64,000 nucleotides of DNA from Aphanothece cf. minutissima CCALA 015. Lineage in GTDB: Bacteria > Cyanobacteriota > Cyanobacteriia > PCC-6307 > Cyanobiaceae. The position numbers were made by a program, and so were the translations under genes. Numbering within the stretch: the stretch's first letter is position 1; every line of letters begins with the position of its first letter. The stretch covers positions 88,831 to 152,830 of the forward strand of contig PVWP01000009.1 in the NCBI GenBank assembly GCA_003003925.1, given 5' to 3'. Below are positions 1 through 64,000 of the stretch, piece by piece. The notes under the pieces are model-generated. The model was not told the origin of the DNA. It saw only the letters and a list, made by a program, of their open reading frames with translations, and searched no databases.

Positions 1-513
1 CAGGGCACGATGAACAACCTCAGCTTCGGCGATGCCCAGCGCCAGTACTACGAGACCATCTGCGGCGGCACTGGCGCCGGCGTGCTGGCGGATGGCACTG
101 GTTTCGCCGGCGCCAGCGCAGTGCAGAGCCACATGACCAATTCGCGCCTCACCGACCCGGAGATCCTCGAAGACCGCTTCCCGGTGCGCCTGGAGCGCTT
201 CGCCATCCGCCGCGGCAGCGGCGGCGCCGGCCGCTGGCCCGGCGGCGACGGTGTGGTCCGGCGGCTGCGCTTCCTGGCCCCGATGACCGCCTCGATTCTC
301 TCGGGTTCCCGGCGGGTGCCCCCCTTCGGCCTGGCGGGTGGCGGCGATGGGGCGCTCGGGCGCAACCGGCTGGAGCGGGCCGATGGCCAGCTCGAGGTGC
401 TGGGCGGCTGCGCCCAGGTGAGCGTCCAGCCGGGCGACCTGCTGGAGATCGCCACCCCCGGCGGCGGCGGCTTCGGCGGCCCGGATGCCGGTGGCGCGGG
501 AGCCTCGCTTTGA
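1..513 (+). CDS. Hydantoinase B/5-oxoprolinase family protein, C-terminal part (partial)
   Basis: The frame is open from the first base, so the gene begins outside the window; 170 residues are visible. They match the C-terminal end of the HyuB/oxoprolinase family: a Gly-rich stretch with CGGTGAG, the segment [15 protein letters not shown], and the closing [10 protein letters not shown] motif. The family hydrolyses 5-oxoproline or hydantoins in the cytoplasm with ATP. It overlaps the gamma-glutamyltransferase gene by 4 nt, which suggests co-translation and a shared gamma-glutamyl/glutathione recycling role. Whether the protein is a full 5-oxoprolinase or only the HyuB half cannot be told from this end. 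Confidence 0.85.
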
Positions 514-2339
514 GCGCGGTTCGCCGGGGAGCCGCCGGGGCGGTACTGCTGCTGCTTGTGGGATGGGGCGCCGTCCCGCTGGCGCGGGCCCAGGCCGTGG
601 CGCCTCCCGCTGCCCTGGAGAGCAACGTGCTGCTGGAGGGGGAGCAGCGCTTCCGGCCCCAGTGGTCGGCCCGGGGCCTGGTGGCGGCCCAGGAGCCGCT
701 GGCCTCGGCGGCGGGGGCGGCGATCCTGCGCCAGGGGGGCAACGCGGTGGATGGGGCGGTGGCCACCGCCTTCGCCCTGGCGGTCACCCTGCCCCAGGCG
801 GGCAACCTGGGCGGTGGCGGCTTCCTGCTGCTCTGGCTGCCCGGCCCCTCGCCGGCCCGCCAGCGGGGCTGCCTGGTCGAGGCCTCTGGTGGCAACCCGG
901 CGGCCGGGCCTGAGCTGGCCATCGGCGGCGGCACGGCGGTGGCCGTGAACTTCCGCGAGACGGCCCCGGCGGCGGCCACGGCCACCATGTTCCTGGGCCC
1001 CGACGGCCAGGTGGACCGGGCCCGTGCCACCCGCAGCCTGCTCAGCACCGCCGTGCCCGGCAGCGTCGCCGGGCTGGCCCTGGCCCAGCGCTGCTACGGA
1101 CGCCTGCCCCTGGCCCAGGTGATGGCCCCGGCGATCCGGCTGGCGGACCAGGGCTTCCCGGTGAGCCGCGAGCTGAGCGATTCCCTGGCCGCCGCCGCCC
1201 CGCGGCTGCAGGCCGATCCCGTCTCCCGTCGCCTGTTCCTGCCGCCCCCGGTGCCCGGCACGCGGCTGCGCCAGGGCGAGCTGGCGGCCAGCCTGCGGCG
1301 CATCGCCGCCGAGGGGGAGCGGGGTTTCTACACCGGCCCGGTGGCCGACGCCCTGGTGGGGGCCATGGAGCGGGGCGGCGGCCTGATCACCCACAGCGAT
1401 CTGCGCGCCTACCGCGCCCGGCTGGTGCGGCCGTTGCGGCGCGAGTTCCGCGGCCACCCGGTGCTCACCATGCCGCCGCCCGGGGGCGGGCTCACCCTGC
1501 TGCAGCTGCTGGGGATTCTCGAACCCTTCGACCTGGCGGCCACCGGTCTCAACAGTGCGATCAGCCTCCATTCCATGGCCGAGGCCATGAACCTGGCCTA
1601 CCGCGACCGCAACGCCCTGCTCGGCGACCCCGACCAGGTGCCGGTGCCGGTGGAACGGCTGTTGTCGCCGGCCCACCTCGATGGCCTGCGCCGCCGCATC
1701 GATCCCCGGCGCCACACCCCGGCCCCGGCGCTGGAGGCGGCCGCCGCCCGTGAAGGCACCAACACCACCCACCTTTCGGTGGCCGACCGCCAGGGCGGGC
1801 TGGCGGCCCTCACCACCACCCTCAACTTCCCCTACGGCAACGGCATCAGCGTGCCGGGGATGGGTTTCCTGCTCAACAACGAGATGGACGACTTCACCGC
1901 CCTCCCCGGCAGCGCCAACGCCTTCGGTCTGCGTCAGGGGACGGCCAACGCCATCGCACCGGGCAAGCGCCCGCTCAGCTCCATGGCCCCCACCCTGGTG
2001 TTCCGCCCCGATGGCCGCCCCTGGCTCGCCACCGGCAGCCCCGGCGGCAGCCGCATCATCACCACCATCCTCCAGGTGCTGCTCAACCGGATGGTGCACG
2101 GTCTCAACCTGGCCGGTGCCGTGGCCGCCCCCCGCATCCACAGCCAGCTGTGGCCCGAGCGGATCGATGCAGAAGAAGGCCTCAGCCCCGACAGCCGCCG
2201 CCTGCTGGAGGCCATGGGCCACAGCGTCCGCCGGGCCCCGGCCATGGGGGCGGCCAACAGCGTCGAGGTGCTGGCGGAGGGCGGCAGCCTGGGGACGGTG
2301 GATCCGCGCCGGGCCGAAGGTCCGGCCGTGGCGGAATGA
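510..2339 (+). CDS. ggt: Gamma-glutamyltransferase (gamma-glutamyltranspeptidase)
   Basis: This 609-aa precursor has the family's usual length. An N-terminal signal peptide (Arg-Arg, Leu-rich core, ALA-like end near residue 28) sends it to the periplasm. The autoprocessing site and nucleophile lie in [13 protein letters not shown], with the catalytic Thr at about residue 419; GSPGGSRI downstream is the conserved glycine loop of the small subunit. The enzyme cleaves or transfers the gamma-glutamyl group of glutathione. The start is a TTG that overlaps the TGA of the preceding oxoprolinase-family gene, so both steps of the gamma-glutamyl cycle are probably translated together. The start codon is the least certain point. 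Confidence 0.93.
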
Positions 2340-2349
2340 GGCCCAGCCC

Positions 2350-2865
2350 TCAGGCCTGGGGAGCCGCGGGGGCGGTGATCAGGTTGAAGGCGGAGAAGGC
2401 CAGGCCGAAGCCGAACAGGGTGCCGATGGCCCAGAGGCTGTCGGAGGGCCACTCGGCGATCAGCATCCCGCCGAGCACCACCGTGACGATGCCATCGAGC
2501 AGCACCAGGCCCCGGGCCTGCCCGGCACCGGCGGCGGCGCCCGCCAGCTCCATCACTCCCTCGACGGCCAGCAGCACGCCGATGAACAGGGTCAGGCTCA
2601 CGGTGCTGGCCACCGGGAAGGCCACCAGGCCGATGCCGCCCACCACGTACAGCACCCCGGAGATGGCGCGGAACACCTTGCTGCGGGTGTCATCGGCCGA
2701 GGTGAGCCGCAGCAGCTGGGAGACGCCCGCCGCCGCTGAAACTCCACCGAGGGCGATGGTCAGCAGGGTGGCCGAGACGAAGGGAAGGGCCAGACAGAGG
2801 ACGGCCGCCACGAGCAGCAGGCCGGCGGTGACCCAGCGCAGGGTGGGGGAAGCGGGGACGGACAA
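2350..2865 (-). CDS. HdeD-family (DUF308) membrane protein
   Basis: This 171-aa protein consists almost wholly of five to six hydrophobic segments separated by short Gly/Ala loops, the pattern of the HdeD/DUF308 family. The repeated stretches [19 protein letters not shown] and [18 protein letters not shown] look like the internal duplication typical of that family. In Escherichia coli HdeD is linked to acid resistance; the role in cyanobacteria is unknown. The gene converges on ggt with only 10 nt between the stop codons. The family assignment is good; the physiological role is not shown by the sequence. Confidence 0.8.
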
Positions 2866-2921
2866 GGGCTTGGGGAGGCTGGTGGGAGGTTAGGCCGCTT
2901 TCCCGTGGCCGACCGCCGTGC

Positions 2922-3302
2922 TCAGCGCGGCGGGCCGTTGTAGAGGATCGCCACCACCCGGCGGCCGTCGGGGGCGATCTGGATCTCGGTTTCCGTGGTG
3001 GCCGGCAGCCCCTTGGCCTCCCAGCCGGGGGGGCCTCCGAGGAAGCGGTACACGAAGCCGTCGGCGTCGCTGCGCACCAGGCAGGGGTTGGTGGCCGCCG
3101 AGGTGGTGAACATGCAATTGGCCGGGGTGTACACCGTCAGCCCGCCGTTGCTGAGCACGGCCGCGTTGCGGGCCAGGTTGAGGGCCCGGACTTCGTTGAA
3201 GGGGATCCCCTGGGCCAGGGCCGGGGCCAGGGGGGCCACCGCCAGCAGGAACCCTGCGGCGACGGGCAGCAGGCGGGAGGCGGGCCGGAAACGGATGGCC
3301 AT
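2922..3302 (-). CDS. Small exported protein of unknown function
   Basis: The 126-aa product starts with a clear signal peptide (MAIRFRPAS followed by a Leu/Ala core, cleavage after ALAQ near residue 31). The mature part of about 95 residues has two cysteines, in ANCMFTT and NPCLVRS, about 13 residues apart, which could form a disulfide in the periplasm. I recognise no family. The frame stays open far upstream, but the signal peptide fixes the start at 3302. It is divergent from the K+ channel gene at 3390, with under 90 nt between them for both promoters. Confidence 0.7.
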   Translation of the reverse strand: MAIRFRPASRLLPVAAGFLLAVAPLAPALAQGIPFNEVRALNLARNAAVLSNGGLTVYTPANCMFTTSAATNPCLVRSDADGFVYRFLGGPPGWEAKGLPATTETEIQIAPDGRRVVAILYNGPPR

Positions 3303-3389
3303 GGAGATCCTCGCGGGTGTGTCCAGTATCCATGGGCTGAACGGATCCGCGTCCAGTGGCCGCTGGCCGCCGCAGGGGTTCGACCTACG

Positions 3390-4181
3390 TTGTCGGTTCC
3401 GATCCCACGCCCCTTGATCCGACCTCCGGCAGCGCCGGCGCCGCCGGAGGTTCTGGCGCGCCGGCGGCATCGCTTCTATCGCCGGCTGCTCGTGCTGTGC
3501 CTGCTGGTGATGCTGAGCCTGGCGTTTCCCCAGACGTTGAGCCTGGTCGGATCGGTGAGCTATCTCCTGATCACGGTCCTCACCACCCTGGAACTGAGCG
3601 GATGCCTGGCCGGCGGGGTCGGGCGTTCCTGGAGCGACCGTCTGTTCCTGGCGCTGGGATGCACCAACCCCTTCCTGCAGCTGTACTGGCTGCTGACCCC
3701 CGAGTCGCGGCGCCTCTCCGGGGTGCCCCTGCTGCTGATCACCACCCTGTTCATCGGCTGGAGCCTGGTGCGGCTGGTGCGGACCCTGGGCCGGGAGCCC
3801 CGGGCCACCCGGTCGGTGGTGGTCGGGGCGGTGGCCGGCTATCTGCTGCTCGGCCTCAGCGGCGGCCTGGTGCTGAGTGTGCTGGAAACGATCCAGCCCG
3901 GCAGCTTCCTGGCCAACACCGCCGATGGCCAGGCCGCCATTGTTCGCCCCCAGGCGGGTGGGCGCGCCCACAGCGTCTGGGAGCTGGATTTCGCCCGCAT
4001 CAATTACTTCGCCTTCGTCAGCCTCACCACCACCGGTTACGGCGACATCACTCCGGCCCGGCCCCCGGCGCGCATGGCCAGCGTGGTGCTGGGGATCGCC
4101 GGGCCGCTCTACATCGCCGTGATCCTGGGGGTGCTGATCAACCGGTTCAAGGGGCCGGAGGCGGGCGTTCCCGGCGACTGA
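3390..4181 (+). CDS. Potassium channel family protein (pore-loop ion channel)
   Basis: The 263-aa membrane protein has several hydrophobic segments in its first 170 residues and then a pore loop with the selectivity filter TTTGYGDI near residue 213, followed by a last transmembrane helix. TxGYGD is the K+ channel signature. There is no Arg-rich S4 helix, so voltage gating is unlikely, and no C-terminal RCK domain, so ligand control is not evident. The chosen start is a TTG; another start a little downstream is possible. Its 3' end overlaps the NDH-2 gene on the other strand by about 73 nt. Confidence 0.82.
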   Translation: MSVPIPRPLIRPPAAPAPPEVLARRRHRFYRRLLVLCLLVMLSLAFPQTLSLVGSVSYLLITVLTTLELSGCLAGGVGRSWSDRLFLALGCTNPFLQLYWLLTPESRRLSGVPLLLITTLFIGWSLVRLVRTLGREPRATRSVVVGAVAGYLLLGLSGGLVLSVLETIQPGSFLANTADGQAAIVRPQAGGRAHSVWELDFARINYFAFVSLTTTGYGDITPARPPARMASVVLGIAGPLYIAVILGVLINRFKGPEAGVPGD

Positions 4182-5593
4182 ATCGCGCCATCCGGCGGCA
4201 GGGCCCGCTCGAGGCCCACATCCACCCCGAGGTGCTGGTCGGGACGGCCGGTGATCAGCAGGGCCGTGCGCTGGCGGGTGGCGATCTGCCACATCCACTT
4301 GCTGAACAGGGCGATGCGGTTCTCGGTGTCGGGGATGAAGGCCAGATGGGCCAGGGCCCACAGGATCCAGCCCGCCAGACCGCTCACGTGCAGCCCGCGC
4401 AGGTCGGCCACCGCGTACCAGGGACCGATCACGGCCATGCTCCCCAGATCAAACCAGCGGAACGGCTCGCTGCGGCGCCCTTCGAGGCCGGCCAGGATGT
4501 CGCGCGCCACCCAGCCGCCCATCTGCACCGCCGGGCCCGCCATGCCCGGCAGCACCCGGCCGTCGCCGGTGTGGGCGTAGTGGCAGAGATCCCCCACCGC
4601 CCGGATCTCCGGGTGCCCCGGCAGCGAGAAGTCGGCCTCCACCTGCAGCCGCCCGCCCCGGTCGAGGGGGGCGCCGGTGCGTTCCGCCAGCAGCCGGCCC
4701 AGGCGCGAGGCACGCACCCCGGCGGTCCAGCAGATCGTGGCCGCCTCCAGGTCGCCGAGGCCATCGGCCCCGGCGTCCGATCCGTCCGCGGCGACAGCCG
4801 CGGGGCGCTTGAGGATCACCCGGCCGGGTTCGATCGCGGCCACCATCGTGTTCAGGCGCAGCTCCACGCCGGCGCGCTGCAGGTAGGCCGCGGCGTCGGC
4901 GGAGAGATCGGCCGGCATCGCCGGCAGCACCCGGTCCACCGCATCCAGCAGGATCACCCGGCACTGGGCTCGGTCGAGCTGCTTGAAGTCGCGCTCCACG
5001 GCGCGGTGCATCAGCTCGATCAGGGAGCCGGCCAGTTCGCAGCCCGCCGGCCCGGCCCCCACCACCACCACCGACTGCAGGAAGCGGCGCCGACCAGGGT
5101 CCCGGGTCTGCTCGGCCTCTTCGAGGGCCATCAGCAGCCGGCGGCGGATCTCGTCGGCGTGCTCGAGGATCTTCATCGGCGGCGCCAGGGGCCGCCACTC
5201 CTCGTGGCCGAAGTAGGTGCTGCCCGACCCGCTCGCCAGGACCAGGTGGTCGTAGGCGTAGCGGTGGTCGTTGAACACCACCTGCCTGGCGTCGGTGTCG
5301 ATGTCGACCACCTCGCCCAGCAGGATCTGAATGTTGGGGACCTGGCCCACCATCTGGCGCAGGGGGGACGCCACATCCGCCTCCGACACCAGACCGGAAG
5401 CCACCTGGTACAGCAGCGGCTGGAACAGGTTGAAGTTGCGCTTGTCGATCAGGGTGACGCGCACCGGCTGTCCCGCCAGGACATGGCAGGCCTTGAGCCC
5501 GGCGAACCCCCCGCCCACGATCACCACGTGGGGCCACTCGGCCATGGCGCTCTGGGGCGGATCCAGCTCGAGGAAGAAACGTTCTTGGGCCAT
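4109..5593 (-). CDS. ndh: Type II NAD(P)H:quinone oxidoreductase (NDH-2)
   Basis: This 494-aa flavoprotein has two dinucleotide-binding folds: VVIVGGGFAGLKA near the N terminus for FAD and VVVVGAGPAGCELAG near residue 175 for NAD(P)H. Further family marks are NFNLFQPLLYQVASG, CWTAGVRAS, and the late FAD contact AVGDLCHY. NDH-2 transfers electrons from NAD(P)H to the quinone pool without pumping protons, at the thylakoid or plasma membrane face. An ATG at 5545, directly before the FAD motif, is an alternative start. The frame remains open well upstream on this strand, which is a GC-rich artefact. The last 25 residues are antisense to the K+ channel gene. Confidence 0.92.
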   Translation of the reverse strand: MAQERFFLELDPPQSAMAEWPHVVIVGGGFAGLKACHVLAGQPVRVTLIDKRNFNLFQPLLYQVASGLVSEADVASPLRQMVGQVPNIQILLGEVVDIDTDARQVVFNDHRYAYDHLVLASGSGSTYFGHEEWRPLAPPMKILEHADEIRRRLLMALEEAEQTRDPGRRRFLQSVVVVGAGPAGCELAGSLIELMHRAVERDFKQLDRAQCRVILLDAVDRVLPAMPADLSADAAAYLQRAGVELRLNTMVAAIEPGRVILKRPAAVAADGSDAGADGLGDLEAATICWTAGVRASRLGRLLAERTGAPLDRGGRLQVEADFSLPGHPEIRAVGDLCHYAHTGDGRVLPGMAGPAVQMGGWVARDILAGLEGRRSEPFRWFDLGSMAVIGPWYAVADLRGLHVSGLAGWILWALAHLAFIPDTENRIALFSKWMWQIATRQRTALLITGRPDQHLGVDVGLERALPPDGAIQSPGTPASGPLNRLISTPRITAM

Positions 5594-5738
5594 CAAGCGG
5601 AGGGGGCCATCGGGCGGATCCCCGGGACTGAACCGTAGGCAGCCCGCCGCAGCGGAGCGGTAGTGATGGAAGCGGTTTGGTGGAAGCGGACGTCGGGAGG
5701 GCCCGCTGGGGCGGCCAGGGGCGCCGGGACTGCTAGCT

Positions 5739-5753
5739 TGAAAATGATTCCCA
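5739..5753 (+). promoter_or_regulatory. Putative Zur box in front of the zinc operon
   Basis: The 15-mer TGAAAATGATTCCCA has the 7-1-7 palindromic layout of Fur-family sites (TGAAAAT-G-ATTCCCA) and resembles known cyanobacterial Zur boxes. It sits 26 nt before the chosen ATG of a COG0523 GTPase that heads a znuACB operon. Zur blocks transcription when zinc is sufficient, so this placement fits. The match is by eye; a Fur site is the alternative, but the zinc genes downstream favour Zur. Confidence 0.65.
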
Positions 5754-5779
5754 TGCCCGGCCCTTTGGGCTCTGCACCG

Positions 5780-6766
5780 ATGCGCTCGGCTCCTGCCCCG
5801 GCACCTGATCGGGAACGCCTGCCCGTCACCGTCCTCACGGGCTACCTCGGCTCCGGCAAGACGACGCTGCTCAACCGCATCCTCACCCACGAGCACGGCC
5901 TCAAGGTGGCGGTGATCGTCAATGAATTCGGCGAGGTGGGCATCGACAACCAGCTCGTGATCGAGGCCGATGAGGAGATCTTCGAGATGAACAACGGCTG
6001 CATCTGCTGCACCGTTCGTGGTGATCTCATCCGCATCATCGGCAACCTGATGAAGCGCCGCGACCGCTTTGACCACCTCGTGATCGAGACCACCGGCCTG
6101 GCCGATCCGGCTCCCGTGATCCAGACCTTCTTCGTCGACGAGGACCTGCGGGAGCAGCTCCGGCTCGATGCCGTCGTCACCCTCGTCGATCTCCGGCATG
6201 TGGAGCAGCACTGGGAGAGCGAGGAGGTGCAGGAACAGCTGGCCTTCGCCGATGTGCTGCTGCTCAACAAGACCGACCTCGTGGAAGCCGAGGCCCTCGA
6301 GGCCATCCGCCAGCGCACCCGGGCCATCAATCCCCTGGCCCGGGTGATTCCCACCTGCCGGGCCGATGCGGCCATGGACCAGATCCTGGGCGTGGGGGCC
6401 TTTGAGCTCGAGCGGGCCCTGGCGATCGATCCGGAGTTCCTCGCCTCCGACCATGACCATGAGCATGACGATGCCGTCAGCTCGGTGGCCTTCATCGAGG
6501 AGCGGCCGATGAGTTATCAGAAGCTTGGCGAATGGATCGATCGGCTGGTGAGCGAGCGGGGTCCCGATCTGTTCCGCATGAAGGGCATCCTCCAGATCGA
6601 CGGCGAGAGCCACCGCTACGTCTTCCAGTCGGTGCACATGCTCATCGACAGCGCCCGGGATCGCCCCTGGCGTGCAGATGAAACCCCCCGAACCGATTTC
6701 GTGATCATCGGCCGCGATCTCGATGAACCCGCCCTGCGGGCCGGTTTCGAGGCCTGTGTCGCCTGA
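5780..6766 (+). CDS. COG0523-family GTPase, putative zinc metallochaperone
   Basis: This 328-aa G3E GTPase has the P-loop GYLGSGKTT at residues 21-29, the metal-binding CxCC motif at Cys74-Cys77 (GCICC), ETTGLADP, and the guanine-specificity motif NKTD. A short His/Asp-rich stretch (DHDHEHDD) follows, then the CobW C-terminal domain. Family members of this type deliver zinc to client proteins under zinc limitation. The frame is open further upstream, but a Zur-like box covers those earlier codons, so translation most likely starts at 5780. It is first in a run with a WD40 protein and ZnuACB, which points to zinc rather than cobalamin. Confidence 0.88.
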
Positions 6767-6773
6767 TCCGGCC

Positions 6774-7889
6774 ATGGCCCCTCCGCAGACCCTGGTGCGG
6801 GAGCGGCTCAGCGGCACCTGCGGCAATGCCATCACCGCCCAGGCCTGGTCGGCCGATGGTGAGTTCCTGGCGATGGCCACGGCCGGTGGTGAGCTGCTGC
6901 TGCTCGATTTCCGGGCGGGCTGCGAGGAGCTGTTGCGCGGGGAGCGGGACAGCAGCCTCGATGTGCTCGGCTTCAGTCCCGATGGCCGCTTTCTGATGGC
7001 GGCGGGCCAGAACGGCGACGTGCTGCTGTGGGAGATGGGGGGCACCGGGGTGCGGCCGATGGCCTTCGACCCCGTGCCGCTGCAGGCGGGCTGGCTGGAT
7101 GCGGCCGCCTGGCGGCCCCAGGGATCGCTGCTGGCGCTGGGGGCCGGCCGGCGGGTGCGGCTCTGGGATGGGGAGCGCCGGTCGCTGCGGGAGGAGAGCC
7201 AGGAGCTGGAGCGCACGGTGCTGGCCCTGGCCTGGAGCCGTGATGGCCATCGGCTGGCGGCCGCCTGCCACGGCGAGGTGCTCCTCTGGCGGCCGGACGA
7301 CCCCGGGGAGCCGCCCCAGCGCTGTGCCACGGGCTCGGCCGGCGTTGTTCTGGGCTGGTCCGACCAGGGAACCCTGCTGGCCAGCGGCCAGCTCGACGGC
7401 TCGCTGATGCTCTGGCCCGACGGCGCGGCCGGCCGCGGCTGGCAGTTCAGCGGCTTCCCCGGCAAGGTGCGGTCCCTGGCCTGGTGCGATCAGCCGGGGC
7501 GCCTGGCCCCCCTGCTGGCCGTGGCCTCCACCGACATCGCCGTGATCTGGAGCCAGCAGGATCGCGGCGCCAAGGGCTGGAAACCGGAGCCCCTGGTGCT
7601 GCATGAGGGCCGCGTCAACGCGGTCGCCTTCGCCCCCGGCAGCAGTCTGCTGGCCAGCGCCTCAAGCGATGGCACCGTGGCGCTCTGGGATGGCCGCGGC
7701 CGCCTGCAGCAGCTCCTGGAGGGCGACGGCCAGGCGATCACCTGTCTGAGCTGGCGTCCCGATGGCCGCCACCTCGCCGCCGGCGGCGACCAGGGGCAGT
7801 GGTGGCTCTGGCCGGTCACCCTGCCCCCGTCCGTCCGTTCTCGCCCCCAGCCTTCACGCCCACCCCGTTCCGGAGGTTTCGCCCCATGA
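6774..7889 (+). CDS. WD40-repeat protein linked to zinc uptake genes
   Basis: The 371-aa product is a run of about seven WD40 blades, seen as repeated endings such as LLASASSDGTVALWDG and HLAAGGDQGQWWLWPV. There is no signal peptide, so it should be a cytoplasmic beta-propeller scaffold. It starts 7 nt after the COG0523 GTPase stop and overlaps the znuA start (ATGA), so it is almost surely part of the zinc operon. A structural or chaperoning role in zinc allocation is inference from context only; no enzymatic motif is visible. Confidence 0.82.
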   Translation: MAPPQTLVRERLSGTCGNAITAQAWSADGEFLAMATAGGELLLLDFRAGCEELLRGERDSSLDVLGFSPDGRFLMAAGQNGDVLLWEMGGTGVRPMAFDPVPLQAGWLDAAAWRPQGSLLALGAGRRVRLWDGERRSLREESQELERTVLALAWSRDGHRLAAACHGEVLLWRPDDPGEPPQRCATGSAGVVLGWSDQGTLLASGQLDGSLMLWPDGAAGRGWQFSGFPGKVRSLAWCDQPGRLAPLLAVASTDIAVIWSQQDRGAKGWKPEPLVLHEGRVNAVAFAPGSSLLASASSDGTVALWDGRGRLQQLLEGDGQAITCLSWRPDGRHLAAGGDQGQWWLWPVTLPPSVRSRPQPSRPPRSGGFAP

Positions 7890-8920
7890 TCCAGCCCCCC
7901 GTCCGTCGTCCCGTTCTGGCCATGGCCGCCGGGCTCTCCGCCCTGCTCCTGGGCTGCCGCCCGGCGGTGCAGGCGCCGGAAGCCCAGACCGGCCGGACCG
8001 ACCGGCCCAGCGTGGTGACCACCTTCCTGCCGATCACCCTCTTCACCCGGGCCGTGGCCGGCGATTGCGCCGAGGTGACGGCCCTGATCCCCGCCGCCAG
8101 CGGTCCCCACGATTTCCAGGCCCGCCCCGGGGATGTGGCGGCGCTGAAGAACGCCCGGGTACTGGTGAAGAACGGTCTGGAAATGGAATCCTTCCTCGAC
8201 AAGCTGGTGAAGGGCGCCGAGAACCCCGACCTGAAGGTGATCGACTCCAGCAGCGGCATCCCCACCCTGGAGAACCCGGAGAAGCCCGCCAAGTCCCACG
8301 ATGACCATGGCGACGACCACGGCCATGGCGACGACCACGGCCATAACGACGACCACGCCGAGGCCGGCGGCCACGATCATGACCACGGCCATGACCATGG
8401 CCCGATCAATCCCCACATCTGGCTCGATCCGGTGCGCGCCGCCCAGCAGGTGGACAACATCCGTGATGGCCTGATCGCCGCCGACCCCGCCTGCGCCGAT
8501 GGCTACCGCCGCAATGCCACTGCCTTCACCGGCCAGCTGCGCCAGCTCAACACGGACTTCGAGAAGCAGCTGGCGCCGTTCCGGGGCAAGACCTTCGTGG
8601 TTCTGCACGACTTCGCCCCTTACTTCGCCGACCGCTATGGCCTCAAGGCCGAATACCTGGTCGATGTGCCGGAGCAGAACCCCTCGCCCGCCGATCTGGC
8701 CCGGGTGGCGGAGACGGTCAAGCGCACCCAGCTCAAGGCCCTGCTCAGCGAACCCCAGGAGGGCAACCGCTCCTTCAACGCCCTGGCCGGGGATCTGGGT
8801 ATCCGCATCAGCGTCTTCAACCCCCTGGAGACCGGCACCGAGGAGGCCTCCCGCAACCCCGGCACCTATGCCGACGTGATGCGCCGCAACGTCACCGACC
8901 TGGTGAGCGCCTTCCGCTGA
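7886..8920 (+). CDS. znuA: Zinc ABC transporter substrate-binding lipoprotein ZnuA
   Basis: This 344-aa cluster A-I (TroA/ZnuA) binding protein has a lipobox ending at Cys24 (SALLLGC), so it is probably membrane-anchored. A long His/Asp-rich loop spans about residues 138-172, just before the ligand-bearing segment PINPHIWLDP; such loops are typical of zinc rather than manganese carriers. VVLHDFAPYFADRYGL and the closing VFNPLETGTEE region carry further ligand positions. The ATG overlaps the TGA of the WD40 gene, and its own TGA overlaps the znuC ATG. Zinc specificity is further supported by the Zur-like box and the COG0523 gene at the head of the operon. Confidence 0.93.
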   Translation: MIQPPVRRPVLAMAAGLSALLLGCRPAVQAPEAQTGRTDRPSVVTTFLPITLFTRAVAGDCAEVTALIPAASGPHDFQARPGDVAALKNARVLVKNGLEMESFLDKLVKGAENPDLKVIDSSSGIPTLENPEKPAKSHDDHGDDHGHGDDHGHNDDHAEAGGHDHDHGHDHGPINPHIWLDPVRAAQQVDNIRDGLIAADPACADGYRRNATAFTGQLRQLNTDFEKQLAPFRGKTFVVLHDFAPYFADRYGLKAEYLVDVPEQNPSPADLARVAETVKRTQLKALLSEPQEGNRSFNALAGDLGIRISVFNPLETGTEEASRNPGTYADVMRRNVTDLVSAFR

Positions 8921-9708
8921 TGGCCGTGCTGGAGGTCGAGGGCCTGCGGGTGCTGCGCGACGGGGTGCTGGCGGTGGACGACGTCAGCTTCCAGCTCGCT
9001 GCCGAAAGCGACACCGCCCTGGTGGGGCCGAACGGGGCCGGCAAGAGCTCGCTGGTGGGGGCGATCCTCGGCCTGATCCCCCGCCAGTCCGGGGAGGTGC
9101 GGATCCTTGGCCACCGGCTGGGGCCCGCCGGCCAGCTGCCGGCACCGGTCCGGGCCCAGCTGGCCTTCCTGCCCCAGGCCCTGCCGCTTCAGGGGCGCCT
9201 GCCGCTGACCGTGGCCGAGTTCGTCGGTTTCGGCTGGGATCCTCCCGGTCCGCGCCTGCCCTGGAGCGGCGGCGGTGCACGCCGCTCCGCCGTGCGCTGC
9301 GCCCTGGCCAAGACCAGCTGCGGTCCCCTGGCCGAGCGCCTGCTGAGCGAGCTGTCGGGGGGCCAGCTGAAGCGGGTGCTGCTGGCCTTCTGCGTCGCGC
9401 GGCCCCGGCGCCTGCTGGTGCTGGATGAGGCCCAGGCCGGCCTGGATGCCCCCTCCACCGAGCAGTTCCACCGGCTGCTGTTCGACCTGCGCCGCAGTGA
9501 GGGCTGGACCGTGCTGCAGGTCTCCCACGACCTGGACATGGTGCGGCGCAGCTGCGACCAGGTGCTGTGCCTCAACCGCCAGCTGCGCTGCAGCGGCCGT
9601 CCCGAACTGGCCCTCTCCCGGGCCCAGCTGGAGCGGCTCTACGACCCGGCCGATGCCCCCGACCTCCGCCGGCCCCGTGCACCCGAGGGCAGCCCCCGGA
9701 TCCGATGA
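8920..9708 (+). CDS. znuC: Zinc ABC transporter ATP-binding protein ZnuC
   Basis: This 262-aa ABC ATPase has Walker A GPNGAGKSS, signature LSGGQLKR, Walker B LLVLDEAQAGLD and the switch His in VLQVSHDLD. Its start overlaps the znuA stop (TGATG) and its end overlaps the znuB start, as expected for the transporter's energy subunit. The C-terminal tail is proline/arginine-rich and does not look conserved. It should sit on the cytoplasmic face of the plasma membrane with ZnuB. Confidence 0.92.
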   Translation: MAVLEVEGLRVLRDGVLAVDDVSFQLAAESDTALVGPNGAGKSSLVGAILGLIPRQSGEVRILGHRLGPAGQLPAPVRAQLAFLPQALPLQGRLPLTVAEFVGFGWDPPGPRLPWSGGGARRSAVRCALAKTSCGPLAERLLSELSGGQLKRVLLAFCVARPRRLLVLDEAQAGLDAPSTEQFHRLLFDLRRSEGWTVLQVSHDLDMVRRSCDQVLCLNRQLRCSGRPELALSRAQLERLYDPADAPDLRRPRAPEGSPRIR

Positions 9709-10559
9709 CGGAGTTCTCCCCGCTTGCCGCGGTGATCACGCAGCCGTTCATGCAGCGGGCCCTGGTGGGCGGGCTGCTCACCGGGGCCCTGGGCGGTCTG
9801 CTGGGCAGCTTCGCGGTGCTGCGGCAGCTGTCCTTCTTCAGTGATGCCCTGGGCCATTCGGCCCTGCTGGGCCTCAGCCTGGGGATCCTGCTGGGGCTCA
9901 ACCCCACCCTGGTGCTGATCCCCTTCGCGGTGCTGTTCGCCCTGCTGGTGAACCTGCTGGTGCAGCGCAGCCAGCTGCCCACCGATGCCCTGCTGAACAT
10001 CGTTTACTCCACCTCCCTGGCCTTCGCCGTGGTCGCCCTCAGCCTGGTGACCACCTACACCGGCGGCATCCAGCAGCTGCTGTTCGGCGACATCCTCGGC
10101 ATCTCCTGGCTGGATCTCGGCCTGATCGCCGTGCTGCTGGTGGCGGCGGTGGCCTACCTGCTGGTGAGCCTGCGGGCCCAGGTGCTGGTCACCCTGCATG
10201 CCGACCTGGCCGGGGCCTTCGGGGTGGGCAGCCAGTGGCATCGCATCGCCTTCATCCTGTTGCTGGCCGTGGTGGTGGCCGTGTCGATCAAGGCGGTGGG
10301 GGTGCTGCTGATCAGCGCCTTCGTGGTGATCCCCGCCTGTGCCTCCCGGCTGGTGAGCCGCCGTTTCGGCACCTACCTGGTGCTCTCTTCGCTGATCGGC
10401 GGCGGCTGCGCCGTGCTGGGGCTGCTCGGCTCGGGCCTCACCAACCTGCCGTCGGGCCCTTGCGTGGTGATCGTGCAGTTCCTCGGCTTCCTGGTCGCCC
10501 TTGGCGTCAGCCAGTGGCGCCCTCAGCGGCTGCGGGCCAACCCGGCCGTCACCCCCTGA
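9705..10559 (+). CDS. znuB: Zinc ABC transporter permease ZnuB
   Basis: This 284-aa ABC-3 family permease has eight to nine hydrophobic helices, including LLGSFAVLRQLSFFSDALGH near the N terminus, a family hallmark where the cytoplasmic loop meets ZnuC, and AVGVLLISAFVVIPACASRL. It begins 4 nt inside znuC and ends the zinc operon. The last 37 nt overlap the exonuclease gene on the opposite strand. Confidence 0.92.
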   Translation: MTEFSPLAAVITQPFMQRALVGGLLTGALGGLLGSFAVLRQLSFFSDALGHSALLGLSLGILLGLNPTLVLIPFAVLFALLVNLLVQRSQLPTDALLNIVYSTSLAFAVVALSLVTTYTGGIQQLLFGDILGISWLDLGLIAVLLVAAVAYLLVSLRAQVLVTLHADLAGAFGVGSQWHRIAFILLLAVVVAVSIKAVGVLLISAFVVIPACASRLVSRRFGTYLVLSSLIGGGCAVLGLLGSGLTNLPSGPCVVIVQFLGFLVALGVSQWRPQRLRANPAVTP

Positions 10560-11209
10560 CCGGCCGCCAGCACGATGCCGGCGCAGGCCTCGGCATCGGA
10601 GAGGGCATCGTGGTGCCGGAGCGGCAGGCCCAGATGGCGGCACACATCCGGCAGCTTGGTGGGGCGCAGGTTCCAGGCCCGCCGGGCCACCTGCACGGTG
10701 CAGACGAAGGGTTGGGCCGGGGGCCGCAGGCCGGCCTGCTCGCAGCAGGCCCGCAGCACCCCGGCATCGAAGCTGGCGTTGTGGGCGGCGATGAACTGGG
10801 CCCCCTCCAGACAGGCCGCCAGCTGGGGCCAGAGTTCGGCGAAGCTGGGCGCATCGGCCACCTGGGCCCAGCTGATCCCGTGGATGGAGGTGAACAGGAA
10901 GGTCCGGCGCGGCGGCCGGATCAGGTGGTGCTCGCGGCGCACGATCGTCCGCCCCTCCACCCGCACCAGGGCGATCGAGCAGGCACTGTCCCGGCCCTGA
11001 TCGGCTGTCTCGAAATCCAGCGTCACGAAACAGCTCGGGTGGAGATCGGCCAGGCCCGCGCGTGAGACCGGAGCCGGTGCCGGTGACCGCTGGATCGTCC
11101 GCAGGGCCTCGTCACCCCTGCGCAGGAAGCGCCGCTCGTCACGATCCAGGTTGGCGGCGCCCCAGCGGCTGCGGTAGGTCCCCAATTGATCGCAAGCCAG
11201 ATGGGCCAA
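10523..11209 (-). CDS. DEDDh 3'-5' exonuclease, 5' end replaced by the integrated element
   Basis: This is the main part of a DnaQ-like exonuclease: FVTLDFETAD (motif I), AHNASFDAGVL (motif II) and HHDALSDAEA (motif III with the catalytic His) are all present. The true first 30 codons lie at 33028-33117, on the far side of the 21.9-kb element. Across the junction both copies encode LGTYR from the shared 15-bp core, so the rebuilt protein would read about 245 residues. In the present arrangement the frame continues into the element, which supplies a TTG at 11209 and seven new codons; I see no good ribosome site for it. Catalytic residues remain, but expression is doubtful. Confidence 0.82.
   Translation of the reverse strand: MAHLACDQLGTYRSRWGAANLDRDERRFLRRGDEALRTIQRSPAPAPVSRAGLADLHPSCFVTLDFETADQGRDSACSIALVRVEGRTIVRREHHLIRPPRRTFLFTSIHGISWAQVADAPSFAELWPQLAACLEGAQFIAAHNASFDAGVLRACCEQAGLRPPAQPFVCTVQVARRAWNLRPTKLPDVCRHLGLPLRHHDALSDAEACAGIVLAAGQGVTAGLARSR
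11171..11185 (+). repeat. Left attachment-site core (attL)
   Basis: GCGGTAGGTCCCCAA occurs here and again at 33028-33042 in the same orientation. On the minus strand it encodes LGTYR in the exonuclease. The sequence to its left continues the host gene; the sequence to its right belongs to the element. Confidence 0.85.
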
Positions 11210-11236
11210 AGGATCTAAGCCTATACTAGGATAGCT

Positions 11237-11256
11237 GGTACTAGCGTTGGTACTAG
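11237..11256 (+). repeat. Left-end GGTACTAG double repeat
   Basis: Two copies of GGTACTAG separated by CGTT lie about 50 bp inside the left end. The same pair with spacer CGCT lies about 57 bp inside the right end (32951-32970), in the same orientation. A degenerate third half (TATACTAG) precedes it at about 11222. The repeat overlaps the integrase start region. Arm-type binding sites for integrase or its directionality factor, or an operator for the integrase gene, are plausible. Confidence 0.7.
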
Positions 11257-12479
11257 AAAGGGTGTCGCTCTACCTCAAGCATCGACCGGGGCGCTCAGGC
11301 TTGTACTTCCAACGCGCTGTCCCCAAGGACGTCCAGCAGGCCATCGGAAAGAAGGTCTGGTCCATCAAGGCAGGGGACACCCAAGCCCAGGCCAGAGCGG
11401 CAGCCAACAGGCTCCTGGAGGCCACTGACAGGGAGATCGCCCAGGCTCGGGGGATTCCTGGTGGGGTGATCGTCCCAGCGTCGGTCCGCCAACTCGATCC
11501 ACGGTCGAGGGATGCCAAAGCGATGGCCAGGCTGGAATCAGAGGCCTGGCTGAGGGGCAAGACGGTGGCCGAGGTGCGGGACGCCAGCGAGCTGGACTGG
11601 GACACCTACATGACAGCCCTTCCCAGCGAACCCGACGAGATCGACAAGATTCGATTGCTGCCAAAGGCTGAGTTCAAAACCGCTGATGAAGTGATCGAGA
11701 AAGCAGCTCTCATCAAGAAGCCAGCGCAGCAGACTCTGATCGAGTGGAGGAGGCACCTCCATAGCTTCGTTCAACAAGCAGGGCTGAGGGTCCTAACCTT
11801 CGCCACCAAGGACCAGGCCAGAGACTTCCGTGACCATCTTCTTGAGCGGGGTCTGAAGACATCAACGATCAAAGTGCGAATCAGCTACTTGTCTGGTCTC
11901 TGGTCGGTAATGGTCGATGAGGGATGGGTTGCTGAAAACATCTGGAGTGGCATCACCAAGCGGATGAAAACCGAAGTCACCCCGAAACAGATGATCGTGA
12001 TTGAGCCTGTTGATGAAGCTGCTGAGGCCAAGCTGGTGGGTGACCACAAGTTGCTGTACTTGCTTCTCCGCTATAGCGGGATGCGCCTTGCTGAGGCTGC
12101 TGGCCTGAGGTTTGAGGATATCCGGGATGGGGTCATCCAGGTCCAAGCGTACGGGCTGAGGTCGGTGAAAACAGGTCAGTCAGCTCGCCAGGTCCCTCTT
12201 CATCCGAAGCTGCTAGAGCTGAACTGGGATGGGACAGGAATTATCATGCCTAGATTCCACAACGCAAGATCCAGCCGCTGGGGAGGGGGAGTGACCTGGA
12301 AAAGGAAGATCGGAATATCGCCGAAGGACTTGAGGGATCATGCCAAGCAGCGGATGCGGGAGGCTGGCATCGACATTTCAGTCAGTCGAGCTGTCATGGG
12401 GCACACGGCGCTGAACGTGGGTGAAGCGTACGGGGCAATTTCGATGGAGTTGAAGAGAAGGGCGATTGAGGTTTTGTAA
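11247..12479 (+). CDS. int: Tyrosine recombinase/integrase
   Basis: This is a 410-aa site-specific recombinase of phage/island type. The catalytic set is Arg280 (YSGMRLAEAAGL), Lys360 and Arg363 (KDLRD, with Lys in the usual box II His place), His386 (MGHTAL) and the nucleophile Tyr395 (GEAYGAIS). An N-terminal SAM-like core-binding domain precedes it. The TTG at 11247 lies inside the GGTACTAG repeat; a GTG at 11262 (MSLYLKH) is an equally good start. It sits about 60 bp from attL and should catalyse insertion and excision of the element. A degraded copy of its last 15 codons is present at 19165. Confidence 0.92.
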   Translation: MVLERVSLYLKHRPGRSGLYFQRAVPKDVQQAIGKKVWSIKAGDTQAQARAAANRLLEATDREIAQARGIPGGVIVPASVRQLDPRSRDAKAMARLESEAWLRGKTVAEVRDASELDWDTYMTALPSEPDEIDKIRLLPKAEFKTADEVIEKAALIKKPAQQTLIEWRRHLHSFVQQAGLRVLTFATKDQARDFRDHLLERGLKTSTIKVRISYLSGLWSVMVDEGWVAENIWSGITKRMKTEVTPKQMIVIEPVDEAAEAKLVGDHKLLYLLLRYSGMRLAEAAGLRFEDIRDGVIQVQAYGLRSVKTGQSARQVPLHPKLLELNWDGTGIIMPRFHNARSSRWGGGVTWKRKIGISPKDLRDHAKQRMREAGIDISVSRAVMGHTALNVGEAYGAISMELKRRAIEVL

Positions 12480-12541
12480 CGGTTGGGTCCCCACGGCGAC
12501 TGGCCTAGGCAATTGAGGCGAGGACCCCGTCGGAACCACTG

Positions 12542-12772
12542 TCACCCCGGAAACTCGATTTGCAGTTGACCTGGGGAAACGAAGGTCCGTGACTTCCTGC
12601 GCCGAGAGGGCTGGGCAGAAGGCGATGGTGCTGGAGTCGGGGGAACCGGGGAACAGGCCCTGCGGCGTTGGGGGCGCGGAGGGGGAACATCCCCTGGAGG
12701 GTTTCCGTCCTCGTCAGCGTTGTAGATGCTGGAAAGGAAATCCGACTGGTCGTAGTTGAAGCTGGATGGCAT
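12542..12772 (-). CDS. Small proline-rich basic protein, copy 1
   Basis: This 76-aa protein converges on the integrase gene. I recognise no family, but a clear paralogue lies at 19276-19500: both share DGNPP, the basic patch QPSRRRKS and the ending VSPGQL..xFP, and both begin at the same ATG context with similar DNA upstream. Conservation at the protein level in two places, each beside an integrase 3' end, suggests a real gene tied to the recombinase. Small size, basic character and position make a recombination directionality factor a possible role; this is a guess. Confidence 0.6.
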   Translation of the reverse strand: MPSSFNYDQSDFLSSIYNADEDGNPPGDVPPPRPQRRRACSPVPPTPAPSPSAQPSRRRKSRTFVSPGQLQIEFPG

Positions 12773-13360
12773 GGGTCCTTCGCCGCATTGCTATCGACAG
12801 GGTATGGACCGCCTCTGAAATGCGGGTCCTCGTTGCGTGGACCACCGCCAAGGACTCTTAAAACGGCAACGATCAGATCGTGGACTAGACCAATAGAACC
12901 GACTTGAGGGCAAACAGTGAGCAAACCGCCCACTATCGAACCCAGAGTTGGAAACATTTAAAACTAATTCACTACTTTGTTCGGAAAAACCACAGCCCTT
13001 TTGGCCAGTGGGTATCAGAAAGAGGTCTGCGCGCAGCCCGTCGCCAGAGTTTGGCGGGACATACGGAGGCGAATCAACTCCAATGTCATTAGCACATCAG
13101 AGAAGGCTTTGGTGCTTCTGGGGGAAGGTGATATCTGAAAGTCGCTACACTAGGCAGTCCCTGCGGATTCAGCCGGACTGGGCTTTGGTTGCCACCAAAA
13201 TGCTGTTTAGTGGGCCCACATAAGAAACAAGAGTTTGGACGCTCGCAGCCAAAAGCCTGCACCACTAAAGGCATGCGATTATGGTGCCCATAGAGTCTAA
13301 CGCTCACAGGCTGCCGACAGGTCCGGTCGTGAGGTATTCTGAGAGAACCACAAAACAAAG
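12773..13360. other. Gene-poor stretch in the element
   Basis: About 600 bp without a convincing gene. Only short frames with no recognisable motifs occur. The first 80 bp resemble the DNA upstream of the second small-protein copy near 19500-19560, so this part probably holds that gene's leader. The rest is AT-richer than the chromosome and I see no tRNA or hairpin of note. Confidence 0.5.
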
Positions 13361-13389
13361 TAGTCAAGTGGTGCTCACTTCAGTATAAT
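13361..13389 (+). promoter_or_regulatory. Sigma70-type promoter for the 13401 gene
   Basis: A perfect -10 box TATAAT (13384-13389) follows TAGTCA (13361-13366) after 17 bp. The ATG of the next gene is only 12 nt past the -10, so the transcript would be leaderless or nearly so. Confidence 0.5.
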
Positions 13390-13400
13390 CCCCAAAGGGC

Positions 13401-13961
13401 ATGGACATACTAACATTCATACTCGGGGTCCTTTTAGGGGGCCTAACCTCTTGGGGAATCACTCACCGATATTACAAGAAAGCAGGTGAAGATCAGCAAA
13501 GAGAGCTGAACCAACTGAGAGCTGACCTTCGCTCAAAGAACACTCTTGCAGACTTTCAAGAACGCCTGATCTCAGATGATTGGTCCAAAGAGTATGTAGA
13601 GAATCGTGAGGTTTGGATTTGTAGCGCTGACAATACCTTCCAAATCCACGAAAGCGAAGATCGTCGCCCGTTCCAGGAACCTTGGACGAAAGGATTTCCC
13701 AATCCGAGCAGCACTGCTTCAGAGATCCTTCTCAAGATCGGTCCTACGACAATCCAACAGGTGACCTTTGTATCCCTTGATGGTCATAGGGTCTTTGTTC
13801 CAGTACCCGAAATCCGCGGGCGTGGCGAGACAAGAGATCCAGAATACGTTTGGCCTAAGTCAAGTCTCGGCATGAAGGTGTGTAGTGTTATCGGGGAATA
13901 CTACATCTATAAAGACATCAATGGGGTTGCACAGCGTACCGGTGTAAGGATTGTTGAATGA
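13401..13961 (+). CDS. Membrane-anchored protein of unknown function
   Basis: The 186-aa product begins with one transmembrane helix (LTFILGVLLGGLTSWGI, residues 4-20) followed by a charged, probably coiled-coil stretch (residues 25-60) and a soluble C-terminal domain of about 120 residues. The N-terminal layout resembles small membrane-tethered coiled-coil proteins. The C-terminal domain with KIGPTTIQQVTFVSLDGHRV looks beta-rich; I recognise no family. The gene is AT-richer than the host flanks. It precedes the 14071 gene in the same direction with about 110 nt between, so the two may work together. Confidence 0.65.
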   Translation: MDILTFILGVLLGGLTSWGITHRYYKKAGEDQQRELNQLRADLRSKNTLADFQERLISDDWSKEYVENREVWICSADNTFQIHESEDRRPFQEPWTKGFPNPSSTASEILLKIGPTTIQQVTFVSLDGHRVFVPVPEIRGRGETRDPEYVWPKSSLGMKVCSVIGEYYIYKDINGVAQRTGVRIVE

Positions 13962-14070
13962 GCTGGCCTACAAAGCCTAGAGTCGTCAAGCCACCACTAA
14001 TGCCCCAACAAGGTACAAAGTCTCTACCGATTACACAGAGGCGGAGTTAGCCGATAGAAGACTTTCCAAG

Positions 14071-14802
14071 ATGTCCAATCAAAATGTTAGTTCATGGGCT
14101 GTGCCTCTCAAGGGGCACTTATTCGACATTGAAGATCTGCCACTATACCTAAACGAGTCTCCGGTCGCCGTGATCAAGAGTGCAGAGAAATACTGGCTAA
14201 TTCTTTCAAAGGGGTTGGCCGGTGAAACACACGATGGTGTACTCGAAATTGCGGAGAGATACCTAACGCTAATCAATGGGGCAGCCAGCCTTCTGATCGA
14301 TGGATACAGACCAATTGAACTTGAGGGTGGAGTATTTCATGGCCTTGACGATGACGGGGAAATCGCTCAAGTTGTAGTTCCAGCAGGAACCATCGAAGTC
14401 CGCTGCAAATTTGGACACGTAACAATCTCAGCTGGCGGGGAACCCAGATTAGATGATCGGATAGGCTCGATGAGTAGGATTATCAATGATGCAACTGGCA
14501 GTCAGGCAAAGGCTGATGCCTTGACAATTCTTGGACGTTCGTCTCCTAGCTGGTCGGAGCTTTACCTTGCCTTTGAGCTGGTGAAGGCAAATGTTGGCAG
14601 CCGTATGTTTACAGCCAAATGGATTAACCAGACAGATGCCACCCTTTTCACTCGAACTGCTAATAGCTACACAGCATTAGGTTCATCCGGACGGCATGGA
14701 AGGGACCGTGGCGACCCTCCCACAGAACCAATGGAGAAGCAAGACGCATTAGTTCTTGTGCGCTCGCTCGTTGCTTCGTGGTTCAGAGATCCTTGGACCT
14801 GA
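14071..14802 (+). CDS. Conserved-looking protein of unknown function
   Basis: The 243-aa protein has no signal peptide or membrane helix. The C-terminal 80 residues contain a run I have the impression of having seen in other bacterial hypothetical proteins: FTRTANSYTALG, then GRHGRDRGDPPTEPM and a final helix ending SWFRDPW. The Arg/His pattern in RHGRDRG might mark a nucleic-acid or HEPN-like function, but this is weak. It is AT-rich like the 13401 gene and could form a two-gene unit with it, a membrane-tethered partner plus a cytoplasmic partner. Confidence 0.6.
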   Translation: MSNQNVSSWAVPLKGHLFDIEDLPLYLNESPVAVIKSAEKYWLILSKGLAGETHDGVLEIAERYLTLINGAASLLIDGYRPIELEGGVFHGLDDDGEIAQVVVPAGTIEVRCKFGHVTISAGGEPRLDDRIGSMSRIINDATGSQAKADALTILGRSSPSWSELYLAFELVKANVGSRMFTAKWINQTDATLFTRTANSYTALGSSGRHGRDRGDPPTEPMEKQDALVLVRSLVASWFRDPWT

Positions 14803-15354
14803 AAAGGTCATAAATGCGGACAGGTTGACTCTAGAATGAATGGACTACCAAGCATAACATGGTTCTACTTTCTTCTCAGTGCCTACAACCTAGGAGCCTC
14901 GTCAACGCAAGTCTTCTCGAACAGTTACGAATTGGTAGAGTCTATCTTGCAGAGGGCTTACTATATACTTCAGCATCCAAGCAGCTCCGGATCAGCAGGG
15001 CGTCCGCGCCCGTATCGGCAAGAGTAAAACTCCAGGTATGGCTTAGTATGAGTTGAGGTGGACAGACGTAGGGAATAAATCTTTTCCTCATACTGGCAAA
15101 GGGAAAAGCCAACGGCCCAGGGGCACAGGCGAATTCATTAGTGATCGTGATCAACTCCCACATCACTTTCAAGATATAGGCGTGATTTCCCACCAAGTTG
15201 TTCATGCCTGCAGCTGAGAAAGCCGATGTTGGGGGGTGAGACCGTCAAAGGCCATAGTGGCCCCCAGTTGGTTGGATCAAGTGGCCATAGCTGGTATCTA
15301 TTCCTCCTACAGCAGCCCTGTGCTCCCAGGGAGTCGTGGCAATGGCCCCGATGC
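14803..15354. other. Gene-poor stretch before the pentapeptide-repeat gene
   Basis: About 550 bp with only short, overlapping frames, none with a recognisable domain or good ribosome site. I see no RNA gene. The stretch is the 3' side of both the 14071 gene (rightward) and the pentapeptide gene (leftward), so terminators are expected here but no clear one is visible. Confidence 0.4.
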
Positions 15355-16473
15355 TCAATCCAGGCCCAGTTGTTTCTTCAGCTCGGGAGGGATGTACTTG
15401 GTGCCCTTGAAGGCTGCCTTGTCAGGCCATTGCGTCTCCTCATCCCAACGGACGCCGCTAAGAACCGCCCCGCTGAGGTCGGCCCCGGCTAGGTTGGCCT
15501 TGCTTAAGTTTGCATCGATGAGGTAGGCCTTACTGAGGTCGGCCCCACTAATGTCAGCCTTGGTGAGGTCCGCCTCGATGAAGATGGCCTTGCTGAGAGC
15601 GGCATCACTGAGGTCGGCCTTGAGGAGGTTGGCCCCGATGAAGTCGGTCTTGTCGAGGATGGCCCCGGTGAAATCGGCCATGATGAGGTTGGCCCTAGAG
15701 AGGCTGGCACCCGCGAGATTGGAGCCGCTGAGGCTGGCCCCGATCAGCTTGGCGTTGGTGAGGTTGGCCCGGCTGAGGTCTGCACTGCTGAGGTTGGCGA
15801 ATTCGAGGTCGGCCCCCTGGAAGTCTGCATTTGCAAGTGGCACTCTGACTTGCTTGAACTTGATCAGCCCCACTTCCTGAAGGAACTGCAGAACTAAACC
15901 ACGCCTGGTCTCCCCAGGCTCTGAAAGCTGTGATAAAGAGACAAGAGTCAGCGTTCGTGCCACTGAAGAGACATCGTCATTCAATGCGCCTTTCTTCAGT
16001 CCCCTATCAAGGATCAGGCTTTCCATTCTTTCAAGATATTTGCTCAGCACAGCATCCTTCTGATTGTTCACAGCGATCTGATTCTGACGTTGATTGTTCA
16101 AATTGCCGAAATATGTACCAAGCAGGGCAATCGTTAGCGGGACAGAAAGCTTGAGTGAAAGGTCTGCCCAATCCCAGCCAGTTTTCTCTGACGCACCAAA
16201 CCACCGCAAGAAGGAAGGACGCCACTGCAATAGCCGTGGACCCTCTAGCGCCCGCTTCGCATCGGTCCAGTTCTGCTCGTCGGTGCACCACGGGCGGCTT
16301 TGAGCAAGCTGTTCTGCGCGGGCTCTGATCGCGTCATCCGTCGGGGGCACTTTGTGCGGTGTAGCTCCTGCGGGTGCCCAAGGTCTCCAGCGCCAAGGAG
16401 GGATGCGGCCCAACGGTGATGTGTCACGCTCATCCACGCCCAGGCGCCCGTCACTGACTGACATTAGGGCCAA
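15355..16473 (-). CDS. Pentapeptide-repeat membrane protein with DUF2934-like N-terminal segment
   Basis: This 372-aa protein has three parts. Residues 45-80 (AIRARAEQLAQSRPWCTDEQ...) resemble the DUF2934 segment often seen in island-borne bacterial proteins. Around residues 105-130 is a membrane helix (LSLKLSVPLTIALLGTYF). From about residue 210 to 350 run some 28 pentapeptides of the A(D/N)LxxA type, giving a right-handed quadrilateral beta-helix. An ATG at 16464 is an alternative start. Cyanobacteria have many such proteins with unknown roles; here it lies within the element, so it is accessory. Confidence 0.85.
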   Translation of the reverse strand: MALMSVSDGRLGVDERDTSPLGRIPPWRWRPWAPAGATPHKVPPTDDAIRARAEQLAQSRPWCTDEQNWTDAKRALEGPRLLQWRPSFLRWFGASEKTGWDWADLSLKLSVPLTIALLGTYFGNLNNQRQNQIAVNNQKDAVLSKYLERMESLILDRGLKKGALNDDVSSVARTLTLVSLSQLSEPGETRRGLVLQFLQEVGLIKFKQVRVPLANADFQGADLEFANLSSADLSRANLTNAKLIGASLSGSNLAGASLSRANLIMADFTGAILDKTDFIGANLLKADLSDAALSKAIFIEADLTKADISGADLSKAYLIDANLSKANLAGADLSGAVLSGVRWDEETQWPDKAAFKGTKYIPPELKKQLGLD

Positions 16474-16728
16474 TCACAGACAGCCACGCCTGAGGCCCTT
16501 GGGAAGCAGCAGGCAAATGGGAGCCCACCAAGCTGATTGAGGAGCCTCTCTCAGACTGTCCAGTAAAGACAGGCACATGCTCCCCGGTAAGGGTGTCGAT
16601 GCTTCGAGGGGACAGCCTTCGGGATCGAGATGCCAGAGGTAGCGGGTCATAGTGCTGGGGCGACCGCTTACAGGGTTCCCGTTGGGGGTCGGTAGCACCG
16701 AAAATGGGGGAGCCCTCTGCCCCAGCAA

Positions 16729-17412
16729 ATGGGACTCCCTGCCCTCATCGCATCAGCCGTCCTCATCCTGGCCATGGCTCCTCTGTCAGCAATGGCGGCC
16801 ACGGTGATCTCAGTCGGTGATGGCGACACCCTGAGGGTCGAGGAAGCTGGGCGGAAGCTCACGATCCGAGTGGCCTGCATCGATGCCCCAGAGACGGCGC
16901 AGGCTCCCTACGGACAGCAGGCAAGGCAGGCACTCCAGGCCCTGCTCCCAATTGGGTCCACAGTCACCCTCAAGGTCCAGACCAGAGATCGCTACGGGCG
17001 GACCGTTGCTGAGGTGTTCGCACCGAACGGCGCCAACGCAGGGCTGACCCTGGTGCAGCAGGGCAACGCATTCGCATACCGCCAGTACCTGAAGCAGTGC
17101 GATGAGTGGGCTTACCTGGATCGGGAGAAGCTAGCAGAGCGCTACCGCATTGGGGTGTGGAGGTTTGACGGCGGGATCCAGCGCCCATGGGATTTCAGGG
17201 CAGCCCGGCGGGGAGGTCAGAGCCAGCCGGTAACCAGGCCACAGCGGCCGGTGAACCTCACAATCATCAATGGTGGATCGAGGCCAAGCTCAGGGAGGCG
17301 GTGGTACTGCAGAAACGTGAGTTCCTGGGAGCATGCCCAGCAACTGCTGAGGGAAGGGCATACCTATTTAGATGGGGACGGGGATGGGGAGGCTTGTGAG
17401 GCGTTGAGGTGA
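16729..17412 (+). CDS. Secreted thermonuclease (SNase-like) with excalibur domain
   Basis: This 227-aa precursor has a signal peptide (ILAMAPLSAMAA, cleavage near residue 24), then a staphylococcal-nuclease fold: GDGDTLRV, IRVACIDAPE with the catalytic Arg and Glu, and DRYGR carrying the second Arg. After a proline-rich linker, the C-terminal 35 residues form an excalibur-type calcium-binding motif (WYCRNVSSWEHAQ ... DGDGDGEACE). It should degrade DNA/RNA outside the cytoplasm in a calcium-dependent way. A role for the element could be nucleotide scavenging or attack on incoming DNA; the sequence does not decide. Confidence 0.9.
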   Translation: MGLPALIASAVLILAMAPLSAMAATVISVGDGDTLRVEEAGRKLTIRVACIDAPETAQAPYGQQARQALQALLPIGSTVTLKVQTRDRYGRTVAEVFAPNGANAGLTLVQQGNAFAYRQYLKQCDEWAYLDREKLAERYRIGVWRFDGGIQRPWDFRAARRGGQSQPVTRPQRPVNLTIINGGSRPSSGRRWYCRNVSSWEHAQQLLREGHTYLDGDGDGEACEALR

Positions 17413-17496
17413 TGCCCCCCAAGCAAGGATGAAACGGACGCCACCAGTCGACCCTTCTCAAGAATTGCCGGGAATTGCAGACAAGGAATCCGCTGC

Positions 17497-17526
17497 TTGA
17501 CACGGGGGAGGGCATAGGCCTATAAA
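17497..17526 (+). promoter_or_regulatory. Strong sigma70 promoter before the tandem HNH-like gene
   Basis: TTGACA (17497-17502) and TATAAA (17521-17526) are separated by 18 bp. The gene start at 17535 is only 8 nt past the -10 box, so the predicted mRNA is essentially leaderless, or a later in-frame ATG (17550, MANKLG) is used. Confidence 0.6.
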
Positions 17527-17534
17527 CGACGAGT

Positions 17535-18677
17535 ATGTCGGACTCTCCAATGGCAAACAAGCTAGGGGTGCCAAAAGGAATTAAGTGCATAGGCTTCAAG
17601 CATCCGAATGGCTACTACACCATAATTGACTATAAGGTCGAAAAAAAACTGGGACGCATTCGCATTCACTGCCATGTCAACGGCAAAGGATGCAAAGGCG
17701 AAAAAGCAGACTGGCAAAGGAAGTCTGACTTCGACAGCGGCAAGATCAGTAGCTGTGGCTGCATCAGGAGGCAGCAACTTTCAGACCGAAGTCTTGAGCA
17801 TGGGGATTCGCTGCCAAATAGCAAGTACGCACCCCTTTACAGAAGCTGGAAAAACATGAAGACAAGATGCAAACCGAGTTTTGTTCAGGCTGCAGACTAT
17901 TTCCATAAAGGAATCAGAGTATGTGCCGAATGGGAGAATGACTATCAGGCATTCAAAGACTGGGCATGCAAGAATGGGTGGGAAAGTGGCCTCTCGCTGG
18001 ATAGGATTGACAACAACAAGGGATATGATCCGGAGAACTGCAGGTGGGTCACTCAGTCAGATCAGGCTAAGAATACGTCGAGAGTACTCAAGTTTACCTA
18101 CGATGGTGAGACCAAGAATCTGACGGAATGGAGCAAAGATCCTAGATGCAGCGTAAGCTACGAAACTCTGCTTGCGAGGCTCAGTATTTCTTCGTGGCCG
18201 TTCGCCAGGGCGCTGACAACTCCGCCAAGAAGTGCAAAGGTAAAAAGCACCGCACGGAGGAAGCTAAGGAACATCTATTGGGCAATAAGAGACCGATGCT
18301 ACAACCAGAGTAGTATCAGCTTTGCAAACTACGGGGGGCGCGGAATCCAGCTTTGCGCAGAGTGGATGAGTTCAATAGATGCATTTTTAGATTGGGCCAT
18401 CGAACGCTACATTGATGGTTACGAACTTGATCGCATTGACAACAGCAGAGGCTACTCACCTGAAAACTGCAGATTTGTATCTAGGCAGGTCAACATCAAG
18501 AATCGTAGGAATACGGTTATGTTGGCATTCGGGGGCAAAGTAGCCACCCCAGCCGAATGGGCTCTAATGCCAGAAGCTGGTGAGGGTGTGGGAGCTGAGC
18601 AGATTCGACAAAGGAAAAGAAAAGGGTATACAGACGAAGAAGCGATTACGTTGGCACTGGGCCAACGGCGATCGTAA
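17535..18677 (+). CDS. Phage-type HNH-like protein with a duplicated domain
   Basis: This 380-aa protein starts with a Cys-containing region (IHCHVNG ... SSCGCIRRQQ), then has two copies of a domain known from many phage and plasmid proteins. Copy 1 runs from YRSWKNMKTRC to LDRIDNNKGYDPENCRWVT (about residues 103-175); copy 2 from YWAIRDRCYNQ to LDRIDNSRGYSPENCRFVS (about 255-320). Each is followed by a short helical tail (NLTEWSKD, TPAEWALM). The LDRIDN..Y.PENCRW block resembles a degenerate His-Me/HNH nuclease core, so a DNA-binding or homing-type nuclease is likely. Gene and promoter are AT-rich. Confidence 0.7.
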   Translation: MSDSPMANKLGVPKGIKCIGFKHPNGYYTIIDYKVEKKLGRIRIHCHVNGKGCKGEKADWQRKSDFDSGKISSCGCIRRQQLSDRSLEHGDSLPNSKYAPLYRSWKNMKTRCKPSFVQAADYFHKGIRVCAEWENDYQAFKDWACKNGWESGLSLDRIDNNKGYDPENCRWVTQSDQAKNTSRVLKFTYDGETKNLTEWSKDPRCSVSYETLLARLSISSWPFARALTTPPRSAKVKSTARRKLRNIYWAIRDRCYNQSSISFANYGGRGIQLCAEWMSSIDAFLDWAIERYIDGYELDRIDNSRGYSPENCRFVSRQVNIKNRRNTVMLAFGGKVATPAEWALMPEAGEGVGAEQIRQRKRKGYTDEEAITLALGQRRS

Positions 18678-18843
18678 TTCTTCCAATGAAGGAAAGTGAG
18701 AATGAAAAGCACTGATGTGACTTGGTTTTCTGGAAAGCCCTCATCATTATCGCTAAGCTCTGAGACGGGACTTAGCAGGGGAGACCCGCCCCCATGTAGA
18801 GAGTTCTGACTGTGTGCATGCGCCGCACCAACCGCCCCTAGTC

Positions 18844-19070
18844 AAGTTCAAGATCACCATGGATGCGATCAGTGTGGCCGCGAGACGATCCAAGACATCG
18901 TCGACGACAGCGGCACATAGCCGATCTAGCTGAGGCAGTGGAAACGCCAGCTCCTGTACGACGCAAACGAGCTGTGCACGAGGGGCATGAACATGAAGCA
19001 CAAGAACGAGGGGTTGGGCAATGAGGCATAACAGTTGCGGCAGATGGAGGGGTTGCAAATGGGTCAGGTG
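18844..19070 (+). pseudogene. Degenerate IS3-family OrfA fragment
   Basis: Conceptual translation with one frameshift and three internal stops gives FKITMDAI, then RETIQDIVDDSG, then LRQWKRQLLYDANELCTRG. This matches the helix-turn-helix region and the WK.QLL..A.ELFTRG block of IS3-family OrfA proteins. No OrfB or inverted repeats are visible, so it is only a relic. Confidence 0.6.
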
Positions 19071-19164
19071 TAGCCCAGAAAGAGTCTCAGCCGCTCTGAT
19101 ACCCTTGATCTACGCAGGCTGGTCAACCACAACCACCCAGCGTCAGCAGGTAAAGGGCGCTGCT

Positions 19165-19212
19165 GGAGCTGCCTCGATGGAGCTGAAGCAGCAGGCTATT
19201 GAGGTGCTGTAG
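19165..19212 (+). pseudogene. Relic of a second integrase C terminus
   Basis: The last 15 codons before the TAG read GAASMELKQQAIEVL, closely matching GAISMELKRRAIEVL at the end of the intact integrase. The catalytic Tyr region has been lost. It is followed, as at the intact locus, by the converging small proline-rich gene. Confidence 0.7.
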
Positions 19213-19275
19213 TGGTTGGAGGCTCCATGGTGGTGGGCCGGAAGCCGTCGAGGAAGTGTCCAACGGGCTAAGCGG

Positions 19276-19500
19276 TCAATCAGGAAACTGAAATGGCAGC
19301 TGGCCTGGAGAAACGTACCCCTTGGATTTCCTCCGCCGAGATGGCTGCCTCACTGGCAGTGGCGGAGTTGTCAAGGAGCGCGGTGACCGAGCCCTCCAGC
19401 GTTGGGGTTGCTGCAGGGGCATGTCCCATGGAGGATTCCCGTCCTGGTCTGCGCAGTAGGTGCTGAAAAAGAGGTCCAGCTGGTCGAGGCTGCCTGGCAT
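19276..19500 (-). CDS. Small proline-rich basic protein, copy 2
   Basis: This 74-aa paralogue of the 12542-12772 protein shares DGNPP, QPSRRRKS and VSPGQL and the same DNA context at its ATG (GGCATGGGTC on the plus strand). The middle differs more. An in-frame ATG 12 nt upstream is possible, but alignment with copy 1 favours 19500. It converges on the integrase relic, so an integrase plus small-protein unit has been duplicated or acquired twice. Whether this copy is still functional is unclear; the frame is intact. Confidence 0.55.
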   Translation of the reverse strand: MPGSLDQLDLFFSTYCADQDGNPPWDMPLQQPQRWRARSPRSLTTPPLPVRQPSRRRKSKGYVSPGQLPFQFPD

Positions 19501-19769
19501 GGGTCGAATCACTGATGGCTGCCAAGAGGGTATGTATCGCCTCTTCAGCAGGCCCCCTTCCCCAGCCCATTGGTTGCTTGGGGAGCCGACCAGACGCAGA
19601 ACCCACCCCGCCTCCTGCCACGCAGCCGAGATCCAAAGGCCTCGGGAAAGCCACTGAACTCTTCACCAGACTCTCAGCTAACGCGAGTTGCTTCTCAGGA
19701 CGATATCGCGTAATGTCCCATTGAGACTGCTGATGTTTCGGATAAGCTGCAGTCATCAGCTCAACGGTC

Positions 19770-19997
19770 ATGTCATTTGAAGACTCCAGCATTCGTGAGG
19801 GATGCTTTGATCCACACGCCTATCTCCTGGGCGAGAATTCAGAAGAAGAGTGGGATGACCACGATCTACTGATGGATGGTCACTACGCTCGGGAGAAGGA
19901 AAAAGAGCGGGAACGGCAACAAGCCACCAAGGTCAAGGTAATTGTTGTCAACATGAATGCTTCTGCAGCACTGTTGGGAGTGCTTAGGGCTGGATAG
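19770..19997 (+). CDS. Small acidic protein of unknown function
   Basis: The 75-aa frame starts with an acidic N-terminal half (EENSEEEWDDHD-like run) followed by a highly charged helix (AREKEKERERQQ) and a short hydrophobic end. No family is recognised. It lies alone between the second small-protein copy and an exported protein gene. Its reality rests only on composition. Confidence 0.35.
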   Translation: MSFEDSSIREGCFDPHAYLLGENSEEEWDDHDLLMDGHYAREKEKERERQQATKVKVIVVNMNASAALLGVLRAG

Positions 19998-20141
19998 GAA
20001 TACCAGCTTTCCGCTTCCTGTGGTCCTGGATACACGGCATGGGGCAGATGTTCATGTTGAACATGGGCCTGCCCATGGCAGATAAAGACAATGTTAGGTA
20101 TAGTTCTAGAGTTAGAGATGCGACTTGGGTCATTCCAGAAC

Positions 20142-20633
20142 ATGGTGGACATTCAGCTTAGTCGCCTGGTGATGCGAGCTCTCATCGCATCAACACAGCT
20201 TTTGTGGCCTGGAGCAAACGCGTCCACAATCACGAACGAGATTCACAATCGCTGCATCAGCGCAAAGGACTATAAGGGTTGCGTAGAGGCCCAAACGAGG
20301 TCGCAGTTGCAGAACTCCAGCCCAAGTCAAGCAGATGATGAAGGAAAAAACAACAAGCCTCAGCCCAATTCCTGCCCAGTTGGATTTGCATACTCAGGCA
20401 GTGGATACTGTACTGAGGTTTACTGCCATATGGGTGCATGGTTCATCCAAAAAGAGCTAGATGGCAAAGGCTGGTCCTGCCCAGCCGTGCTCTTTGGAAG
20501 CCAGAAACCCAAATGGGGGCGAATTACAATCCCGGCAGGATATGATCCGAACTGCCCTCAACCAACTGCCGACTGGATCGGGTGGAAAAACACATGCGCC
20601 CAGTCGGGAAGTTCAAAGGCACCAGAGAAATAG
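20142..20633 (+). CDS. Exported cysteine-rich protein of unknown function
   Basis: The 163-aa product has a possible signal peptide (LVMRALIASTQLLWPGANAS). The mature part contains HNRCISAKDYKGCVEA, a His-Cys...DYxGCV pattern I associate with exported cyanobacterial proteins, then a Ser/Asn/Pro-rich linker and a C-terminal region with six further cysteines (SCPVGF, YCTEVYCHMG, WSCP, NCPQP, TCAQ). Disulfides outside the cytoplasm are likely. In-frame starts exist at 20091 and 20172. No enzymatic motif is visible. Confidence 0.55.
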   Translation: MVDIQLSRLVMRALIASTQLLWPGANASTITNEIHNRCISAKDYKGCVEAQTRSQLQNSSPSQADDEGKNNKPQPNSCPVGFAYSGSGYCTEVYCHMGAWFIQKELDGKGWSCPAVLFGSQKPKWGRITIPAGYDPNCPQPTADWIGWKNTCAQSGSSKAPEK

Positions 20634-20736
20634 CTTCCGATAGAAAGGAACTCCAAGGCAACACTCCAGGGCTAAGTCCACCAAGAAAGTATTGATAGAG
20701 CTGGATTTTGCGTTCACCAATCGCATACCCCATTGA

Positions 20737-20919
20737 TCACGACTCTCCGCATCTCCCTAACTCCTCCTTCAACGCCACCACAGCCGCAAACACAGGAGCC
20801 CACCGCTCCAGCACAGCCTCCCTCTCAGGGGTGTTTGGCTCAGTGGCTCGGCCCTCCTCCGACAGGGCGTCCAGTTGCTGCTGGAGTTCGGCTAAGCGGG
20901 TGGTGCGGTCGTCAGACAT
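20737..20919 (-). CDS. Small helical protein of unknown function
   Basis: The 60-aa frame is a predicted pair of amphipathic helices (TTRLAELQQQLDALSEE and ERWAPVFAAVVALKEELG) of the kind seen in small cyanobacterial coiled-coil proteins. It is leftward and isolated between two exported-protein genes. It is GC-richer than its neighbours. No family assignment. Confidence 0.4.
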   Translation of the reverse strand: MSDDRTTRLAELQQQLDALSEEGRATEPNTPEREAVLERWAPVFAAVVALKEELGRCGES

Positions 20920-20989
20920 CTAGCAGACGGGGAGATCGTGAAGGGGTTGGTTCAACCCAATAGCTAGGCATCGGTTGCAGGCCAAGGGC

Positions 20990-21523
20990 ATGAGCATTAA
21001 GATTACCAGGAGATATCCACTGAAGATGAGAGCACTTGGAGTCCTGATTGGCGGCCTGTTTGCCTCGTCCACTATCCTCACGGGAGCAGCTAAGGCTGAA
21101 GACGCTGCGCTTTTCCAGTGCATCAGCAAGTTCAAGGCTTTGGGTGTGTCGCCAGATGCTGCGCTCGCGGAATGCAAACAGCAGACGTTAGCAGAATGCG
21201 TGAAGCGATTGGTGGGTCAGAACTATGTCGCGACAGCAATTCGCAAAGGGCCAGAGGGGTATCTTATTGACCTCGGCAACAACGACTCAAGATGGATGGA
21301 GGGCGGCCCCTGGAAGGCGAAGGGATGTGTACCAAATCAGAGTGGTCCCAAACGACGCCAACAGGCGATGACCTCATGGGGATTTGATTCTGTGAACCAA
21401 TGGTTTCGTCAAGGCTGGTGCCCCACTGAATCGCTTGAATTGAATCAGCCGTATGGCCTTGAAGATGCCAAGGTTCGTTGTGAGGTAGGAGATCCCAAGA
21501 CTGGGCTGCCGAAACAGCAATAG
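20990..21523 (+). CDS. Exported cysteine-containing protein of unknown function
   Basis: The 177-aa precursor starts with basic residues and a hydrophobic core (ALGVLIGGLFASSTILTGAAKA, cleavage near residue 35). The mature N-terminal part has C..KFKALGVSPDAALAEC and LAECVKRLVG, a spacing seen in cyanobacterial periplasmic proteins, then KGCVPNQ, GWCPTE and VRCEVGD. The function is unknown. The chosen ATG has AAGGG just upstream; 20975 is an alternative. Together with 20142 and the SNase gene it makes three exported products in this part of the element. Confidence 0.6.
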   Translation: MSIKITRRYPLKMRALGVLIGGLFASSTILTGAAKAEDAALFQCISKFKALGVSPDAALAECKQQTLAECVKRLVGQNYVATAIRKGPEGYLIDLGNNDSRWMEGGPWKAKGCVPNQSGPKRRQQAMTSWGFDSVNQWFRQGWCPTESLELNQPYGLEDAKVRCEVGDPKTGLPKQQ

Positions 21524-21578
21524 CGATCATGAGCACAATCCATGAGCCACATTCAACGTAGGATTACTTATTGATGCC

Positions 21579-24500
21579 TCAAGCCGCCTCTACTGACCAG
21601 TCCTCCGAAAGCGTCTCAGCCTGCACCAAAACCAAATCCACAGCAGCAGCCTCCTGATCTGGCGGGTATTTGTACCTCTTGAGCAAAGCCTTGATCAGGT
21701 TCCTCAGTCGAGCACGGACGTTCTCCTTGTGCTGCCAGTCGATGGAGAGATTTCGACGTAGCTTCTCCGCAAGTTCACGGGCCATTGCTGACAGCACCTC
21801 ATCTCCCATTAGGTCATGGGCTGACTGGTTGTTGGCCAATGCATCATAGAAAGACTTCTCCTCTGAAGACAGCCCCAAGGTCTCAGCCTTCTCTGCATCC
21901 TCTCGGAACTGTTTGGCCATCGCGATGAGTTCAGCGATGACAGCAGCTGCCTCAATGGAGCGGTTGGTGTACTTGGTCAGAGAGGCTTGGAGCATCTCAC
22001 TGAACTTCCTAGACTGAACCACGTTCGTCTTGAACCGGGTCTGAACCTCCTCCTTCAGGAGACGTTGCAGCAGCTCAACGGCAAGGTTCTTCAAGGGCAT
22101 CTTGGCAACCTCAGCAAGGAACTGGTCCGAGAGGATGCTGATGTCAGGCTTCTCTAGCCCTGCCACCTTGAAGACATCGGTGATCCCTCCACCAACCAGA
22201 GCGTCAGAGAGCAGCTGCTTCAGGGCAAAGTCAGTGTTCTTGGGTGCCCGACCATCACCACCATCATCAGCCCCCTTCAGCAGAGGGGCACGGATAGCCT
22301 GGAGAAAGGCAATCTCATCGGTGAAGACCATCGCCTCATCCAAGGTGCCGCACAGGGCAAAGGCCTTGGTGATGTTCAGAACCACATCACAGAACCTCTT
22401 GCGTCCGTCTGGTAGCTCGATGATGTGGTCAAGGCATACCGCCAACAGAGCCATAGCCTTGGTGGGCTCCCTGAATCCACTCCAGTCGATGGGATGAAGC
22501 ATGTCCCTGGCGACTTGGAGCTTCTCTTGGAGAATCCGAAAAGCAACGTCAGTGTCGATGGTCGGTCGTCCTTTGCCCTTGGAAGACGTGTAGGTAGCCA
22601 GTGCCTCCTTGAGCTGAGGGGCAATGCCGATGTAGTCCACCACCAACCCACCAGGCTTGTCCTTGAAGACCCTGTTGACTCGGGCGATGGCCTGAGCCAG
22701 GTTGGCCCCCTTCATCGGCTTGTCCACGTACATGGTCCCCAGACAGGGAGCATCAAACCCAGTCAGCCACATGTCCCTCACGATCACGATCTGAAGAGGG
22801 TCTGCTGGATCCTTGAATCGCTTCTCAAGAACCTTCTTCTGCTGCTTGCTGGTGTGGTGAGGTTGAAGGTGGGCCTGATCAGAGGCAGAGGCTGTCATCA
22901 CCACCTTGATGGCACCCTTGGTGATGTCGCTGTCATGCCACTCAGGACGGATAGCAACGATGGCCACATACAGCCGAGCACAGATGTCACGGCTCATGGC
23001 CACGATCATGGCTTTGCCCACTTGGGTCCGTTGCCGCTGCTCGAAGTGGGCAACCAGATCCTCAGCCACCTGCTCGATCCGAGGCTGAGCACCTACCAGG
23101 GCCTCTAACGCTGCCCAGCGGCTCTTGGCTCGCTCAGCTGCTGGGATGTCGTCCTCATCGGCAAACAGGTCGTCTACCTGCTGATCCACCTCAGGCAGCA
23201 GCGGCTCCTTGAGATCCAGCTTGGCCAGACGGGACTCGTAGTAGATCGGGACGGTGGCCCCGTCCTCCACTGCCTGCTGGATGTCGTAGATGGAGACGTA
23301 GTTCCCGAACACCGCTTGGGTATCCCGGTCGTCCTGGGAGATGGGGGTTCCAGTGAAGGCAAGGAACGTGGCTTGGGGCAGGGCATCCCGAAGGGCCTTG
23401 GCAAGGCCGTACTTGATCTCCCCTGTCTTGGTGTCCATCCGCCCCTTGAAGCCGTACTGGGTGCGGTGGGCCTCGTCACAGATCACCACGATGTTGTGAC
23501 GGCTGCTCAGGCTGGGAAACCTCTCCTCCCCAGGCTCAGGAGCGAACTTCTGGATGGTGGTGAAGATGATCCCCCCACTGGGGCGGTTGCTCAGCAGCTC
23601 CCGAAGCTCCTGACGGCTATCGGCTTGCTTGGGGCTCTCGCCAAGGAGGTCACCAGAACCAGCGAAAACCCCAAACAGCTGTCCATCGAGGTCCTGACGG
23701 TCTGTAACCACCACCAGGGTGGGGTTCTCCAAGCGAGGGTCAGTGAGGAGCTTCCCAGCCAGGCAAGCCATCTCGATGCTCTTGCCAGCCCCTTGGGTGT
23801 GCCAGACCACCCCACCCCGCTTGTCGCCATCAGGCCTGCTGGCCTTGACAACCTGCTCAGCTGCTGCCCGAACAGCATGGAACTGGTGGTAGGCAGCGAT
23901 CTTCTTGATGATCGAGCCGTCCTCCTCGAACAGGCAGAAGGAGCGGAGGAAGTCCAGTAGGTGGTCCAGCTGGAACAGCCCCTTGACCATGGTCTCCAGA
24001 TCCCTGTGAGCCCCCAGTGGATCCAGGTCGTTCTCACCTGTGATGGTGCGCCAGCGGAAGAACCGCTCTTGGTCAGCACTGAGGGAACCCACACGGGCCT
24101 GGATGCCATCACTGATCACCAGAAGGACGTTGGGGGTGAACAGGTCAGGGATGTCGGTCTTGTAGGTCTGAAGCTGGTTGAACGCTGCCCAGATGTCAGC
24201 CTTCTCATCGGCTGGGTTCTTCAGCTCGATCACCGCCAACGGAAGTCCGTTCACATAGACCACCACATCAGGTCTGCGGTTGTGCTTTGGACCCTGCACA
24301 GCGAGCTGGTTCACCACCAACCAGTCGTTGGAAGCAGGCTGGTCGAAAGCGATGACCCTCAGGCGGATCCCTACCTGCTGGTTCCCATCCATGTAGGTGA
24401 TGGGCAAGCCTTGGGTGAGCCAGCGATGTAACTGACGGTTGGAGGCCATCAGTCCTGGCACATTGGGGTTGGCCAGCTGGAGCACAGCTGACTCGATGGT

Positions 24501-24695
24501 GCTTACTGGGACCTCTGGGTTCAGCCGGTGGAGGGCTGAGCGGAGGCGACCTTGCAGGATGACTTGGCGGAAGTCGGAGCGTTCAGGTGAGGTGCCATCA
24601 CTATCGAGCTGGGGACCAAAGACGTGGGTGTAGCCAAGTTCCTTGAACCACTCAAGGCAGTGTTGCTCTAGCTGGTCCTCTGTGATGAGTGCCAT
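21579..24695 (-). CDS. hsdR: Type I restriction enzyme, endonuclease/translocase subunit HsdR
   Basis: The 1038-aa protein has full family length. The N-terminal nuclease domain carries the PD-ExK core in RRPDVVVYVNG ... AVIELKNP (near residues 140-165). The SF2 motor follows with Walker A HTQGAGKSIEMA, DEAH box VICDEAHRTQYG, motif III AFTGTPI and later VVDYIGIA and IARVNRVF. HsdR is needed for cutting, not for methylation. Its ATG overlaps the hsdS stop by one base, so M, S and R form one operon in that order. All catalytic motifs look intact. Confidence 0.95.
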   Translation of the reverse strand: MALITEDQLEQHCLEWFKELGYTHVFGPQLDSDGTSPERSDFRQVILQGRLRSALHRLNPEVPVSTIESAVLQLANPNVPGLMASNRQLHRWLTQGLPITYMDGNQQVGIRLRVIAFDQPASNDWLVVNQLAVQGPKHNRRPDVVVYVNGLPLAVIELKNPADEKADIWAAFNQLQTYKTDIPDLFTPNVLLVISDGIQARVGSLSADQERFFRWRTITGENDLDPLGAHRDLETMVKGLFQLDHLLDFLRSFCLFEEDGSIIKKIAAYHQFHAVRAAAEQVVKASRPDGDKRGGVVWHTQGAGKSIEMACLAGKLLTDPRLENPTLVVVTDRQDLDGQLFGVFAGSGDLLGESPKQADSRQELRELLSNRPSGGIIFTTIQKFAPEPGEERFPSLSSRHNIVVICDEAHRTQYGFKGRMDTKTGEIKYGLAKALRDALPQATFLAFTGTPISQDDRDTQAVFGNYVSIYDIQQAVEDGATVPIYYESRLAKLDLKEPLLPEVDQQVDDLFADEDDIPAAERAKSRWAALEALVGAQPRIEQVAEDLVAHFEQRQRTQVGKAMIVAMSRDICARLYVAIVAIRPEWHDSDITKGAIKVVMTASASDQAHLQPHHTSKQQKKVLEKRFKDPADPLQIVIVRDMWLTGFDAPCLGTMYVDKPMKGANLAQAIARVNRVFKDKPGGLVVDYIGIAPQLKEALATYTSSKGKGRPTIDTDVAFRILQEKLQVARDMLHPIDWSGFREPTKAMALLAVCLDHIIELPDGRKRFCDVVLNITKAFALCGTLDEAMVFTDEIAFLQAIRAPLLKGADDGGDGRAPKNTDFALKQLLSDALVGGGITDVFKVAGLEKPDISILSDQFLAEVAKMPLKNLAVELLQRLLKEEVQTRFKTNVVQSRKFSEMLQASLTKYTNRSIEAAAVIAELIAMAKQFREDAEKAETLGLSSEEKSFYDALANNQSAHDLMGDEVLSAMARELAEKLRRNLSIDWQHKENVRARLRNLIKALLKRYKYPPDQEAAAVDLVLVQAETLSEDWSVEAA

Positions 24696-25990
24696 CAGAG
24701 GCCAACCTCTTCGAGCATCCGTTCAGCATCGGAAATGCGGAGTTCTCCTGAGATGAGCTTGGGGAGGAGTGTGTCTCGGATCTTTGAAAGGATTACTGAT
24801 TGATCAGAGTTCGCACTAATCCTACGCATAAAATCAGTCGCCAGCAATCCAAACTGCACGAGAATCTCTTCGGGTGGCAATGGCAAAGTGAATCCACCAA
24901 CGGCATCCGAAGGAACTCTTTGCCTCCCACTTGAACCAACCATATTCTGAATGGCGTTATTTCTAAATGCCTCAGACCTTGCCAGGTAGTAGGCGAAGGG
25001 ATTGACCTCTTCTCGTCTGCCGCACATCACAATGAACTCGGTTGAACCCCAACCTGTTTCTCCATCCTTGAGGAAGTCAACAAATGCCGTCTTGCCATTC
25101 TCCAGGCACGGCGTTATTCGAGCAAGAAGAGTGTCTCCATTTCTGAACTTACTTCCAGACGAGAACTCACGAGCAATAACGTCTACAGAACTGTGACCAC
25201 TGGTAGGCACTCCCTTCATCTCTAAGTATGGAGAAATAGAACCTTTTCTCAGTTGGCGCTGCGGATCTATTTCAAGAATCTCTTCTAGGCGACCTATCTC
25301 CCACCCACTCGGAACCTCCCCCAACTCCGAATCCTCGAACGAATCAGGGAACAGATCACTGATCTCATCAGGCAGTCCAGTAGGGCGACCTTCTGCCTTC
25401 GCTCTCACAGGATCGAAATCCACAAACCACGACTTGAAAAGGGCCTTGGCCATCGCCTCTAAGGTTTCATTGGTTTTGCAATTGAGTTCGATCTTGTCGT
25501 CAAGGGTGCCGAGGGTGTGGGCGATGACTCTCTGATCCTGAAAAGGTGGGAAGGCGAGATCGATCTTCCGTAAAACACTCTGCTTTATGCCTACAACTGT
25601 GGTTCCCGTTGCCCTTGCCACTAAATCTCCCTGAAATGGCCTGGAGAGCAGCAGGTATTTGAGAAAGGTGTTATCCACAAGACCTTTCTTGCCCCTCAGA
25701 GTAATCACCCTCTGAGCCAATGCGACTTTGCCCTTTGGCAGTTGAGCGACTTCGCCAAGAGGTGCTTCCGTGGTAATTACAACATCTCCTGCTTCGGGTA
25801 TGCCACGCCTCATCCACTCGTCATACGCATCAGCGGCAATAAACTCACTAGGGGTCTCTATCCTCCCGCCCTTGATGACCTTTGCCGTAATAAGGGGGAT
25901 TCCAGCGGTCGTTTTTTCTGGCGTTCTTCCTCGATAGTCAATAATCGACTCCATCCACTCTTCAAGTGGAGCACATTGAGATTCACACAT
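24695..25990 (-). CDS. hsdS: Type I restriction enzyme, specificity subunit HsdS
   Basis: The 431-aa subunit has the two target-recognition domains, each followed by a helical spacer: the first ends in [24 protein letters not shown] (only part quoted in function), the second in the [25 protein letters not shown]-like tail, here described by positions 180-205 and 395-420. The start at 25990 overlaps the hsdM stop by 8 nt; an upstream ATG at 26017 lies inside hsdM. The recognition sequence cannot be read from the protein by eye. The TRD part of the gene is more AT-rich than hsdM and hsdR, common for exchanged TRDs. Confidence 0.92.
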
Positions 25991-27881
25991 ACCCCAACCT
26001 CCGCAGATTCTCTCCAATCACCTGATCCAACCTTGCCCCCTCTTCCTGCTGCTGCTTGAGCAGAGCAGTCAGTCGCTTCATCTTCTCATCAAACGGCTCA
26101 CCATCATCCTCCACATCAGCAGCACCCACATACCGTCCAGGGGTGAGCACAAACCCATTCCTCTCGATCTCGTCCAGCTTGGCGCTGTAGCTAAAGCCCG
26201 CCACATCCTCATAAGCCTCAGAGACCTCGCCATCACCACGCCAAGCGTGGACAGTATCAGCGATCCTCCCAATATCCTCATCCGTCAGGACCCGCTCAAC
26301 ACGAGTCACCATGGTCCCCAGCTGACGAGCATCAATGAACAAGGTCTCTCCCCTACGATCACGTCCACGCTGAGTCTTGTCGTTGGTCAAGAACCAGAGG
26401 CAAACAGGAATCGCTGTATTCAAGAACAACTGTCCTGGCAAAGCCACCATCACCTCAACCACGTCCCCCCGCACCATCGCCTCTCGGATCTGCCCCTCAC
26501 CACTCTGGTTGGAACTCATCGAACCATTCGCCAACACCACCCCGGCTTGGCCACCGGGGCGTAGCTTCCAAAGCATGTGCTGAAGCCAGGCGTAGTTGGC
26601 GTTGCCTACAGGGGGACGGCCATACACCCAGCGAGGATCGCTTTCGTACTTCTCACCGCCCCAGTCCGAGATGTTGAAGGGAGGATTGGCAAGGATGTAG
26701 TCGAACTTCTGATCGGGGAACTGATCTCTGGCAAAGGTGTCAGCGGGCTCCTGTCCCAAGTCAGCAGCAAACCCCCGAATCGCCAGGTTCATCGCTGCCA
26801 GGCGCCAGGTGGTTGGGTTGCTCTCCTGGCCGTAGATCGAGGCATCGTCTCTCTTGCCCCCATGCGCCTTGATGAACTTCTCGCTCTGGACGAACATCCC
26901 ACCAGAGCCACAGCAGGGGTCGTAGATCCGACCCTTGTGAGGTGCAAGGACTGCGACCAGGGTCTTGACTACATGAGCAGGGGTATAGAACTGTCCTCCC
27001 TTCTTCCCTTCAGCGCTGGCGAACTGGCCAAGGAAGTATTCGTAGACCTCACCCAGGACATCGCCTGAACGCTTGTCTTCAGCAAACCCGATGGTGGAGA
27101 TGAGATCCACCAACTCACCCATTCGCCCTGGTTCGAGCTGAGCAGCACCGAACCGCTTGTCCAGCTTCCCTCGAAGCGTTGGGTTCTCGTTCTCGATGGC
27201 AACCAGAGCCTTGTCGATCAGCTGACCAATGTCAGGTCGTTTGGCTTGTGCCCTGAGGGCCTCCCAGCGGGCCTCCTGAGGCACCCAAAAGACGTTCTCC
27301 TGGGTGTAGTAGTCCCGATCCTCCAAGGCCTCCTGGTGGTCCTCTGAGGCGTCTCCTAGGAAGTAGTCCGACTCTGGATCAGACACCAGGGCCAAGACCT
27401 TCTGTTGCTGGCTGACGAAGGTATCCGAGATGTACTTCAGGAAAATCAGCCCCAGAACCAGATGCTTGTACTCGGCGGCATCCATCTGGGCACGGAGCTT
27501 GTCCGCTGAAGCCCACAGCACTGCCTTGAAGTCCTTGGCAGGAGCTTCCTTCTTCGCTCGACCACGCTTGGCACCATTGCTAGATGGAACTGCAGTTGGA
27601 GCAACCTCTGATCCGACGCCAGCTGCTTCCGTCCGAAGTCCAATCGCCCCACCCCTACCACGACCACTACGGACCTTACCCATGCCCAGGAGCCTCTCCT
27701 TGGCCTCTAAATAAGCCCCATCGTCTATCTCCCTACCAATCCACGCAGAGAGGCGTTTCCGGGCCTCCTGGTTGCCGATGGTGGAGCCATCGCTGGGGAG
27801 GATCTCCATGAGGGCGTTGCCCAGCTCCTCTTCGATCTCCACCTCATCCGTGAAGGTGGCTTCTGACTGGTCGCTGGACAA
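25983..27881 (-). CDS. hsdM: Type I restriction enzyme, methyltransferase subunit HsdM
   Basis: The 632-aa protein is longer than many HsdM proteins because of an N-terminal extension of about 100 residues with a compact helical domain ([20 protein letters not shown]) and an Ala/Lys-rich linker. The usual HsdM parts follow: the helical N domain ([16 protein letters not shown]), SAM-binding motif [11 protein letters not shown], and the adenine methylase motif ILANPPFN. It methylates the site set by HsdS. The gene heads the hsdMSR operon; upstream lies the hairpin repeat array, whose first unit ends within 50-90 nt of the start codon. Confidence 0.94.
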
Positions 27882-27925
27882 GGGGGTGGCTGGGACGGTC
27901 AGGTAAGCCTATGTGGGGAAGGCTC

Positions 27926-28815
27926 GGGATGCCAGTGCTGGCCTAGGTTTCCCTGAATGACGGCCTTAAAGGGAGAGGGCAGAACCCATCACTGCTCCCC
28001 TAGGTCAGGCTGGCTGGGGCTGCAGAATCATCACGACTAAGAGTCCTTCCAGTGGGACGGGTTTCCCCGAGTTCCACGTTAAAGGGAATCACTGGAAAGC
28101 AATCGCTGAGATCCCTTCTACTGGAACGGATTCAGTTGAGTACATCCATAAAGGGAATCATAGGAACTCCCGCGCTGAGAGCCGTTGCGGTGGAGAGGGG
28201 TTCCGTTGATAACAGGTTTATAGGGAATCACAGGAGAGTCCTAGCTGAGAGCCCCAGTGACCCTTGCGTTGCAAGGGATGTCCCTGAGGTCCTCTGGATC
28301 AGTGATTTATAGGGACTCCCGCATCAGAGACCGTCCAAATCGAGGCGGGGGCTGGAGTCTTCCCGAGGTTCCCGTTATAGGGACTTGAAGTACAAACCCA
28401 TCCATCGCTGCCTCGCCGATGAGCCCCTTTGATCCCTTCCAAGGCAAGGAGCTTCCCCGACCCCACTCAAAGGGGGGATCAATCCTCTCGATCATCCCCG
28501 TGCCTCAGTTCTGATCCCTTCAGATCGACTGTGCTGCAGCGGATCCGCCGAACAGTTCCATACAGGGAGAAACCCCAGCCCCGCCAACCCACAATTCATC
28601 TGGTATTGGGTGATACAAGTTCCGTGGGATACACAAAATCACCGGGTCTGAGATCCACTGCGCTGGAATGGATCTCCAGATAACACCCATAAGGGAAAGA
28701 GCCGGTTCAATCCAGTGAGCTAATCCGGCCTGTAAGAACCACAGCTCAAGCTCAGTGACCCTTGAGATCCACTGCGATGCAAGGGATTTCCCGAGTACCC
28801 ATTTAAAGGGACAGC
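27926..28815. repeat. Array of ten degenerate hairpin/GGGA repeats
   Basis: No gene lies between hsdM and the next ORF at 28954. Instead about ten related units occur. Each has a hairpin-forming first half, such as GAGATCC/GGATCTC at 28650-28676 or CCCTTGC/GCAAGGG at 28261-28277, then TTCCC-GAG-like spacer and an AT-rich block ending in GGGA. The end blocks (TTAAAGGGA, ATAAAGGGA or TTATAGGGA types) start at about 27966, 28079, 28148, 28218, 28307, 28375, 28467, 28560, 28689 and 28803, that is every 68-129 bp. The array precedes a helicase-like gene, so an iteron-type replication origin is one reading; a set of promoters or small RNAs is another. Confidence 0.7.
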
Positions 28816-28953
28816 ACTCACCCCCCACTACCGCCCACCGAGAGGATCAACACCAGGCTCGATACCTGGGGTAGGGCATTCGCCAGGCGCTGGCCGTTCT
28901 CGACAGATCGTCGAAGGAACGAACAATCACGCACACACTTTCTCAGATCAACA

Positions 28954-29130
28954 ATGCAGACCAACCATTCCAAGCGTCTCCAACCAGCCGAAGACTTGGT
29001 AGGAGCCCTTCAACAGATCAACTCGACCTTACGGAAGATCGCCTATCGGCTGGACGATGCCACTGAGCTTCTCAAGCAGGGCAGGGAAGGTATCTCCGTC
29101 AGGAGTGCCGGAGGACAGGTCAAGAAGTGA
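28954..29130 (+). CDS. 58-aa helical protein upstream of the helicase gene
   Basis: An ATG opens a 58-residue frame that ends in a TGA overlapping the GTG start of the helicase-like gene (GTGA). The protein is mainly one amphipathic helix pair (DLVGALQQINSTLRKIAY and LDDATELLKQ) with a basic end. It has the same direction and coupling as the next gene, which supports a real two-gene unit, perhaps a replication accessory or regulator. No family is recognised. Confidence 0.6.
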   Translation: MQTNHSKRLQPAEDLVGALQQINSTLRKIAYRLDDATELLKQGREGISVRSAGGQVKK

Positions 29131-31304
29131 CATCGACACCATTCCATTCAACCAAACACCCACACCAGCCAATGAAGACCACCACCATTACCACCACTAC
29201 ACCCCCCACGACCCGTATCCCTGTTCTGAAGCGCAGGAGGTCGAACGATTACCACGATATCGACCCGACCACAGCCATTCGGATCAAGGGCGATGCCTTT
29301 GGGGAGGAACCGCCTCTTGCACCTCCCGATCTCGCAAACACTCCCAAGATCGAAGAGATCTGGTTCATCGAGGACATGACAGCCATCTGGACCAGCAGAG
29401 GCAACGAAGTCTCCCCTGAGCTAATCGAAGAATGGAAGCTGCTCCTGGGAGCTTTCAACAACTCTCTGCTCGACACCAGCGGAACGGTCTACACCTACAA
29501 CGGGACCTGTGGTATCGGGAAGTCTCAAGCTGCCCAAGTGGCCTGTGCTGATCTAGCGGCCAGCTACTACCATCCCGAGTTCACCCGAATCAATTCCAGC
29601 TGGGGAGCCATCCTCATTGTTGAGCGGATTCAGACAGCCGAAGAAACTGCCAAGCAGATCAACCTCCTCTATCAGGACATCACCGGAAGGACTGACAACT
29701 GTGCGATAGCCAAGCACTCCCAGTCCGACGTCAGCTTCGATGACATCTACAACTACCCGATTCTGGTGATCTGCCATCAGGCCTACAGCAACTCGCTGCA
29801 GAGGCTCAGTGATGGCAACGACACAACCATGAGGTCCTTTACCAAGTGGAGGTACGGCCAGCGAAGGCTTGTCATCGTTGACGAATCCATCAACCCCATC
29901 ACCGAGTATCAGCTTACCCTCCAGGACTACAACCGGGTTCATGGCTACTTCGTTCAGAACGGAGTCATCCCCCGACTGAAGCAGCAGCATCCTCAGGAAT
30001 GGGCCGTGTTTGAAGCGATTGGTCCAGTCCTCGAACAGATCGAACTGGAAAACAAGGCCATCACGGTCAAAAGTGATAGCTTCAGACAGATCCTTGAGAA
30101 TGCCCCCTCTGCCAACCTGCAGCGGCTCTACGACACCCTCCTGAAGGACTGTGCCTGGGATCTGATCACCACCGGTCGAGAGAGCGCATCACTAGCCCGA
30201 GATGTGAGGACCAATATCAAGACCTGCCTTCAGGCCATTGATCGGCTGGTCACAGACTGGTCCTACTCAACCAAGTCTGGGAAGTTCCAAAAGACCAACG
30301 CGGCTAACTGGCTGATCTCCGATGAGGTGGGAAGCATGGTCATCCTGGATGGCACTGCTGCCCAGGACCTGACCTACTCGCTCTTCCCAAATCGGGTGGT
30401 GGTCCTATCCAACAAGGGTCTCAGGAACCTTGAGAAAGCCACACTTCACAGCAAGCGCACCAAGGCCAACCTTGGGAAGTCTGGCTTCTCTGATCCATCA
30501 ATACGTGATGCCCGTGCTATCGAGCTGTACGAATGGCTGAAGGCCAATCTCGACCCAGATCGCAGGGTTCTAGTGGTCTCTCACCAGAACCTCGAAACCG
30601 TCCTGATGGATCTCTCAATCGCTGACCCACACTTCCAACAGTTCGACACGACACACTGGGGAGCAACTACAGGGGAGAATCGCTGGTCCGACTTCGACAC
30701 CGTAGTGATCGCTTCTTGCTTCTATCGACCAAGGGAGTGGGCTGCTAACGCCATCTGCTCTCAGCTTGGCCTCGCTGAAGGTTTGGAACACCTGAGCCAT
30801 CGTGAGAGGACCAGCCTTGTTGAAGCCATGGTCAATAGCAAAGTGGCTGTGGAGATGATCCAGGCCTTCTATCGGTGTCGCATCCGCAGGGTCATTGACG
30901 CTGTGGGTCGTTGCCACAAGGCTGATCTCTTCGTGCTTCTGCCTAGTGATGAACGGGGTGATCAGATCGAGGAGAGGATCCTTGCTGAGCTTCCGAATGT
31001 GAAGGTCTCAGATTGGACGTTCTCGGGGTTTGAGCAGACTCGGAAACCAAGGGGAACCGACCAACTCAAAGAGGCTGCGTTCCTTCGAGCCCTGGAGGAT
31101 CTTCCTACTGGCAAGACTCCCCTTGGGGAGTTCCTTGAGCTGGTGGGGATCTCTAGCCGGGCTTGGAAGAAGACTTGGCGTTGTCGGTTTACTGGCGATC
31201 ATCCGATCTCAGACAAGGCCAGGAGTCTTGGCATCAGCCTGACCTACAGCGGATTTGGTAGGTCGCAGAAGACCTACCTAGAGAGGTCCAAGACCAAAAC
31301 CTAG
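29127..31304 (+). CDS. Helicase-like ATPase, putative replication protein of the element
   Basis: The 725-aa protein has Walker A TCGIGKSQAA near residue 130 and a Walker B/DExx-type RRLVIVDES near residue 250, then a second motor-like half with RRVLVVSHQNLETV, WSDFDTVVIASCF and RCRIRRVIDAVGRCHKAD, which resembles helicase motifs V-VI. The layout recalls SF2-type helicases in cyanobacterial plasmids (the CyRepA1-like group), but I cannot confirm the family. The start is GTG at 29127 or ATG at 29172, before a Thr-rich stretch. It follows the hairpin array and the 58-aa gene, so origin binding or unwinding for autonomous replication is a reasonable inference. Confidence 0.7.
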   Translation: MTSTPFHSTKHPHQPMKTTTITTTTPPTTRIPVLKRRRSNDYHDIDPTTAIRIKGDAFGEEPPLAPPDLANTPKIEEIWFIEDMTAIWTSRGNEVSPELIEEWKLLLGAFNNSLLDTSGTVYTYNGTCGIGKSQAAQVACADLAASYYHPEFTRINSSWGAILIVERIQTAEETAKQINLLYQDITGRTDNCAIAKHSQSDVSFDDIYNYPILVICHQAYSNSLQRLSDGNDTTMRSFTKWRYGQRRLVIVDESINPITEYQLTLQDYNRVHGYFVQNGVIPRLKQQHPQEWAVFEAIGPVLEQIELENKAITVKSDSFRQILENAPSANLQRLYDTLLKDCAWDLITTGRESASLARDVRTNIKTCLQAIDRLVTDWSYSTKSGKFQKTNAANWLISDEVGSMVILDGTAAQDLTYSLFPNRVVVLSNKGLRNLEKATLHSKRTKANLGKSGFSDPSIRDARAIELYEWLKANLDPDRRVLVVSHQNLETVLMDLSIADPHFQQFDTTHWGATTGENRWSDFDTVVIASCFYRPREWAANAICSQLGLAEGLEHLSHRERTSLVEAMVNSKVAVEMIQAFYRCRIRRVIDAVGRCHKADLFVLLPSDERGDQIEERILAELPNVKVSDWTFSGFEQTRKPRGTDQLKEAAFLRALEDLPTGKTPLGEFLELVGISSRAWKKTWRCRFTGDHPISDKARSLGISLTYSGFGRSQKTYLERSKTKT

Positions 31305-31334
31305 TGTTTGCAAGGGTTTTCGGCTAATCCTACC

Positions 31335-31371
31335 CCCATAACCTCTAAAGGGTTCTTTTAGAGACTATGGG
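31335..31371 (+). terminator. Long two-part hairpin after the helicase gene
   Basis: CCCATA pairs with TATGGG and, inside a symmetric 2x2 internal loop, CTCTAAA pairs with TTTAGAG around a 7-nt loop. It begins 30 nt after the stop codon. No T-run follows, so it may be a factor-dependent terminator, an mRNA-end stabiliser, or an RNA element. Confidence 0.5.
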
Positions 31372-32241
31372 AGACCGATTAGCTGAGATCCATTGATATG
31401 ACTAGGATCCTAAGGAATTGCGTTTTGGGAGGAGTCGGTCTTCGTGTGGCGATTGATCAACTGGACATGACTCAGCTACCAGAAGAGCTGACCTGGAAGT
31501 TGGGGTCATATTCATCTGGTGGAGATTCTAAAGGCTTGCCCCCCTCCGTTTCCTCTCCGGCAGACGCTCGCCAGGGCTGACGCCCGCTCGCTGCCTCCGA
31601 GAGAAACGTCGGTTGTTGGGGTTGATTGGTGTCAACTAGCTGGGGAATGCACTTAGCCCAACCTCTTTGGAAGGACCTAGGAACCACACTCCTGTGTCGG
31701 CTAAGGCTGGCCCCTGCTAACCAGCAAGGGACTGAACTAAGGTCAACCGATGTCGAAAGAGTTCATGGCACTGAACCTAGGTCTATCAGGTGTCGTATAT
31801 CCATCTCCCTAGACCTCTCTGAGACCCCTCTATACGCCCCTACAAGGCCTCTGTAATCGTCCTTAGGTAGTCCTACATGGTCGAGCCTCTTTCCAAGGAT
31901 TATAGGCTAACTTCTGGGGTAATCTGATCTTCGGAGTATTCACCGCAAAAATTCGTTCCCTCATACGCAGAGGGGCTCGACTGGCTGACCCCCCATAAGG
32001 GGTAGGTCGTTCCAGCAGGAGGTCGAGGGCAGTCGCTGCGCTCCCTTTGCCTAGCTAGCTGGTCATTGCTCGCCCTGCGGGCAAGCTGGCCTAATGCCGA
32101 CCCAACCAGGGTGGGCGCTAGCGCACCCACTTGAGGCTGAGGCCAAACCCTCCCCATGTGACAGATGGCAAAGAGCCCAGCTCACACCCTCTGTACCGCT
32201 CACTACGTTCGTAGCCTGTTGGTACAGATGGGTATGGACCC
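31372..32241. other. Non-coding stretch with several palindromes before the serine recombinase
   Basis: About 870 bp without a convincing gene. At 31382-31412 a copy of the first half of the array repeat occurs (GAGATCC ... GGATCC). Palindromes include 32068-32086 (GCCC-TGC-GGGC core), 32111-32130 (centre CGCTAGCG), and ATGGGT-ATGG-ACCCAT at 32228-32243, which reaches into the recombinase start codon. These could be recombinase target or operator sites. I see no tRNA. Confidence 0.5.
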
Positions 32242-32928
32242 ATGGATTTGGTCGCCTACTACAGGGTCTCGACAGACCGACAAGGCCAGAGCGGTCTTGG
32301 CCTGGAGGCCCAGCGGGAGAAGGTCACCCAGCTGGCTGCTGAGCGTAAAGCCGTGGTCGTGGCTGAGTTCGTCGAGGTGGAGTCGGGTCGGAAGACCGAT
32401 AGGACTGAGCTGGCCAAGGCCCTGGTGGAAGCTCGGAACAGGAAGGCTGCCCTCACGGTGGCCAAGTTGGACAGGCTTGCTCGGGATGCTGAGTTCGTTC
32501 TGAGGCTGAGCAGGGAGGCAGAGACCAACGGGCTTGGGGGATTCATCTTCTGCGACCTACCCGACGTCGATGCCACCACCTCTGCTGGTCGGCTGATCCT
32601 GTCCGTCATGGCCTCCGTGGCTGAGTTCGAGAGTCGGCGGATCTCTGAACGGACCAGGGATGCTCTGGCTGCTGCCAAGGCCCGTGGGGTCAAGCTGGGG
32701 GGTCTTAGACCTGGAACCCTCCGTCACAACAAAGCGGCCAAGGAGAGGGCCACCAGGGAGGCCGAGAAGCTTCGAGGGGTCCTTCGGCCCATGGCTGCAG
32801 CTGGGCTCAGCCTGAGGGACATGGCGGCTGCCCTGGAGGGGGCTGGGAAGACCACGAAGGCGGGGAACCAGCTGAGCCCGACCCAGGTCAAGCGGCTTCT
32901 GGAGCGGCTGGGTATCGAGGTGGGTTAG
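32242..32928 (+). CDS. Serine recombinase (resolvase/invertase family)
   Basis: The 228-aa enzyme starts with the resolvase catalytic domain: YYRVSTDRQGQSGLGLEAQ with nucleophile Ser10, then LTVAKLDRLARD and FIFCDLPDVDATTSAGRL, and ESRRISERTRDALAAAKARG leading into the DNA-binding end. The last 80 residues contain a helix-turn-helix of the resolvase type (LSLRDMAAALEGAG). The gene is close to the right end, 100 nt from attR. Since a tyrosine integrase already explains insertion, this enzyme may resolve multimers or invert a segment; palindromes upstream are candidate sites. Confidence 0.92.
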   Translation: MDLVAYYRVSTDRQGQSGLGLEAQREKVTQLAAERKAVVVAEFVEVESGRKTDRTELAKALVEARNRKAALTVAKLDRLARDAEFVLRLSREAETNGLGGFIFCDLPDVDATTSAGRLILSVMASVAEFESRRISERTRDALAAAKARGVKLGGLRPGTLRHNKAAKERATREAEKLRGVLRPMAAAGLSLRDMAAALEGAGKTTKAGNQLSPTQVKRLLERLGIEVG

Positions 32929-32950
32929 GGGGGATCTGTCCCCGTCGCTT

Positions 32951-32970
32951 GGTACTAGCGCTGGTACTAG
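32951..32970 (+). repeat. Right-end GGTACTAG double repeat
   Basis: Two copies of GGTACTAG with spacer CGCT, matching the left-end pair in 19 of 20 positions and in the same orientation. It lies 57 bp inside attR. No gene begins here, so its conservation argues for a role in recombination rather than in transcription of the integrase alone. Confidence 0.7.
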
Positions 32971-33024
32971 AACGGGCTCTCGGGAATCGCAAGAAGCCAG
33001 TCTCCGACTGACATTGTGACCTTC

Positions 33025-33117
33025 TCAGCGGTAGGTCCCCAACTGGCGGTAGCGACGCACGTCCTGCTCCGACCAGCCCGCGGCCAGGAGTTCAGCGCTG
33101 GGGTTCGGCTCCTCCAT
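33025..33117 (-). pseudogene. Exonuclease 5' fragment cut off by the element
   Basis: From ATG 33117 the frame reads MEEPNPSAELLAAGWSEQD, then VRRYRQLGTYR, and meets a TGA at once inside the element. LGTYR is encoded by the repeat core; in the left fragment the same residues are followed by SRWGAANLD and the catalytic domain. The start overlaps the end of the K+ channel gene by 26 nt, so before insertion the channel and exonuclease were probably one transcript. Confidence 0.8.
33028..33042 (+). repeat. Right attachment-site core (attR)
   Basis: The same GCGGTAGGTCCCCAA as at 11171-11185. To its right the host exonuclease gene resumes (N-terminal codons); to its left is element DNA. One extra base pair mismatch (A/G two bases beyond the core) limits the shared stretch to 15 bp plus flanking near-identity. 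Confidence 0.85.
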
Positions 33118-34063
33118 GGGCACCTGGGGTGGGCTCGTCGCGTCTGGGGGAATTCTCACCGAGAGGATTCCCTGCCAGCGCCGCCCCGCAGTGCTTGCAG
33201 TGGCGCGCGTCGGCCTCGTGGCCACCCAGCCCGCAGGCGGGGCAGGGGCCTGCCGCCTGCGGGCTGGCCGGCCGCAGCACCGACAGGCCGATCTCGGCGC
33301 TGAGGATGCCGGTGGGCACGGCGATGATGCTGTAGCCGATCAGCATCACCACCGAAGCCATGAAACGCCCCAGGGGTGTCACCGGCGCCACGTCGCCGTA
33401 GCCCACGGTGGTGATCGTGACGCAGGCCCAGTAGATGGCCACCGGGATGCTGCGGAAGCCGTCGTTGCCGGCTTCGATCACGTACATGAAGGCGCCGATC
33501 AGGATCACCAGCGTCACCATCGCCAGCAGGAACACGGTGATCTTGCGGCGGGCGGCGATCAGGGCGCTCCAGAGGAGTTCGGCCTCCTGCAGGTAGGCGC
33601 CCAGCTTCAGCACCCGAAACACCCGCAGCAGCCGCAGCACCCGCACCACCAGGAACAGCTGGCCGCCGCCGATCAGCAGCCCCAGGTAGGTGGGCAGGAT
33701 CGCCAGCAGATCCACCAGCCCGAAGAAGCTGGTGGCGTAGCGCCGTGGCTCGGCCACCAGCAGCAGCCGCAGCAGGTACTCGAGGCTGAACAGCAGGGTG
33801 AAGCCCCACTCCAGCCCCAGGAAGGCGGCGGCCCAGCGCTGCCGCAGCAGCGGATCGCTCTCCAGCACCACCGCCAGCACGCTGAGGGCGATCGCCAGCA
33901 TCAGCAGGGCGTCGAAGGCCTTGCCGGAGGGGGTGTCCGTCTCGAGGATCGTCCGCTCCAGCCAGGGGCGACCCACCACCCGCACCAGCGCCAGGGCCAC
34001 GGCCAGCAGGCCGCCCAGCAGCAACGGCACCAGCAGTGGCTCCTGCAGCGTCACCGGCGGCAT
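33092..34063 (-). CDS. Voltage-gated-type potassium channel with C-terminal zinc ribbon
   Basis: The 323-aa protein has the six-helix layout of Kv/ion-transport channels: S4 with regularly spaced arginines (VVRVLRLLRVFRVLKL, near residue 140), pore filter TTVGYGD near residues 218-224 and the S6 helix VVMLIGYSIIAVPTGI. After S6 the tail contains a CPAC ... HCKHCG zinc-ribbon, then a disordered charged end. The zinc ribbon is found in related cyanobacterial channels. The stop codon overlaps the first codons of the disrupted exonuclease gene. Confidence 0.9.
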   Translation of the reverse strand: MPPVTLQEPLLVPLLLGGLLAVALALVRVVGRPWLERTILETDTPSGKAFDALLMLAIALSVLAVVLESDPLLRQRWAAAFLGLEWGFTLLFSLEYLLRLLLVAEPRRYATSFFGLVDLLAILPTYLGLLIGGGQLFLVVRVLRLLRVFRVLKLGAYLQEAELLWSALIAARRKITVFLLAMVTLVILIGAFMYVIEAGNDGFRSIPVAIYWACVTITTVGYGDVAPVTPLGRFMASVVMLIGYSIIAVPTGILSAEIGLSVLRPASPQAAGPCPACGLGGHEADARHCKHCGAALAGNPLGENSPRRDEPTPGAHGGAEPQR

Positions 34064-34065
34064 CC

Positions 34066-34785
34066 TCAGCCGCTCCCCAGGTAGGAGGCCCGCAGGCCCG
34101 CATCGGCCAGCAGGGCGGCAGCGCTGCCCTCCAGGGCGATGCTGCCGCCTTCGAGCACCACGCCGCGGTCGGCGATCTCCAGGGCGGCGGTGGCGTTCTG
34201 TTCCACCAGCAGCATCGACAGCCCGCCAGCGTGCAGCGCCGCCAGGGCCGCCATCACCTCGGCCACCAGCTTCGGAGCCAGGCCCAGGCTCGGCTCATCC
34301 AGCAGCAGCAGGCTGGGCCGGCCCATCAGGGCCCGGGCGATCGCCAGCATCTGCTGCTCGCCCCCCGAAAGGTTGCCGGCCAGCTGGCGGCGTCGCTCCG
34401 CCAGGCGGGGGAACAGGCCGTAGCAGCGCTCCAGGTCGGCGGCGATGCCGGCCCGATCGCGCCGCAGCCAGGCCCCCAGCTCCAGGTTGGTGGCCACGGT
34501 CTGGCGGGCCAGCACCCGGCGGCCCTCCGGGCAATGGCCGATGCCGAGGCGCACCGTGCGGTGGGTGCTCACCCCCGCCAGGTCGGCGCCGCGCCACAGC
34601 ACCTGGCCGGCCGCGGCGCCCACCAGCCGGGATATGGCCCGCAGGGTGGTGCTCTTGCCGGCACCGTTGGCCCCCAGCAGGGCCACCAGCTCCCCCTCCC
34701 TCACCTGCAGATCGAGGCCCCGCAGGGCGGTGAGGGCGCCGTAGCGCACGGTGAGCCGGCGCAGCTCCAGCAGCGGGGCCGTCAT
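34066..34785 (-). CDS. livF: Branched-chain amino acid ABC transporter ATP-binding protein LivF
   Basis: This 239-aa ABC ATPase has Walker A GANGAGKST, the LivF-type signature NLSGGEQQMLAIARAL, Walker B LLLLDEPSLGLAP and switch region MLLVEQNATAAL. It overlaps livG by 4 nt at its start. It ends 3 nt from the K+ channel gene start. With LivG it powers the LivHM permease at the plasma membrane. The exact substrate (branched-chain or neutral amino acids, as in cyanobacterial N-II type systems) is not set by the sequence. Confidence 0.92.
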   Translation of the reverse strand: MTAPLLELRRLTVRYGALTALRGLDLQVREGELVALLGANGAGKSTTLRAISRLVGAAAGQVLWRGADLAGVSTHRTVRLGIGHCPEGRRVLARQTVATNLELGAWLRRDRAGIAADLERCYGLFPRLAERRRQLAGNLSGGEQQMLAIARALMGRPSLLLLDEPSLGLAPKLVAEVMAALAALHAGGLSMLLVEQNATAALEIADRGVVLEGGSIALEGSAAALLADAGLRASYLGSG

Positions 34786-35621
34786 CGGCCGTCTCCGGCG
34801 GCATCGCCAGAGCCACCTGCCGATCCGCCGCCCGAGCCACCCAGGTAGGCCTCGATCACCCGCGGGTCGGTGCGCACCTCGGCGGGGCTGCCCAGTGCGA
34901 TGCGCCTGCCGAAGTTGAGCACCGCCAGCCGATCACAGAGCTGCATCATCAGTGGCACGTGGTGCTCGATGATCAGAACCGTCAGCGCGAACTGCTCGCG
35001 GATCGTGCCGATCAGCCGCCGCAGGTCGTCCTTTTCGGCCGGGTTCATGCCGGCGGCGGGTTCATCCAGCAGCAGCAGCTGCGGGGCCGTCGCCAGGGCC
35101 CGGGCGATCTCCAGCCGGCGACGGTCGCCGTAGGGCAGGTCCCCGGCCCGCTGCTCCGCCAAGGCCTCCAGCTCCAGCAGGGTCAGCAGCTCCATCGCCC
35201 GATCCTCCAGGCCCCTCCGGTGGCGGCGGAAGCCGCCGCTGGCCAGCAGGGCCCCCAGCAGGGGGGTGCGGGCCGCATGGTGGAGGCCCACCAGCACGTT
35301 CTCGCGCACCGAGAGGCTCTCGAACAGGCGCAGGTTCTGGAAGGTGCGGGCGATGCCGAGCCGGTTGAGACCGCTGGCCCCCAGGCCCGTGGTGGGCGCG
35401 CCCCGCCACAGGCAGCGGCCGCCGCTGGGGGTGGTGAGGCCGGAGATGACGTTGAACAGGGTGGTCTTGCCGGCGCCGTTGGGGCCGATCAGGCCGAAGA
35501 TCTCTCCCTCCTCCAGCGCAAGGCTCACCTGATCGAGGGCCAGCAGGCCGCCGAAGCGGCAGCTGACGGCCTCCACCTGCAGCAGGGGCACCGGGGCGGT
35601 GCCGTCGGGGCTCTGGTTCAT
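34782..35621 (-). CDS. livG: Branched-chain amino acid ABC transporter ATP-binding protein LivG
   Basis: This 279-aa ATPase has GPNGAGKTTLFNVISG, ARTFQNLRLFESLSVRENVL (the LivG Q-loop pattern), LPYGDRRRLEIARAL as an LSGGQ variant, and LLLDEPAAGMNP. The C terminus ends in a Gly/Ser tail beyond the usual family end. The open frame reaches far upstream, but ATG 35621 fits the family start and overlaps livM by 4 nt. Confidence 0.92.
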   Translation of the reverse strand: MNQSPDGTAPVPLLQVEAVSCRFGGLLALDQVSLALEEGEIFGLIGPNGAGKTTLFNVISGLTTPSGGRCLWRGAPTTGLGASGLNRLGIARTFQNLRLFESLSVRENVLVGLHHAARTPLLGALLASGGFRRHRRGLEDRAMELLTLLELEALAEQRAGDLPYGDRRRLEIARALATAPQLLLLDEPAAGMNPAEKDDLRRLIGTIREQFALTVLIIEHHVPLMMQLCDRLAVLNFGRRIALGSPAEVRTDPRVIEAYLGGSGGGSAGGSGDAAGDGR

Positions 35622-36529
35622 GGGGCCTGGGGAGCCTGGCGGCCCCGGTGGCGGCGACGGCCGAGCAGGGCGGCCAGCCAGCCCAGCCGCTCCGCCGTGA
35701 CGAGCCCCTGGGGAAAGAACAGCGGACCCAGCAGGATCACCGCCCCGAACAGGATCAGGCGCAGGTCGCCCACGGGCCGCAGCAGCTCCGGCAGGGCGGT
35801 GAGCACCAGTCCCCCCAGCACCGGTCCCGGCCACAGGCGGGAACCGCCGAAGACCACGAAGGCCAGGGTGGTGATGCTGGCGTCGAAACTGCCGGCCCGG
35901 GCGTTCCAGGAGTTGAAGAAGTGGGCCGCCAGCGCGCCGGTGACGCCGGCGAGCACGGCACTGGCCACGAAGGCGATCAGCTTGGTGCGGGGGGTGTCGA
36001 TGCCGACGCAGGCGGCCGCCAGTTCGTCGTCGCGGATGGCGGCCATGGCCCGCCCCAGCCGCAGGGCCTCCAGCCGCTGGCACAGCCAGCAGGCCAGCGC
36101 CAGCAGCACCAGGGTGAACAGCACATAGCCCTCGGCGTGGGCGAAGGGCTGGGGGATGCCGAAGATCCCCATGGCCCCGCCGGTGAAGGGCAGGTTGAGG
36201 TTGAACACCCGCAGGATCTCCACCAGGGCGATGGTGGCGATGGCCAGGTAGATGCCCCGCAGCCGCAGCACCGGCCCGCCGATCGCCAGGGCGATCAGCC
36301 CCGCCAGGGCCCCGCCAAGCGCCATCTCCGCCAGCAGGGCCGGCAGCGGCGAGGTGGCGCCGCTGCCGGCGAAGGCGGGAACGCCGGTGGAGAGCAGGGC
36401 GGCCACGTAGCCGCCCACCGCATAGAAGCCCGGGGTGGCCAGGGACAGCTGGCCGCAGCGCAGGGGCAGGTAGACCGAGAGCGCCAGCAGGGCGCCGAGC
36501 AGCATCTGTTCGAGCAGGGCGGCGTCCAT
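35618..36529 (-). CDS. livM: Branched-chain amino acid ABC transporter permease LivM
   Basis: The 303-aa permease has eight or more hydrophobic helices and the family segments SLATPGFYAVGGYVAALL near the N terminus and GRAMAAIRDDELAAACVGID, the conserved cytoplasmic EAA-like loop contacting the ATPases. The ATG at 36529 has GAGGG just upstream; a GTG at 36538 that overlaps the livH stop is the alternative. Confidence 0.9.
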   Translation of the reverse strand: MDAALLEQMLLGALLALSVYLPLRCGQLSLATPGFYAVGGYVAALLSTGVPAFAGSGATSPLPALLAEMALGGALAGLIALAIGGPVLRLRGIYLAIATIALVEILRVFNLNLPFTGGAMGIFGIPQPFAHAEGYVLFTLVLLALACWLCQRLEALRLGRAMAAIRDDELAAACVGIDTPRTKLIAFVASAVLAGVTGALAAHFFNSWNARAGSFDASITTLAFVVFGGSRLWPGPVLGGLVLTALPELLRPVGDLRLILFGAVILLGPLFFPQGLVTAERLGWLAALLGRRRHRGRQAPQAP

Positions 36530-36534
36530 GGCCC

Positions 36535-37464
36535 TCACACCTTGGTGGGCAGCGGCCGGCCCAGCAGCCCCCGCGGCCGCAGCAGCAGCACCAGAAAGAG
36601 GAAGCCGTAGCTCACCGCATCCTTCCAGCCCGACCAGTCGGCCGGCACGAACGCCTCCGCCAGCCCGACGATCAGCCCGCCCAGCACCGCCCCCGGCACG
36701 CTGCCCAGTCCGCCGAGCACCAGCACCGCCAGCCCCTTGAGGCCGTAGCCGATGCCGAAGTAGGGCCCGGCGATGCTGACGCTCAGCCCCACCAGCCCGC
36801 CGGCCACCCCGGCCAGGAAGCCGCTGAGGCCGAAGGCCAGCCGCACCATGGCCGTGCTGTCGATGCCCAGCAGCTGGGCGGTTTCGGGGTCCTCGGCCAC
36901 CGCCTGCAGCCCCTTGCCGTTGCGGCTGCCCTCCAGCCAGAGGGTGAGCAGGGCCAGCAGCAGCACGGCGATGCCCAGCAGCAGGGCCTGGACCGTGCGC
37001 ACCCGGGCCCCCAGCAGGGGGAAGGAGGCCGGCAGGCCGCCGAGGGCGCCGGTGGGGATGGCGTAGCTTTCCGCCCCCACCAGCAGCTGGATCAGGTTCA
37101 CCAGGATCACCCCGGCCCCCAGGCTGGTGATCAGGGCCAGCAGCGGGTCGGCCCGGCGGCGGCGCAGGGGGCGGAAGGCCACCCGCTCCACCAGCAGGGC
37201 CACCAAGGCCGCCCCCAGGCCCGCCAGGGGCAGGGCACCCCAGAAGGGCAGGGCGACGGGCAGCTGGAAGCCGGCCAGCAGACCGTTGGCCCCCACCGCG
37301 CCGCCGATCAGCAGGTAGGTGAAGTAGGCCCCGAGGGTGAACACGGCCCCATGGGCGAAGTTGATCACCCCCAGCACCGAGAACACCAGGGTGTAGCCGA
37401 GGGCGAACAGGCCGTAGACCGCCCCCACCGACAGACCGTTGACCAGGATCTGGAGCAGGTCCAC
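36535..37464 (-). CDS. livH: Branched-chain amino acid ABC transporter permease LivH
   Basis: This 309-aa permease starts with LLQILVNGLSVGAVYGLFALGYTLVFSVLG (family hallmark, only partly needed here) followed by INFAHGAVFTLGAY. Later AVAEDPETAQLLGID is the ATPase-contact loop. It lies between the binding-protein gene (8 nt away) and livM in a tight leftward operon. Confidence 0.9.
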   Translation of the reverse strand: MDLLQILVNGLSVGAVYGLFALGYTLVFSVLGVINFAHGAVFTLGAYFTYLLIGGAVGANGLLAGFQLPVALPFWGALPLAGLGAALVALLVERVAFRPLRRRRADPLLALITSLGAGVILVNLIQLLVGAESYAIPTGALGGLPASFPLLGARVRTVQALLLGIAVLLLALLTLWLEGSRNGKGLQAVAEDPETAQLLGIDSTAMVRLAFGLSGFLAGVAGGLVGLSVSIAGPYFGIGYGLKGLAVLVLGGLGSVPGAVLGGLIVGLAEAFVPADWSGWKDAVSYGFLFLVLLLRPRGLLGRPLPTKV

Positions 37465-37471
37465 CCGGCGC

Positions 37472-38667
37472 CTACTTCAGCAGGGCGAAGCGTCCGCTGC
37501 GCCCGCCCGGATCCATGCGCACCTGGGCCACGAAGAACTGGCTCTGGATCACCTCTCCCTCCGGAGTGAAGCGGATCTCCCCCAGGGGGGTGGCGTAGGT
37601 GCCGGCCAGGATCTCCTCCATCAGCGCCTTGCGCGCCGCCGTCAGGGTGGCCCCCTTCAGGGGCTGGCGTTTGTCCAGCCGCACCAGGGCCTCACCGATC
37701 ACCTGCAGGGCCGTGTAGGCCTGGGCGGTGAGCTGGGGCGGGATGGCGCCGCCCTTGGCCGCCTGGAAGGCCTTGAGGAAGGCTGTGTTGGCGGGGGTGT
37801 CCAGCTCGGGGCTGTAGGCCTGGGCGATCAGCAGCCCGTCGCAGTACTTCTGGCAGATCGGGTAGATGTTGGGGGTGTTCATGCCGTTGCCGGCCACGAT
37901 CAGGCCCCGGTAACCCAGCTCCCGCAGCTGGCGGATCAGGTTGCCGCCGTCCACCGCCTGGAGCGACAGCACGATCAGGTCGGGCCGCTCCCGCAGGGCG
38001 GCGCTGATCTGGTTCTGGAAGTCCTGGTCGTTGAGCTGGGTGCGCTGCACCGTCACCGGATCGAGACCTTTCTCCTTGAGGGCCTTCTGGAAGATGGTGG
38101 TCTCGGCGGTGCTGTAGGCATCGTCCTGGGCGTAGAACACCGCCGCCCGCTTCAGGCCGGGCTGGATCTTCAGGGCCCGCTCGATGGCCAGGGGTGCGAT
38201 CACCGAGCTCTGGGCCGAGACCCGGCTGATGAAGAAACCGATCTCCGGGATGCCGGTGGCGGTGTTGGAGGGGGCCACCACCGGCACGCCGCGGCGCTGG
38301 GCGATCGGGTCGGCGGAGAAGGCCTGCTGGGAGAGGGTGGGGCCGACCAGGGCCAGCACGCCTCGGTTGATCTGCAGGGTGAAGGCCGCATTCGCCCCGG
38401 GTTCGTCGCTGCCGCTGTCCTCCAGCGCCAGCTTCAGGGGCTGGCCGTTGATGCCCCCGTTGCCGTTGCGGTGCTGCAGGGCCAGCTCCAGGCCGATCTT
38501 CTGGTCCTGGCCGTAGACGTTGGCGTTGCCGGTGAGGGCCAGCACCGCCCCCACCGGCACCCCGCCGGCCAGATCAACGGGCTGACTGCCGGCGTCGGAG
38601 CTGCAGCCCGCCACCAGCAGGCCGAGGGTCAGCAGCCCGGTGCCGACCTGCAGCAGACGGCCGACCC

Positions 38668-38671
<4 letters not shown>
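37472..38671 (-). CDS. livJ: Branched-chain amino acid ABC transporter substrate-binding lipoprotein
   Basis: This 399-aa periplasmic binding protein of the Leu/Ile/Val type I fold has a lipobox ending in Cys23 (LGLLVAGC). Family features are [20 protein letters not shown] at the start of the mature domain and [20 protein letters not shown] shortly after. The stop of the upstream hemL gene overlaps its start by 4 nt, so hemL and the transporter genes are probably co-transcribed. Ligand choice cannot be read from the sequence; amide or urea-type ligands are possible in this fold. Confidence 0.9.
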
Positions 38672-40023
<1,352 letters not shown>

Positions 40024-40606
40024 TCGTTTCCCATCCTGACCCAGAAGGGTGCCGAGGTGGGATCCCTTCAGACTCCGTGGTGGGTCCGGATGGCCTCCGG
40101 TCGCTGGCCGGCGGCGTCCAAACCCTGGCGGGCACAGGCGGTTGGGCCCAGGACATCGGCCGGCTCCGTTCAGGGCCTGCGGTGTCAGCAGCGCCGGGTC
40201 TGGTCCGTTTCCACACCCCTGCCCCCACCCTCGAGCCGCCTGCCACGGCCTGTCCGCGGGTGTGGGGGTGCCGGTGGCACGAAAGATGGTGGTGAGGAAA
40301 GCGGCTCACAAAGTGAAGACACTTTCAGTCAAAAACTCACTCAATGTGTGGCTCCTTGATGCCACCGAAATGAGCGATCTGCCAGGGGCAAAGCATGTCC
40401 ATGGCAACAGATGCCTAACCCATGGGCCTAGAGTAAATCCAGGAGCCAGGGGGAGGGGGAAATAGAGAACATAAACAGCAGACTTGCTGCATTGGCACAT
40501 CATTGACGTTGTGTGTGCTGTCTCTACCCGATCTTCTGCTATTTTCCTTGCAGGCCTTGCGTCTTGCAGACCTTCCATGGCTCGATCCCATTGCTCTGAG
40601 GACAAC
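40024..40606. other. Intergenic region between hemL and the pilin-like cassette
   Basis: About 580 bp holding both divergent promoters. The left half is GC-rich like the host; from about 40290 to 40600 it turns clearly AT-richer. I see no RNA gene or strong terminator. The AT-rich half should contain the promoter of the 40607 gene; no clear -35/-10 pair stands out. Confidence 0.45.
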
Positions 40607-41122
40607 ATGACGACAACATCCTTCCGCCTGGCCCTTGCCCTCGCTACTGTGACCATTCTGGGTGGTGGTCTGGGTGCCATGGCAGCGACGATCGGCACGC
40701 CTGTTGCGCCAACATTCACTGGCGAACTCAATAAGGAGTGTACGCTCGTTGCCAGTGGCAGTGGCGCCGCCACGATGACCCAGAACCTGCTTGTTCTGGC
40801 GTCTCCTACAGACGCTGTTCAGATCAGCGCAACTTCGAACCTGATCGACGAGACGACGGGTACGGCTGCCGTTGTCTTCAGTGTTCCTGCTGACCTGGTC
40901 AGAACGGGCGGGTACGGATCAGTAGTTCCTGCCAATGCCAAGGCCATGTATGTCGATGGAGTCAAGAAAACGGCCGCTTTTGCGATCGATCTCGCGGATG
41001 ATGGCTCCCTTGCCACGACCGATCTTGGCGTTGAATTCACACTCAGTGCCGCCACCAGGTGGCCAGCCGGTATCTATTCGACCTCCTCAACCGTTACCTG
41101 CACCGATGATGGAGCAATCTGA
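40607..41122 (+). CDS. Exported pilin-like/spore-coat-U-like subunit, first in the cassette
   Basis: The 171-aa precursor starts with a signal peptide (LALALATVTILGGGLGAMAA, residues 8-27). The mature domain begins soon with ECTLVASGSG and ends with STVTCTDDGAI, so one disulfide would join the first and last strands. The Thr/Ser/Val-rich stretch between looks like an Ig-like beta sandwich similar to fimbrial subunits. The following gene encodes a PapD-like domain, and the same order recurs downstream. A frame continues upstream to 40484, but the signal peptide sets this start. Family assignment is by pattern only. Confidence 0.65.
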   Translation: MTTTSFRLALALATVTILGGGLGAMAATIGTPVAPTFTGELNKECTLVASGSGAATMTQNLLVLASPTDAVQISATSNLIDETTGTAAVVFSVPADLVRTGGYGSVVPANAKAMYVDGVKKTAAFAIDLADDGSLATTDLGVEFTLSAATRWPAGIYSTSSTVTCTDDGAI

Positions 41123-41184
41123 TCATCAGATTCTCCTTTGAGGGCGATCTGCGATTCATCCCATCCTCCTGATTCACTCCCCTT

Positions 41185-41634
41185 GTGATTCGTAGATCTC
41201 CCTTCCTCCTTGCCGCGCTGGCCACCGTTGCCGGCGCGGTTTCTTTCTGGGCGTTGGCGGCCAAGGCCCTGACACAGGGTCCGCTGGTTCTGATCCAGGC
41301 TTCGGGCCAGATTCAGGTCAGGAACACCGAATCACGCTTTCAGCGTGTGCGCATGGCGGTGTACCAGCCCCGGCTGGTGGATGGCCGGAAAACGGCCGCC
41401 GAGGAGCCCCTGGCCGTGGAGGAGGCCGAGAGAATCGTCAGCTTCCGGCCCAGCAGCTTCCGGCTTGGCGCAGGAGAGGCCCGAAGCATTCGCTACAGGG
41501 TTCTGGATGTTTCTCGAGAGTTTTATGTCTGCTCCGTGAGCGCTTCCGGCCTGACCTCCCTTCGCGTCTGTTCGCGTTGGCCGGGGCGGGCCGTCAAACC
41601 AGCCAGCCATGGCCCCAAGCAGGGCCAGCCCTAG
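41185..41634 (+). CDS. Mini PapD-like pilus chaperone, copy 1
   Basis: The 149-aa precursor has a signal peptide (FLLAALATVAGAVSFWALA) and one domain similar to the N-terminal domain of periplasmic pilus chaperones: IQVRNTESRFQRVRMAVY as the first strands, then RIVSFRPSSFRLGAGEARSI as the strand that usually donates to subunits, and FYVCSVSASGLTSLRVC at the end with two cysteines. Classical chaperones have two Ig domains and about 230 residues; here only one is present. The start is GTG. A close paralogue lies at 42228. Confidence 0.65.
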   Translation: MIRRSPFLLAALATVAGAVSFWALAAKALTQGPLVLIQASGQIQVRNTESRFQRVRMAVYQPRLVDGRKTAAEEPLAVEEAERIVSFRPSSFRLGAGEARSIRYRVLDVSREFYVCSVSASGLTSLRVCSRWPGRAVKPASHGPKQGQP

Positions 41635-41638
41635 CGCG

Positions 41639-42214
41639 ATGACACACCTTCGAGCGCTCCATCACGCCGCCCCCAGCCCGATCCGGCCGCCCACGCGCCC
41701 GAGCCTTGCCCGGTTCCTCTGGGCAGGCCTGCTCGCCAACCTGGTGTGCCTCGGGGTTCCGGGTGCCCGCGCCGATGGCGTCAGCTCCCAGCCGGTGGAC
41801 TTCCAGGAACTGGTGTACACGCCCCAGTGCACCCTGGTGGTCAGCCAGGGGAGTCTGGGCGTGTCCCGCGATGCCCGCACCCTCTCCTCCGATGTGGCCG
41901 AGCTGGGTGCCGAGGGCCGGGTCACCCGCGAGATGTTCGGCAACCCCCAGCCGGGTCTGCTCTCGGCCTACAGCAACCTCACCACCGCGGCCCGGGTGCA
42001 GGTGGCCTCCCCCACCCTGAGCGGTGGCACCAGCCCCAGCACCAGCGAGGTGCGGATCGGCGGTTCCCCCTTTGCCACCTCGGCGGAGATCAACATCCCC
42101 AATGCCGATGGCACCCTGCCGCCGACCGAGGTGCATGTGAAGTTCTCCGCCGCCACGGGTTTCAAGGCCGGCAGCTACAACGCCCGCGCCATCGCCACCT
42201 GTTATGCGCAATGA
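41639..42214 (+). CDS. Exported pilin-like subunit, second copy
   Basis: The 191-aa precursor has a long signal region ending at GARADG near residue 47. The mature domain opens with PQCTLVVSQGSLGVS and closes with VHVKFSAATGFKAGSYNAR and IATCYAQ, the same Cys-first/Cys-last frame as the 40607 subunit and the 'aGsYna...TC' ending of fimbrial-type domains. Its ATG lies 4 nt past the stop of the mini-chaperone, and its own stop is 13 nt before the next one, so translation is coupled. Confidence 0.65.
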   Translation: MTHLRALHHAAPSPIRPPTRPSLARFLWAGLLANLVCLGVPGARADGVSSQPVDFQELVYTPQCTLVVSQGSLGVSRDARTLSSDVAELGAEGRVTREMFGNPQPGLLSAYSNLTTAARVQVASPTLSGGTSPSTSEVRIGGSPFATSAEINIPNADGTLPPTEVHVKFSAATGFKAGSYNARAIATCYAQ

Positions 42215-42227
42215 AGGGCATCCTGCA

Positions 42228-42686
42228 GTGATTCAGGGGTTCCTGGCTCCTCCCGCCCGTCAGGCCCTGGCCTGTATTGCCCTCCTTGTCGCCGCCCCGT
42301 CAGCAGGCCTGGCGCTGACGCTGGGGCCGATGCGGCTGCAGAACAGCCGCGGTCTGGTGCAGATCGCCAACAGCGAATCCCGTCTGATTCGTCTCAGATT
42401 GGGGGTTTACGGCGTCCTTGGCGCTGGCCCGACCCGCTCCCCCAGCCTGGTGCCCCTGCCCTTGGCTGAGGCCGAGAGGCTCATCCGTCTACGTCCCACC
42501 AGCTTTCGCCTCGGCCCTGGCCAGACCCGTGGCGTGTCATATCGCGTTCTCTCCCCCTCTCGCCCCTTCTACGTATGCGGCGTCACTCCCTCCGGACTGT
42601 TCACCTTGCGGGTCTGTTCGCTCTGGCCGGGGCTGGATCGGGCCTCCCTGTCGCCATCGCTCCCACCCAGGCCCAGATCTATCTGA
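42228..42686 (+). CDS. Mini PapD-like pilus chaperone, copy 2
   Basis: The 152-aa precursor (GTG start with AAGGG upstream; ATG 42204 is an alternative overlapping the preceding stop) has a signal peptide ending near AGLALTLG. The domain closely follows copy 1: QIANSESRLIRLRLGVY, RLIRLRPTSFRLGPGQTRGV and FYVCGVTPSGLFTLRVCSLW. Its last 112 nt are also read in another frame as the start of the 42575 gene; because the final conserved block matches copy 1, both frames appear to be truly used. Confidence 0.65.
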   Translation: MIQGFLAPPARQALACIALLVAAPSAGLALTLGPMRLQNSRGLVQIANSESRLIRLRLGVYGVLGAGPTRSPSLVPLPLAEAERLIRLRPTSFRLGPGQTRGVSYRVLSPSRPFYVCGVTPSGLFTLRVCSLWPGLDRASLSPSLPPRPRSI

Positions 42687-43156
42687 GCCCCAACCAGGGC
42701 AACACGCAGCGGTCCCGGGTGTCCATCGATCTCGGCGGCGGGATCCGCTGCAGCTCCGATGGCGGCTCGGTTCCCAGCCTCTCGATCTCGGCCGGGGCCT
42801 ATCCCGACCAGTGGGGCGCCGCCAATGAAGTGATCGTGACACCCAACGCCACCGGCAATGTGGGCAATCGCTCTTCCCTGCTGGCCCTGATGAGCGTCAC
42901 CCTTCCCCTGGCGAAGACCAATCAGAACTTCGACTGCACCTCCTTGCTCAAGGATGCCCAGATCAAGGCCCGCATCGAGAACCTGCGCCAACTGGTGGAT
43001 GAGGACGTGATCAGCGAATCCCAGTACCGCAAGGCCCTGCTGAAGCTCTTCGGGCCCCTCAGTGAGGAGCTCGGCGGGCTGGTTCCCGCCCCCACCGGTG
43101 GATCCACTGTGGTGATCCCTCCGGCCGCCGGCGAGGTCCCCATCGGACCCAGGTAA
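42575..43156 (+). CDS. Exported protein closing the pilin-like cassette, with a SHOCT-like helical end
   Basis: The 193-aa precursor begins with a convincing signal peptide (RTVHLAGLFALAGAGSGLPV, end at TQAQ near residue 34) although these codons overlap the mini-chaperone gene in another frame. The mature part has GGGIRCSSDGGSVPSLSIS and NQNFDCTSLL, two cysteines far apart as in the other subunits, and then a short helical hairpin (IENLRQLVDEDVISESQYRK) similar to SHOCT domains. A proline-rich tail follows. The role may be an anchor or terminal piece; this is inference. Confidence 0.6.
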   Translation: MRRHSLRTVHLAGLFALAGAGSGLPVAIAPTQAQIYLSPNQGNTQRSRVSIDLGGGIRCSSDGGSVPSLSISAGAYPDQWGAANEVIVTPNATGNVGNRSSLLALMSVTLPLAKTNQNFDCTSLLKDAQIKARIENLRQLVDEDVISESQYRKALLKLFGPLSEELGGLVPAPTGGSTVVIPPAAGEVPIGPR

Positions 43157-43215
43157 GGTCGGCAGAAGCCTGTTCCCTGTTCAGCGGAGCGTTCCTTGAT
43201 CCCCGTCCGCAAGCC

Positions 43216-44718
43216 GTGAGCCCCGACTGGCCCCTGATGGAGCGTCGGCTGCGCGCCATCCTGCCGCCGAAAGCCGTGGTGGCGGCGCCCCAGGAGCTGC
43301 TGGCCTACGACTGCGACGGCCTCACCCTGCACCGGGCCCAGCCCCCGCTGGTGGTGCTGCCCGAGACCACCGAGCAGGTGGCCGCCATCCTGCGGCTGTG
43401 CCACCGCCACGGGGTGCCTTTCCTGGCCCGCGGCAGCGGCACCGGCCTCTCGGGCGGCGCCCTGGCCGAGAACGGAGCCCTGGTGATCGCCACCAGTCGC
43501 ATGCGCTCGATCCTGGATGTCGATCTGGCCAACCGGCGCATCACCGTCCAGCCGGGGGTGATCAACGGCTGGGTCACCCGGGCGGTGGCCGGCGACGGCT
43601 TCTACTACGCCCCGGATCCCTCCAGCCAGGTGGTCTGCAGCATCGGCGGCAACGTAGCCGAGAACTCCGGCGGCGTGCACTGCCTCAAGTACGGCGTCAC
43701 CAGCAACCACGTGCTGGAGATGGAGGTGGTGCTCCCCGACGGCACGGTCACCACCCTGGGCAGCGGTCTGGCCGAGACCCCCGAGCTGGATCTGCGCGGG
43801 GTGTTCATTGGCAGCGAAGGCACCCTCGGCATCGCCACCGCCATCACCCTGCGGCTGCTGCGGGCGCCCCAGAGCGTGGCGGTGCTGCTGGCCGATTTCA
43901 CCGCCATGGAGGCCGCCGGTGAGGCGGTGCGGCTGGTCACCGCCGCCGGGGTGCTGCCGGCCGGGATGGAGATCATGGACAACTTCACCATCAACGCCGT
44001 CGACGACCTGTTCGGCCGGGACGAATACCCCCGCGATGCGGCCGCCGTGCTCCTGATCGAACTGGACGGCCAAGAACGGGAGGTGGCCGCCGCCGTGGAG
44101 ATCGCCAGGGATCTCTGCCGACGGGCCGGTGCCCGCACGATCCGGCGGGCCTCCAGCGAGGCCGACCGGGCCCTGCTGTGGAAGGGGCGCAAGTCCGCCT
44201 TCGCCGCCGTCGGCCGCATCACCCCCACCTACTACGTGCAGGACGGCGTCGTTCCCCGCAGCGCCCTGCCTTCGGTGCTGGCGGCGATCGAGGAGCTCAG
44301 CCACCGCTACGACCTGCCGGTGGCCAACGTGTTCCATGCCGGAGACGGCAATCTCCACCCCTTGATCCTGTATCGGGCCGATGAACCCGGCGTGACCGAC
44401 CGGGTGCAGGAGCTGGGGGCCGACATCCTGCGCCTCTGCATCGAGGCGGGCGGCAGCATCACCGGCGAGCACGGGGTGGGCAGCGACAAGCGCTGCTACC
44501 TCGACTGGATGTTCGCCCCCGACGACCTGGCCACCATGCGCCTGGTGCGGGATGCCTTCGACCCGGCGGGCCTGGCCAATCCCGGCAAGATCTTCCCCAC
44601 CCCGCGCAGCTGCGGGGAATCGGCCCGTCGCCAGGCGTCGACGCTCACCGTGCGCCTTGACGCCCTCAGCGGTGGTGCCGTCCAGCCGCCCAGCCGAGAG
44701 CCCCTGGACGTCTTCTGA
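43216..44718 (+). CDS. glcD: Glycolate oxidase/dehydrogenase subunit GlcD (FAD-linked)
   Basis: The 500-aa flavoenzyme has the VAO-type FAD domain with PFLARGSGTGLSGGALAENG, DPSSQVVCSIGGNVAENSGG and VFIGSEGTLGIATAITLRLL, and the C-terminal substrate domain with VFHAGDGNLHPL and GSITGEHGVGSDKR. GlcD-type enzymes oxidise glycolate (photorespiration in cyanobacteria) or D-lactate. GTG is the start. No GlcE/GlcF partner lies next to it, so partners must be elsewhere or it works alone. Confidence 0.93.
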   Translation: MSPDWPLMERRLRAILPPKAVVAAPQELLAYDCDGLTLHRAQPPLVVLPETTEQVAAILRLCHRHGVPFLARGSGTGLSGGALAENGALVIATSRMRSILDVDLANRRITVQPGVINGWVTRAVAGDGFYYAPDPSSQVVCSIGGNVAENSGGVHCLKYGVTSNHVLEMEVVLPDGTVTTLGSGLAETPELDLRGVFIGSEGTLGIATAITLRLLRAPQSVAVLLADFTAMEAAGEAVRLVTAAGVLPAGMEIMDNFTINAVDDLFGRDEYPRDAAAVLLIELDGQEREVAAAVEIARDLCRRAGARTIRRASSEADRALLWKGRKSAFAAVGRITPTYYVQDGVVPRSALPSVLAAIEELSHRYDLPVANVFHAGDGNLHPLILYRADEPGVTDRVQELGADILRLCIEAGGSITGEHGVGSDKRCYLDWMFAPDDLATMRLVRDAFDPAGLANPGKIFPTPRSCGESARRQASTLTVRLDALSGGAVQPPSREPLDVF

Positions 44719-44790
44719 GCCCGGCCGATGGGTCTGAGCCCGGCCGATGGCACGGATCTACGTTGGGGACACCGTTTCCCCTGGCGCTCC

Positions 44791-45126
44791 ATGCTGAACC
44801 GCCCGCTGGCCCGTCCGGGTATCGACGCAGGTGCCGTGATGGGTGTTGTCGTCGGTGTCACGGCCGGTCTCTCCGGAGGTCTGCTGACCCCGGCCCCCGT
44901 CCTTGCCCAGTCCCCGGTCGTCAACCTGGTGGCCAAGAAGGTGATCGATCGCTACCAGAAATCCAGCTGTGACCAGCTCTGGGCCGCCCGCAGCGAGCGG
45001 CGTGGGTCCCAGGAGCAGCGCGTGCTCGACATGCTCAACGACGATCCCCAGCTGCGTCAGGGCTTCATCGACCAGGTGGCGGGCCCGGTGATGAACAAGC
45101 TGTTCGCCTGCGGGATGCTCCCCTGA
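44791..45126 (+). CDS. Small exported protein of unknown function
   Basis: The 111-aa product has a signal peptide (GVVVGVTAGLSGGLLTPAPV, end at LAQS near residue 42) and a mature domain of about 70 residues, mainly helical, with Cys in KSSCDQLW and FACGML. The motif SCDQLW...LNDDPQLRQGF...VAGPVMNKLFACGML recalls periplasmic proteins seen in cyanobacteria and proteobacteria; the function is unknown. A frame reaches back to 44728, where a duplicated GAGCCCGGCCGATGG occurs right after glcD. Confidence 0.6.
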   Translation: MLNRPLARPGIDAGAVMGVVVGVTAGLSGGLLTPAPVLAQSPVVNLVAKKVIDRYQKSSCDQLWAARSERRGSQEQRVLDMLNDDPQLRQGFIDQVAGPVMNKLFACGMLP

Positions 45127-45135
45127 CCGCCGGCC

Positions 45136-46452
45136 TCAGCCCCCCCCACTGAGCCACCAGCGCCCCAGGCCCACCGCGGTGGCGGCGCCGATCACCGGCA
45201 GGGCCCCGAGCCCCCGGCTCAGCAGCACCACGGCCACCAGCAGCACCAGCACGGAGCCGACGTCGGGGGCGCCGCCCGGGGCCAGGGCCGGGCCGGCCAG
45301 GTAGAGCGCCAGGCTCACGATCACCCCGACCACGGCGGCGGTGATGGCGGTGAGGGGTGCGCCGACGCGCAGGTCCTCGCGGCTTGCCTCCACCAGGGGG
45401 CCGCCGGCCAGGATGAACAGGAAGGAGGGGAGGAAGGTGAACCACACCACCACCAGGGCGGCAGCCACGCCGGCCGCCAGGGTGCCGCTGCCGTTCCAGC
45501 CCCCCATGAAGCCCACGAAGGCCACCACCATGATCAGCGGCCCCGGGGTGGTCTCGCCGAGGGCCAGGCCGTCCACCATCTGGGCGGCGTCCAGCCAGCC
45601 GTAGGTCTCCACCGCCCCCTGGGCCACGTAGGGGAGAACGGCATAGGCGCCGCCGAAGCTGACCAGGGCCACCTTGAAGAAGAACCGGGCCATGGTGGCG
45701 AGCTGGCCGTCCCAGCCCCCCGCCAGCGTCAGCAGAGCCAGGGGCAGCCCGAGGGCCGCGCCGCCCCCGAGCAGGGTGAGGCCGAGGCCGGGCCAGCGGA
45801 AGCGGGCGTGGGCGGGGGTGGGGGTGTCATCGCCGTGCAGGGCGGCCTCCGGGGTTGGGGCAGCCCCGGAGGCGGCGGAGGTGCGTGGCGCGGGGCCCCG
45901 GAACAGGGCCGGCCGCAGCCGACCGCCGATCCAGCCCACCAGGGCCGTGGCGATGATCAGGGCCGGGTAGGGCACCCGGCCCACGGCCAGGGCCAGGCAG
46001 GCCGCCGCCGCGATCAGCGCCAGGGCGGGGTTGTGCAGCGTGCGCCGCCCCAGCCGCCAGGCCGCCTGGAGCACGATTCCGAGCACCGCCGGTTTGAGCG
46101 CCCAGAACACCGCCGCCAGCAGCGGCAGCTGGCCCCAGAGGGCGTAGATCGCGGAGAGGCTCAGCAGCACCACCACCGAGGGCAGCAGGAACAGGCCACC
46201 GGCGACCAGGGCACCCCCCAGGCCGTGCATCAGCCAGCCCAGATAGGTGGCCAGCTGGGTGGCCTCGGGACCCGGCAGCAGCATGCAGTAGTTGAGCGCA
46301 TGCAGGAAGCGACGCTCCGACAGCCAGCGCCGGCGCTCCACCAGTTCGGCATGCAGCAGCGCGATCTGGCCGGCCGGCCCGCCGAAACTGACCAGCCCCA
46401 GCCGCAGCCAGAAACGGGCGGCCGTGGTGAGGCTGAACGGATCCTTCAGCAC
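45136..46452 (-). CDS. chrA: Chromate transporter ChrA (long form)
   Basis: This 438-aa membrane protein is the two-domain (LCHR) form: each half has the ChrA pattern, LGLVSFGGPAGQIALLHAELV with LPGPEATQLATYLGW in the first and KVALVSFGGAYAVLPYVAQG with LGETTPGPLIMVVAFVGF in the second. ChrA exports chromate using the proton gradient and is often linked to sulfate supply; the sulfate locus lies 5 kb away but not in the same operon. It converges on the 44791 gene with 9 nt between stops. Confidence 0.93.
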   Translation of the reverse strand: MLKDPFSLTTAARFWLRLGLVSFGGPAGQIALLHAELVERRRWLSERRFLHALNYCMLLPGPEATQLATYLGWLMHGLGGALVAGGLFLLPSVVVLLSLSAIYALWGQLPLLAAVFWALKPAVLGIVLQAAWRLGRRTLHNPALALIAAAACLALAVGRVPYPALIIATALVGWIGGRLRPALFRGPAPRTSAASGAAPTPEAALHGDDTPTPAHARFRWPGLGLTLLGGGAALGLPLALLTLAGGWDGQLATMARFFFKVALVSFGGAYAVLPYVAQGAVETYGWLDAAQMVDGLALGETTPGPLIMVVAFVGFMGGWNGSGTLAAGVAAALVVVWFTFLPSFLFILAGGPLVEASREDLRVGAPLTAITAAVVGVIVSLALYLAGPALAPGGAPDVGSVLVLLVAVVLLSRGLGALPVIGAATAVGLGRWWLSGGG

Positions 46453-46576
46453 CGATCGGCACCGCGAAGGGTCACAACCTAGTCAGTGGGACGTGCCCGT
46501 CCGCCACCGCGGGGATGTGTTCCCACTTACATCGGGTCCATCGATGGGGACGCAGGATGAACGCAAAAGACTGGCC

Positions 46577-46840
46577 ATGACAGGGAGCCAAGCTCCAGAC
46601 CCCAGCTCCACTTCCACCTCCACCCTCAGTGCCGGCGCAGGGGCATCGGCAAGGACATCCCAGAAGCCGCCGGCAGGAGTGGTCCGCGAGGACTCCTTCT
46701 TCAGTCCGTGGCCGAACTGGCGTGCCTGGATGGTGATTCTGGCGGGTGTGATTGTCGGCCATGTGATCGGTTTCTCCCCCCAGTTGTTCGTTCTCATCGC
46801 GGCGTTCTGTCTGCTTTGTGGCTGGCTTTTCGAGCGATGA
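46577..46840 (+). CDS. Small single-helix membrane protein
   Basis: The 87-aa product has a Ser/Thr/Ala-rich N-terminal half that looks disordered, then WPNWRAWMVILAGVIVGHVIG and a second hydrophobic stretch QLFVLIAAFCLLCGWLF up to the C terminus. It is probably an inner-membrane or thylakoid protein of one or two helices. An ATG at 46544 is possible. The gene starts 124 nt from chrA on the opposite strand. Confidence 0.5.
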   Translation: MTGSQAPDPSSTSTSTLSAGAGASARTSQKPPAGVVREDSFFSPWPNWRAWMVILAGVIVGHVIGFSPQLFVLIAAFCLLCGWLFER

Positions 46841-46993
46841 TCCGGCCCCACATCCTGCTGTGGTTCGAGTGACGTTCCCCTCGATCGATTGTCGGTAGGA
46901 CGATGGTGTCGCTCCCCATCGTTCGTGTCACGATCGTTCTTCCCACACGGTTCCCCTGAGGCGTCCGCCGTCCATCCCGAGAGCCTCCCTCCG

Positions 46994-47191
46994 GTGCCCA
47001 ACAACTTCGGCCCGACCCTGCTGCTGGCGCTTGGCATGCTGACGGCCCCGGTCCTGATCGGGGTGCCACTCCTGGTCCTGGGCCTGGCCCTGCTGCGCTC
47101 GGCCGATGGAACCCCGGCGCTGCCGACTCTCTCCCGCGCCCTGGCCCGCCGGCGTCAGGCCAGCGCCTGTCGCAGGATCGGTGCGAGCTGA
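46994..47191 (+). CDS. Small picocyanobacterial-type membrane protein
   Basis: The 65-aa frame from GTG 46994 reads PNNFGPTLLLALGMLTAPVL followed by a further hydrophobic run (IGVPLLVLGLALL) and a basic end. I recall similar short hydrophobic proteins from Synechococcus/Cyanobium genomes, without known function. The 3' end overlaps metX on the other strand by 37 nt. Confidence 0.55.
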   Translation: MPNNFGPTLLLALGMLTAPVLIGVPLLVLGLALLRSADGTPALPTLSRALARRRQASACRRIGAS

Positions 47192-48174
47192 TTCTGTTCC
47201 GCCAGGAAGCCGTCGTGGCCGTGGTGGCTGTCGATCGAGGTGAAGCGGACAGGCCCGGCGATCGCCCGGGCCAGCTCGCGCTGGCTGTGGGGTGGGAAGA
47301 GCCGGTCGGAGCTCACCGAAGCCACGGACGCGGGGACGCTGATCCGGGCCAGGGCCGCGGCCACCCCGCCCCGCCCGCGGCCCACGTCATGGCCCGCCAT
47401 GGCCTGGGTGAGGACGATGTAGCTGTTGGCGTCGAAGCGCTCCAGGAACCCGCTCCCGTCGTCGAGGCCCCCGTAGGTGAGCCGGGCGATGGCCCGAGCC
47501 CGGGCCAGCCCCGTCCGGGGTCCGCCGCCGGGATGGTCGTCGTAGTCGCCGCCCAGGAAGGCCGGGTCCTGCTGGATGGCGTCGATCTGGCTGCGGTGGA
47601 CATCGTTGGTCCGGGCGGAGCAGCGGGCTGTCGTGGCCAGCAGGACCAGCCGCTCCAGCCGCCCGGGATGGGCGATCGCCCATTCCATGGCGCGCATGCC
47701 GCCCATGGAGCCCCCGATCACCGCCTGCCAGCGCCGGATCTTGAGCCTGCCGCTGAAGGCCACCTCCGCCGCCACCTGGTCGCGGATCGTGAGCGAGGGG
47801 AAACGGCTTCCCCACGGCCTGCCGTCGGGGGCCGGGCTGCCGGGGCCGGTGCTGCCCTGGCAGCCCCCCAGCACGTTCGGGCAGACCACGAAGAACCGGT
47901 CGGTGTCGATCGCCCGGCCCGGGCCGATCAGCCCATCCCACCAGCCTCGGGTGGGGTGGCCTGGGCCCGCCGGGCCGGCAGCGTGGCTGTCGCCGCTGAA
48001 TCCATGCAGGAGCAGCACGCCGTTGCTGCGCGCAGCATCGGGCTGCCCCCAGCTCTCATGGGCGATCGTGATCGGCCCCAGGGTCTCCCCGGATTCCAGC
48101 CGCAACGGCTGCTCGCCGAACAGCTCGAGGACCTGCCGATGGCCGGCGCGAGGGGTCGTTCGGGTGGTCGTCAA
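47155..48174 (-). CDS. metX: Homoserine O-acetyltransferase (MetX)
   Basis: This 339-aa alpha/beta hydrolase has SNGVLLLHGFSGDSHAAG (oxyanion side), the nucleophile elbow VIGGSMGGMRAMEWA with catalytic Ser, the MetX segment NVLGGCQGSTGPGSPAPDG, and the closing catalytic pair Asp (SSDRLFPP) and His (SHHGHDGFL). It acylates homoserine in methionine synthesis; some MetX-like proteins use succinyl-CoA. The TTG at 48174 has GGAGG 7 nt upstream and lies 3 nt from the previous stop, so I prefer it to ATG 48255, which sits inside the rhodanese-like gene. Confidence 0.9.
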   Translation of the reverse strand: MTTTRTTPRAGHRQVLELFGEQPLRLESGETLGPITIAHESWGQPDAARSNGVLLLHGFSGDSHAAGPAGPGHPTRGWWDGLIGPGRAIDTDRFFVVCPNVLGGCQGSTGPGSPAPDGRPWGSRFPSLTIRDQVAAEVAFSGRLKIRRWQAVIGGSMGGMRAMEWAIAHPGRLERLVLLATTARCSARTNDVHRSQIDAIQQDPAFLGGDYDDHPGGGPRTGLARARAIARLTYGGLDDGSGFLERFDANSYIVLTQAMAGHDVGRGRGGVAAALARISVPASVASVSSDRLFPPHSQRELARAIAGPVRFTSIDSHHGHDGFLAEQNQLAPILRQALA

Positions 48175-48176
48175 CG

Positions 48177-48632
48177 TCAGGCCTCCTGCGGCGAGGCCGG
48201 GCGGAGCAGGCGGTTCGGGCGGAGCCCCGGGATCCCCCTGAAGAGCTGGGGCCACCCCTGACGTTGCCGGCCGGTCACGGGCAGGTCCTGGTGTTGCCAG
48301 GCCCCGAAGCCGCCGGCGAGATGGCGGAGGCGGCGGGCGTGGCCCTGGGCCTGGAGATGGTCGATCGTCGTGGCCGAATGCCGGGTGCTCTCGCCCACCA
48401 GGATCAGGTCCCCATCGGGGAGCTCGCCGCTGATGAGCCAGCCGCTGGGAATGTTGTGACTCCCTGGGACATGGCTGCGGCGATAGCGGCGTCTGGAGCG
48501 AAGATCGATGATCACTGCCGATGCATCCGGGCCGTTGGGGCCTGAGCCGGCCAGCAGGCGCAGGAGTTGCCGGGGGGAGAGGAGATCACCGGGAAGGCTT
48601 GTGGATTCTGCTTTTTGGATGGCGGTTGCCAT
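48177..48632 (-). CDS. Rhodanese-like protein lacking the active-site cysteine
   Basis: The 151-aa protein has a single rhodanese fold: AVIIDLRSRRRYRRSHVPGS with HNIPSG, and the active loop region in DLILVGESTRHSATTID, where the usual Cys-x-x-G-x-R is replaced by VGESTR, so sulfur transfer is unlikely. It is coupled to metX (2 nt between), which suggests a regulatory or sulfur-sensing role in methionine synthesis; that is inference. The frame extends upstream to 48896, overlapping a divergent gene, but ATG 48632 fits the domain. Confidence 0.75.
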   Translation of the reverse strand: MATAIQKAESTSLPGDLLSPRQLLRLLAGSGPNGPDASAVIIDLRSRRRYRRSHVPGSHNIPSGWLISGELPDGDLILVGESTRHSATTIDHLQAQGHARRLRHLAGGFGAWQHQDLPVTGRQRQGWPQLFRGIPGLRPNRLLRPASPQEA

Positions 48633-48744
48633 GGAGATCCTTGCTGCGGTGACCCAATCTTCAGGCCCAAAGGTCTTAACTACGGTAATCCGGGCAACAA
48701 ACCGATGAAAATAGGCTTTCCGCCAGGGCGCCGCCCATGAAAAA

Positions 48745-48768
48745 GGATCCTGCTGTTCGGCAGGATCC
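48745..48768 (-). terminator. Rho-independent-type hairpin upstream of the rhodanese-metX operon
   Basis: GGATCCTGC and GCAGGATCC form a perfect 9-bp stem with a 6-nt loop. On the minus strand it is followed by five T residues. Since the rhodanese-like/metX genes start about 110 nt further along the same strand, it could be an attenuator in their leader or a terminator that blocks readthrough from the amidotransferase gene. Confidence 0.6.
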
Positions 48769-48807
48769 CTGAAGTCCCTTACTCGCACTCCTTCGGAGCA
48801 CTTCGCC

Positions 48808-49284
48808 ATGGTGCGCTTGTGCCGTCGCTGCTGTCGTGGTTGTGAACACAAGGCCGAAGGCCTGTACACACAGGCTCGTCCCAAGATGCCGGCCATGCTG
48901 AAGGCGAAAAGGATCCTTCCTCCGTTCCGTATGGGCTATCACCACGACCACGATGGCCTCCGGGACCGTCAGGACTCCCTCTGCGATCGGGAGTACCTCA
49001 CGCGCGCCAAGCGCCAGGATCTTCAGCCCCTGGAGGTGCGCCGCCTGCTCTGGGAGGGAGCCACCCTGGTGCAACGAAAGCATCCGCTCGGTGATGCCCT
49101 CCAGGGAGCCGTCCAGCTGGAGGCGGACATGGAGCCGGATCGGATCCGCGCCCTGCTGCCCGACGTGGCCTGGCCCCTGCTTTGTCTCGGACGGGGCAGT
49201 GGCGGCTCGATGCAGGCGTCAGCCGTTCAGCTGGCGGAGGACCTGCTCGACCTGGGTTACCGCCACGTGTTCTGTCTGGCTTAG
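48808..49284 (+). CDS. Rhodanese-like protein with an unusual basic lead
   Basis: The C-terminal 105 residues of this 158-aa product follow the rhodanese fold: LQPLEVRRLLWEGATLV, then GDALQGAVQL, and PLLCLGRGSGGSMQASAVQL with LLDLGYRHVFCLA. The loop keeps a Cys (LLCLGRG) but the spacing to the Arg is altered. The first 40 residues are Cys/Arg/Lys-rich (VRLCRRCCRGCEHK), unlike a normal rhodanese lead; the GGAG at 9 nt upstream supports the ATG at 48808, yet 48886 is possible. It is divergent from another rhodanese-like gene. Confidence 0.55.
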   Translation: MVRLCRRCCRGCEHKAEGLYTQARPKMPAMLKAKRILPPFRMGYHHDHDGLRDRQDSLCDREYLTRAKRQDLQPLEVRRLLWEGATLVQRKHPLGDALQGAVQLEADMEPDRIRALLPDVAWPLLCLGRGSGGSMQASAVQLAEDLLDLGYRHVFCLA

Positions 49285-50084
49285 GGGCTGGGGGCGACAG
49301 GCGTTCCGGGGGGCTGGTGCCGCACCACCTCTCCCCCCACCAGCAGGACGGCCTCGCCGGCCTGAAGCGCCAGCCATGCCTCATCCCTGGTCAGCGGTTC
49401 GGTGCTGACGATCGTTACGACGTCGTCGACGCCGGCCAGCTCGGAGAAGTCGACGCTGAGGTCGTCATCGGCCAGGGTGGCCCGGCCGAACGGGGCCCGG
49501 CGGGTGATGCGGTGCAGGCGGGTGCTGGCGTGGGCGAACAGCCAGCTGCCGTTGCTGATCAGACAGTTGAAGGTGCCCTGCTGCTCCAGCTGCCGGGAAC
49601 ACTGCACCAGCGTATCGAAGATGCTGTCCAGGTCCGCCGGGTCGGCACCGGCGGCGTTCAGTTGCTCCAGGATCCAGCAGAAGGCCACTTCGCTGTCGGT
49701 GGACCCCTCCGGAACGAACAGCCGGGTCGGCGGCAGCGGCCCCAGCAGGTTGCCGTTGTGGGCGAACACCCATTCCCGCCCTTGCCAGCGCCGGTGGAAG
49801 GGGTGGCAGTTCTCCAGGGCCACCACCCCCTGGGTCGCCTTGCGGATGTGGGCGATCGAGCAGTGGGAGCGCAGATCCAGGCTCGCCACCCGGGCGGCGA
49901 TCGGCGAGAAGGCGGCCGGGGCGTCCTCCCGGTAGAGATGCACCCCGCGGCCATCGGGATCGAAGCTGGCCACCCCCCAGCCATCCCCGTGGCAGCCGGT
50001 GGCGCCCCCCCGGCGGGTGAGGCCATGGAAGGAGAAGCGCATGTCGGTGGGGGTGTTGGCGCTGAGGGCCAGCAGTTCGCACAT
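49281..50084 (-). CDS. Class II glutamine amidotransferase (YafJ-like)
   Basis: This 267-aa protein begins MCELLALSAN, so Cys2 becomes the N-terminal nucleophile after Met removal. HGDGWGVASF, IAHIRKATQG, NCHPFHRR and VFAHNGNLLG are the typical class II glutaminase motifs. YafJ/Ergothioneine EgtC-type proteins belong here, and the exact amide acceptor is unknown. No partner synthase is adjacent. The gene ends 4 nt inside the rhodanese-like gene on the other strand. Confidence 0.88.
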   Translation of the reverse strand: MCELLALSANTPTDMRFSFHGLTRRGGATGCHGDGWGVASFDPDGRGVHLYREDAPAAFSPIAARVASLDLRSHCSIAHIRKATQGVVALENCHPFHRRWQGREWVFAHNGNLLGPLPPTRLFVPEGSTDSEVAFCWILEQLNAAGADPADLDSIFDTLVQCSRQLEQQGTFNCLISNGSWLFAHASTRLHRITRRAPFGRATLADDDLSVDFSELAGVDDVVTIVSTEPLTRDEAWLALQAGEAVLLVGGEVVRHQPPGTPVAPSP

Positions 50085-50133
50085 CACCCGAGGTCCACCG
50101 TCGGCTCCATTGTCTCCGCCGGGAGGGGGCGGA

Positions 50134-51225
50134 TCAGCGGGAGCTGCTGAACAGCTGGTCCCAGACCCCGTTCTTGCCGAAGAAGGTGTCGTTGATCTGC
50201 TTCCAGCCGCCGAAGTCGCCGGCCGTGAACAGCTGCTGCACAGGGGCGAAGCGGCCCTTCACCCGGCTCCAGACCCCCGGGTTGACCGGACGGAAGCCCT
50301 CTTCGGCGAAGATCTCCTGGGCCGGCTCGCTCTGGAGATAGGCGGCCAGGGCCTCGGCGGCCTTGCGGGTGCCCTTGCGGTCCACGTTGCGGTCGACGAC
50401 GGTCACCGGGCCCTCGATGCGGATGTTGACCTCGGGCACGATGAAGGGAGCCTTGAGATCGCCGCTGCGCTTGGCGAGGATCGCCTCGTTCTCGTAGTTG
50501 AGCAGCACGTCGCCCTGGCCGCGTTTGAGGAACACGTCACTGGCCTCGCGGGCGTCCTTGGGCAGGTTGTCCACGTTGCGATAGACGGAACTGACGTAGG
50601 CCTTGGCCTGGGCCTCGCTCCCTCCGGTCTGGCTGATCGAGCCCCACAGCCCCAGGAAGTTCCAGCGGGCGCCTCCGGAGGTCTTGGGATTGGCCGTCAC
50701 CACGGTGACGCCAGGCCTGGCCAGGTCGGCCCAGGTGCGGACGCCCTTGGGATTGCCGTCGCGGGTCACGAAGGCCACCACCGAGTGGGTGATGATCGCG
50801 CCGCCGGGCAGCTCGTTCTCCCAGCCCGGCTGCACCAGGCCCGCTTCCTGGAGCTTGAGCACGTCACCGGCCAGGGCGAGGGTGGCCACGTCGGCATCGA
50901 GCCCGTCGATGATCGCCCGGGTCTGGGAGCCGGAGCCGCCATAGCTCGTCTTGACATTGATGGCCTGGCCGGTTCTGGCCTTCCAGTCGGCTTCGAACTT
51001 GGGCAGGATCCGGTCGTAGGCCCCCTTGGTCACGGCGTAGCTCACCAGCAGCAGCTCCTGGGGAGCGCTGCCGGCATCGGCACCGGCACCGCCGCCACCC
51101 TCGGGCCGGGGGCTGCAGCCGGTCAGGGTCAGGCCCCCCAGCAGGAGGCCGGTGATGGCGAGGGGGGCGGCGGAACGGGCGAAGGGGGAAACCACGGTTT
51201 TCTGATCGACAATCCGGCAGAGCAT
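50134..51225 (-). CDS. sbpA: Sulfate ABC transporter substrate-binding lipoprotein
   Basis: The 363-aa protein has a lipobox ending at Cys37 (GGLTLTGC), then the sulfate/thiosulfate-binding protein family sequence: LLLVSYAVTKGAYDRILPKF, TSYGGSGSQTRAIIDGLDAD, TANPKTSGGARWNFLGLWGS and GQGDVLLNYENEAIL. The sulfate-contact segments are complete. A GTG at 51195 gives a shorter, more usual signal peptide. It is a paralogue of the next gene (51330-52409), which is soluble; both lie in one direction beside an Rrf2 regulator. Confidence 0.92.
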   Translation of the reverse strand: MLCRIVDQKTVVSPFARSAAPLAITGLLLGGLTLTGCSPRPEGGGGAGADAGSAPQELLLVSYAVTKGAYDRILPKFEADWKARTGQAINVKTSYGGSGSQTRAIIDGLDADVATLALAGDVLKLQEAGLVQPGWENELPGGAIITHSVVAFVTRDGNPKGVRTWADLARPGVTVVTANPKTSGGARWNFLGLWGSISQTGGSEAQAKAYVSSVYRNVDNLPKDAREASDVFLKRGQGDVLLNYENEAILAKRSGDLKAPFIVPEVNIRIEGPVTVVDRNVDRKGTRKAAEALAAYLQSEPAQEIFAEEGFRPVNPGVWSRVKGRFAPVQQLFTAGDFGGWKQINDTFFGKNGVWDQLFSSSR

Positions 51226-51329
51226 ACACCGGTATCCCGATCGGCTATCCAGTTCCCCTGTGCCCGTGGCCGGCCCCCTCCCCCTCTCTCTGGCCTGCGG
51301 CTCCCCCGCTCAGGGGGCCGGCTGCTGGC

Positions 51330-52409
51330 TCAGCGGGACTTGGAGAAGATCGAATCCCAGAGCCCTCCCTTGCCGAAGAAGCGTTTGTTGATGGTGTCCC
51401 AGCCGCCGAAGTCCCTGGCGGTGAACAGCTTCGAGACCGGAGCGAATCGGGATCTCGTCTCGGCCTTCACCTTGGCGTTGACGGGTCGGAATCCCTCCTC
51501 GGCAAAGGCCCGCTGGGCCGGTTCGCTGTACAGGTACCTGGCGAAAGCCTCGGCCACTCGGCGGGTTCCCTTGCGGTCCACGTTCCTGTCGACCACGGCG
51601 ATCGGCCCCTCGATCAGGATGTTGGTGGTGGGCACGATGTAGGGGGTTTTCCAGGTGCCGCTCTTCCTGGCCAGGATCGCCTCGTTCTCATAGTTCAGCA
51701 GCACATCACCCTGGTTGCGTTTGACGAACACGTCGGTCGCCTCGCGGGCATCCTTGGGCAGGGTGTCCACGTTGCGGTACACGTTGGTCACGAAGGCGCG
51801 GGCCTTGGCCTCATTGCCACCGGTCTCCGTCACCGAACCCCACAGGCCCAGGAAGTTCCAGCGGGCGCCGCCGGAGGTCTTGGGATTGGCGGTGATCACC
51901 TCCACGTTCTTGTTGTCGAGATCGTTCCAGGTGCGGATCTTCTTCGGGTTGCCGGGCCGCACGAAGAAGGCGACCACCGAGTTGGTGATGATGCTGTTGT
52001 TGGGGTTCTCCTTTTCCCAACCCGGACGGATCAGGCCCGCCTCCTCGAGCTTCAGGGTGTCGGCCGTCAGGGCCAGGCCCACCACATCCGCCGCCAGGCC
52101 GTCGATCACCGCCCGGGTCTGGGAGCCGGAGCCGCCGTAGCTGGTGCGAACGACGACGGTCTGGCCGGTCCGCTTCTTCCAGTCGGCCGTGAACCGGGGA
52201 ATGATCTTGTCGTAGGCCGCCTTGGTGACGGCATAGGACACGAGCAGCAGTTCCTGCCGTGGCGCCGGTTGCTGGGCCTGGGCATTCAGGGGCAGCAGGG
52301 TGCCGGAACCCCCCAGGGCGACGGCGACGGCCAGGGGGGCGGCCACCAGGCCGGGATGCCAGGGGCGGCGAGCGGCTGGCGGGACCGGCGAGGAGAAGGG
52401 ATGAAGCAC
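51330..52409 (-). CDS. sbpA: Sulfate ABC transporter substrate-binding protein (periplasmic)
   Basis: The 359-aa precursor has a signal peptide with AVAVALGGSGTLLPL and cleavage at NAQAQ near residue 46, with no lipobox. The mature part matches its neighbour closely: LLLVSYAVTKAAYDKIIPRF, TSYGGSGSQTRAVIDGLAAD, NPKTSGGARWNFLGLWGS and NQGDVLLNYENEAIL. It binds sulfate (or thiosulfate) for CysA/CysT/CysW encoded 2-5 kb away. The start is a GTG; there is no ATG at a suitable place. Gene duplication with different anchoring is notable. Confidence 0.92.
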   Translation of the reverse strand: MLHPFSSPVPPAARRPWHPGLVAAPLAVAVALGGSGTLLPLNAQAQQPAPRQELLLVSYAVTKAAYDKIIPRFTADWKKRTGQTVVVRTSYGGSGSQTRAVIDGLAADVVGLALTADTLKLEEAGLIRPGWEKENPNNSIITNSVVAFFVRPGNPKKIRTWNDLDNKNVEVITANPKTSGGARWNFLGLWGSVTETGGNEAKARAFVTNVYRNVDTLPKDAREATDVFVKRNQGDVLLNYENEAILARKSGTWKTPYIVPTTNILIEGPIAVVDRNVDRKGTRRVAEAFARYLYSEPAQRAFAEEGFRPVNAKVKAETRSRFAPVSKLFTARDFGGWDTINKRFFGKGGLWDSIFSKSR

Positions 52410-52553
52410 GGTTGTCCGATGGGTGAACTGGTGAAACCTATCCGTCGCGCCGCCGCGGCGATGTAGGGCGGATGACATCCCCCCGGTGCCTGGCCGTTGG
52501 CTGGTCCGGGGGTGGTGGCTGCCACAATCCCCGTAAGACAACCGTGGATTCCC

Positions 52554-52985
52554 TTGGCCTTCAGCGCGAAAACCGGATACGGCCTCGTCTCGCTCATGGA
52601 GCTGGCCGCCATCCATTCCCGCGGCGGCGTGCTGCAGGTGGCGGAGATCGCCCAGCGCCAGGGCATCCCTGACCGCTACCTGGAGCAGATGCTCGCCAGC
52701 CTGCGCCGGGGCCAGATCCTGCGCAGCATCCGCGGGCCGAAGGGGGGCTACCAGCTGGCCCGGCCGCCGGCCGAGATCCGTGTCGATGACATCGTCAGTT
52801 GTCTGGAGGGGGATGTCTCGCCCCGCGCCGGCGGCGAGGGCGCCACCCCGGAATTCGAGGTGCTGGGCCGGCTGGAGGAACGGCTCGAAGAGGCGCGGCG
52901 CGCCATCCTCTCGGGCACCACCCTGCAGGACCTGCTGGATCAGCGGGATCACCTGGCCCAGGCCCAGGCGATGTACTTCATCTGA
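52554..52985 (+). CDS. Rrf2-family transcriptional regulator
   Basis: This 143-aa regulator starts FSAKTGYGLVSLMELAAIH with the typical Rrf2 winged-helix: VLQVAEIAQRQGIPDRYLEQ and LRRGQILRSIRGPKGGYQLA. Only one cysteine is present (VSCLEG), so an IscR-type Fe-S cluster is unlikely; the form is closer to CymR, which controls cysteine and sulfur genes. It is divergent from the sulfate-binding protein genes, so control of sulfate uptake is a fair inference. The start is TTG. Confidence 0.85.
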   Translation: MAFSAKTGYGLVSLMELAAIHSRGGVLQVAEIAQRQGIPDRYLEQMLASLRRGQILRSIRGPKGGYQLARPPAEIRVDDIVSCLEGDVSPRAGGEGATPEFEVLGRLEERLEEARRAILSGTTLQDLLDQRDHLAQAQAMYFI

Positions 52986-53034
52986 GCGGACCGGCCCCGA
53001 ATCCGGCCGGACCGCGCCGGACCGTTAAATAGAC

Positions 53035-53056
53035 CACATTGCCGATGGGGAATGTG
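53035..53056 (+). promoter_or_regulatory. Palindromic operator candidate upstream of the CysR-like gene
   Basis: CACATT and AATGTG form a perfect 6-bp inverted repeat with a 10-nt centre, in a spacing typical for Crp/FNR dimers (22 bp in total). It lies about 130 nt before a Crp-family regulator gene. Autoregulation or sulfur control is possible. Confidence 0.5.
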
Positions 53057-53182
53057 AGGTATGGTTCTGGGGTCCCCGCAGGCTCCCCATGTGCTGTTGT
53101 CGGCGAATGCCTGTCGCCAGCCGAACGCTGGCTGTCCGCCCTGCCCTGAACCCCCCGATCCCATCGCTTTCCGCCTGCGGCC

Positions 53183-53734
53183 ATGACCACCTCACGCACG
53201 CCCCAGACCCTCCGCCTCACGCTCCTGCCCCATGACGTCCTGCCCGACGGACTGCATTGGAAGATCCAGGACGGCTACATCCGCACCGCCTCCCACGACG
53301 AGGAGGGCGAATCCTTCACCCTCGGCCTCTGGGGCCCGGGTGACTGGGTGACCAACGCCTACTCCACCCTGCGTCCGGTGGAGATCCAGTGCCTCTCCAC
53401 GGTGGTGGTGGAGCAGGGCCATCCCAGCGAGGCCGAGATCCTGGCCTTCCTGCATCACCAGATCCGCAACACCGAAGAGCTGTTCGAGATCAACCGGGTC
53501 CGCGGCGCCGACTCACGGCTGCTGCGGCTGCTGCGCTGGATCGGCATCCGCTTCGGGCAGGTGAGCAGCCGCGGCTACCGCCTCTCCCTGCGGGACATGA
53601 ACCTCACCCATCAGGCCCTGGCGGAGATCTGCGGCCTCACCCGGGTGACGGTCACCAAGACCCTCAACCATTTCAAGCGCCTCGGTCTGCTGCATCAGGT
53701 GAGCGACACCGACCTGATGGTCAGCATCCCCTGA
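53183..53734 (+). CDS. cysR: Crp/FNR-family regulator, CysR-like
   Basis: This 183-aa protein has a reduced cyclic-nucleotide-like beta barrel (GESFTLGLWGPGDWVTNAYS), a dimer helix with FLHHQIRNTEELFEINRVRG, and a C-terminal winged helix (LTHQALAEICGLTRVTVTKT). It is shorter than NtcA and lacks NtcA's typical N terminus. In Synechococcus the Crp-family CysR activates sulfate transport genes; location between two sulfate-binding genes and cysA/cysTW supports that assignment. Confidence 0.82.
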   Translation: MTTSRTPQTLRLTLLPHDVLPDGLHWKIQDGYIRTASHDEEGESFTLGLWGPGDWVTNAYSTLRPVEIQCLSTVVVEQGHPSEAEILAFLHHQIRNTEELFEINRVRGADSRLLRLLRWIGIRFGQVSSRGYRLSLRDMNLTHQALAEICGLTRVTVTKTLNHFKRLGLLHQVSDTDLMVSIP

Positions 53735-53839
53735 GGGCGCCGACGCGTTTCAGCGCCCCATTCTCAGCGCCGAATTCTCGGCGCCCCATTTTCAGCGTCT
53801 TTTCTGTTCATCAACACCCACGCATCAACAATCACCGTC

Positions 53840-54031
53840 ATGGCCGCCCAGTACTTCCGCTCCAGGCTCAATGAGCCCCAGCCCCAGCGCTTCACCCTCG
53901 TCTTCCGCAACGGTGAGTTGCTGCGCCACCAGGATCCCCTGGCCGTGGCCCAGTACCTCGCCGATGCTCGTCTGGCGGAGGTTCATTCCGAACTTCCGCG
54001 GCGCCGTGCCGCCACTGCGGTGAGCGACTGA
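53840..54031 (+). CDS. Small conserved-looking protein next to cysA
   Basis: The 63-aa frame (MAAQYFRSRLNEPQPQRFTL and so on) has no membrane helix and reads like a small cytoplasmic protein with a central RNGELLRHQDPLAVAQYLAD helix. I recall similar proteins in picocyanobacteria but know no function. Its stop and the cysA stop on the other strand abut to form TGATCA. Confidence 0.6.
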   Translation: MAAQYFRSRLNEPQPQRFTLVFRNGELLRHQDPLAVAQYLADARLAEVHSELPRRRAATAVSD

Positions 54032-55054
54032 TCAGATCGAGTAGTCCGGCTGGAAGGCGTGGGCCTGGCGGCTGATCACATGCAGTCGGTCGCCGGGCTT
54101 GAGGTTGGCGTAGTCCACCTCTTCCCGGGGGAACTGGGCCACCACCACTTCTTCTGAGTCGAGCACCAGTTCCGCCTGCAGGTCGCGGCCCATGTGGGTG
54201 AGGCGCCGCAGGCGGGCCGGCACCGTGCCCGGCTGGGGGGTGGAATGCACCTGCACATGGTGGGGGCGCACGAAGATCCGGCCCTCCGCCGGCAGCGGCG
54301 GGACCGCATCGCGCCGCACGGGCAGGGAACCGCTGGGAAGCTCGTTGACCGCGCCCACGAAGCTCATCACGAACGGGGAGGCGGGATGGTCGTAGATCTC
54401 CGCCGGGGAACCGATCTGCTCCACCCGGCCTTCGTTCATGACCACGATCCGATCGGCCACCTCCATGGCCTCCTCCTGGTCGTGGGTGACGATCACGGTG
54501 GTGACGTGCATCTCGTCGTGGAGATTGCGCAGCCAGGCCCGCAGTTCCTTGCGCACCTTGGCATCGAGGGCGCTGAAGGGTTCATCCAGCAGCAGCACCC
54601 GGGGCTGCACCGCCAGGGCGCGCGCCAGGGCCACCCGCTGGCGCTGTCCGCCGGACAGCTGGGAGGGGTAGCGGTTGCCGTAGCCCCGCAGGTGCACGAG
54701 GTCGAGCAGCTCGTCGACCCGCCGGCGGATCGCCTCGGGCTTCCAGCGGCGCAGTTCGAGCCCGAAGCCCACGTTGCGACGCACGTTGCGGTGCTTGAAC
54801 AGGGCGAAATGCTGGAAGACGAAGCCCACCTGGCGCTCCTGCACCGACCGCTCGGTCGCCTCCTCGCCGGTGATCCAGATGCGGCCCGCATCGGCCTCCT
54901 CAAGCCCGGCGATCAGTCGCAGCAGGGTGCTCTTGCCCGACCCGGAGGGTCCGAGCAGGGCCACCAGGGAGCCGGTTTCCACGTCGACGCTGACGTCGTC
55001 CACGGCGCGGAAGTCGCCGAAGCTCTTGCTGACGTTGGCGACGCGGATGCCCAT
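54032..55054 (-). CDS. cysA: Sulfate/thiosulfate ABC transporter ATP-binding protein CysA
   Basis: This 340-aa ATPase has Walker [30 protein letters not shown] (Q-loop), signature [15 protein letters not shown], Walker [12 protein letters not shown] and switch [14 protein letters not shown]. The C-terminal 100 residues form the TOBE/CysA regulatory domain ([11 protein letters not shown]). It is divergent from cysT, so a 130-nt region serves both promoters. Confidence 0.94.
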
Positions 55055-55187
55055 GGAAACGGCCTGGGTGGCAGGGAGAATCTGACTATACCGGTAAGCG
55101 CACCGCCAAACCGTCCTTTAGTCTGACGCGGTCGTCGCGCCCAGCGCCGTCCGGCTCCACCCCTGCGCTCCCCGTCCCCCTGTCCTG

Positions 55188-56039
55188 ATGACCCCCGCCC
55201 TCCTGCGTCGCTGGCGTCCGCCGGCCCTGGCCCTGCCCAGCTGGCCCTGGCGCATCACCTGGACCTACCTGGGCCTGATCCTGTTCCTGCCCCTGGGGGC
55301 CATGCTGCTCAGGGCCGCCGAGGTGGGACCTGCCGGGTTCTGGGAGATGGCCACCACACCGGAGGCCATCGCCACCTACAAGGTCAGCTTCGGCCTGGCC
55401 CTGGTGGCCAGCCTGATCAACGGCGTCTTCGGGCTGGTGGTGGCCTGGGCGCTGGTGCGCTGCCGCTTTCCGGGCCAGCGTCTGCTCGATGCCCTGATCG
55501 ATCTCCCCTTCGCCCTGCCCACCGCCGTCGCCGGCCTGGCTCTCACGGCGGTGTACAGCACCAACGGCTGGCTGGGCCAGCCGCTCCACGAGGCCTTCGG
55601 GCTCAAGGTGGCCTTCGCCGCCCCGGGGGTGACCGTGGCGATGGTGTTCATCTCCCTGCCCTTCGTGGTGCGCACCGTGGAGCCCGTGCTGCGCTCCCTC
55701 GAAAAGGAGCAGGAGGAGGCCTCCTGGTGCCTGGGGGCCACGCCGCTCCAGACCACCCTTCGGGTGGTGCTGCCCCAGCTTCTGCCGGCGATCCTCGGCG
55801 GGGTGGCCCAGGGCTACAGCCGGGCCGTGGGGGAGTACGGCTCGGTGGTGATGATCTCCAGCAACGTGCCGTTCCGGGATCTGATCACCCCCACCCTGAT
55901 CATCCAGAAGCTGGAGCAATACGACTTCGATGCCGCCACCGTGATCGGCGCGGTGATGCTGATCTTCTCCCTGCTGAGCCTGCTCGTCATCAACCTGCTG
56001 CAGGTGTGGGGCCAGCGCTACCAGGGCGATGGGGCCTGA
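55188..56039 (+). CDS. cysT: Sulfate ABC transporter permease CysT (CysU)
   Basis: The 283-aa permease has six or more membrane helices with the sulfate family segments LPFALPTAVAGLALTAVYST and the ATPase-contact loop EEASWCLGATPLQTTLRVVL (EAA motif), ending with YSRAVGEYGSVVMISSNVP. With CysW and CysA it moves sulfate across the plasma membrane. Confidence 0.94.
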   Translation: MTPALLRRWRPPALALPSWPWRITWTYLGLILFLPLGAMLLRAAEVGPAGFWEMATTPEAIATYKVSFGLALVASLINGVFGLVVAWALVRCRFPGQRLLDALIDLPFALPTAVAGLALTAVYSTNGWLGQPLHEAFGLKVAFAAPGVTVAMVFISLPFVVRTVEPVLRSLEKEQEEASWCLGATPLQTTLRVVLPQLLPAILGGVAQGYSRAVGEYGSVVMISSNVPFRDLITPTLIIQKLEQYDFDAATVIGAVMLIFSLLSLLVINLLQVWGQRYQGDGA

Positions 56040-56123
56040 TCCTGCCGCCCGTCCCGCCGCCCCCTGCCTCGGCCATCTCCCCCTCTCCTGTCCGTCTTTC
56101 GTTCCCGCCGTCGGCTGTCCGCC

Positions 56124-57023
56124 ATGACCATCGTCGTTCCCACCCTGGAGACCCCCGCCGCCGCCCAGGCTCCACGTCCGAAGTCCCGCCGGCTCGGCCC
56201 TGATCCGGGAGCGATCCTGATTCCCCTGATCGCCTGCGTCTACGTGGGGGTGGTGATCCTGCTGCCGGCACTGAGCGTGGTGGCCTCCGCCTTCGCCAAG
56301 GGGCTGGGCCCCTTCCTGGAGAACTTCCAGTCCCACGAACTGATCTCAGCCCTGCGCCTCACCCTGTTCGCCACCGCCGTGGCGGTGCCCTGCAACGTCA
56401 TCTTCGGCCTGGCCGCGGCCACCGCCATCGCCCGCCGCCAGTTCCGGGGCAAGGCCCTGCTGCTCAGCGTCATCGACCTGCCCTTCTCGATCTCACCGGT
56501 GGTGGTGGGTCTGATGCTGGTGCTGCTCTACAGCCCCACCCATGGCCTGCTGGGGGGTGTCATCGAGAGCCTGGGCTGGAAGATCATCTTCTCCTGGCCC
56601 GGCATCGTGCTGGCCACGATCATCGTCACCTTCCCCTTCATGGCCCGGGAGGTGATTCCCCTGCTGGAGGAGGAGGGCTGGGAGCAGGAGGAGGCCGCCC
56701 GCACCCTGGGGGCCACCAACTGGCAGGTGTTCTGGAAGGTGACCCTCCCCTCGGTGCGCTGGGCCGCGCTCTACGGCCTGATCCTCACCACGGCCCGGGC
56801 CCTGGGTGAATTCGGCGCCGTCGCGGTGGTCAGCGGCAACATCGAGGGCCTCACCCAGACCCTGCCGCTGTTCGTCGAGGACGCCTACAAGAACTACCAG
56901 ACCGAGCTGGCCTTCGGGGCGGCGATGGTGCTGGGGGGCGTGGCGATCGTGTCGCTGCTGCTCAAGCTCCTGGTGGAGCAGCTGCTGGAGCAGGACAAGC
57001 GGGCGGCCAGGACCGAGCCCTGA
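56124..57023 (+). CDS. cysW: Sulfate ABC transporter permease CysW
   Basis: The 299-aa permease has an N-terminal proline-rich lead, then helices including DLPFSISPVVVGLMLVLLYS, the EAA loop EEAARTLGATNWQVFWKVTL and LTTARALGEFGAVAVVSGNI. It follows cysT by 84 nt in the same direction and should form the heterodimeric channel with it. Confidence 0.94.
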   Translation: MTIVVPTLETPAAAQAPRPKSRRLGPDPGAILIPLIACVYVGVVILLPALSVVASAFAKGLGPFLENFQSHELISALRLTLFATAVAVPCNVIFGLAAATAIARRQFRGKALLLSVIDLPFSISPVVVGLMLVLLYSPTHGLLGGVIESLGWKIIFSWPGIVLATIIVTFPFMAREVIPLLEEEGWEQEEAARTLGATNWQVFWKVTLPSVRWAALYGLILTTARALGEFGAVAVVSGNIEGLTQTLPLFVEDAYKNYQTELAFGAAMVLGGVAIVSLLLKLLVEQLLEQDKRAARTEP

Positions 57024-57094
57024 GCCCCACCGGCCTGATTCGGGCGGGGCACGGGACGGTTCCCTAGCGTTCGCGTCGGCAGGGAGCAACAGCC

Positions 57095-57913
57095 ATGGGG
57101 CCTTGGCAGGCGTTTCTGGAGGCCCCCGCCTTCTGCATCAATCTGGAGCGCCGTCCCGATCGCCGCGACGGGCTGCTCCAGCGCTTGGGTGAGGCGGGAT
57201 TCCCGCGGGTCTCGATCTGGCCCGCCGTGGATGCCCGATCGGAGGATCTGGAGCCCCTGTTCGAGCGCCATGGCCTGGGCAGGCCGATCGACGTCGATCG
57301 CTTCACGGCCCGCCGCGGCTCCCAGGGGTCTTTGCTCTCCCACCTGGGCCTGCTGGCCCATGCCATCGAGCGGGATCTGCCGCTGGTGCACATCTTCGAG
57401 GACGATGTGTTCTTTCCGCCCATCTGGACGAGCCATGCTGAGGCCTTCCATGACGCCACCCCTGCCGACTGGGACCTGCTGTTTCTCGGTTCCCAGATCC
57501 TCTACAAGCATCTGCCCACCCCCAGTGTCTTTCGCTTCCTCGATCGCCATCCCCGCCTCAGGTCGCTCTCCCGCCGTGTGATCTCCAGGCCGATGCCGAT
57601 CCTCCAGGACATCGTGACCTGCCCGCTGTACTGCACCCATGCCTATTCCCTCACCCAGGCCGGATGCCGCCGGCTCTATGGCTGGCTCACCGGTCAGCCG
57701 GTGGTTTATGGGTATGACTACATGATCTGCGACGGGATGCGTCAATCCCCCCGGGTCAGTTCCTTTCCTTTGAAGTGGTATGCCTGGAACAGCCTGCGGC
57801 TGTGTCCCGATCCGGCCGGCCGGGGCAGCGATCCCGCCATCATTCAGCGCAATCGGGGGCTGGTGTTCCAGCTGGAGGAGGACGGACTGGGTGTGGTCGG
57901 CGACAAGCTATGA
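57095..57913 (+). CDS. Glycosyltransferase family 25 (LPS/surface glycan) protein
   Basis: This 272-aa protein starts FCINLERRPDRRDGLLQRLG, the GT25 donor-site opening, followed by SLLSHLGLLAHAIERDLPLV and the DxD-like HIFEDDVFFPP at about residue 103. Later TCPLYCTHAYSLTQAGCR is typical as well. It likely adds galactose or a similar sugar to surface polysaccharide. It converges on the UDP-galactopyranose mutase gene with 6 nt overlap; the two may serve the same glycan. Acceptor and sugar are not readable. Confidence 0.88.
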   Translation: MGPWQAFLEAPAFCINLERRPDRRDGLLQRLGEAGFPRVSIWPAVDARSEDLEPLFERHGLGRPIDVDRFTARRGSQGSLLSHLGLLAHAIERDLPLVHIFEDDVFFPPIWTSHAEAFHDATPADWDLLFLGSQILYKHLPTPSVFRFLDRHPRLRSLSRRVISRPMPILQDIVTCPLYCTHAYSLTQAGCRRLYGWLTGQPVVYGYDYMICDGMRQSPRVSSFPLKWYAWNSLRLCPDPAGRGSDPAIIQRNRGLVFQLEEDGLGVVGDKL

Positions 57914-59068
57914 GAGGCTGAGGCGAAAGGCGTCGGGGAAGGTGGGCCTGGGCTCCCCTGAAGCGATCGCGGCGATGAATTCCCGTGCCAGGGAGAGCGA
58001 TTCGGCGATCACCTGGTGCATGTCCATGTACTTGTAGAGCCCCAGCCGGCCCAGAAAGCTGGTCCTTTCCGTCTGCAGGCAATCGCCCAGGTAGCCATGC
58101 AGCAAGGCCTTGTCGGCCGCCAGGCGCTTGGGGTAGTAGGGCTCATCCTCGGTGCCCGTTTCCTTGCTGTATTCGGTGAACACGATCGTTTTCTCGTGCT
58201 GCTTCCAGTATTCGTAATGCTTGTGCTCCCTGCGGCGAGTGAAGGTCACATCCAGGGAGGGAAAGTTGATGCCTGGATGGCCCAGGGCATCCCCGGTTTC
58301 GATCTGCCGTTCCCAGAACACCGTGCGATAGCCAAGCCGCCCGCGTCGGTGGCCGAAGAAGCCATCGAGGGGGCCTGAGTAGAAGACATGGTCATAGGCC
58401 TGGCCATCGGAGGGTTGCCAGCGGTGGTTGAGGGTCAGGGAGATGCGCGGATGGTCGAGCAGCCGCTCGAAGATGGCGGTGTAGCCATCTCTGGGAATGC
58501 CCTGATAGATCGAAGAGTAATAGTTGTCGTTGTAGTTGAAGCGCAACGGCAATCGCTTCAACACGGAGGCCGGGATCTGCTCAGGCTCGCAGCCCCAGTG
58601 TTTTTTCGTGTAGCCATGGAAGAACGCCCGGTAAAGCTCATCGCCCATGAAGTGCAGTGCCTGCTCTTCGAAGTTCCGGGGCTGCTCGATGTCATGGCGC
58701 CGGATGGAGTCGACAAACTGCCGGGCTTCTGATGGCGAGAACTTCTTGCCGAAATATTGGTTGATGGTATGCAGGTTGACGGGCAGGCTGAAGATGCCCT
58801 TGTCGATACTGGCCTTGGGACGGTTGATGAACGGCATCATCTCCGTGAAGCGTTGCACGTAGTTCCATACCTGCCGATCGCTGGTGTGAAAGATGTGGGC
58901 TCCGTAGGTATGCACGGTGATGCCGGTCTCCGGTTCCCTGTGCGTGTGGCAGTTGCCGCCGATGTGATCCCTGGCATCGATCACATCGATGGAGTGGTCG
59001 GTGTGATCGGCAAGCTCCCTGGCCAGCACGGCACCGGCGAAGCCGGATCCAACGACAAGAAAGCGCAT
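57908..59068 (-). CDS. glf: UDP-galactopyranose mutase
   Basis: This 386-aa flavoenzyme opens with MRFLVVGSGFAGAVLARELA (FAD fold) and has HTYGAHIFHTSDRQVWNYV, INRPKASIDKG and RLPLRFNYNDNYYSSIYQ, all typical for Glf; FTEYSKETGTEDEPYYP closes the substrate pocket. It converts UDP-galactopyranose to UDP-galactofuranose, a donor for cell-surface galactofuranose. Full length. Confidence 0.94.
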   Translation of the reverse strand: MRFLVVGSGFAGAVLARELADHTDHSIDVIDARDHIGGNCHTHREPETGITVHTYGAHIFHTSDRQVWNYVQRFTEMMPFINRPKASIDKGIFSLPVNLHTINQYFGKKFSPSEARQFVDSIRRHDIEQPRNFEEQALHFMGDELYRAFFHGYTKKHWGCEPEQIPASVLKRLPLRFNYNDNYYSSIYQGIPRDGYTAIFERLLDHPRISLTLNHRWQPSDGQAYDHVFYSGPLDGFFGHRRGRLGYRTVFWERQIETGDALGHPGINFPSLDVTFTRRREHKHYEYWKQHEKTIVFTEYSKETGTEDEPYYPKRLAADKALLHGYLGDCLQTERTSFLGRLGLYKYMDMHQVIAESLSLAREFIAAIASGEPRPTFPDAFRLSLS

Positions 59069-59089
59069 GACGGCAACGCTGCGAATTGA

Positions 59090-59878
59090 TCAGAAAAGGA
59101 TGCGATCGGGGAGTCTCGATTCGATGAAATCTCGGTAGTCGTCCAGCCGGGTTTCGGGTCTGATGTCGATGGATTTGGAGGCCGTGTCGTAGTGGCGGAA
59201 GCGCTTCATGATGCCGTTGAAGTGCTGTTCATCGCTGGCATCCATGTAGTCGATGGGGTTGGTGTCCTTGAGGCCGTGGTAGCGGATCGTCCAGCTGAGA
59301 TGGGGCGGCAGAAAGGAGCGGAACCGCAGGTAGCCGAATTCGCAGTGGTTCCACTGGCAGATGTGCTGGTCGAGGCCGGTCCTGGCCCTGGGCGTGAGGA
59401 TGGCATTGGTGCCCACCACGTTGGCCGGGTCTTCACCGGTGAGCAGCAGCAGCTTGCCGAGGTCGTGCAGGAAGGCCAGCAGCAGCAGATCGTCGTCGAG
59501 CACGCCGTCGCCGACCATCGCCTCGATCACCTGCAGGCTGTGGGTCAGCTGGCTGGCGCAGCCCAGGCGGTTGTCGGTGGGATCCAGGCACTCCCCCAGC
59601 ATCCGGAACAGATCCATCGGCCGGAGGCTGCCGAGGACCGGTGACCGATACCGGTCGTTGAGGGCCTCCACATCGGCGATCGTCTGCTGGTCATGGCGAT
59701 CCAGGATCTGCCGCTGCAGGGTCCGCTGGCGCTCGGCGGCCCGGTGGGCGGGCGAGTCGGGGGGATCGAGCTTCACGAGGCCGAGGCCCGCTGCGGCCAG
59801 CCCCTTCTCCAGCCCGCGCCGGGCCCGTCCCTTGAGCCTGGGCACCAGGTGACTGGGCAGCAGGTGGCCGGGCAGCAC
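59090..59878 (-). CDS. HD-domain protein similar to myo-inositol oxygenase
   Basis: The 262-aa product (GTG 59878; 59911 TTG and 59845 GTG are alternatives) has a diiron HD pattern close to MIOX: CASQLTHSLQVIEAM, LLLAFLHDLGKLLLLTG, VVGTNAILTP, WNHCEFGYLRF and WTIRYHGLKD. MIOX cleaves myo-inositol to glucuronate with O2; several cyanobacteria have distant homologues with untested activity. The first 30-40 residues are Leu/His/Pro-rich and uncertain. It is 21 nt downstream of glf on the same strand. Confidence 0.75.
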   Translation of the reverse strand: MLPGHLLPSHLVPRLKGRARRGLEKGLAAAGLGLVKLDPPDSPAHRAAERQRTLQRQILDRHDQQTIADVEALNDRYRSPVLGSLRPMDLFRMLGECLDPTDNRLGCASQLTHSLQVIEAMVGDGVLDDDLLLLAFLHDLGKLLLLTGEDPANVVGTNAILTPRARTGLDQHICQWNHCEFGYLRFRSFLPPHLSWTIRYHGLKDTNPIDYMDASDEQHFNGIMKRFRHYDTASKSIDIRPETRLDDYRDFIESRLPDRILF

Positions 59879-59940
59879 GTGGCTGGGCAGCAGTGAAGGC
59901 GAGAACCGCAAGGCGTCCGTCGCCGAAGGCTGGGGCCAGC

Positions 59941-60855
59941 CTATCGGGGCCCGTGGGCCGCGTCTTGCGCACAGCTCCCGGGCGCCTCGATCTGGAGGGT
60001 GCTGTGGCTGATGCCCAGCTGGGCGAGCCGCTGCCGGGCCAGAGACAGCAGGTCTCCATCGAGCGGCCCATGGCCGGAGCCCACGAGATGGGCGGTGAGG
60101 GCGGCGCGGGAGGTGCTCATGCCCCAGACATGCAGATGGTGGACGTCCTCCACACCGGGGAGGGCACGCAGGGCCGCCTCCACCGCGGCCAGGTCGATGC
60201 CCCGCGGCACGGCGTCGAGGCTGGCGCTGAGGGCCTCCACCAGCAGTTCCCAGCCGCTCCAGGCCACCGCCAGCCCCACGCCGATGGCGGTGGCCGCATC
60301 CAGCCACATCCAGCCCACCAGCCCCACCAGCACGGCGCTGATCAGCACCGCGGCCGAGACGGCGGCATCGGTGAGCAGGTGCACCACCGCCGCCCGCCGG
60401 TTCAGATCGTGGTGGTGGCCGCTGCCGAACAGCCGGGCCGAGAGCAGGTTGACCACGATGCCGGCCGCCGCCGCCCAGGCCACCGGGCCGCTCACCACGG
60501 GCACAGGATTCAGCAGCCGCTGCACCCCTTCGACGATCACCACCCCCGCCGCCATCAGGATCAGGGCCGCGTTCATCAGCGAGGCCAGCTGGGTGCTGCG
60601 GCCGAAGCCGTAGGTGAAGCGGGCCGTGGCCGGCCGGGCGCTGAGCCGTTCGGCCCCCCAGCCGAACAGCAGGCCGGCCACATCGCCCAGGTTGTGGATG
60701 GCGTCACCGATCAGGGCCAGGGAGCCGAAGCCGATGCCGATCGCCAGCTGCAGCCCCGAGAGGGCGCTGTTGAGCAGCACCCCCCAGAAGAAGGCCCTGG
60801 GCGAGCCCTGGCGGTGGGGATGCCCGTGGTCGTGCTGGTGGGAGTGGGACGCCAT
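59941..60855 (-). CDS. Cation diffusion facilitator (Zn/Co/Cd efflux)
   Basis: This 304-aa CDF transporter has a His-rich N terminus (ASHSHQHDHGHPHRQG), six membrane helices, and the HxxxD-type metal sites DAIHNLGD and VVHLLTDAA in helices II and V (each with His/Asp), typical of zinc-type members of the CzcD/ZitB group. The C-terminal cytoplasmic domain ends the protein (VHHLHVWGMSTS). It would balance zinc uptake by the operon at 5.7-10.6 kb; there is no Zur-like box visible here. Confidence 0.93.
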   Translation of the reverse strand: MASHSHQHDHGHPHRQGSPRAFFWGVLLNSALSGLQLAIGIGFGSLALIGDAIHNLGDVAGLLFGWGAERLSARPATARFTYGFGRSTQLASLMNAALILMAAGVVIVEGVQRLLNPVPVVSGPVAWAAAAGIVVNLLSARLFGSGHHHDLNRRAAVVHLLTDAAVSAAVLISAVLVGLVGWMWLDAATAIGVGLAVAWSGWELLVEALSASLDAVPRGIDLAAVEAALRALPGVEDVHHLHVWGMSTSRAALTAHLVGSGHGPLDGDLLSLARQRLAQLGISHSTLQIEAPGSCAQDAAHGPR

Positions 60856-60890
60856 GGAGGCGTCTTAGCAGCGATGGCCCTGGCTGGCCT

Positions 60891-61103
60891 TCAGCTCTGG
60901 TAGTGGGAATCGAGCCAGCAGCGGGGCAGGGCCTCCCCGGAGGGAAAGAGCAGGTCGGTTTTGGCGTACTCCTGGGGATCCTGCATCTCTTCGCCGCCAT
61001 GGAGACGGCCCTGGACCTGGGTGTCGAAGGGGTTGAACAACTGCCTGACATTCAGCACCTCCACCAGGCTGGCGTCGTCGTTGTGGCGTACCTTCAGAAA
61101 CAT
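60891..61103 (-). CDS. Small conserved picocyanobacterial-type protein
   Basis: From ATG 61103 the 70-aa product reads MFLKVRHNDDASLVEVLNVR, then LFNPFDTQVQGRLHGGEEMQ and TDLLFPSGEALPRCW. The strings are compact and evenly hydrophilic, as in a small cytoplasmic protein, and I recall near-identical proteins in Synechococcus/Cyanobium, sometimes called acetyltransferase-like without basis. The function is unknown. The gene is divergent from the sulfide:quinone oxidoreductase gene. Confidence 0.6.
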   Translation of the reverse strand: MFLKVRHNDDASLVEVLNVRQLFNPFDTQVQGRLHGGEEMQDPQEYAKTDLLFPSGEALPRCWLDSHYQS

Positions 61104-61220
61104 CGCCCTGCTCCGGTTCTCGATCCCTTCAGTCTGCTGGCGCTTCGGTGCCACGAAGGATCAGGACCGTAACGATTCCCCTCGCCGTTGCCGGGCCCTC
61201 CGCGTCTGAATTCCCGTTCC

Positions 61221-62453
61221 ATGGCCCATCACCAGATCCTGATCGTCGGCGGAGGGGCTGCGGGCCTCACCGTGGCCAGCCAGCTCAAGCGGGCCCGGCC
61301 GGGCCTGGAGATCGCCATCCTCGAGCCCTCCCCCGACCACTACTACCAACCCGGCTGGACCCTGGTGGGCGCCGGCGTCTTCAGCCTCGAGCAGACCCGT
61401 CGGGCCGAGGCCGACCTGATCCCCGAGGGGGTGCGCTGGATCCGCGCCGCCGCCGCCAGCTTCGATCCGGCGGCCGGCACCGTGGCCAGCAGCGACGGCG
61501 AAACGCTCCATTACGACGCCCTGGTGGTGGCCACCGGCATCAAGCTCTGCTGGGACCGGATCAAGGGGCTGCCGGAGGCCCTCGGCAGCCAGGGCATCAC
61601 CAGCAACTATTCCAAGAATCTGGTCGATTACACCTGGCAGACGATCCAGGCCTTCTCCGGCGGCAACGCGATCTTCACCTTCCCCGACACACCGATCAAG
61701 TGCGCCGGGGCGCCCCAGAAGATCATGTACCTGGCCGACGACGTCTTCAAGCGCTCGCCGGCGGTGGCGGCGGCGACCAAGGTGATCTTTGCCACCGCCA
61801 CGCCGGGGATCTTCGGCATTCCCACCTTCGCCGAACCCCTGCGCCAGGTGGTGGCCCGCCGCGGCATCGAGCCCCGCTACCAGCACACCCTCAAGGAGGT
61901 GCGCGCCGCCAGCAAGGAGGCGGTCTTCGCCGTCAAGGACGGCGACACGGTGCGGGAGGAGGTGCTCCCCTTCGGGATGCTGCACGTCACCCCGCCGATG
62001 GCGGCCCCGGATGTGGTGGCCACCAGCCCCCTGGCGGTGGCCGGACCGGGGGGCTGGGTGGATGTGGACAAGTTCACCACCCAGCACGTGCGCCATCCCA
62101 ACGTCTTCTCCCTCGGTGATGTGTCCTCGCTGCCCAATTCCAAGACCGCCGCGGCGGTGCGGGGCCAGGCGCCGGTGCTGGTGGCCAACCTGCTGGCCCA
62201 CCTCGATGGCCAGCCCCTGGCCGCCCGCTACGACGGCTACGCCTGCTGTCCGCTGATCACCGGCTACGGGCGGGTGATCATGGCCGAGTTCAACTACGAC
62301 GGCCAGCCCGTTCCCTCCTTCCCCCTCGATCCCACCCAGGAGCGCTGGAGCATGTGGGTGGTGAAGAAGGACGTGCTGCCCTGGATCTACTGGAACCGCA
62401 TGCTGAAGGGATACCAGCACGAGCGGCGCTTCATGCCGGGGGTGGCCCACTGA
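61221..62453 (+). CDS. sqr: Sulfide:quinone oxidoreductase family protein
   Basis: This 410-aa flavoprotein has ILIVGGGAAGLTVASQLKRA (FAD), a conserved cysteine in TPIKCAGAPQK (Cys161) and the C-terminal pair YACCPLITGYGR (Cys342-Cys343), as in type II SQR enzymes. SPDHYYQPGWTLVG and the final ERWSMWVVKKDVLPWIYWNR fit the family. It oxidises sulfide and reduces quinone, useful for detoxification. ATG 61221 is the start. Confidence 0.92.
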   Translation: MAHHQILIVGGGAAGLTVASQLKRARPGLEIAILEPSPDHYYQPGWTLVGAGVFSLEQTRRAEADLIPEGVRWIRAAAASFDPAAGTVASSDGETLHYDALVVATGIKLCWDRIKGLPEALGSQGITSNYSKNLVDYTWQTIQAFSGGNAIFTFPDTPIKCAGAPQKIMYLADDVFKRSPAVAAATKVIFATATPGIFGIPTFAEPLRQVVARRGIEPRYQHTLKEVRAASKEAVFAVKDGDTVREEVLPFGMLHVTPPMAAPDVVATSPLAVAGPGGWVDVDKFTTQHVRHPNVFSLGDVSSLPNSKTAAAVRGQAPVLVANLLAHLDGQPLAARYDGYACCPLITGYGRVIMAEFNYDGQPVPSFPLDPTQERWSMWVVKKDVLPWIYWNRMLKGYQHERRFMPGVAH

Positions 62454-62844
62454 GCTCGCCACTCGCCCGCTTCAGATCGCCCAGGCGCTCCTCTAGCCCG
62501 TGCAGCATCTCCAGGGCGAACATCGGCAACTCCTGAAGCGCGAACAGGAACTCCTCCCGCTTCATTTCCAGCAGCTGGGCGTCCAGCTGGGCCGTGGCGG
62601 TGCCAAAGCGCAGGTGCGGGGCGTCCAACAGGGCGCCCACGCCGAAGGTGCTGCCGGGGCCGAGGCGTTCACTCTCGCGACCTCCGGCCCAGTCGATCCT
62701 GACCTCTCCTTCCAGGATCCCAACGACCGAGTTGCCAAGTTCCCCCGCTTGGAAGATCACCTCCCCTGGGGCGACGGTCCGCAGGTCCCGGCCCTGGGCC
62801 AGAAGCCGCATGGTGGTCAGGGCGCCTGAGGATTGGGGAGTCAT
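62431..62844 (-). CDS. Cyclic nucleotide-binding domain protein
   Basis: This 137-aa protein is a single cNMP-binding beta barrel: VAPGEVIFQAGELGNSVVGI, EGEVRIDWAG, and LGPGSTFGVGALLDAPHLRF, followed by two helices. There is no DNA-binding domain, so it is not a Crp regulator. It overlaps the end of the SQR gene by 23 nt on the other strand. Ligand residues are partly changed (no clear Arg in the phosphate cassette), so cAMP binding is uncertain. Confidence 0.78.
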   Translation of the reverse strand: MTPQSSGALTTMRLLAQGRDLRTVAPGEVIFQAGELGNSVVGILEGEVRIDWAGGRESERLGPGSTFGVGALLDAPHLRFGTATAQLDAQLLEMKREEFLFALQELPMFALEMLHGLEERLGDLKRASGELSGPPPA

Positions 62845-62890
62845 GGTCCGAATCCTGAATCCCTCCACCATGCTGACGGTGGGCTAAGGA

Positions 62891-64000
62891 TCAGGTGCGA
62901 CCGGGGCCTCCGGTCATGGCCACTGGAGAGGGCTGCACGTCCCAGATTCTCTGCGCATATTCCCTGATCGCGCGATCGGAGGAGAAGAAGCCGCTGCGGG
63001 CGGCGTTCATGATGGCCATCCGATTCCAGCGGCTGCGGTCGGCCCAGGTGGCATTGATGGCGTTCTGGGCCCGGAGGTAGTCGCTGAAATCGGCCAGCAC
63101 GAAGAAGGGATCGACCCCCCGCAGCTGGTCCGTCAGGGGCCGGAACCGTTCCGTGTCCCCCTGGCTGAAGTGCCCCTGCTCGATCAGGTCGAACACCTCG
63201 GCCAGCACCGGATCGTTCCCCAGCCATTCCCAGGGTCTGTAGTGGCCCCGCAGCTGGCCGATCTCCTCAGTGGTCCGTCCGAACAGGAAGAAGTTGTCAT
63301 CGCCCACCTGCTCACGGATCTCGACGTTGGCGCCATCGAGGGTGCCGATGGTGAGGGCGCCGTTCATCATGAATTTCATGTTGCCGGTGCCGGAGGCCTC
63401 GAGGCCGGCGGTGGAGATCTGCTCGGAGAGGTCGGCGGCGGGATAGACCCGCTCCCCGAGCTTGACGTTGTAGTCGGCCAGGAAGATGACGCGCAGGCGG
63501 CCGTCCATGTCGGGATCGGCGTTGACGACGTCGGCGATGCCGTTGATGAAGCGGATGATCAGCTTGGCCATGGCGTAGCCGGGGGCGGCCTTGCCCCCGA
63601 AGATCACGGTGCGGGGGGCCATGCCGCCTGTGAGGCCGTTCTTGATGCGCAGGTACTGGGCGATCACCTGGAGGGCATTGAGGTGCTGGCGCTTGTACTC
63701 GTGGATGCGCTTCACCTGCACGTCGAAAAGGCTGTCTGGGTCAACAGCCAGCTCCAGATGCCGTTGGACGTATCCGGCCAGCCGCTCCTTGGCGATCCGC
63801 TTGCACGCTCCCCAGCGTTCCAGAAACGACCCATCCTGCTGGAAGTCCTGAAGGCGCTGGAGGGCCCCGGGCCGGGTCGTCCAGTCGGGGCCGATGCTCT
63901 CGCAGAACAGCTCATGCAGCGCCGGATTGGCCAGGGCCACCCAGCGCCGGGGGGTGACGCCGTTGGTGACGTTGGTGAACTTCTCGGGCCAGAGGGCGGC
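62891..64000 (-). CDS. glgP: Glycogen phosphorylase, C-terminal part (partial)
   Basis: The frame enters from the right window edge (translation begins ...AALWPEKFTNVTNGVTPRRW) and 369 residues are visible. FDVQVKRIHEYKRQ, VIFGGKAAPGYAMAKLI and EASGTGNMKFMMNGALTIGT with the PLP-binding Lys identify it as alpha-glucan phosphorylase. It releases glucose-1-phosphate from glycogen. The C terminus ends in a short disordered tail. Confidence 0.95.
   Translation of the reverse strand, partial: AALWPEKFTNVTNGVTPRRWVALANPALHELFCESIGPDWTTRPGALQRLQDFQQDGSFLERWGACKRIAKERLAGYVQRHLELAVDPDSLFDVQVKRIHEYKRQHLNALQVIAQYLRIKNGLTGGMAPRTVIFGGKAAPGYAMAKLIIRFINGIADVVNADPDMDGRLRVIFLADYNVKLGERVYPAADLSEQISTAGLEASGTGNMKFMMNGALTIGTLDGANVEIREQVGDDNFFLFGRTTEEIGQLRGHYRPWEWLGNDPVLAEVFDLIEQGHFSQGDTERFRPLTDQLRGVDPFFVLADFSDYLRAQNAINATWADRSRWNRMAIMNAARSGFFSSDRAIREYAQRIWDVQPSPVAMTGGPGRT

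Follow-up and report, generated by a model that had tools for sequence, protein, structure and literature searches.

A directional ten-unit repeat array beside a P-loop ATPase gene in a cyanobacterial integrative element: a possible replication origin or copy-control region

Ten related units, all on the plus strand, occupy positions 27921-28813 of the window (the whole 64-kb stretch of DNA that was analysed), between hsdM and the gene for a P-loop ATPase, in agreement with the first-pass annotation that had described such an array. We read it, with a probability of about 0.45, as a multi-site replication origin or copy-control region used by the element's own initiator, and within that reading we take the repeats, at the same short-of-even odds, to be a fast-turnover site sequence. 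An origin for the adjacent gene was one of three readings offered earlier, and it is the best supported of them because a sister element (genome G198) likewise has an array together with the ATPase module and because a VapE/PriCT_2 protein replaces the ATPase in a third element (genome G090), although the units are not classical iterons. The probability is kept below one half because the units share no helical phase, no AT-rich block stands out, the ATPase is without a family and G090 has no clear array.

The array lies within an integrative element of ~21.9 kb (11171-33042), delimited on the basis of direct repeats and GC content. A 15-bp direct repeat, GCGGTAGGTCCCCAA, at 11171 and 33028 bounds the element, GGTACTAG repeats occur just within both ends, and GC content per kb is 0.49-0.63 inside, against mostly 0.65-0.77 outside, with a few dips to 0.59. 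A tyrosine integrase is encoded at 11247-12479 (+; Phage_integrase, 7.8e-09; phrog_1, 2.4e-27), and the combination of an integrase with flanking att repeats is that of an integrative element. The divergent neighbour of the array is HsdM (25983-27881, -; N6_Mtase, 2.9e-104), and a serine recombinase of the resolvase/invertase type is found near the right end (32242-32928, +; Resolvase, 8.2e-32). No tRNA gene was detected in the 64-kb window, no capsid or packaging family among eight proteins scanned against PHROGs, and no partition gene among 16 element ORFs scanned against Pfam. The repeats just within the element ends, at 11234-11256 and 32949-32972 (GGTACTAGCG[TC]TGGTACTAG), are perhaps integrase arm sites. 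A stretch of ~155 bp (20761-20915), conserved in G090 and twice in G198, may encode a small minus-strand protein, as judged by reading.

Going by the GGG anchor, the units are laid out roughly as follows: a partial palindrome comes first, a TTCC-CCGAG-like sequence follows, and TWAWAGGGA closes the unit, with nine bases between the latter two in 7 of the 10 units (by reading). Conservation within the ~55 bp centres on a directional 9-bp core, TTAAAGGGA, which varies less than any other part of the unit (permutation P of 0.02 in one alignment and 0.0006 in another). It is present as such in unit 1 (27921-27976), unit 2 (28036-28090) and unit 10 (28759-28813), which scored 25.1, 37.4 and 41.1 bits, respectively, with R1, a sequence-only model of the unit. 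The core reads ATAAAGGGA in unit 3 (28104-28159; 37.9 bits) and TTATAGGGA in units 4 (28173-28229; 34.6 bits), 5 (28254-28317; 26.2 bits) and 6 (28331-28385; 26.7 bits), is degenerate in unit 7 (CAAAGGGG; 28424-28479; 27.5 bits), and reads ATACAGGGA in unit 8 (28517-28570; 29.8 bits) and ATAAGGGA in unit 9 (28647-28698; 35.9 bits). Units 9 and 10 additionally contain the palindromes GATCCACTGCGCTGGAATGGATC and GATCCACTGCGATGCAAGGGATT, respectively. The end motif AAAGGGA/ATAGGGA, which the first-pass annotation had assigned to the array as a whole, was exact in seven of the ten units but not in unit 7 (CAAAGGGG), unit 8 (TACAGGGA) or unit 9 (TAAGGGA). The spacing that had been given was closely matched, the GGG anchors being 113, 69, 70, 89, 68, 92, 93, 128 and 115 bp apart; these distances of 68-128 bp follow no common helical phase. 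The array is not a CRISPR, as had been stated, since identity to the reference is 61-77% in ungapped families of 26-56 nt and the spacing is 68-128 bp; shorter ungapped repeat families reach up to 90% identity to the reference.

Searched up to E 10, R1 gave ten matches in the 64-kb window, all of them in the array and on the plus strand. The host genome, searched to E 0.1, yielded these ten and no others, in a scan with strict, fast filters in which 131 of 1566 first-look candidates were scored. R1 was built from the array units themselves and thus matches its own building sequences, so a leave-one-out matrix and a shuffle test were added. With the ungapped leave-one-out matrix (-45 to +10), 7 of the 10 units scored at least 11 bits, and outside the array nothing on either strand of the 64 kb exceeded 6.1 bits with the full ungapped matrix; the failures were unit 5 (-0.8), unit 7 (-21.2) and unit 9 (-25.8), probably owing to small length differences. 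A 24-mer family in the array region had five members against at most three in 40 dinucleotide shuffles, so the similarity of the units exceeds chance; six other stretches, by contrast, did not rise above their own shuffles. All seven occurrences of [AT]T[AT][AT]AGGGA in 64 kb fall within the array. With a shorter 28-bp matrix, a host place at 48778 (-) scored 14.0 bits and so outscored units 9 (11.6 bits) and 7 (10.9 bits), indicating that the short core alone is no perfect discriminator.

The ATPase and the element occur in one other of 42 genus genomes, that of Aphanothece saxicola GSE-SYN-MK-01-06B (G198), where the element is flanked by a 47-bp repeat corresponding to the end of its 6S RNA gene (L004 9584-9766, L026). 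The DNA common to both elements comprises part of the integrase, a nuclease-like gene, part of hsdR, the start of hsdM, the small ORF described below, the ATPase (67-69% protein identity) and the resolvase (87% DNA identity). Between the hsdM remnant and the ATPase gene of G198 there are 12 units with the core TGCTGAGGA, 63-121 bp apart, as compared with at most three copies in 40 shuffles, and their 9-bp core has a permutation P of 0.0002, the units being partly recent duplicates; a 213-bp stretch occurs three times at steps of 266-267 bp, with copies 85% and 62% like the reference. Both flanks of the array are alike between the window and G198. The start of hsdM in G198 is a remnant with stops, while array, leader motif, small ORF and ATPase are kept; because hsdM has decayed and the array persists, the array belongs with the ATPase side, and HsdM was not counted as part of the array system. 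In favour of the origin or copy-control reading we count that two elements with 67-69% identical ATPases share the position of an array, with 10 units in one and 12 in the other, and that each array has its conservation focused on a 9-bp core.

The repeat sequences themselves are not shared. The window model found no match in six loci that included the G198 element, the model of the G198 array (R2) found none in the window or in the window's genome, and nhmmer profiles of one array against the other did not outperform reversed controls. That the two arrays are homologous, an idea raised by possible common words seen by eye, was rejected for lack of any cross-match above control with nhmmer and the two models. 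Outside the arrays, R1 gave one weak match in G198 (C7, E 0.06), and R2, run on six genomes, gave weak matches in G198 (C2, E 0.09) and G062 (E 0.04). Conservation in related elements, the lack of which would have counted against the first-pass annotation, holds for the layout, kept in the one relative found with the same gene, but not for the sequence.

The P-loop ATPase (29127-31304, +; 725 aa) has P-loop and Walker B-like motifs, identified by reading, and would act as both helicase and initiator. Its GTG start at 29127 overlaps the stop of the small ORF, with an alternative ATG at 29172. It matched no family in Pfam, PHROGs or NCBIfam and no solved relative by sequence. The structure model of the full protein was poor (mean pLDDT 33.8), and that of the C-terminal domain (pLDDT 64) had no match below E 0.5. 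CyRepA1 was considered as an identity for the protein and rejected (no NCBIfam hit up to E 1 for NF042913; hhalign probability 0.4%). No relatives were found in the viral contigs, plasmids or phages searched; the ATPase was present in 2 of the 300 genomes of the family and 2 of the 42 of the genus, own genome included, in the own genome only among 386 phylum genomes, and at one locus in 84,980 species genomes, by a pattern scan that can miss distant relatives and may omit the window's genome.

Two further features lie between array and ATPase gene. A leader motif with a 5-bp stem, CGAGAGGATC...CCAGGCTCGATACCTGGGGTAGGG, is located at 28839-28876 (+), and CGAGAGGATC-N4-CYRRGCTCGMTRCYTRGGGG recurs downstream of both arrays and in G090. 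Allowing up to three mismatches, it was found in 3 of 300 family genomes and the reversed-pattern control in none; the copies in the other elements are at L004 14225 (-) and L022 11747. Each of the three sequences can form the stem, and one two-sided change occurs among them, a covariation that was reached in 182 of 500 shuffles and is not significant. An invariant CGAG/CTCG in the motif could also pair, possibly as a pseudoknot; being invariant, it is uninformative on pairing. The small ORF (28954-29130, +; 58 aa), with a conserved centre LRKI[AS]Y, begins 0.14 kb after the array end, and the ATPase gene 0.3 kb after it; relatives of the ORF were found in 3 of 42 genus genomes (own included), the same three that have the leader motif.

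The ATPase slot of G090, behind leader motif and small ORF, is occupied by a VapE/PriCT_2 protein, which suggests a replication module, and we infer that this slot is that of the replication initiator. The VapE/PriCT_2 protein was matched in part by 63 plasmid records, none over 80% of its length, one of these plasmids being 5.8 kb in size. A repeat array in G090 was considered but is not claimed: 37-nt copies at 11537 and 11628 (76%) and a weaker third at 11050 (65%) were found, and three copies were reached in 1 of 40 shuffles, which is not clearly above chance. In the VapE plasmid pAL20115c (L036), TCACTTGTTACAG[TA]GAA was observed at 851-867, 919-935 and 1094-1110, two of the three copies being upstream of a small ORF at 947. 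A distant relative of the resolvase was located on a 9844-base contig of G644 (L025), together with ParA/CbiA-like and CyRepA1-like proteins, the latter with 159.9 bits, below the family cut-off of 200. Both ends of this contig match the start of the resolvase region, and it is perhaps a small circular replicon.

The first-pass annotation had described each unit as a hairpin, and some units do fold, but no structure is common to them: RNAalifold on a MAFFT alignment of the units (A2) returned 0 consensus pairs. The whole-unit fold z-scores give a weak signal (mean -0.76, combined -2.4), compared with a mean of -0.33 and a combined value of -1.0 for control pieces of the ATPase gene. The best folders were units 5, 9 and 10 as whole units and units 3 and 10 for the hairpin part; the G198 units showed no advantage over shuffles (mean z +0.35 for the sense strand and +0.92 for the opposite one). 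The hairpin was rejected as the defining feature of the array, because the palindrome carried by units 9 and 10 is one of a family spread across the genus and G198 has no match to it. With at most one mismatch, GAYCCNYTGCNNNGCARNGGRTY was found in 29 of 42 genus genomes (reversed-pattern control, 0), with copies at L047, L048, L072, L077 and L082 and, in the window, at 28652-28674 and 28766-28788 (units 9 and 10), the only matches in the window's own genome. At L047, L077 and L082 it follows tRNA genes, confirmed by ARAGORN, with a T-run behind it, and in G062 it lies near one end of a repeated transposase-bearing element (six stretches compared; transposase families matched). G198 had 0 matches, so the palindrome is not required for an array, and it looks like a re-used terminator-type hairpin rather than an array signature. 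R1 also gave partial matches in 19 other genomes (E 0.002-0.1), mostly over the palindrome part; taking the rough E-values at face value, chance alone would give such matches in ~4 of 41 genomes.

Under the origin or copy-control reading, the array would act in cis to start replication or control copy number, in an integrative element able to replicate also as an excised circle, each unit of ~55 bp being one directional DNA site. The support for this is positional and evolutionary in kind. The ATPase, as initiator, would bind the units, probably through its C-terminal domain, and load at several of them, opening or licensing the region; replication would start at the array, and the number of sites would set or limit copy number. 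Leader motif and small ORF would be parts of the same control module, as at the pSYSA rep locus. The detrended GC-skew minimum falls inside the ATPase gene in both elements (30657 in the window, 382117 in G198), 1.8 kb and ~2.2 kb past the array, respectively, and was taken as weak support because it lies beyond the arrays and gene direction can cause it. AT content varied between 0.39 and 0.52 per 100-bp step over 27.9-28.9 kb, and no AT-rich unwinding region stood out there. Tandem direct repeats beside a putative initiator gene are present, as in iteron origins; the short, regular repeats of ~17-22 bp are not, the units being ~55 bp long, 68-128 bp apart and unphased.

The array might instead work as RNA, transcribed towards the ATPase gene as a long leader or as short RNAs, with the units serving as attenuators, processing sites or antisense targets, comparable to the leader RNA in pSYSA or in P4 immunity. 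We regard this as unlikely; the slightly better folding of whole window units than of shuffles (combined z -2.4), the leader stem paired in three elements with one two-sided change, and the likeness of the unit 9 and 10 palindrome to a genus-wide hairpin, a terminator after some tRNA genes, speak for it, but the units have no consensus fold, those of G198 fold no better than shuffles, the covariation of the leader stem is not significant with three sequences, and 27850-29200 holds one terminator-like site, below the shuffle mean of 1.4. No Rfam family reached its threshold, two implausible weak matches lying below it (E 0.87 and 8.6), and with weak folding and no consensus pair the small-RNA family proposed earlier finds little support. 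RNA control nevertheless keeps some probability because all units face the ATPase gene and because the copy number of pSYSA is under RNA control at the same place (PMC9978351). The least probable alternative is that the units serve a phage-type single-subunit RNA polymerase, either as promoters in tandem or as decoys. The core TAWAGGGA does resemble the initiation part of T3 and T7 promoters, but with the short box matrix, which gave 10.9-32.1 bits for the array units, the best score elsewhere in the element was 10.5 bits, inside hsdS; the exact box patterns had 2 and 1 matches in viral contigs, single per stretch, the G198 core TGCTGAGGA is unlike such promoters, and sigma-70-like sites were at chance (1 found, shuffle mean 0.7). 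With no second unit-like site in the element, a different core in the sister and single viral matches, this suggestion of the first-pass annotation is not supported.

Less likely again than an RNA role, the units could be sites for another protein of the element or the host, acting in partition, transfer or repression, with replication located elsewhere. Partition sites are often arrays, the directional core is conserved and the dyad of units 9 and 10 occurs genus-wide; against this, the 16 element ORFs include no partition gene, and the dyad, absent from G198 (0 matches), cannot be the common function. That the array is a functionless product of neutral duplication in tandem, in DNA to spare between genes, seems improbable: the repeat sequences differ between the two elements and the threefold 213-bp stretch of G198 indicates that arrays do grow by duplication, but conservation is focused on one 9-bp core in both arrays, which occupy the same place in both elements with all units in one direction.

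A bolder version of the origin or copy-control reading, which we consider doubtful, is that origins or incompatibility loci of mobile elements have here a class not described before, with re-invented arrays and an initiator ATPase of an undescribed family. Its sites would be long, asymmetric and unphased, at least ten per array and unrelated between sisters; leader, small ORF and ATPase would stay while the site sequence is replaced wholesale, and the array would serve as a rapidly evolving address by which related elements could coexist. A place that is kept while the sequence changes wholly suggests that difference itself is selected for, as it would be in incompatibility determinants. Should the units bind the family-less ATPase, they would define a new cyanobacterial replicon type, useful for picocyanobacterial vectors, and the co-evolution of initiator and site would be directly testable by an array swap between the two sister elements.

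Among known systems, the ssr7036-slr7037 (CyRepA1) locus of the Synechocystis plasmid pSYSA, cyanobacterial like the element, has a leader small ORF of 64 aa, here 58 aa, followed by a large Rep with a helicase domain, here the P-loop ATPase (PMC9978351). In pSYSA, a fragment with the 64-aa ORF and the downstream rep gene replicates and the ORF region alone hardly does, placing origin activity within the small ORF-rep block, and the passages cited name no repeat array (PMC9978351). The window has ten units. CyRepA proteins combine DUF3854 and DEXDc domains, as given in the cited part of a second study (PMC10079941). The window ATPase has no detectable similarity to them; a small ORF directly upstream of a putative Rep is present, a CyRepA1 protein is not. 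Iteron-type origins of plasmids and islands, of which the SaPI and P4 origins are examples, have multiple same-strand direct sites beside a putative initiator gene and a site sequence that differs between related replicons, as here, but their sites are ~20 bp long, whereas the units are ~55 bp, spaced 68-128 bp without phase, and come without an AT-rich block. The VapE/PriCT_2 module of G090 shares leader motif and small ORF but has a different ATPase and no long array, and pAL20115c has small ORFs and a few 17-bp repeats before a putative Rep, likewise with no long array. The element resembles tycheposons and phage satellites as an integrative cyanobacterial element with a tyrosine integrase and a replication-type gene of its own; it differs in that the window has no tRNA gene, the G198 copy being at the 6S RNA gene, and in that the eight proteins scanned include no capsid or packaging family. 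No paper describing this layout was found in the open-access literature with a limited set of search terms. Arrays beside initiator genes are already known; what is new is an array of long, unphased units, replaced wholesale between relatives, beside an ATPase without a family.
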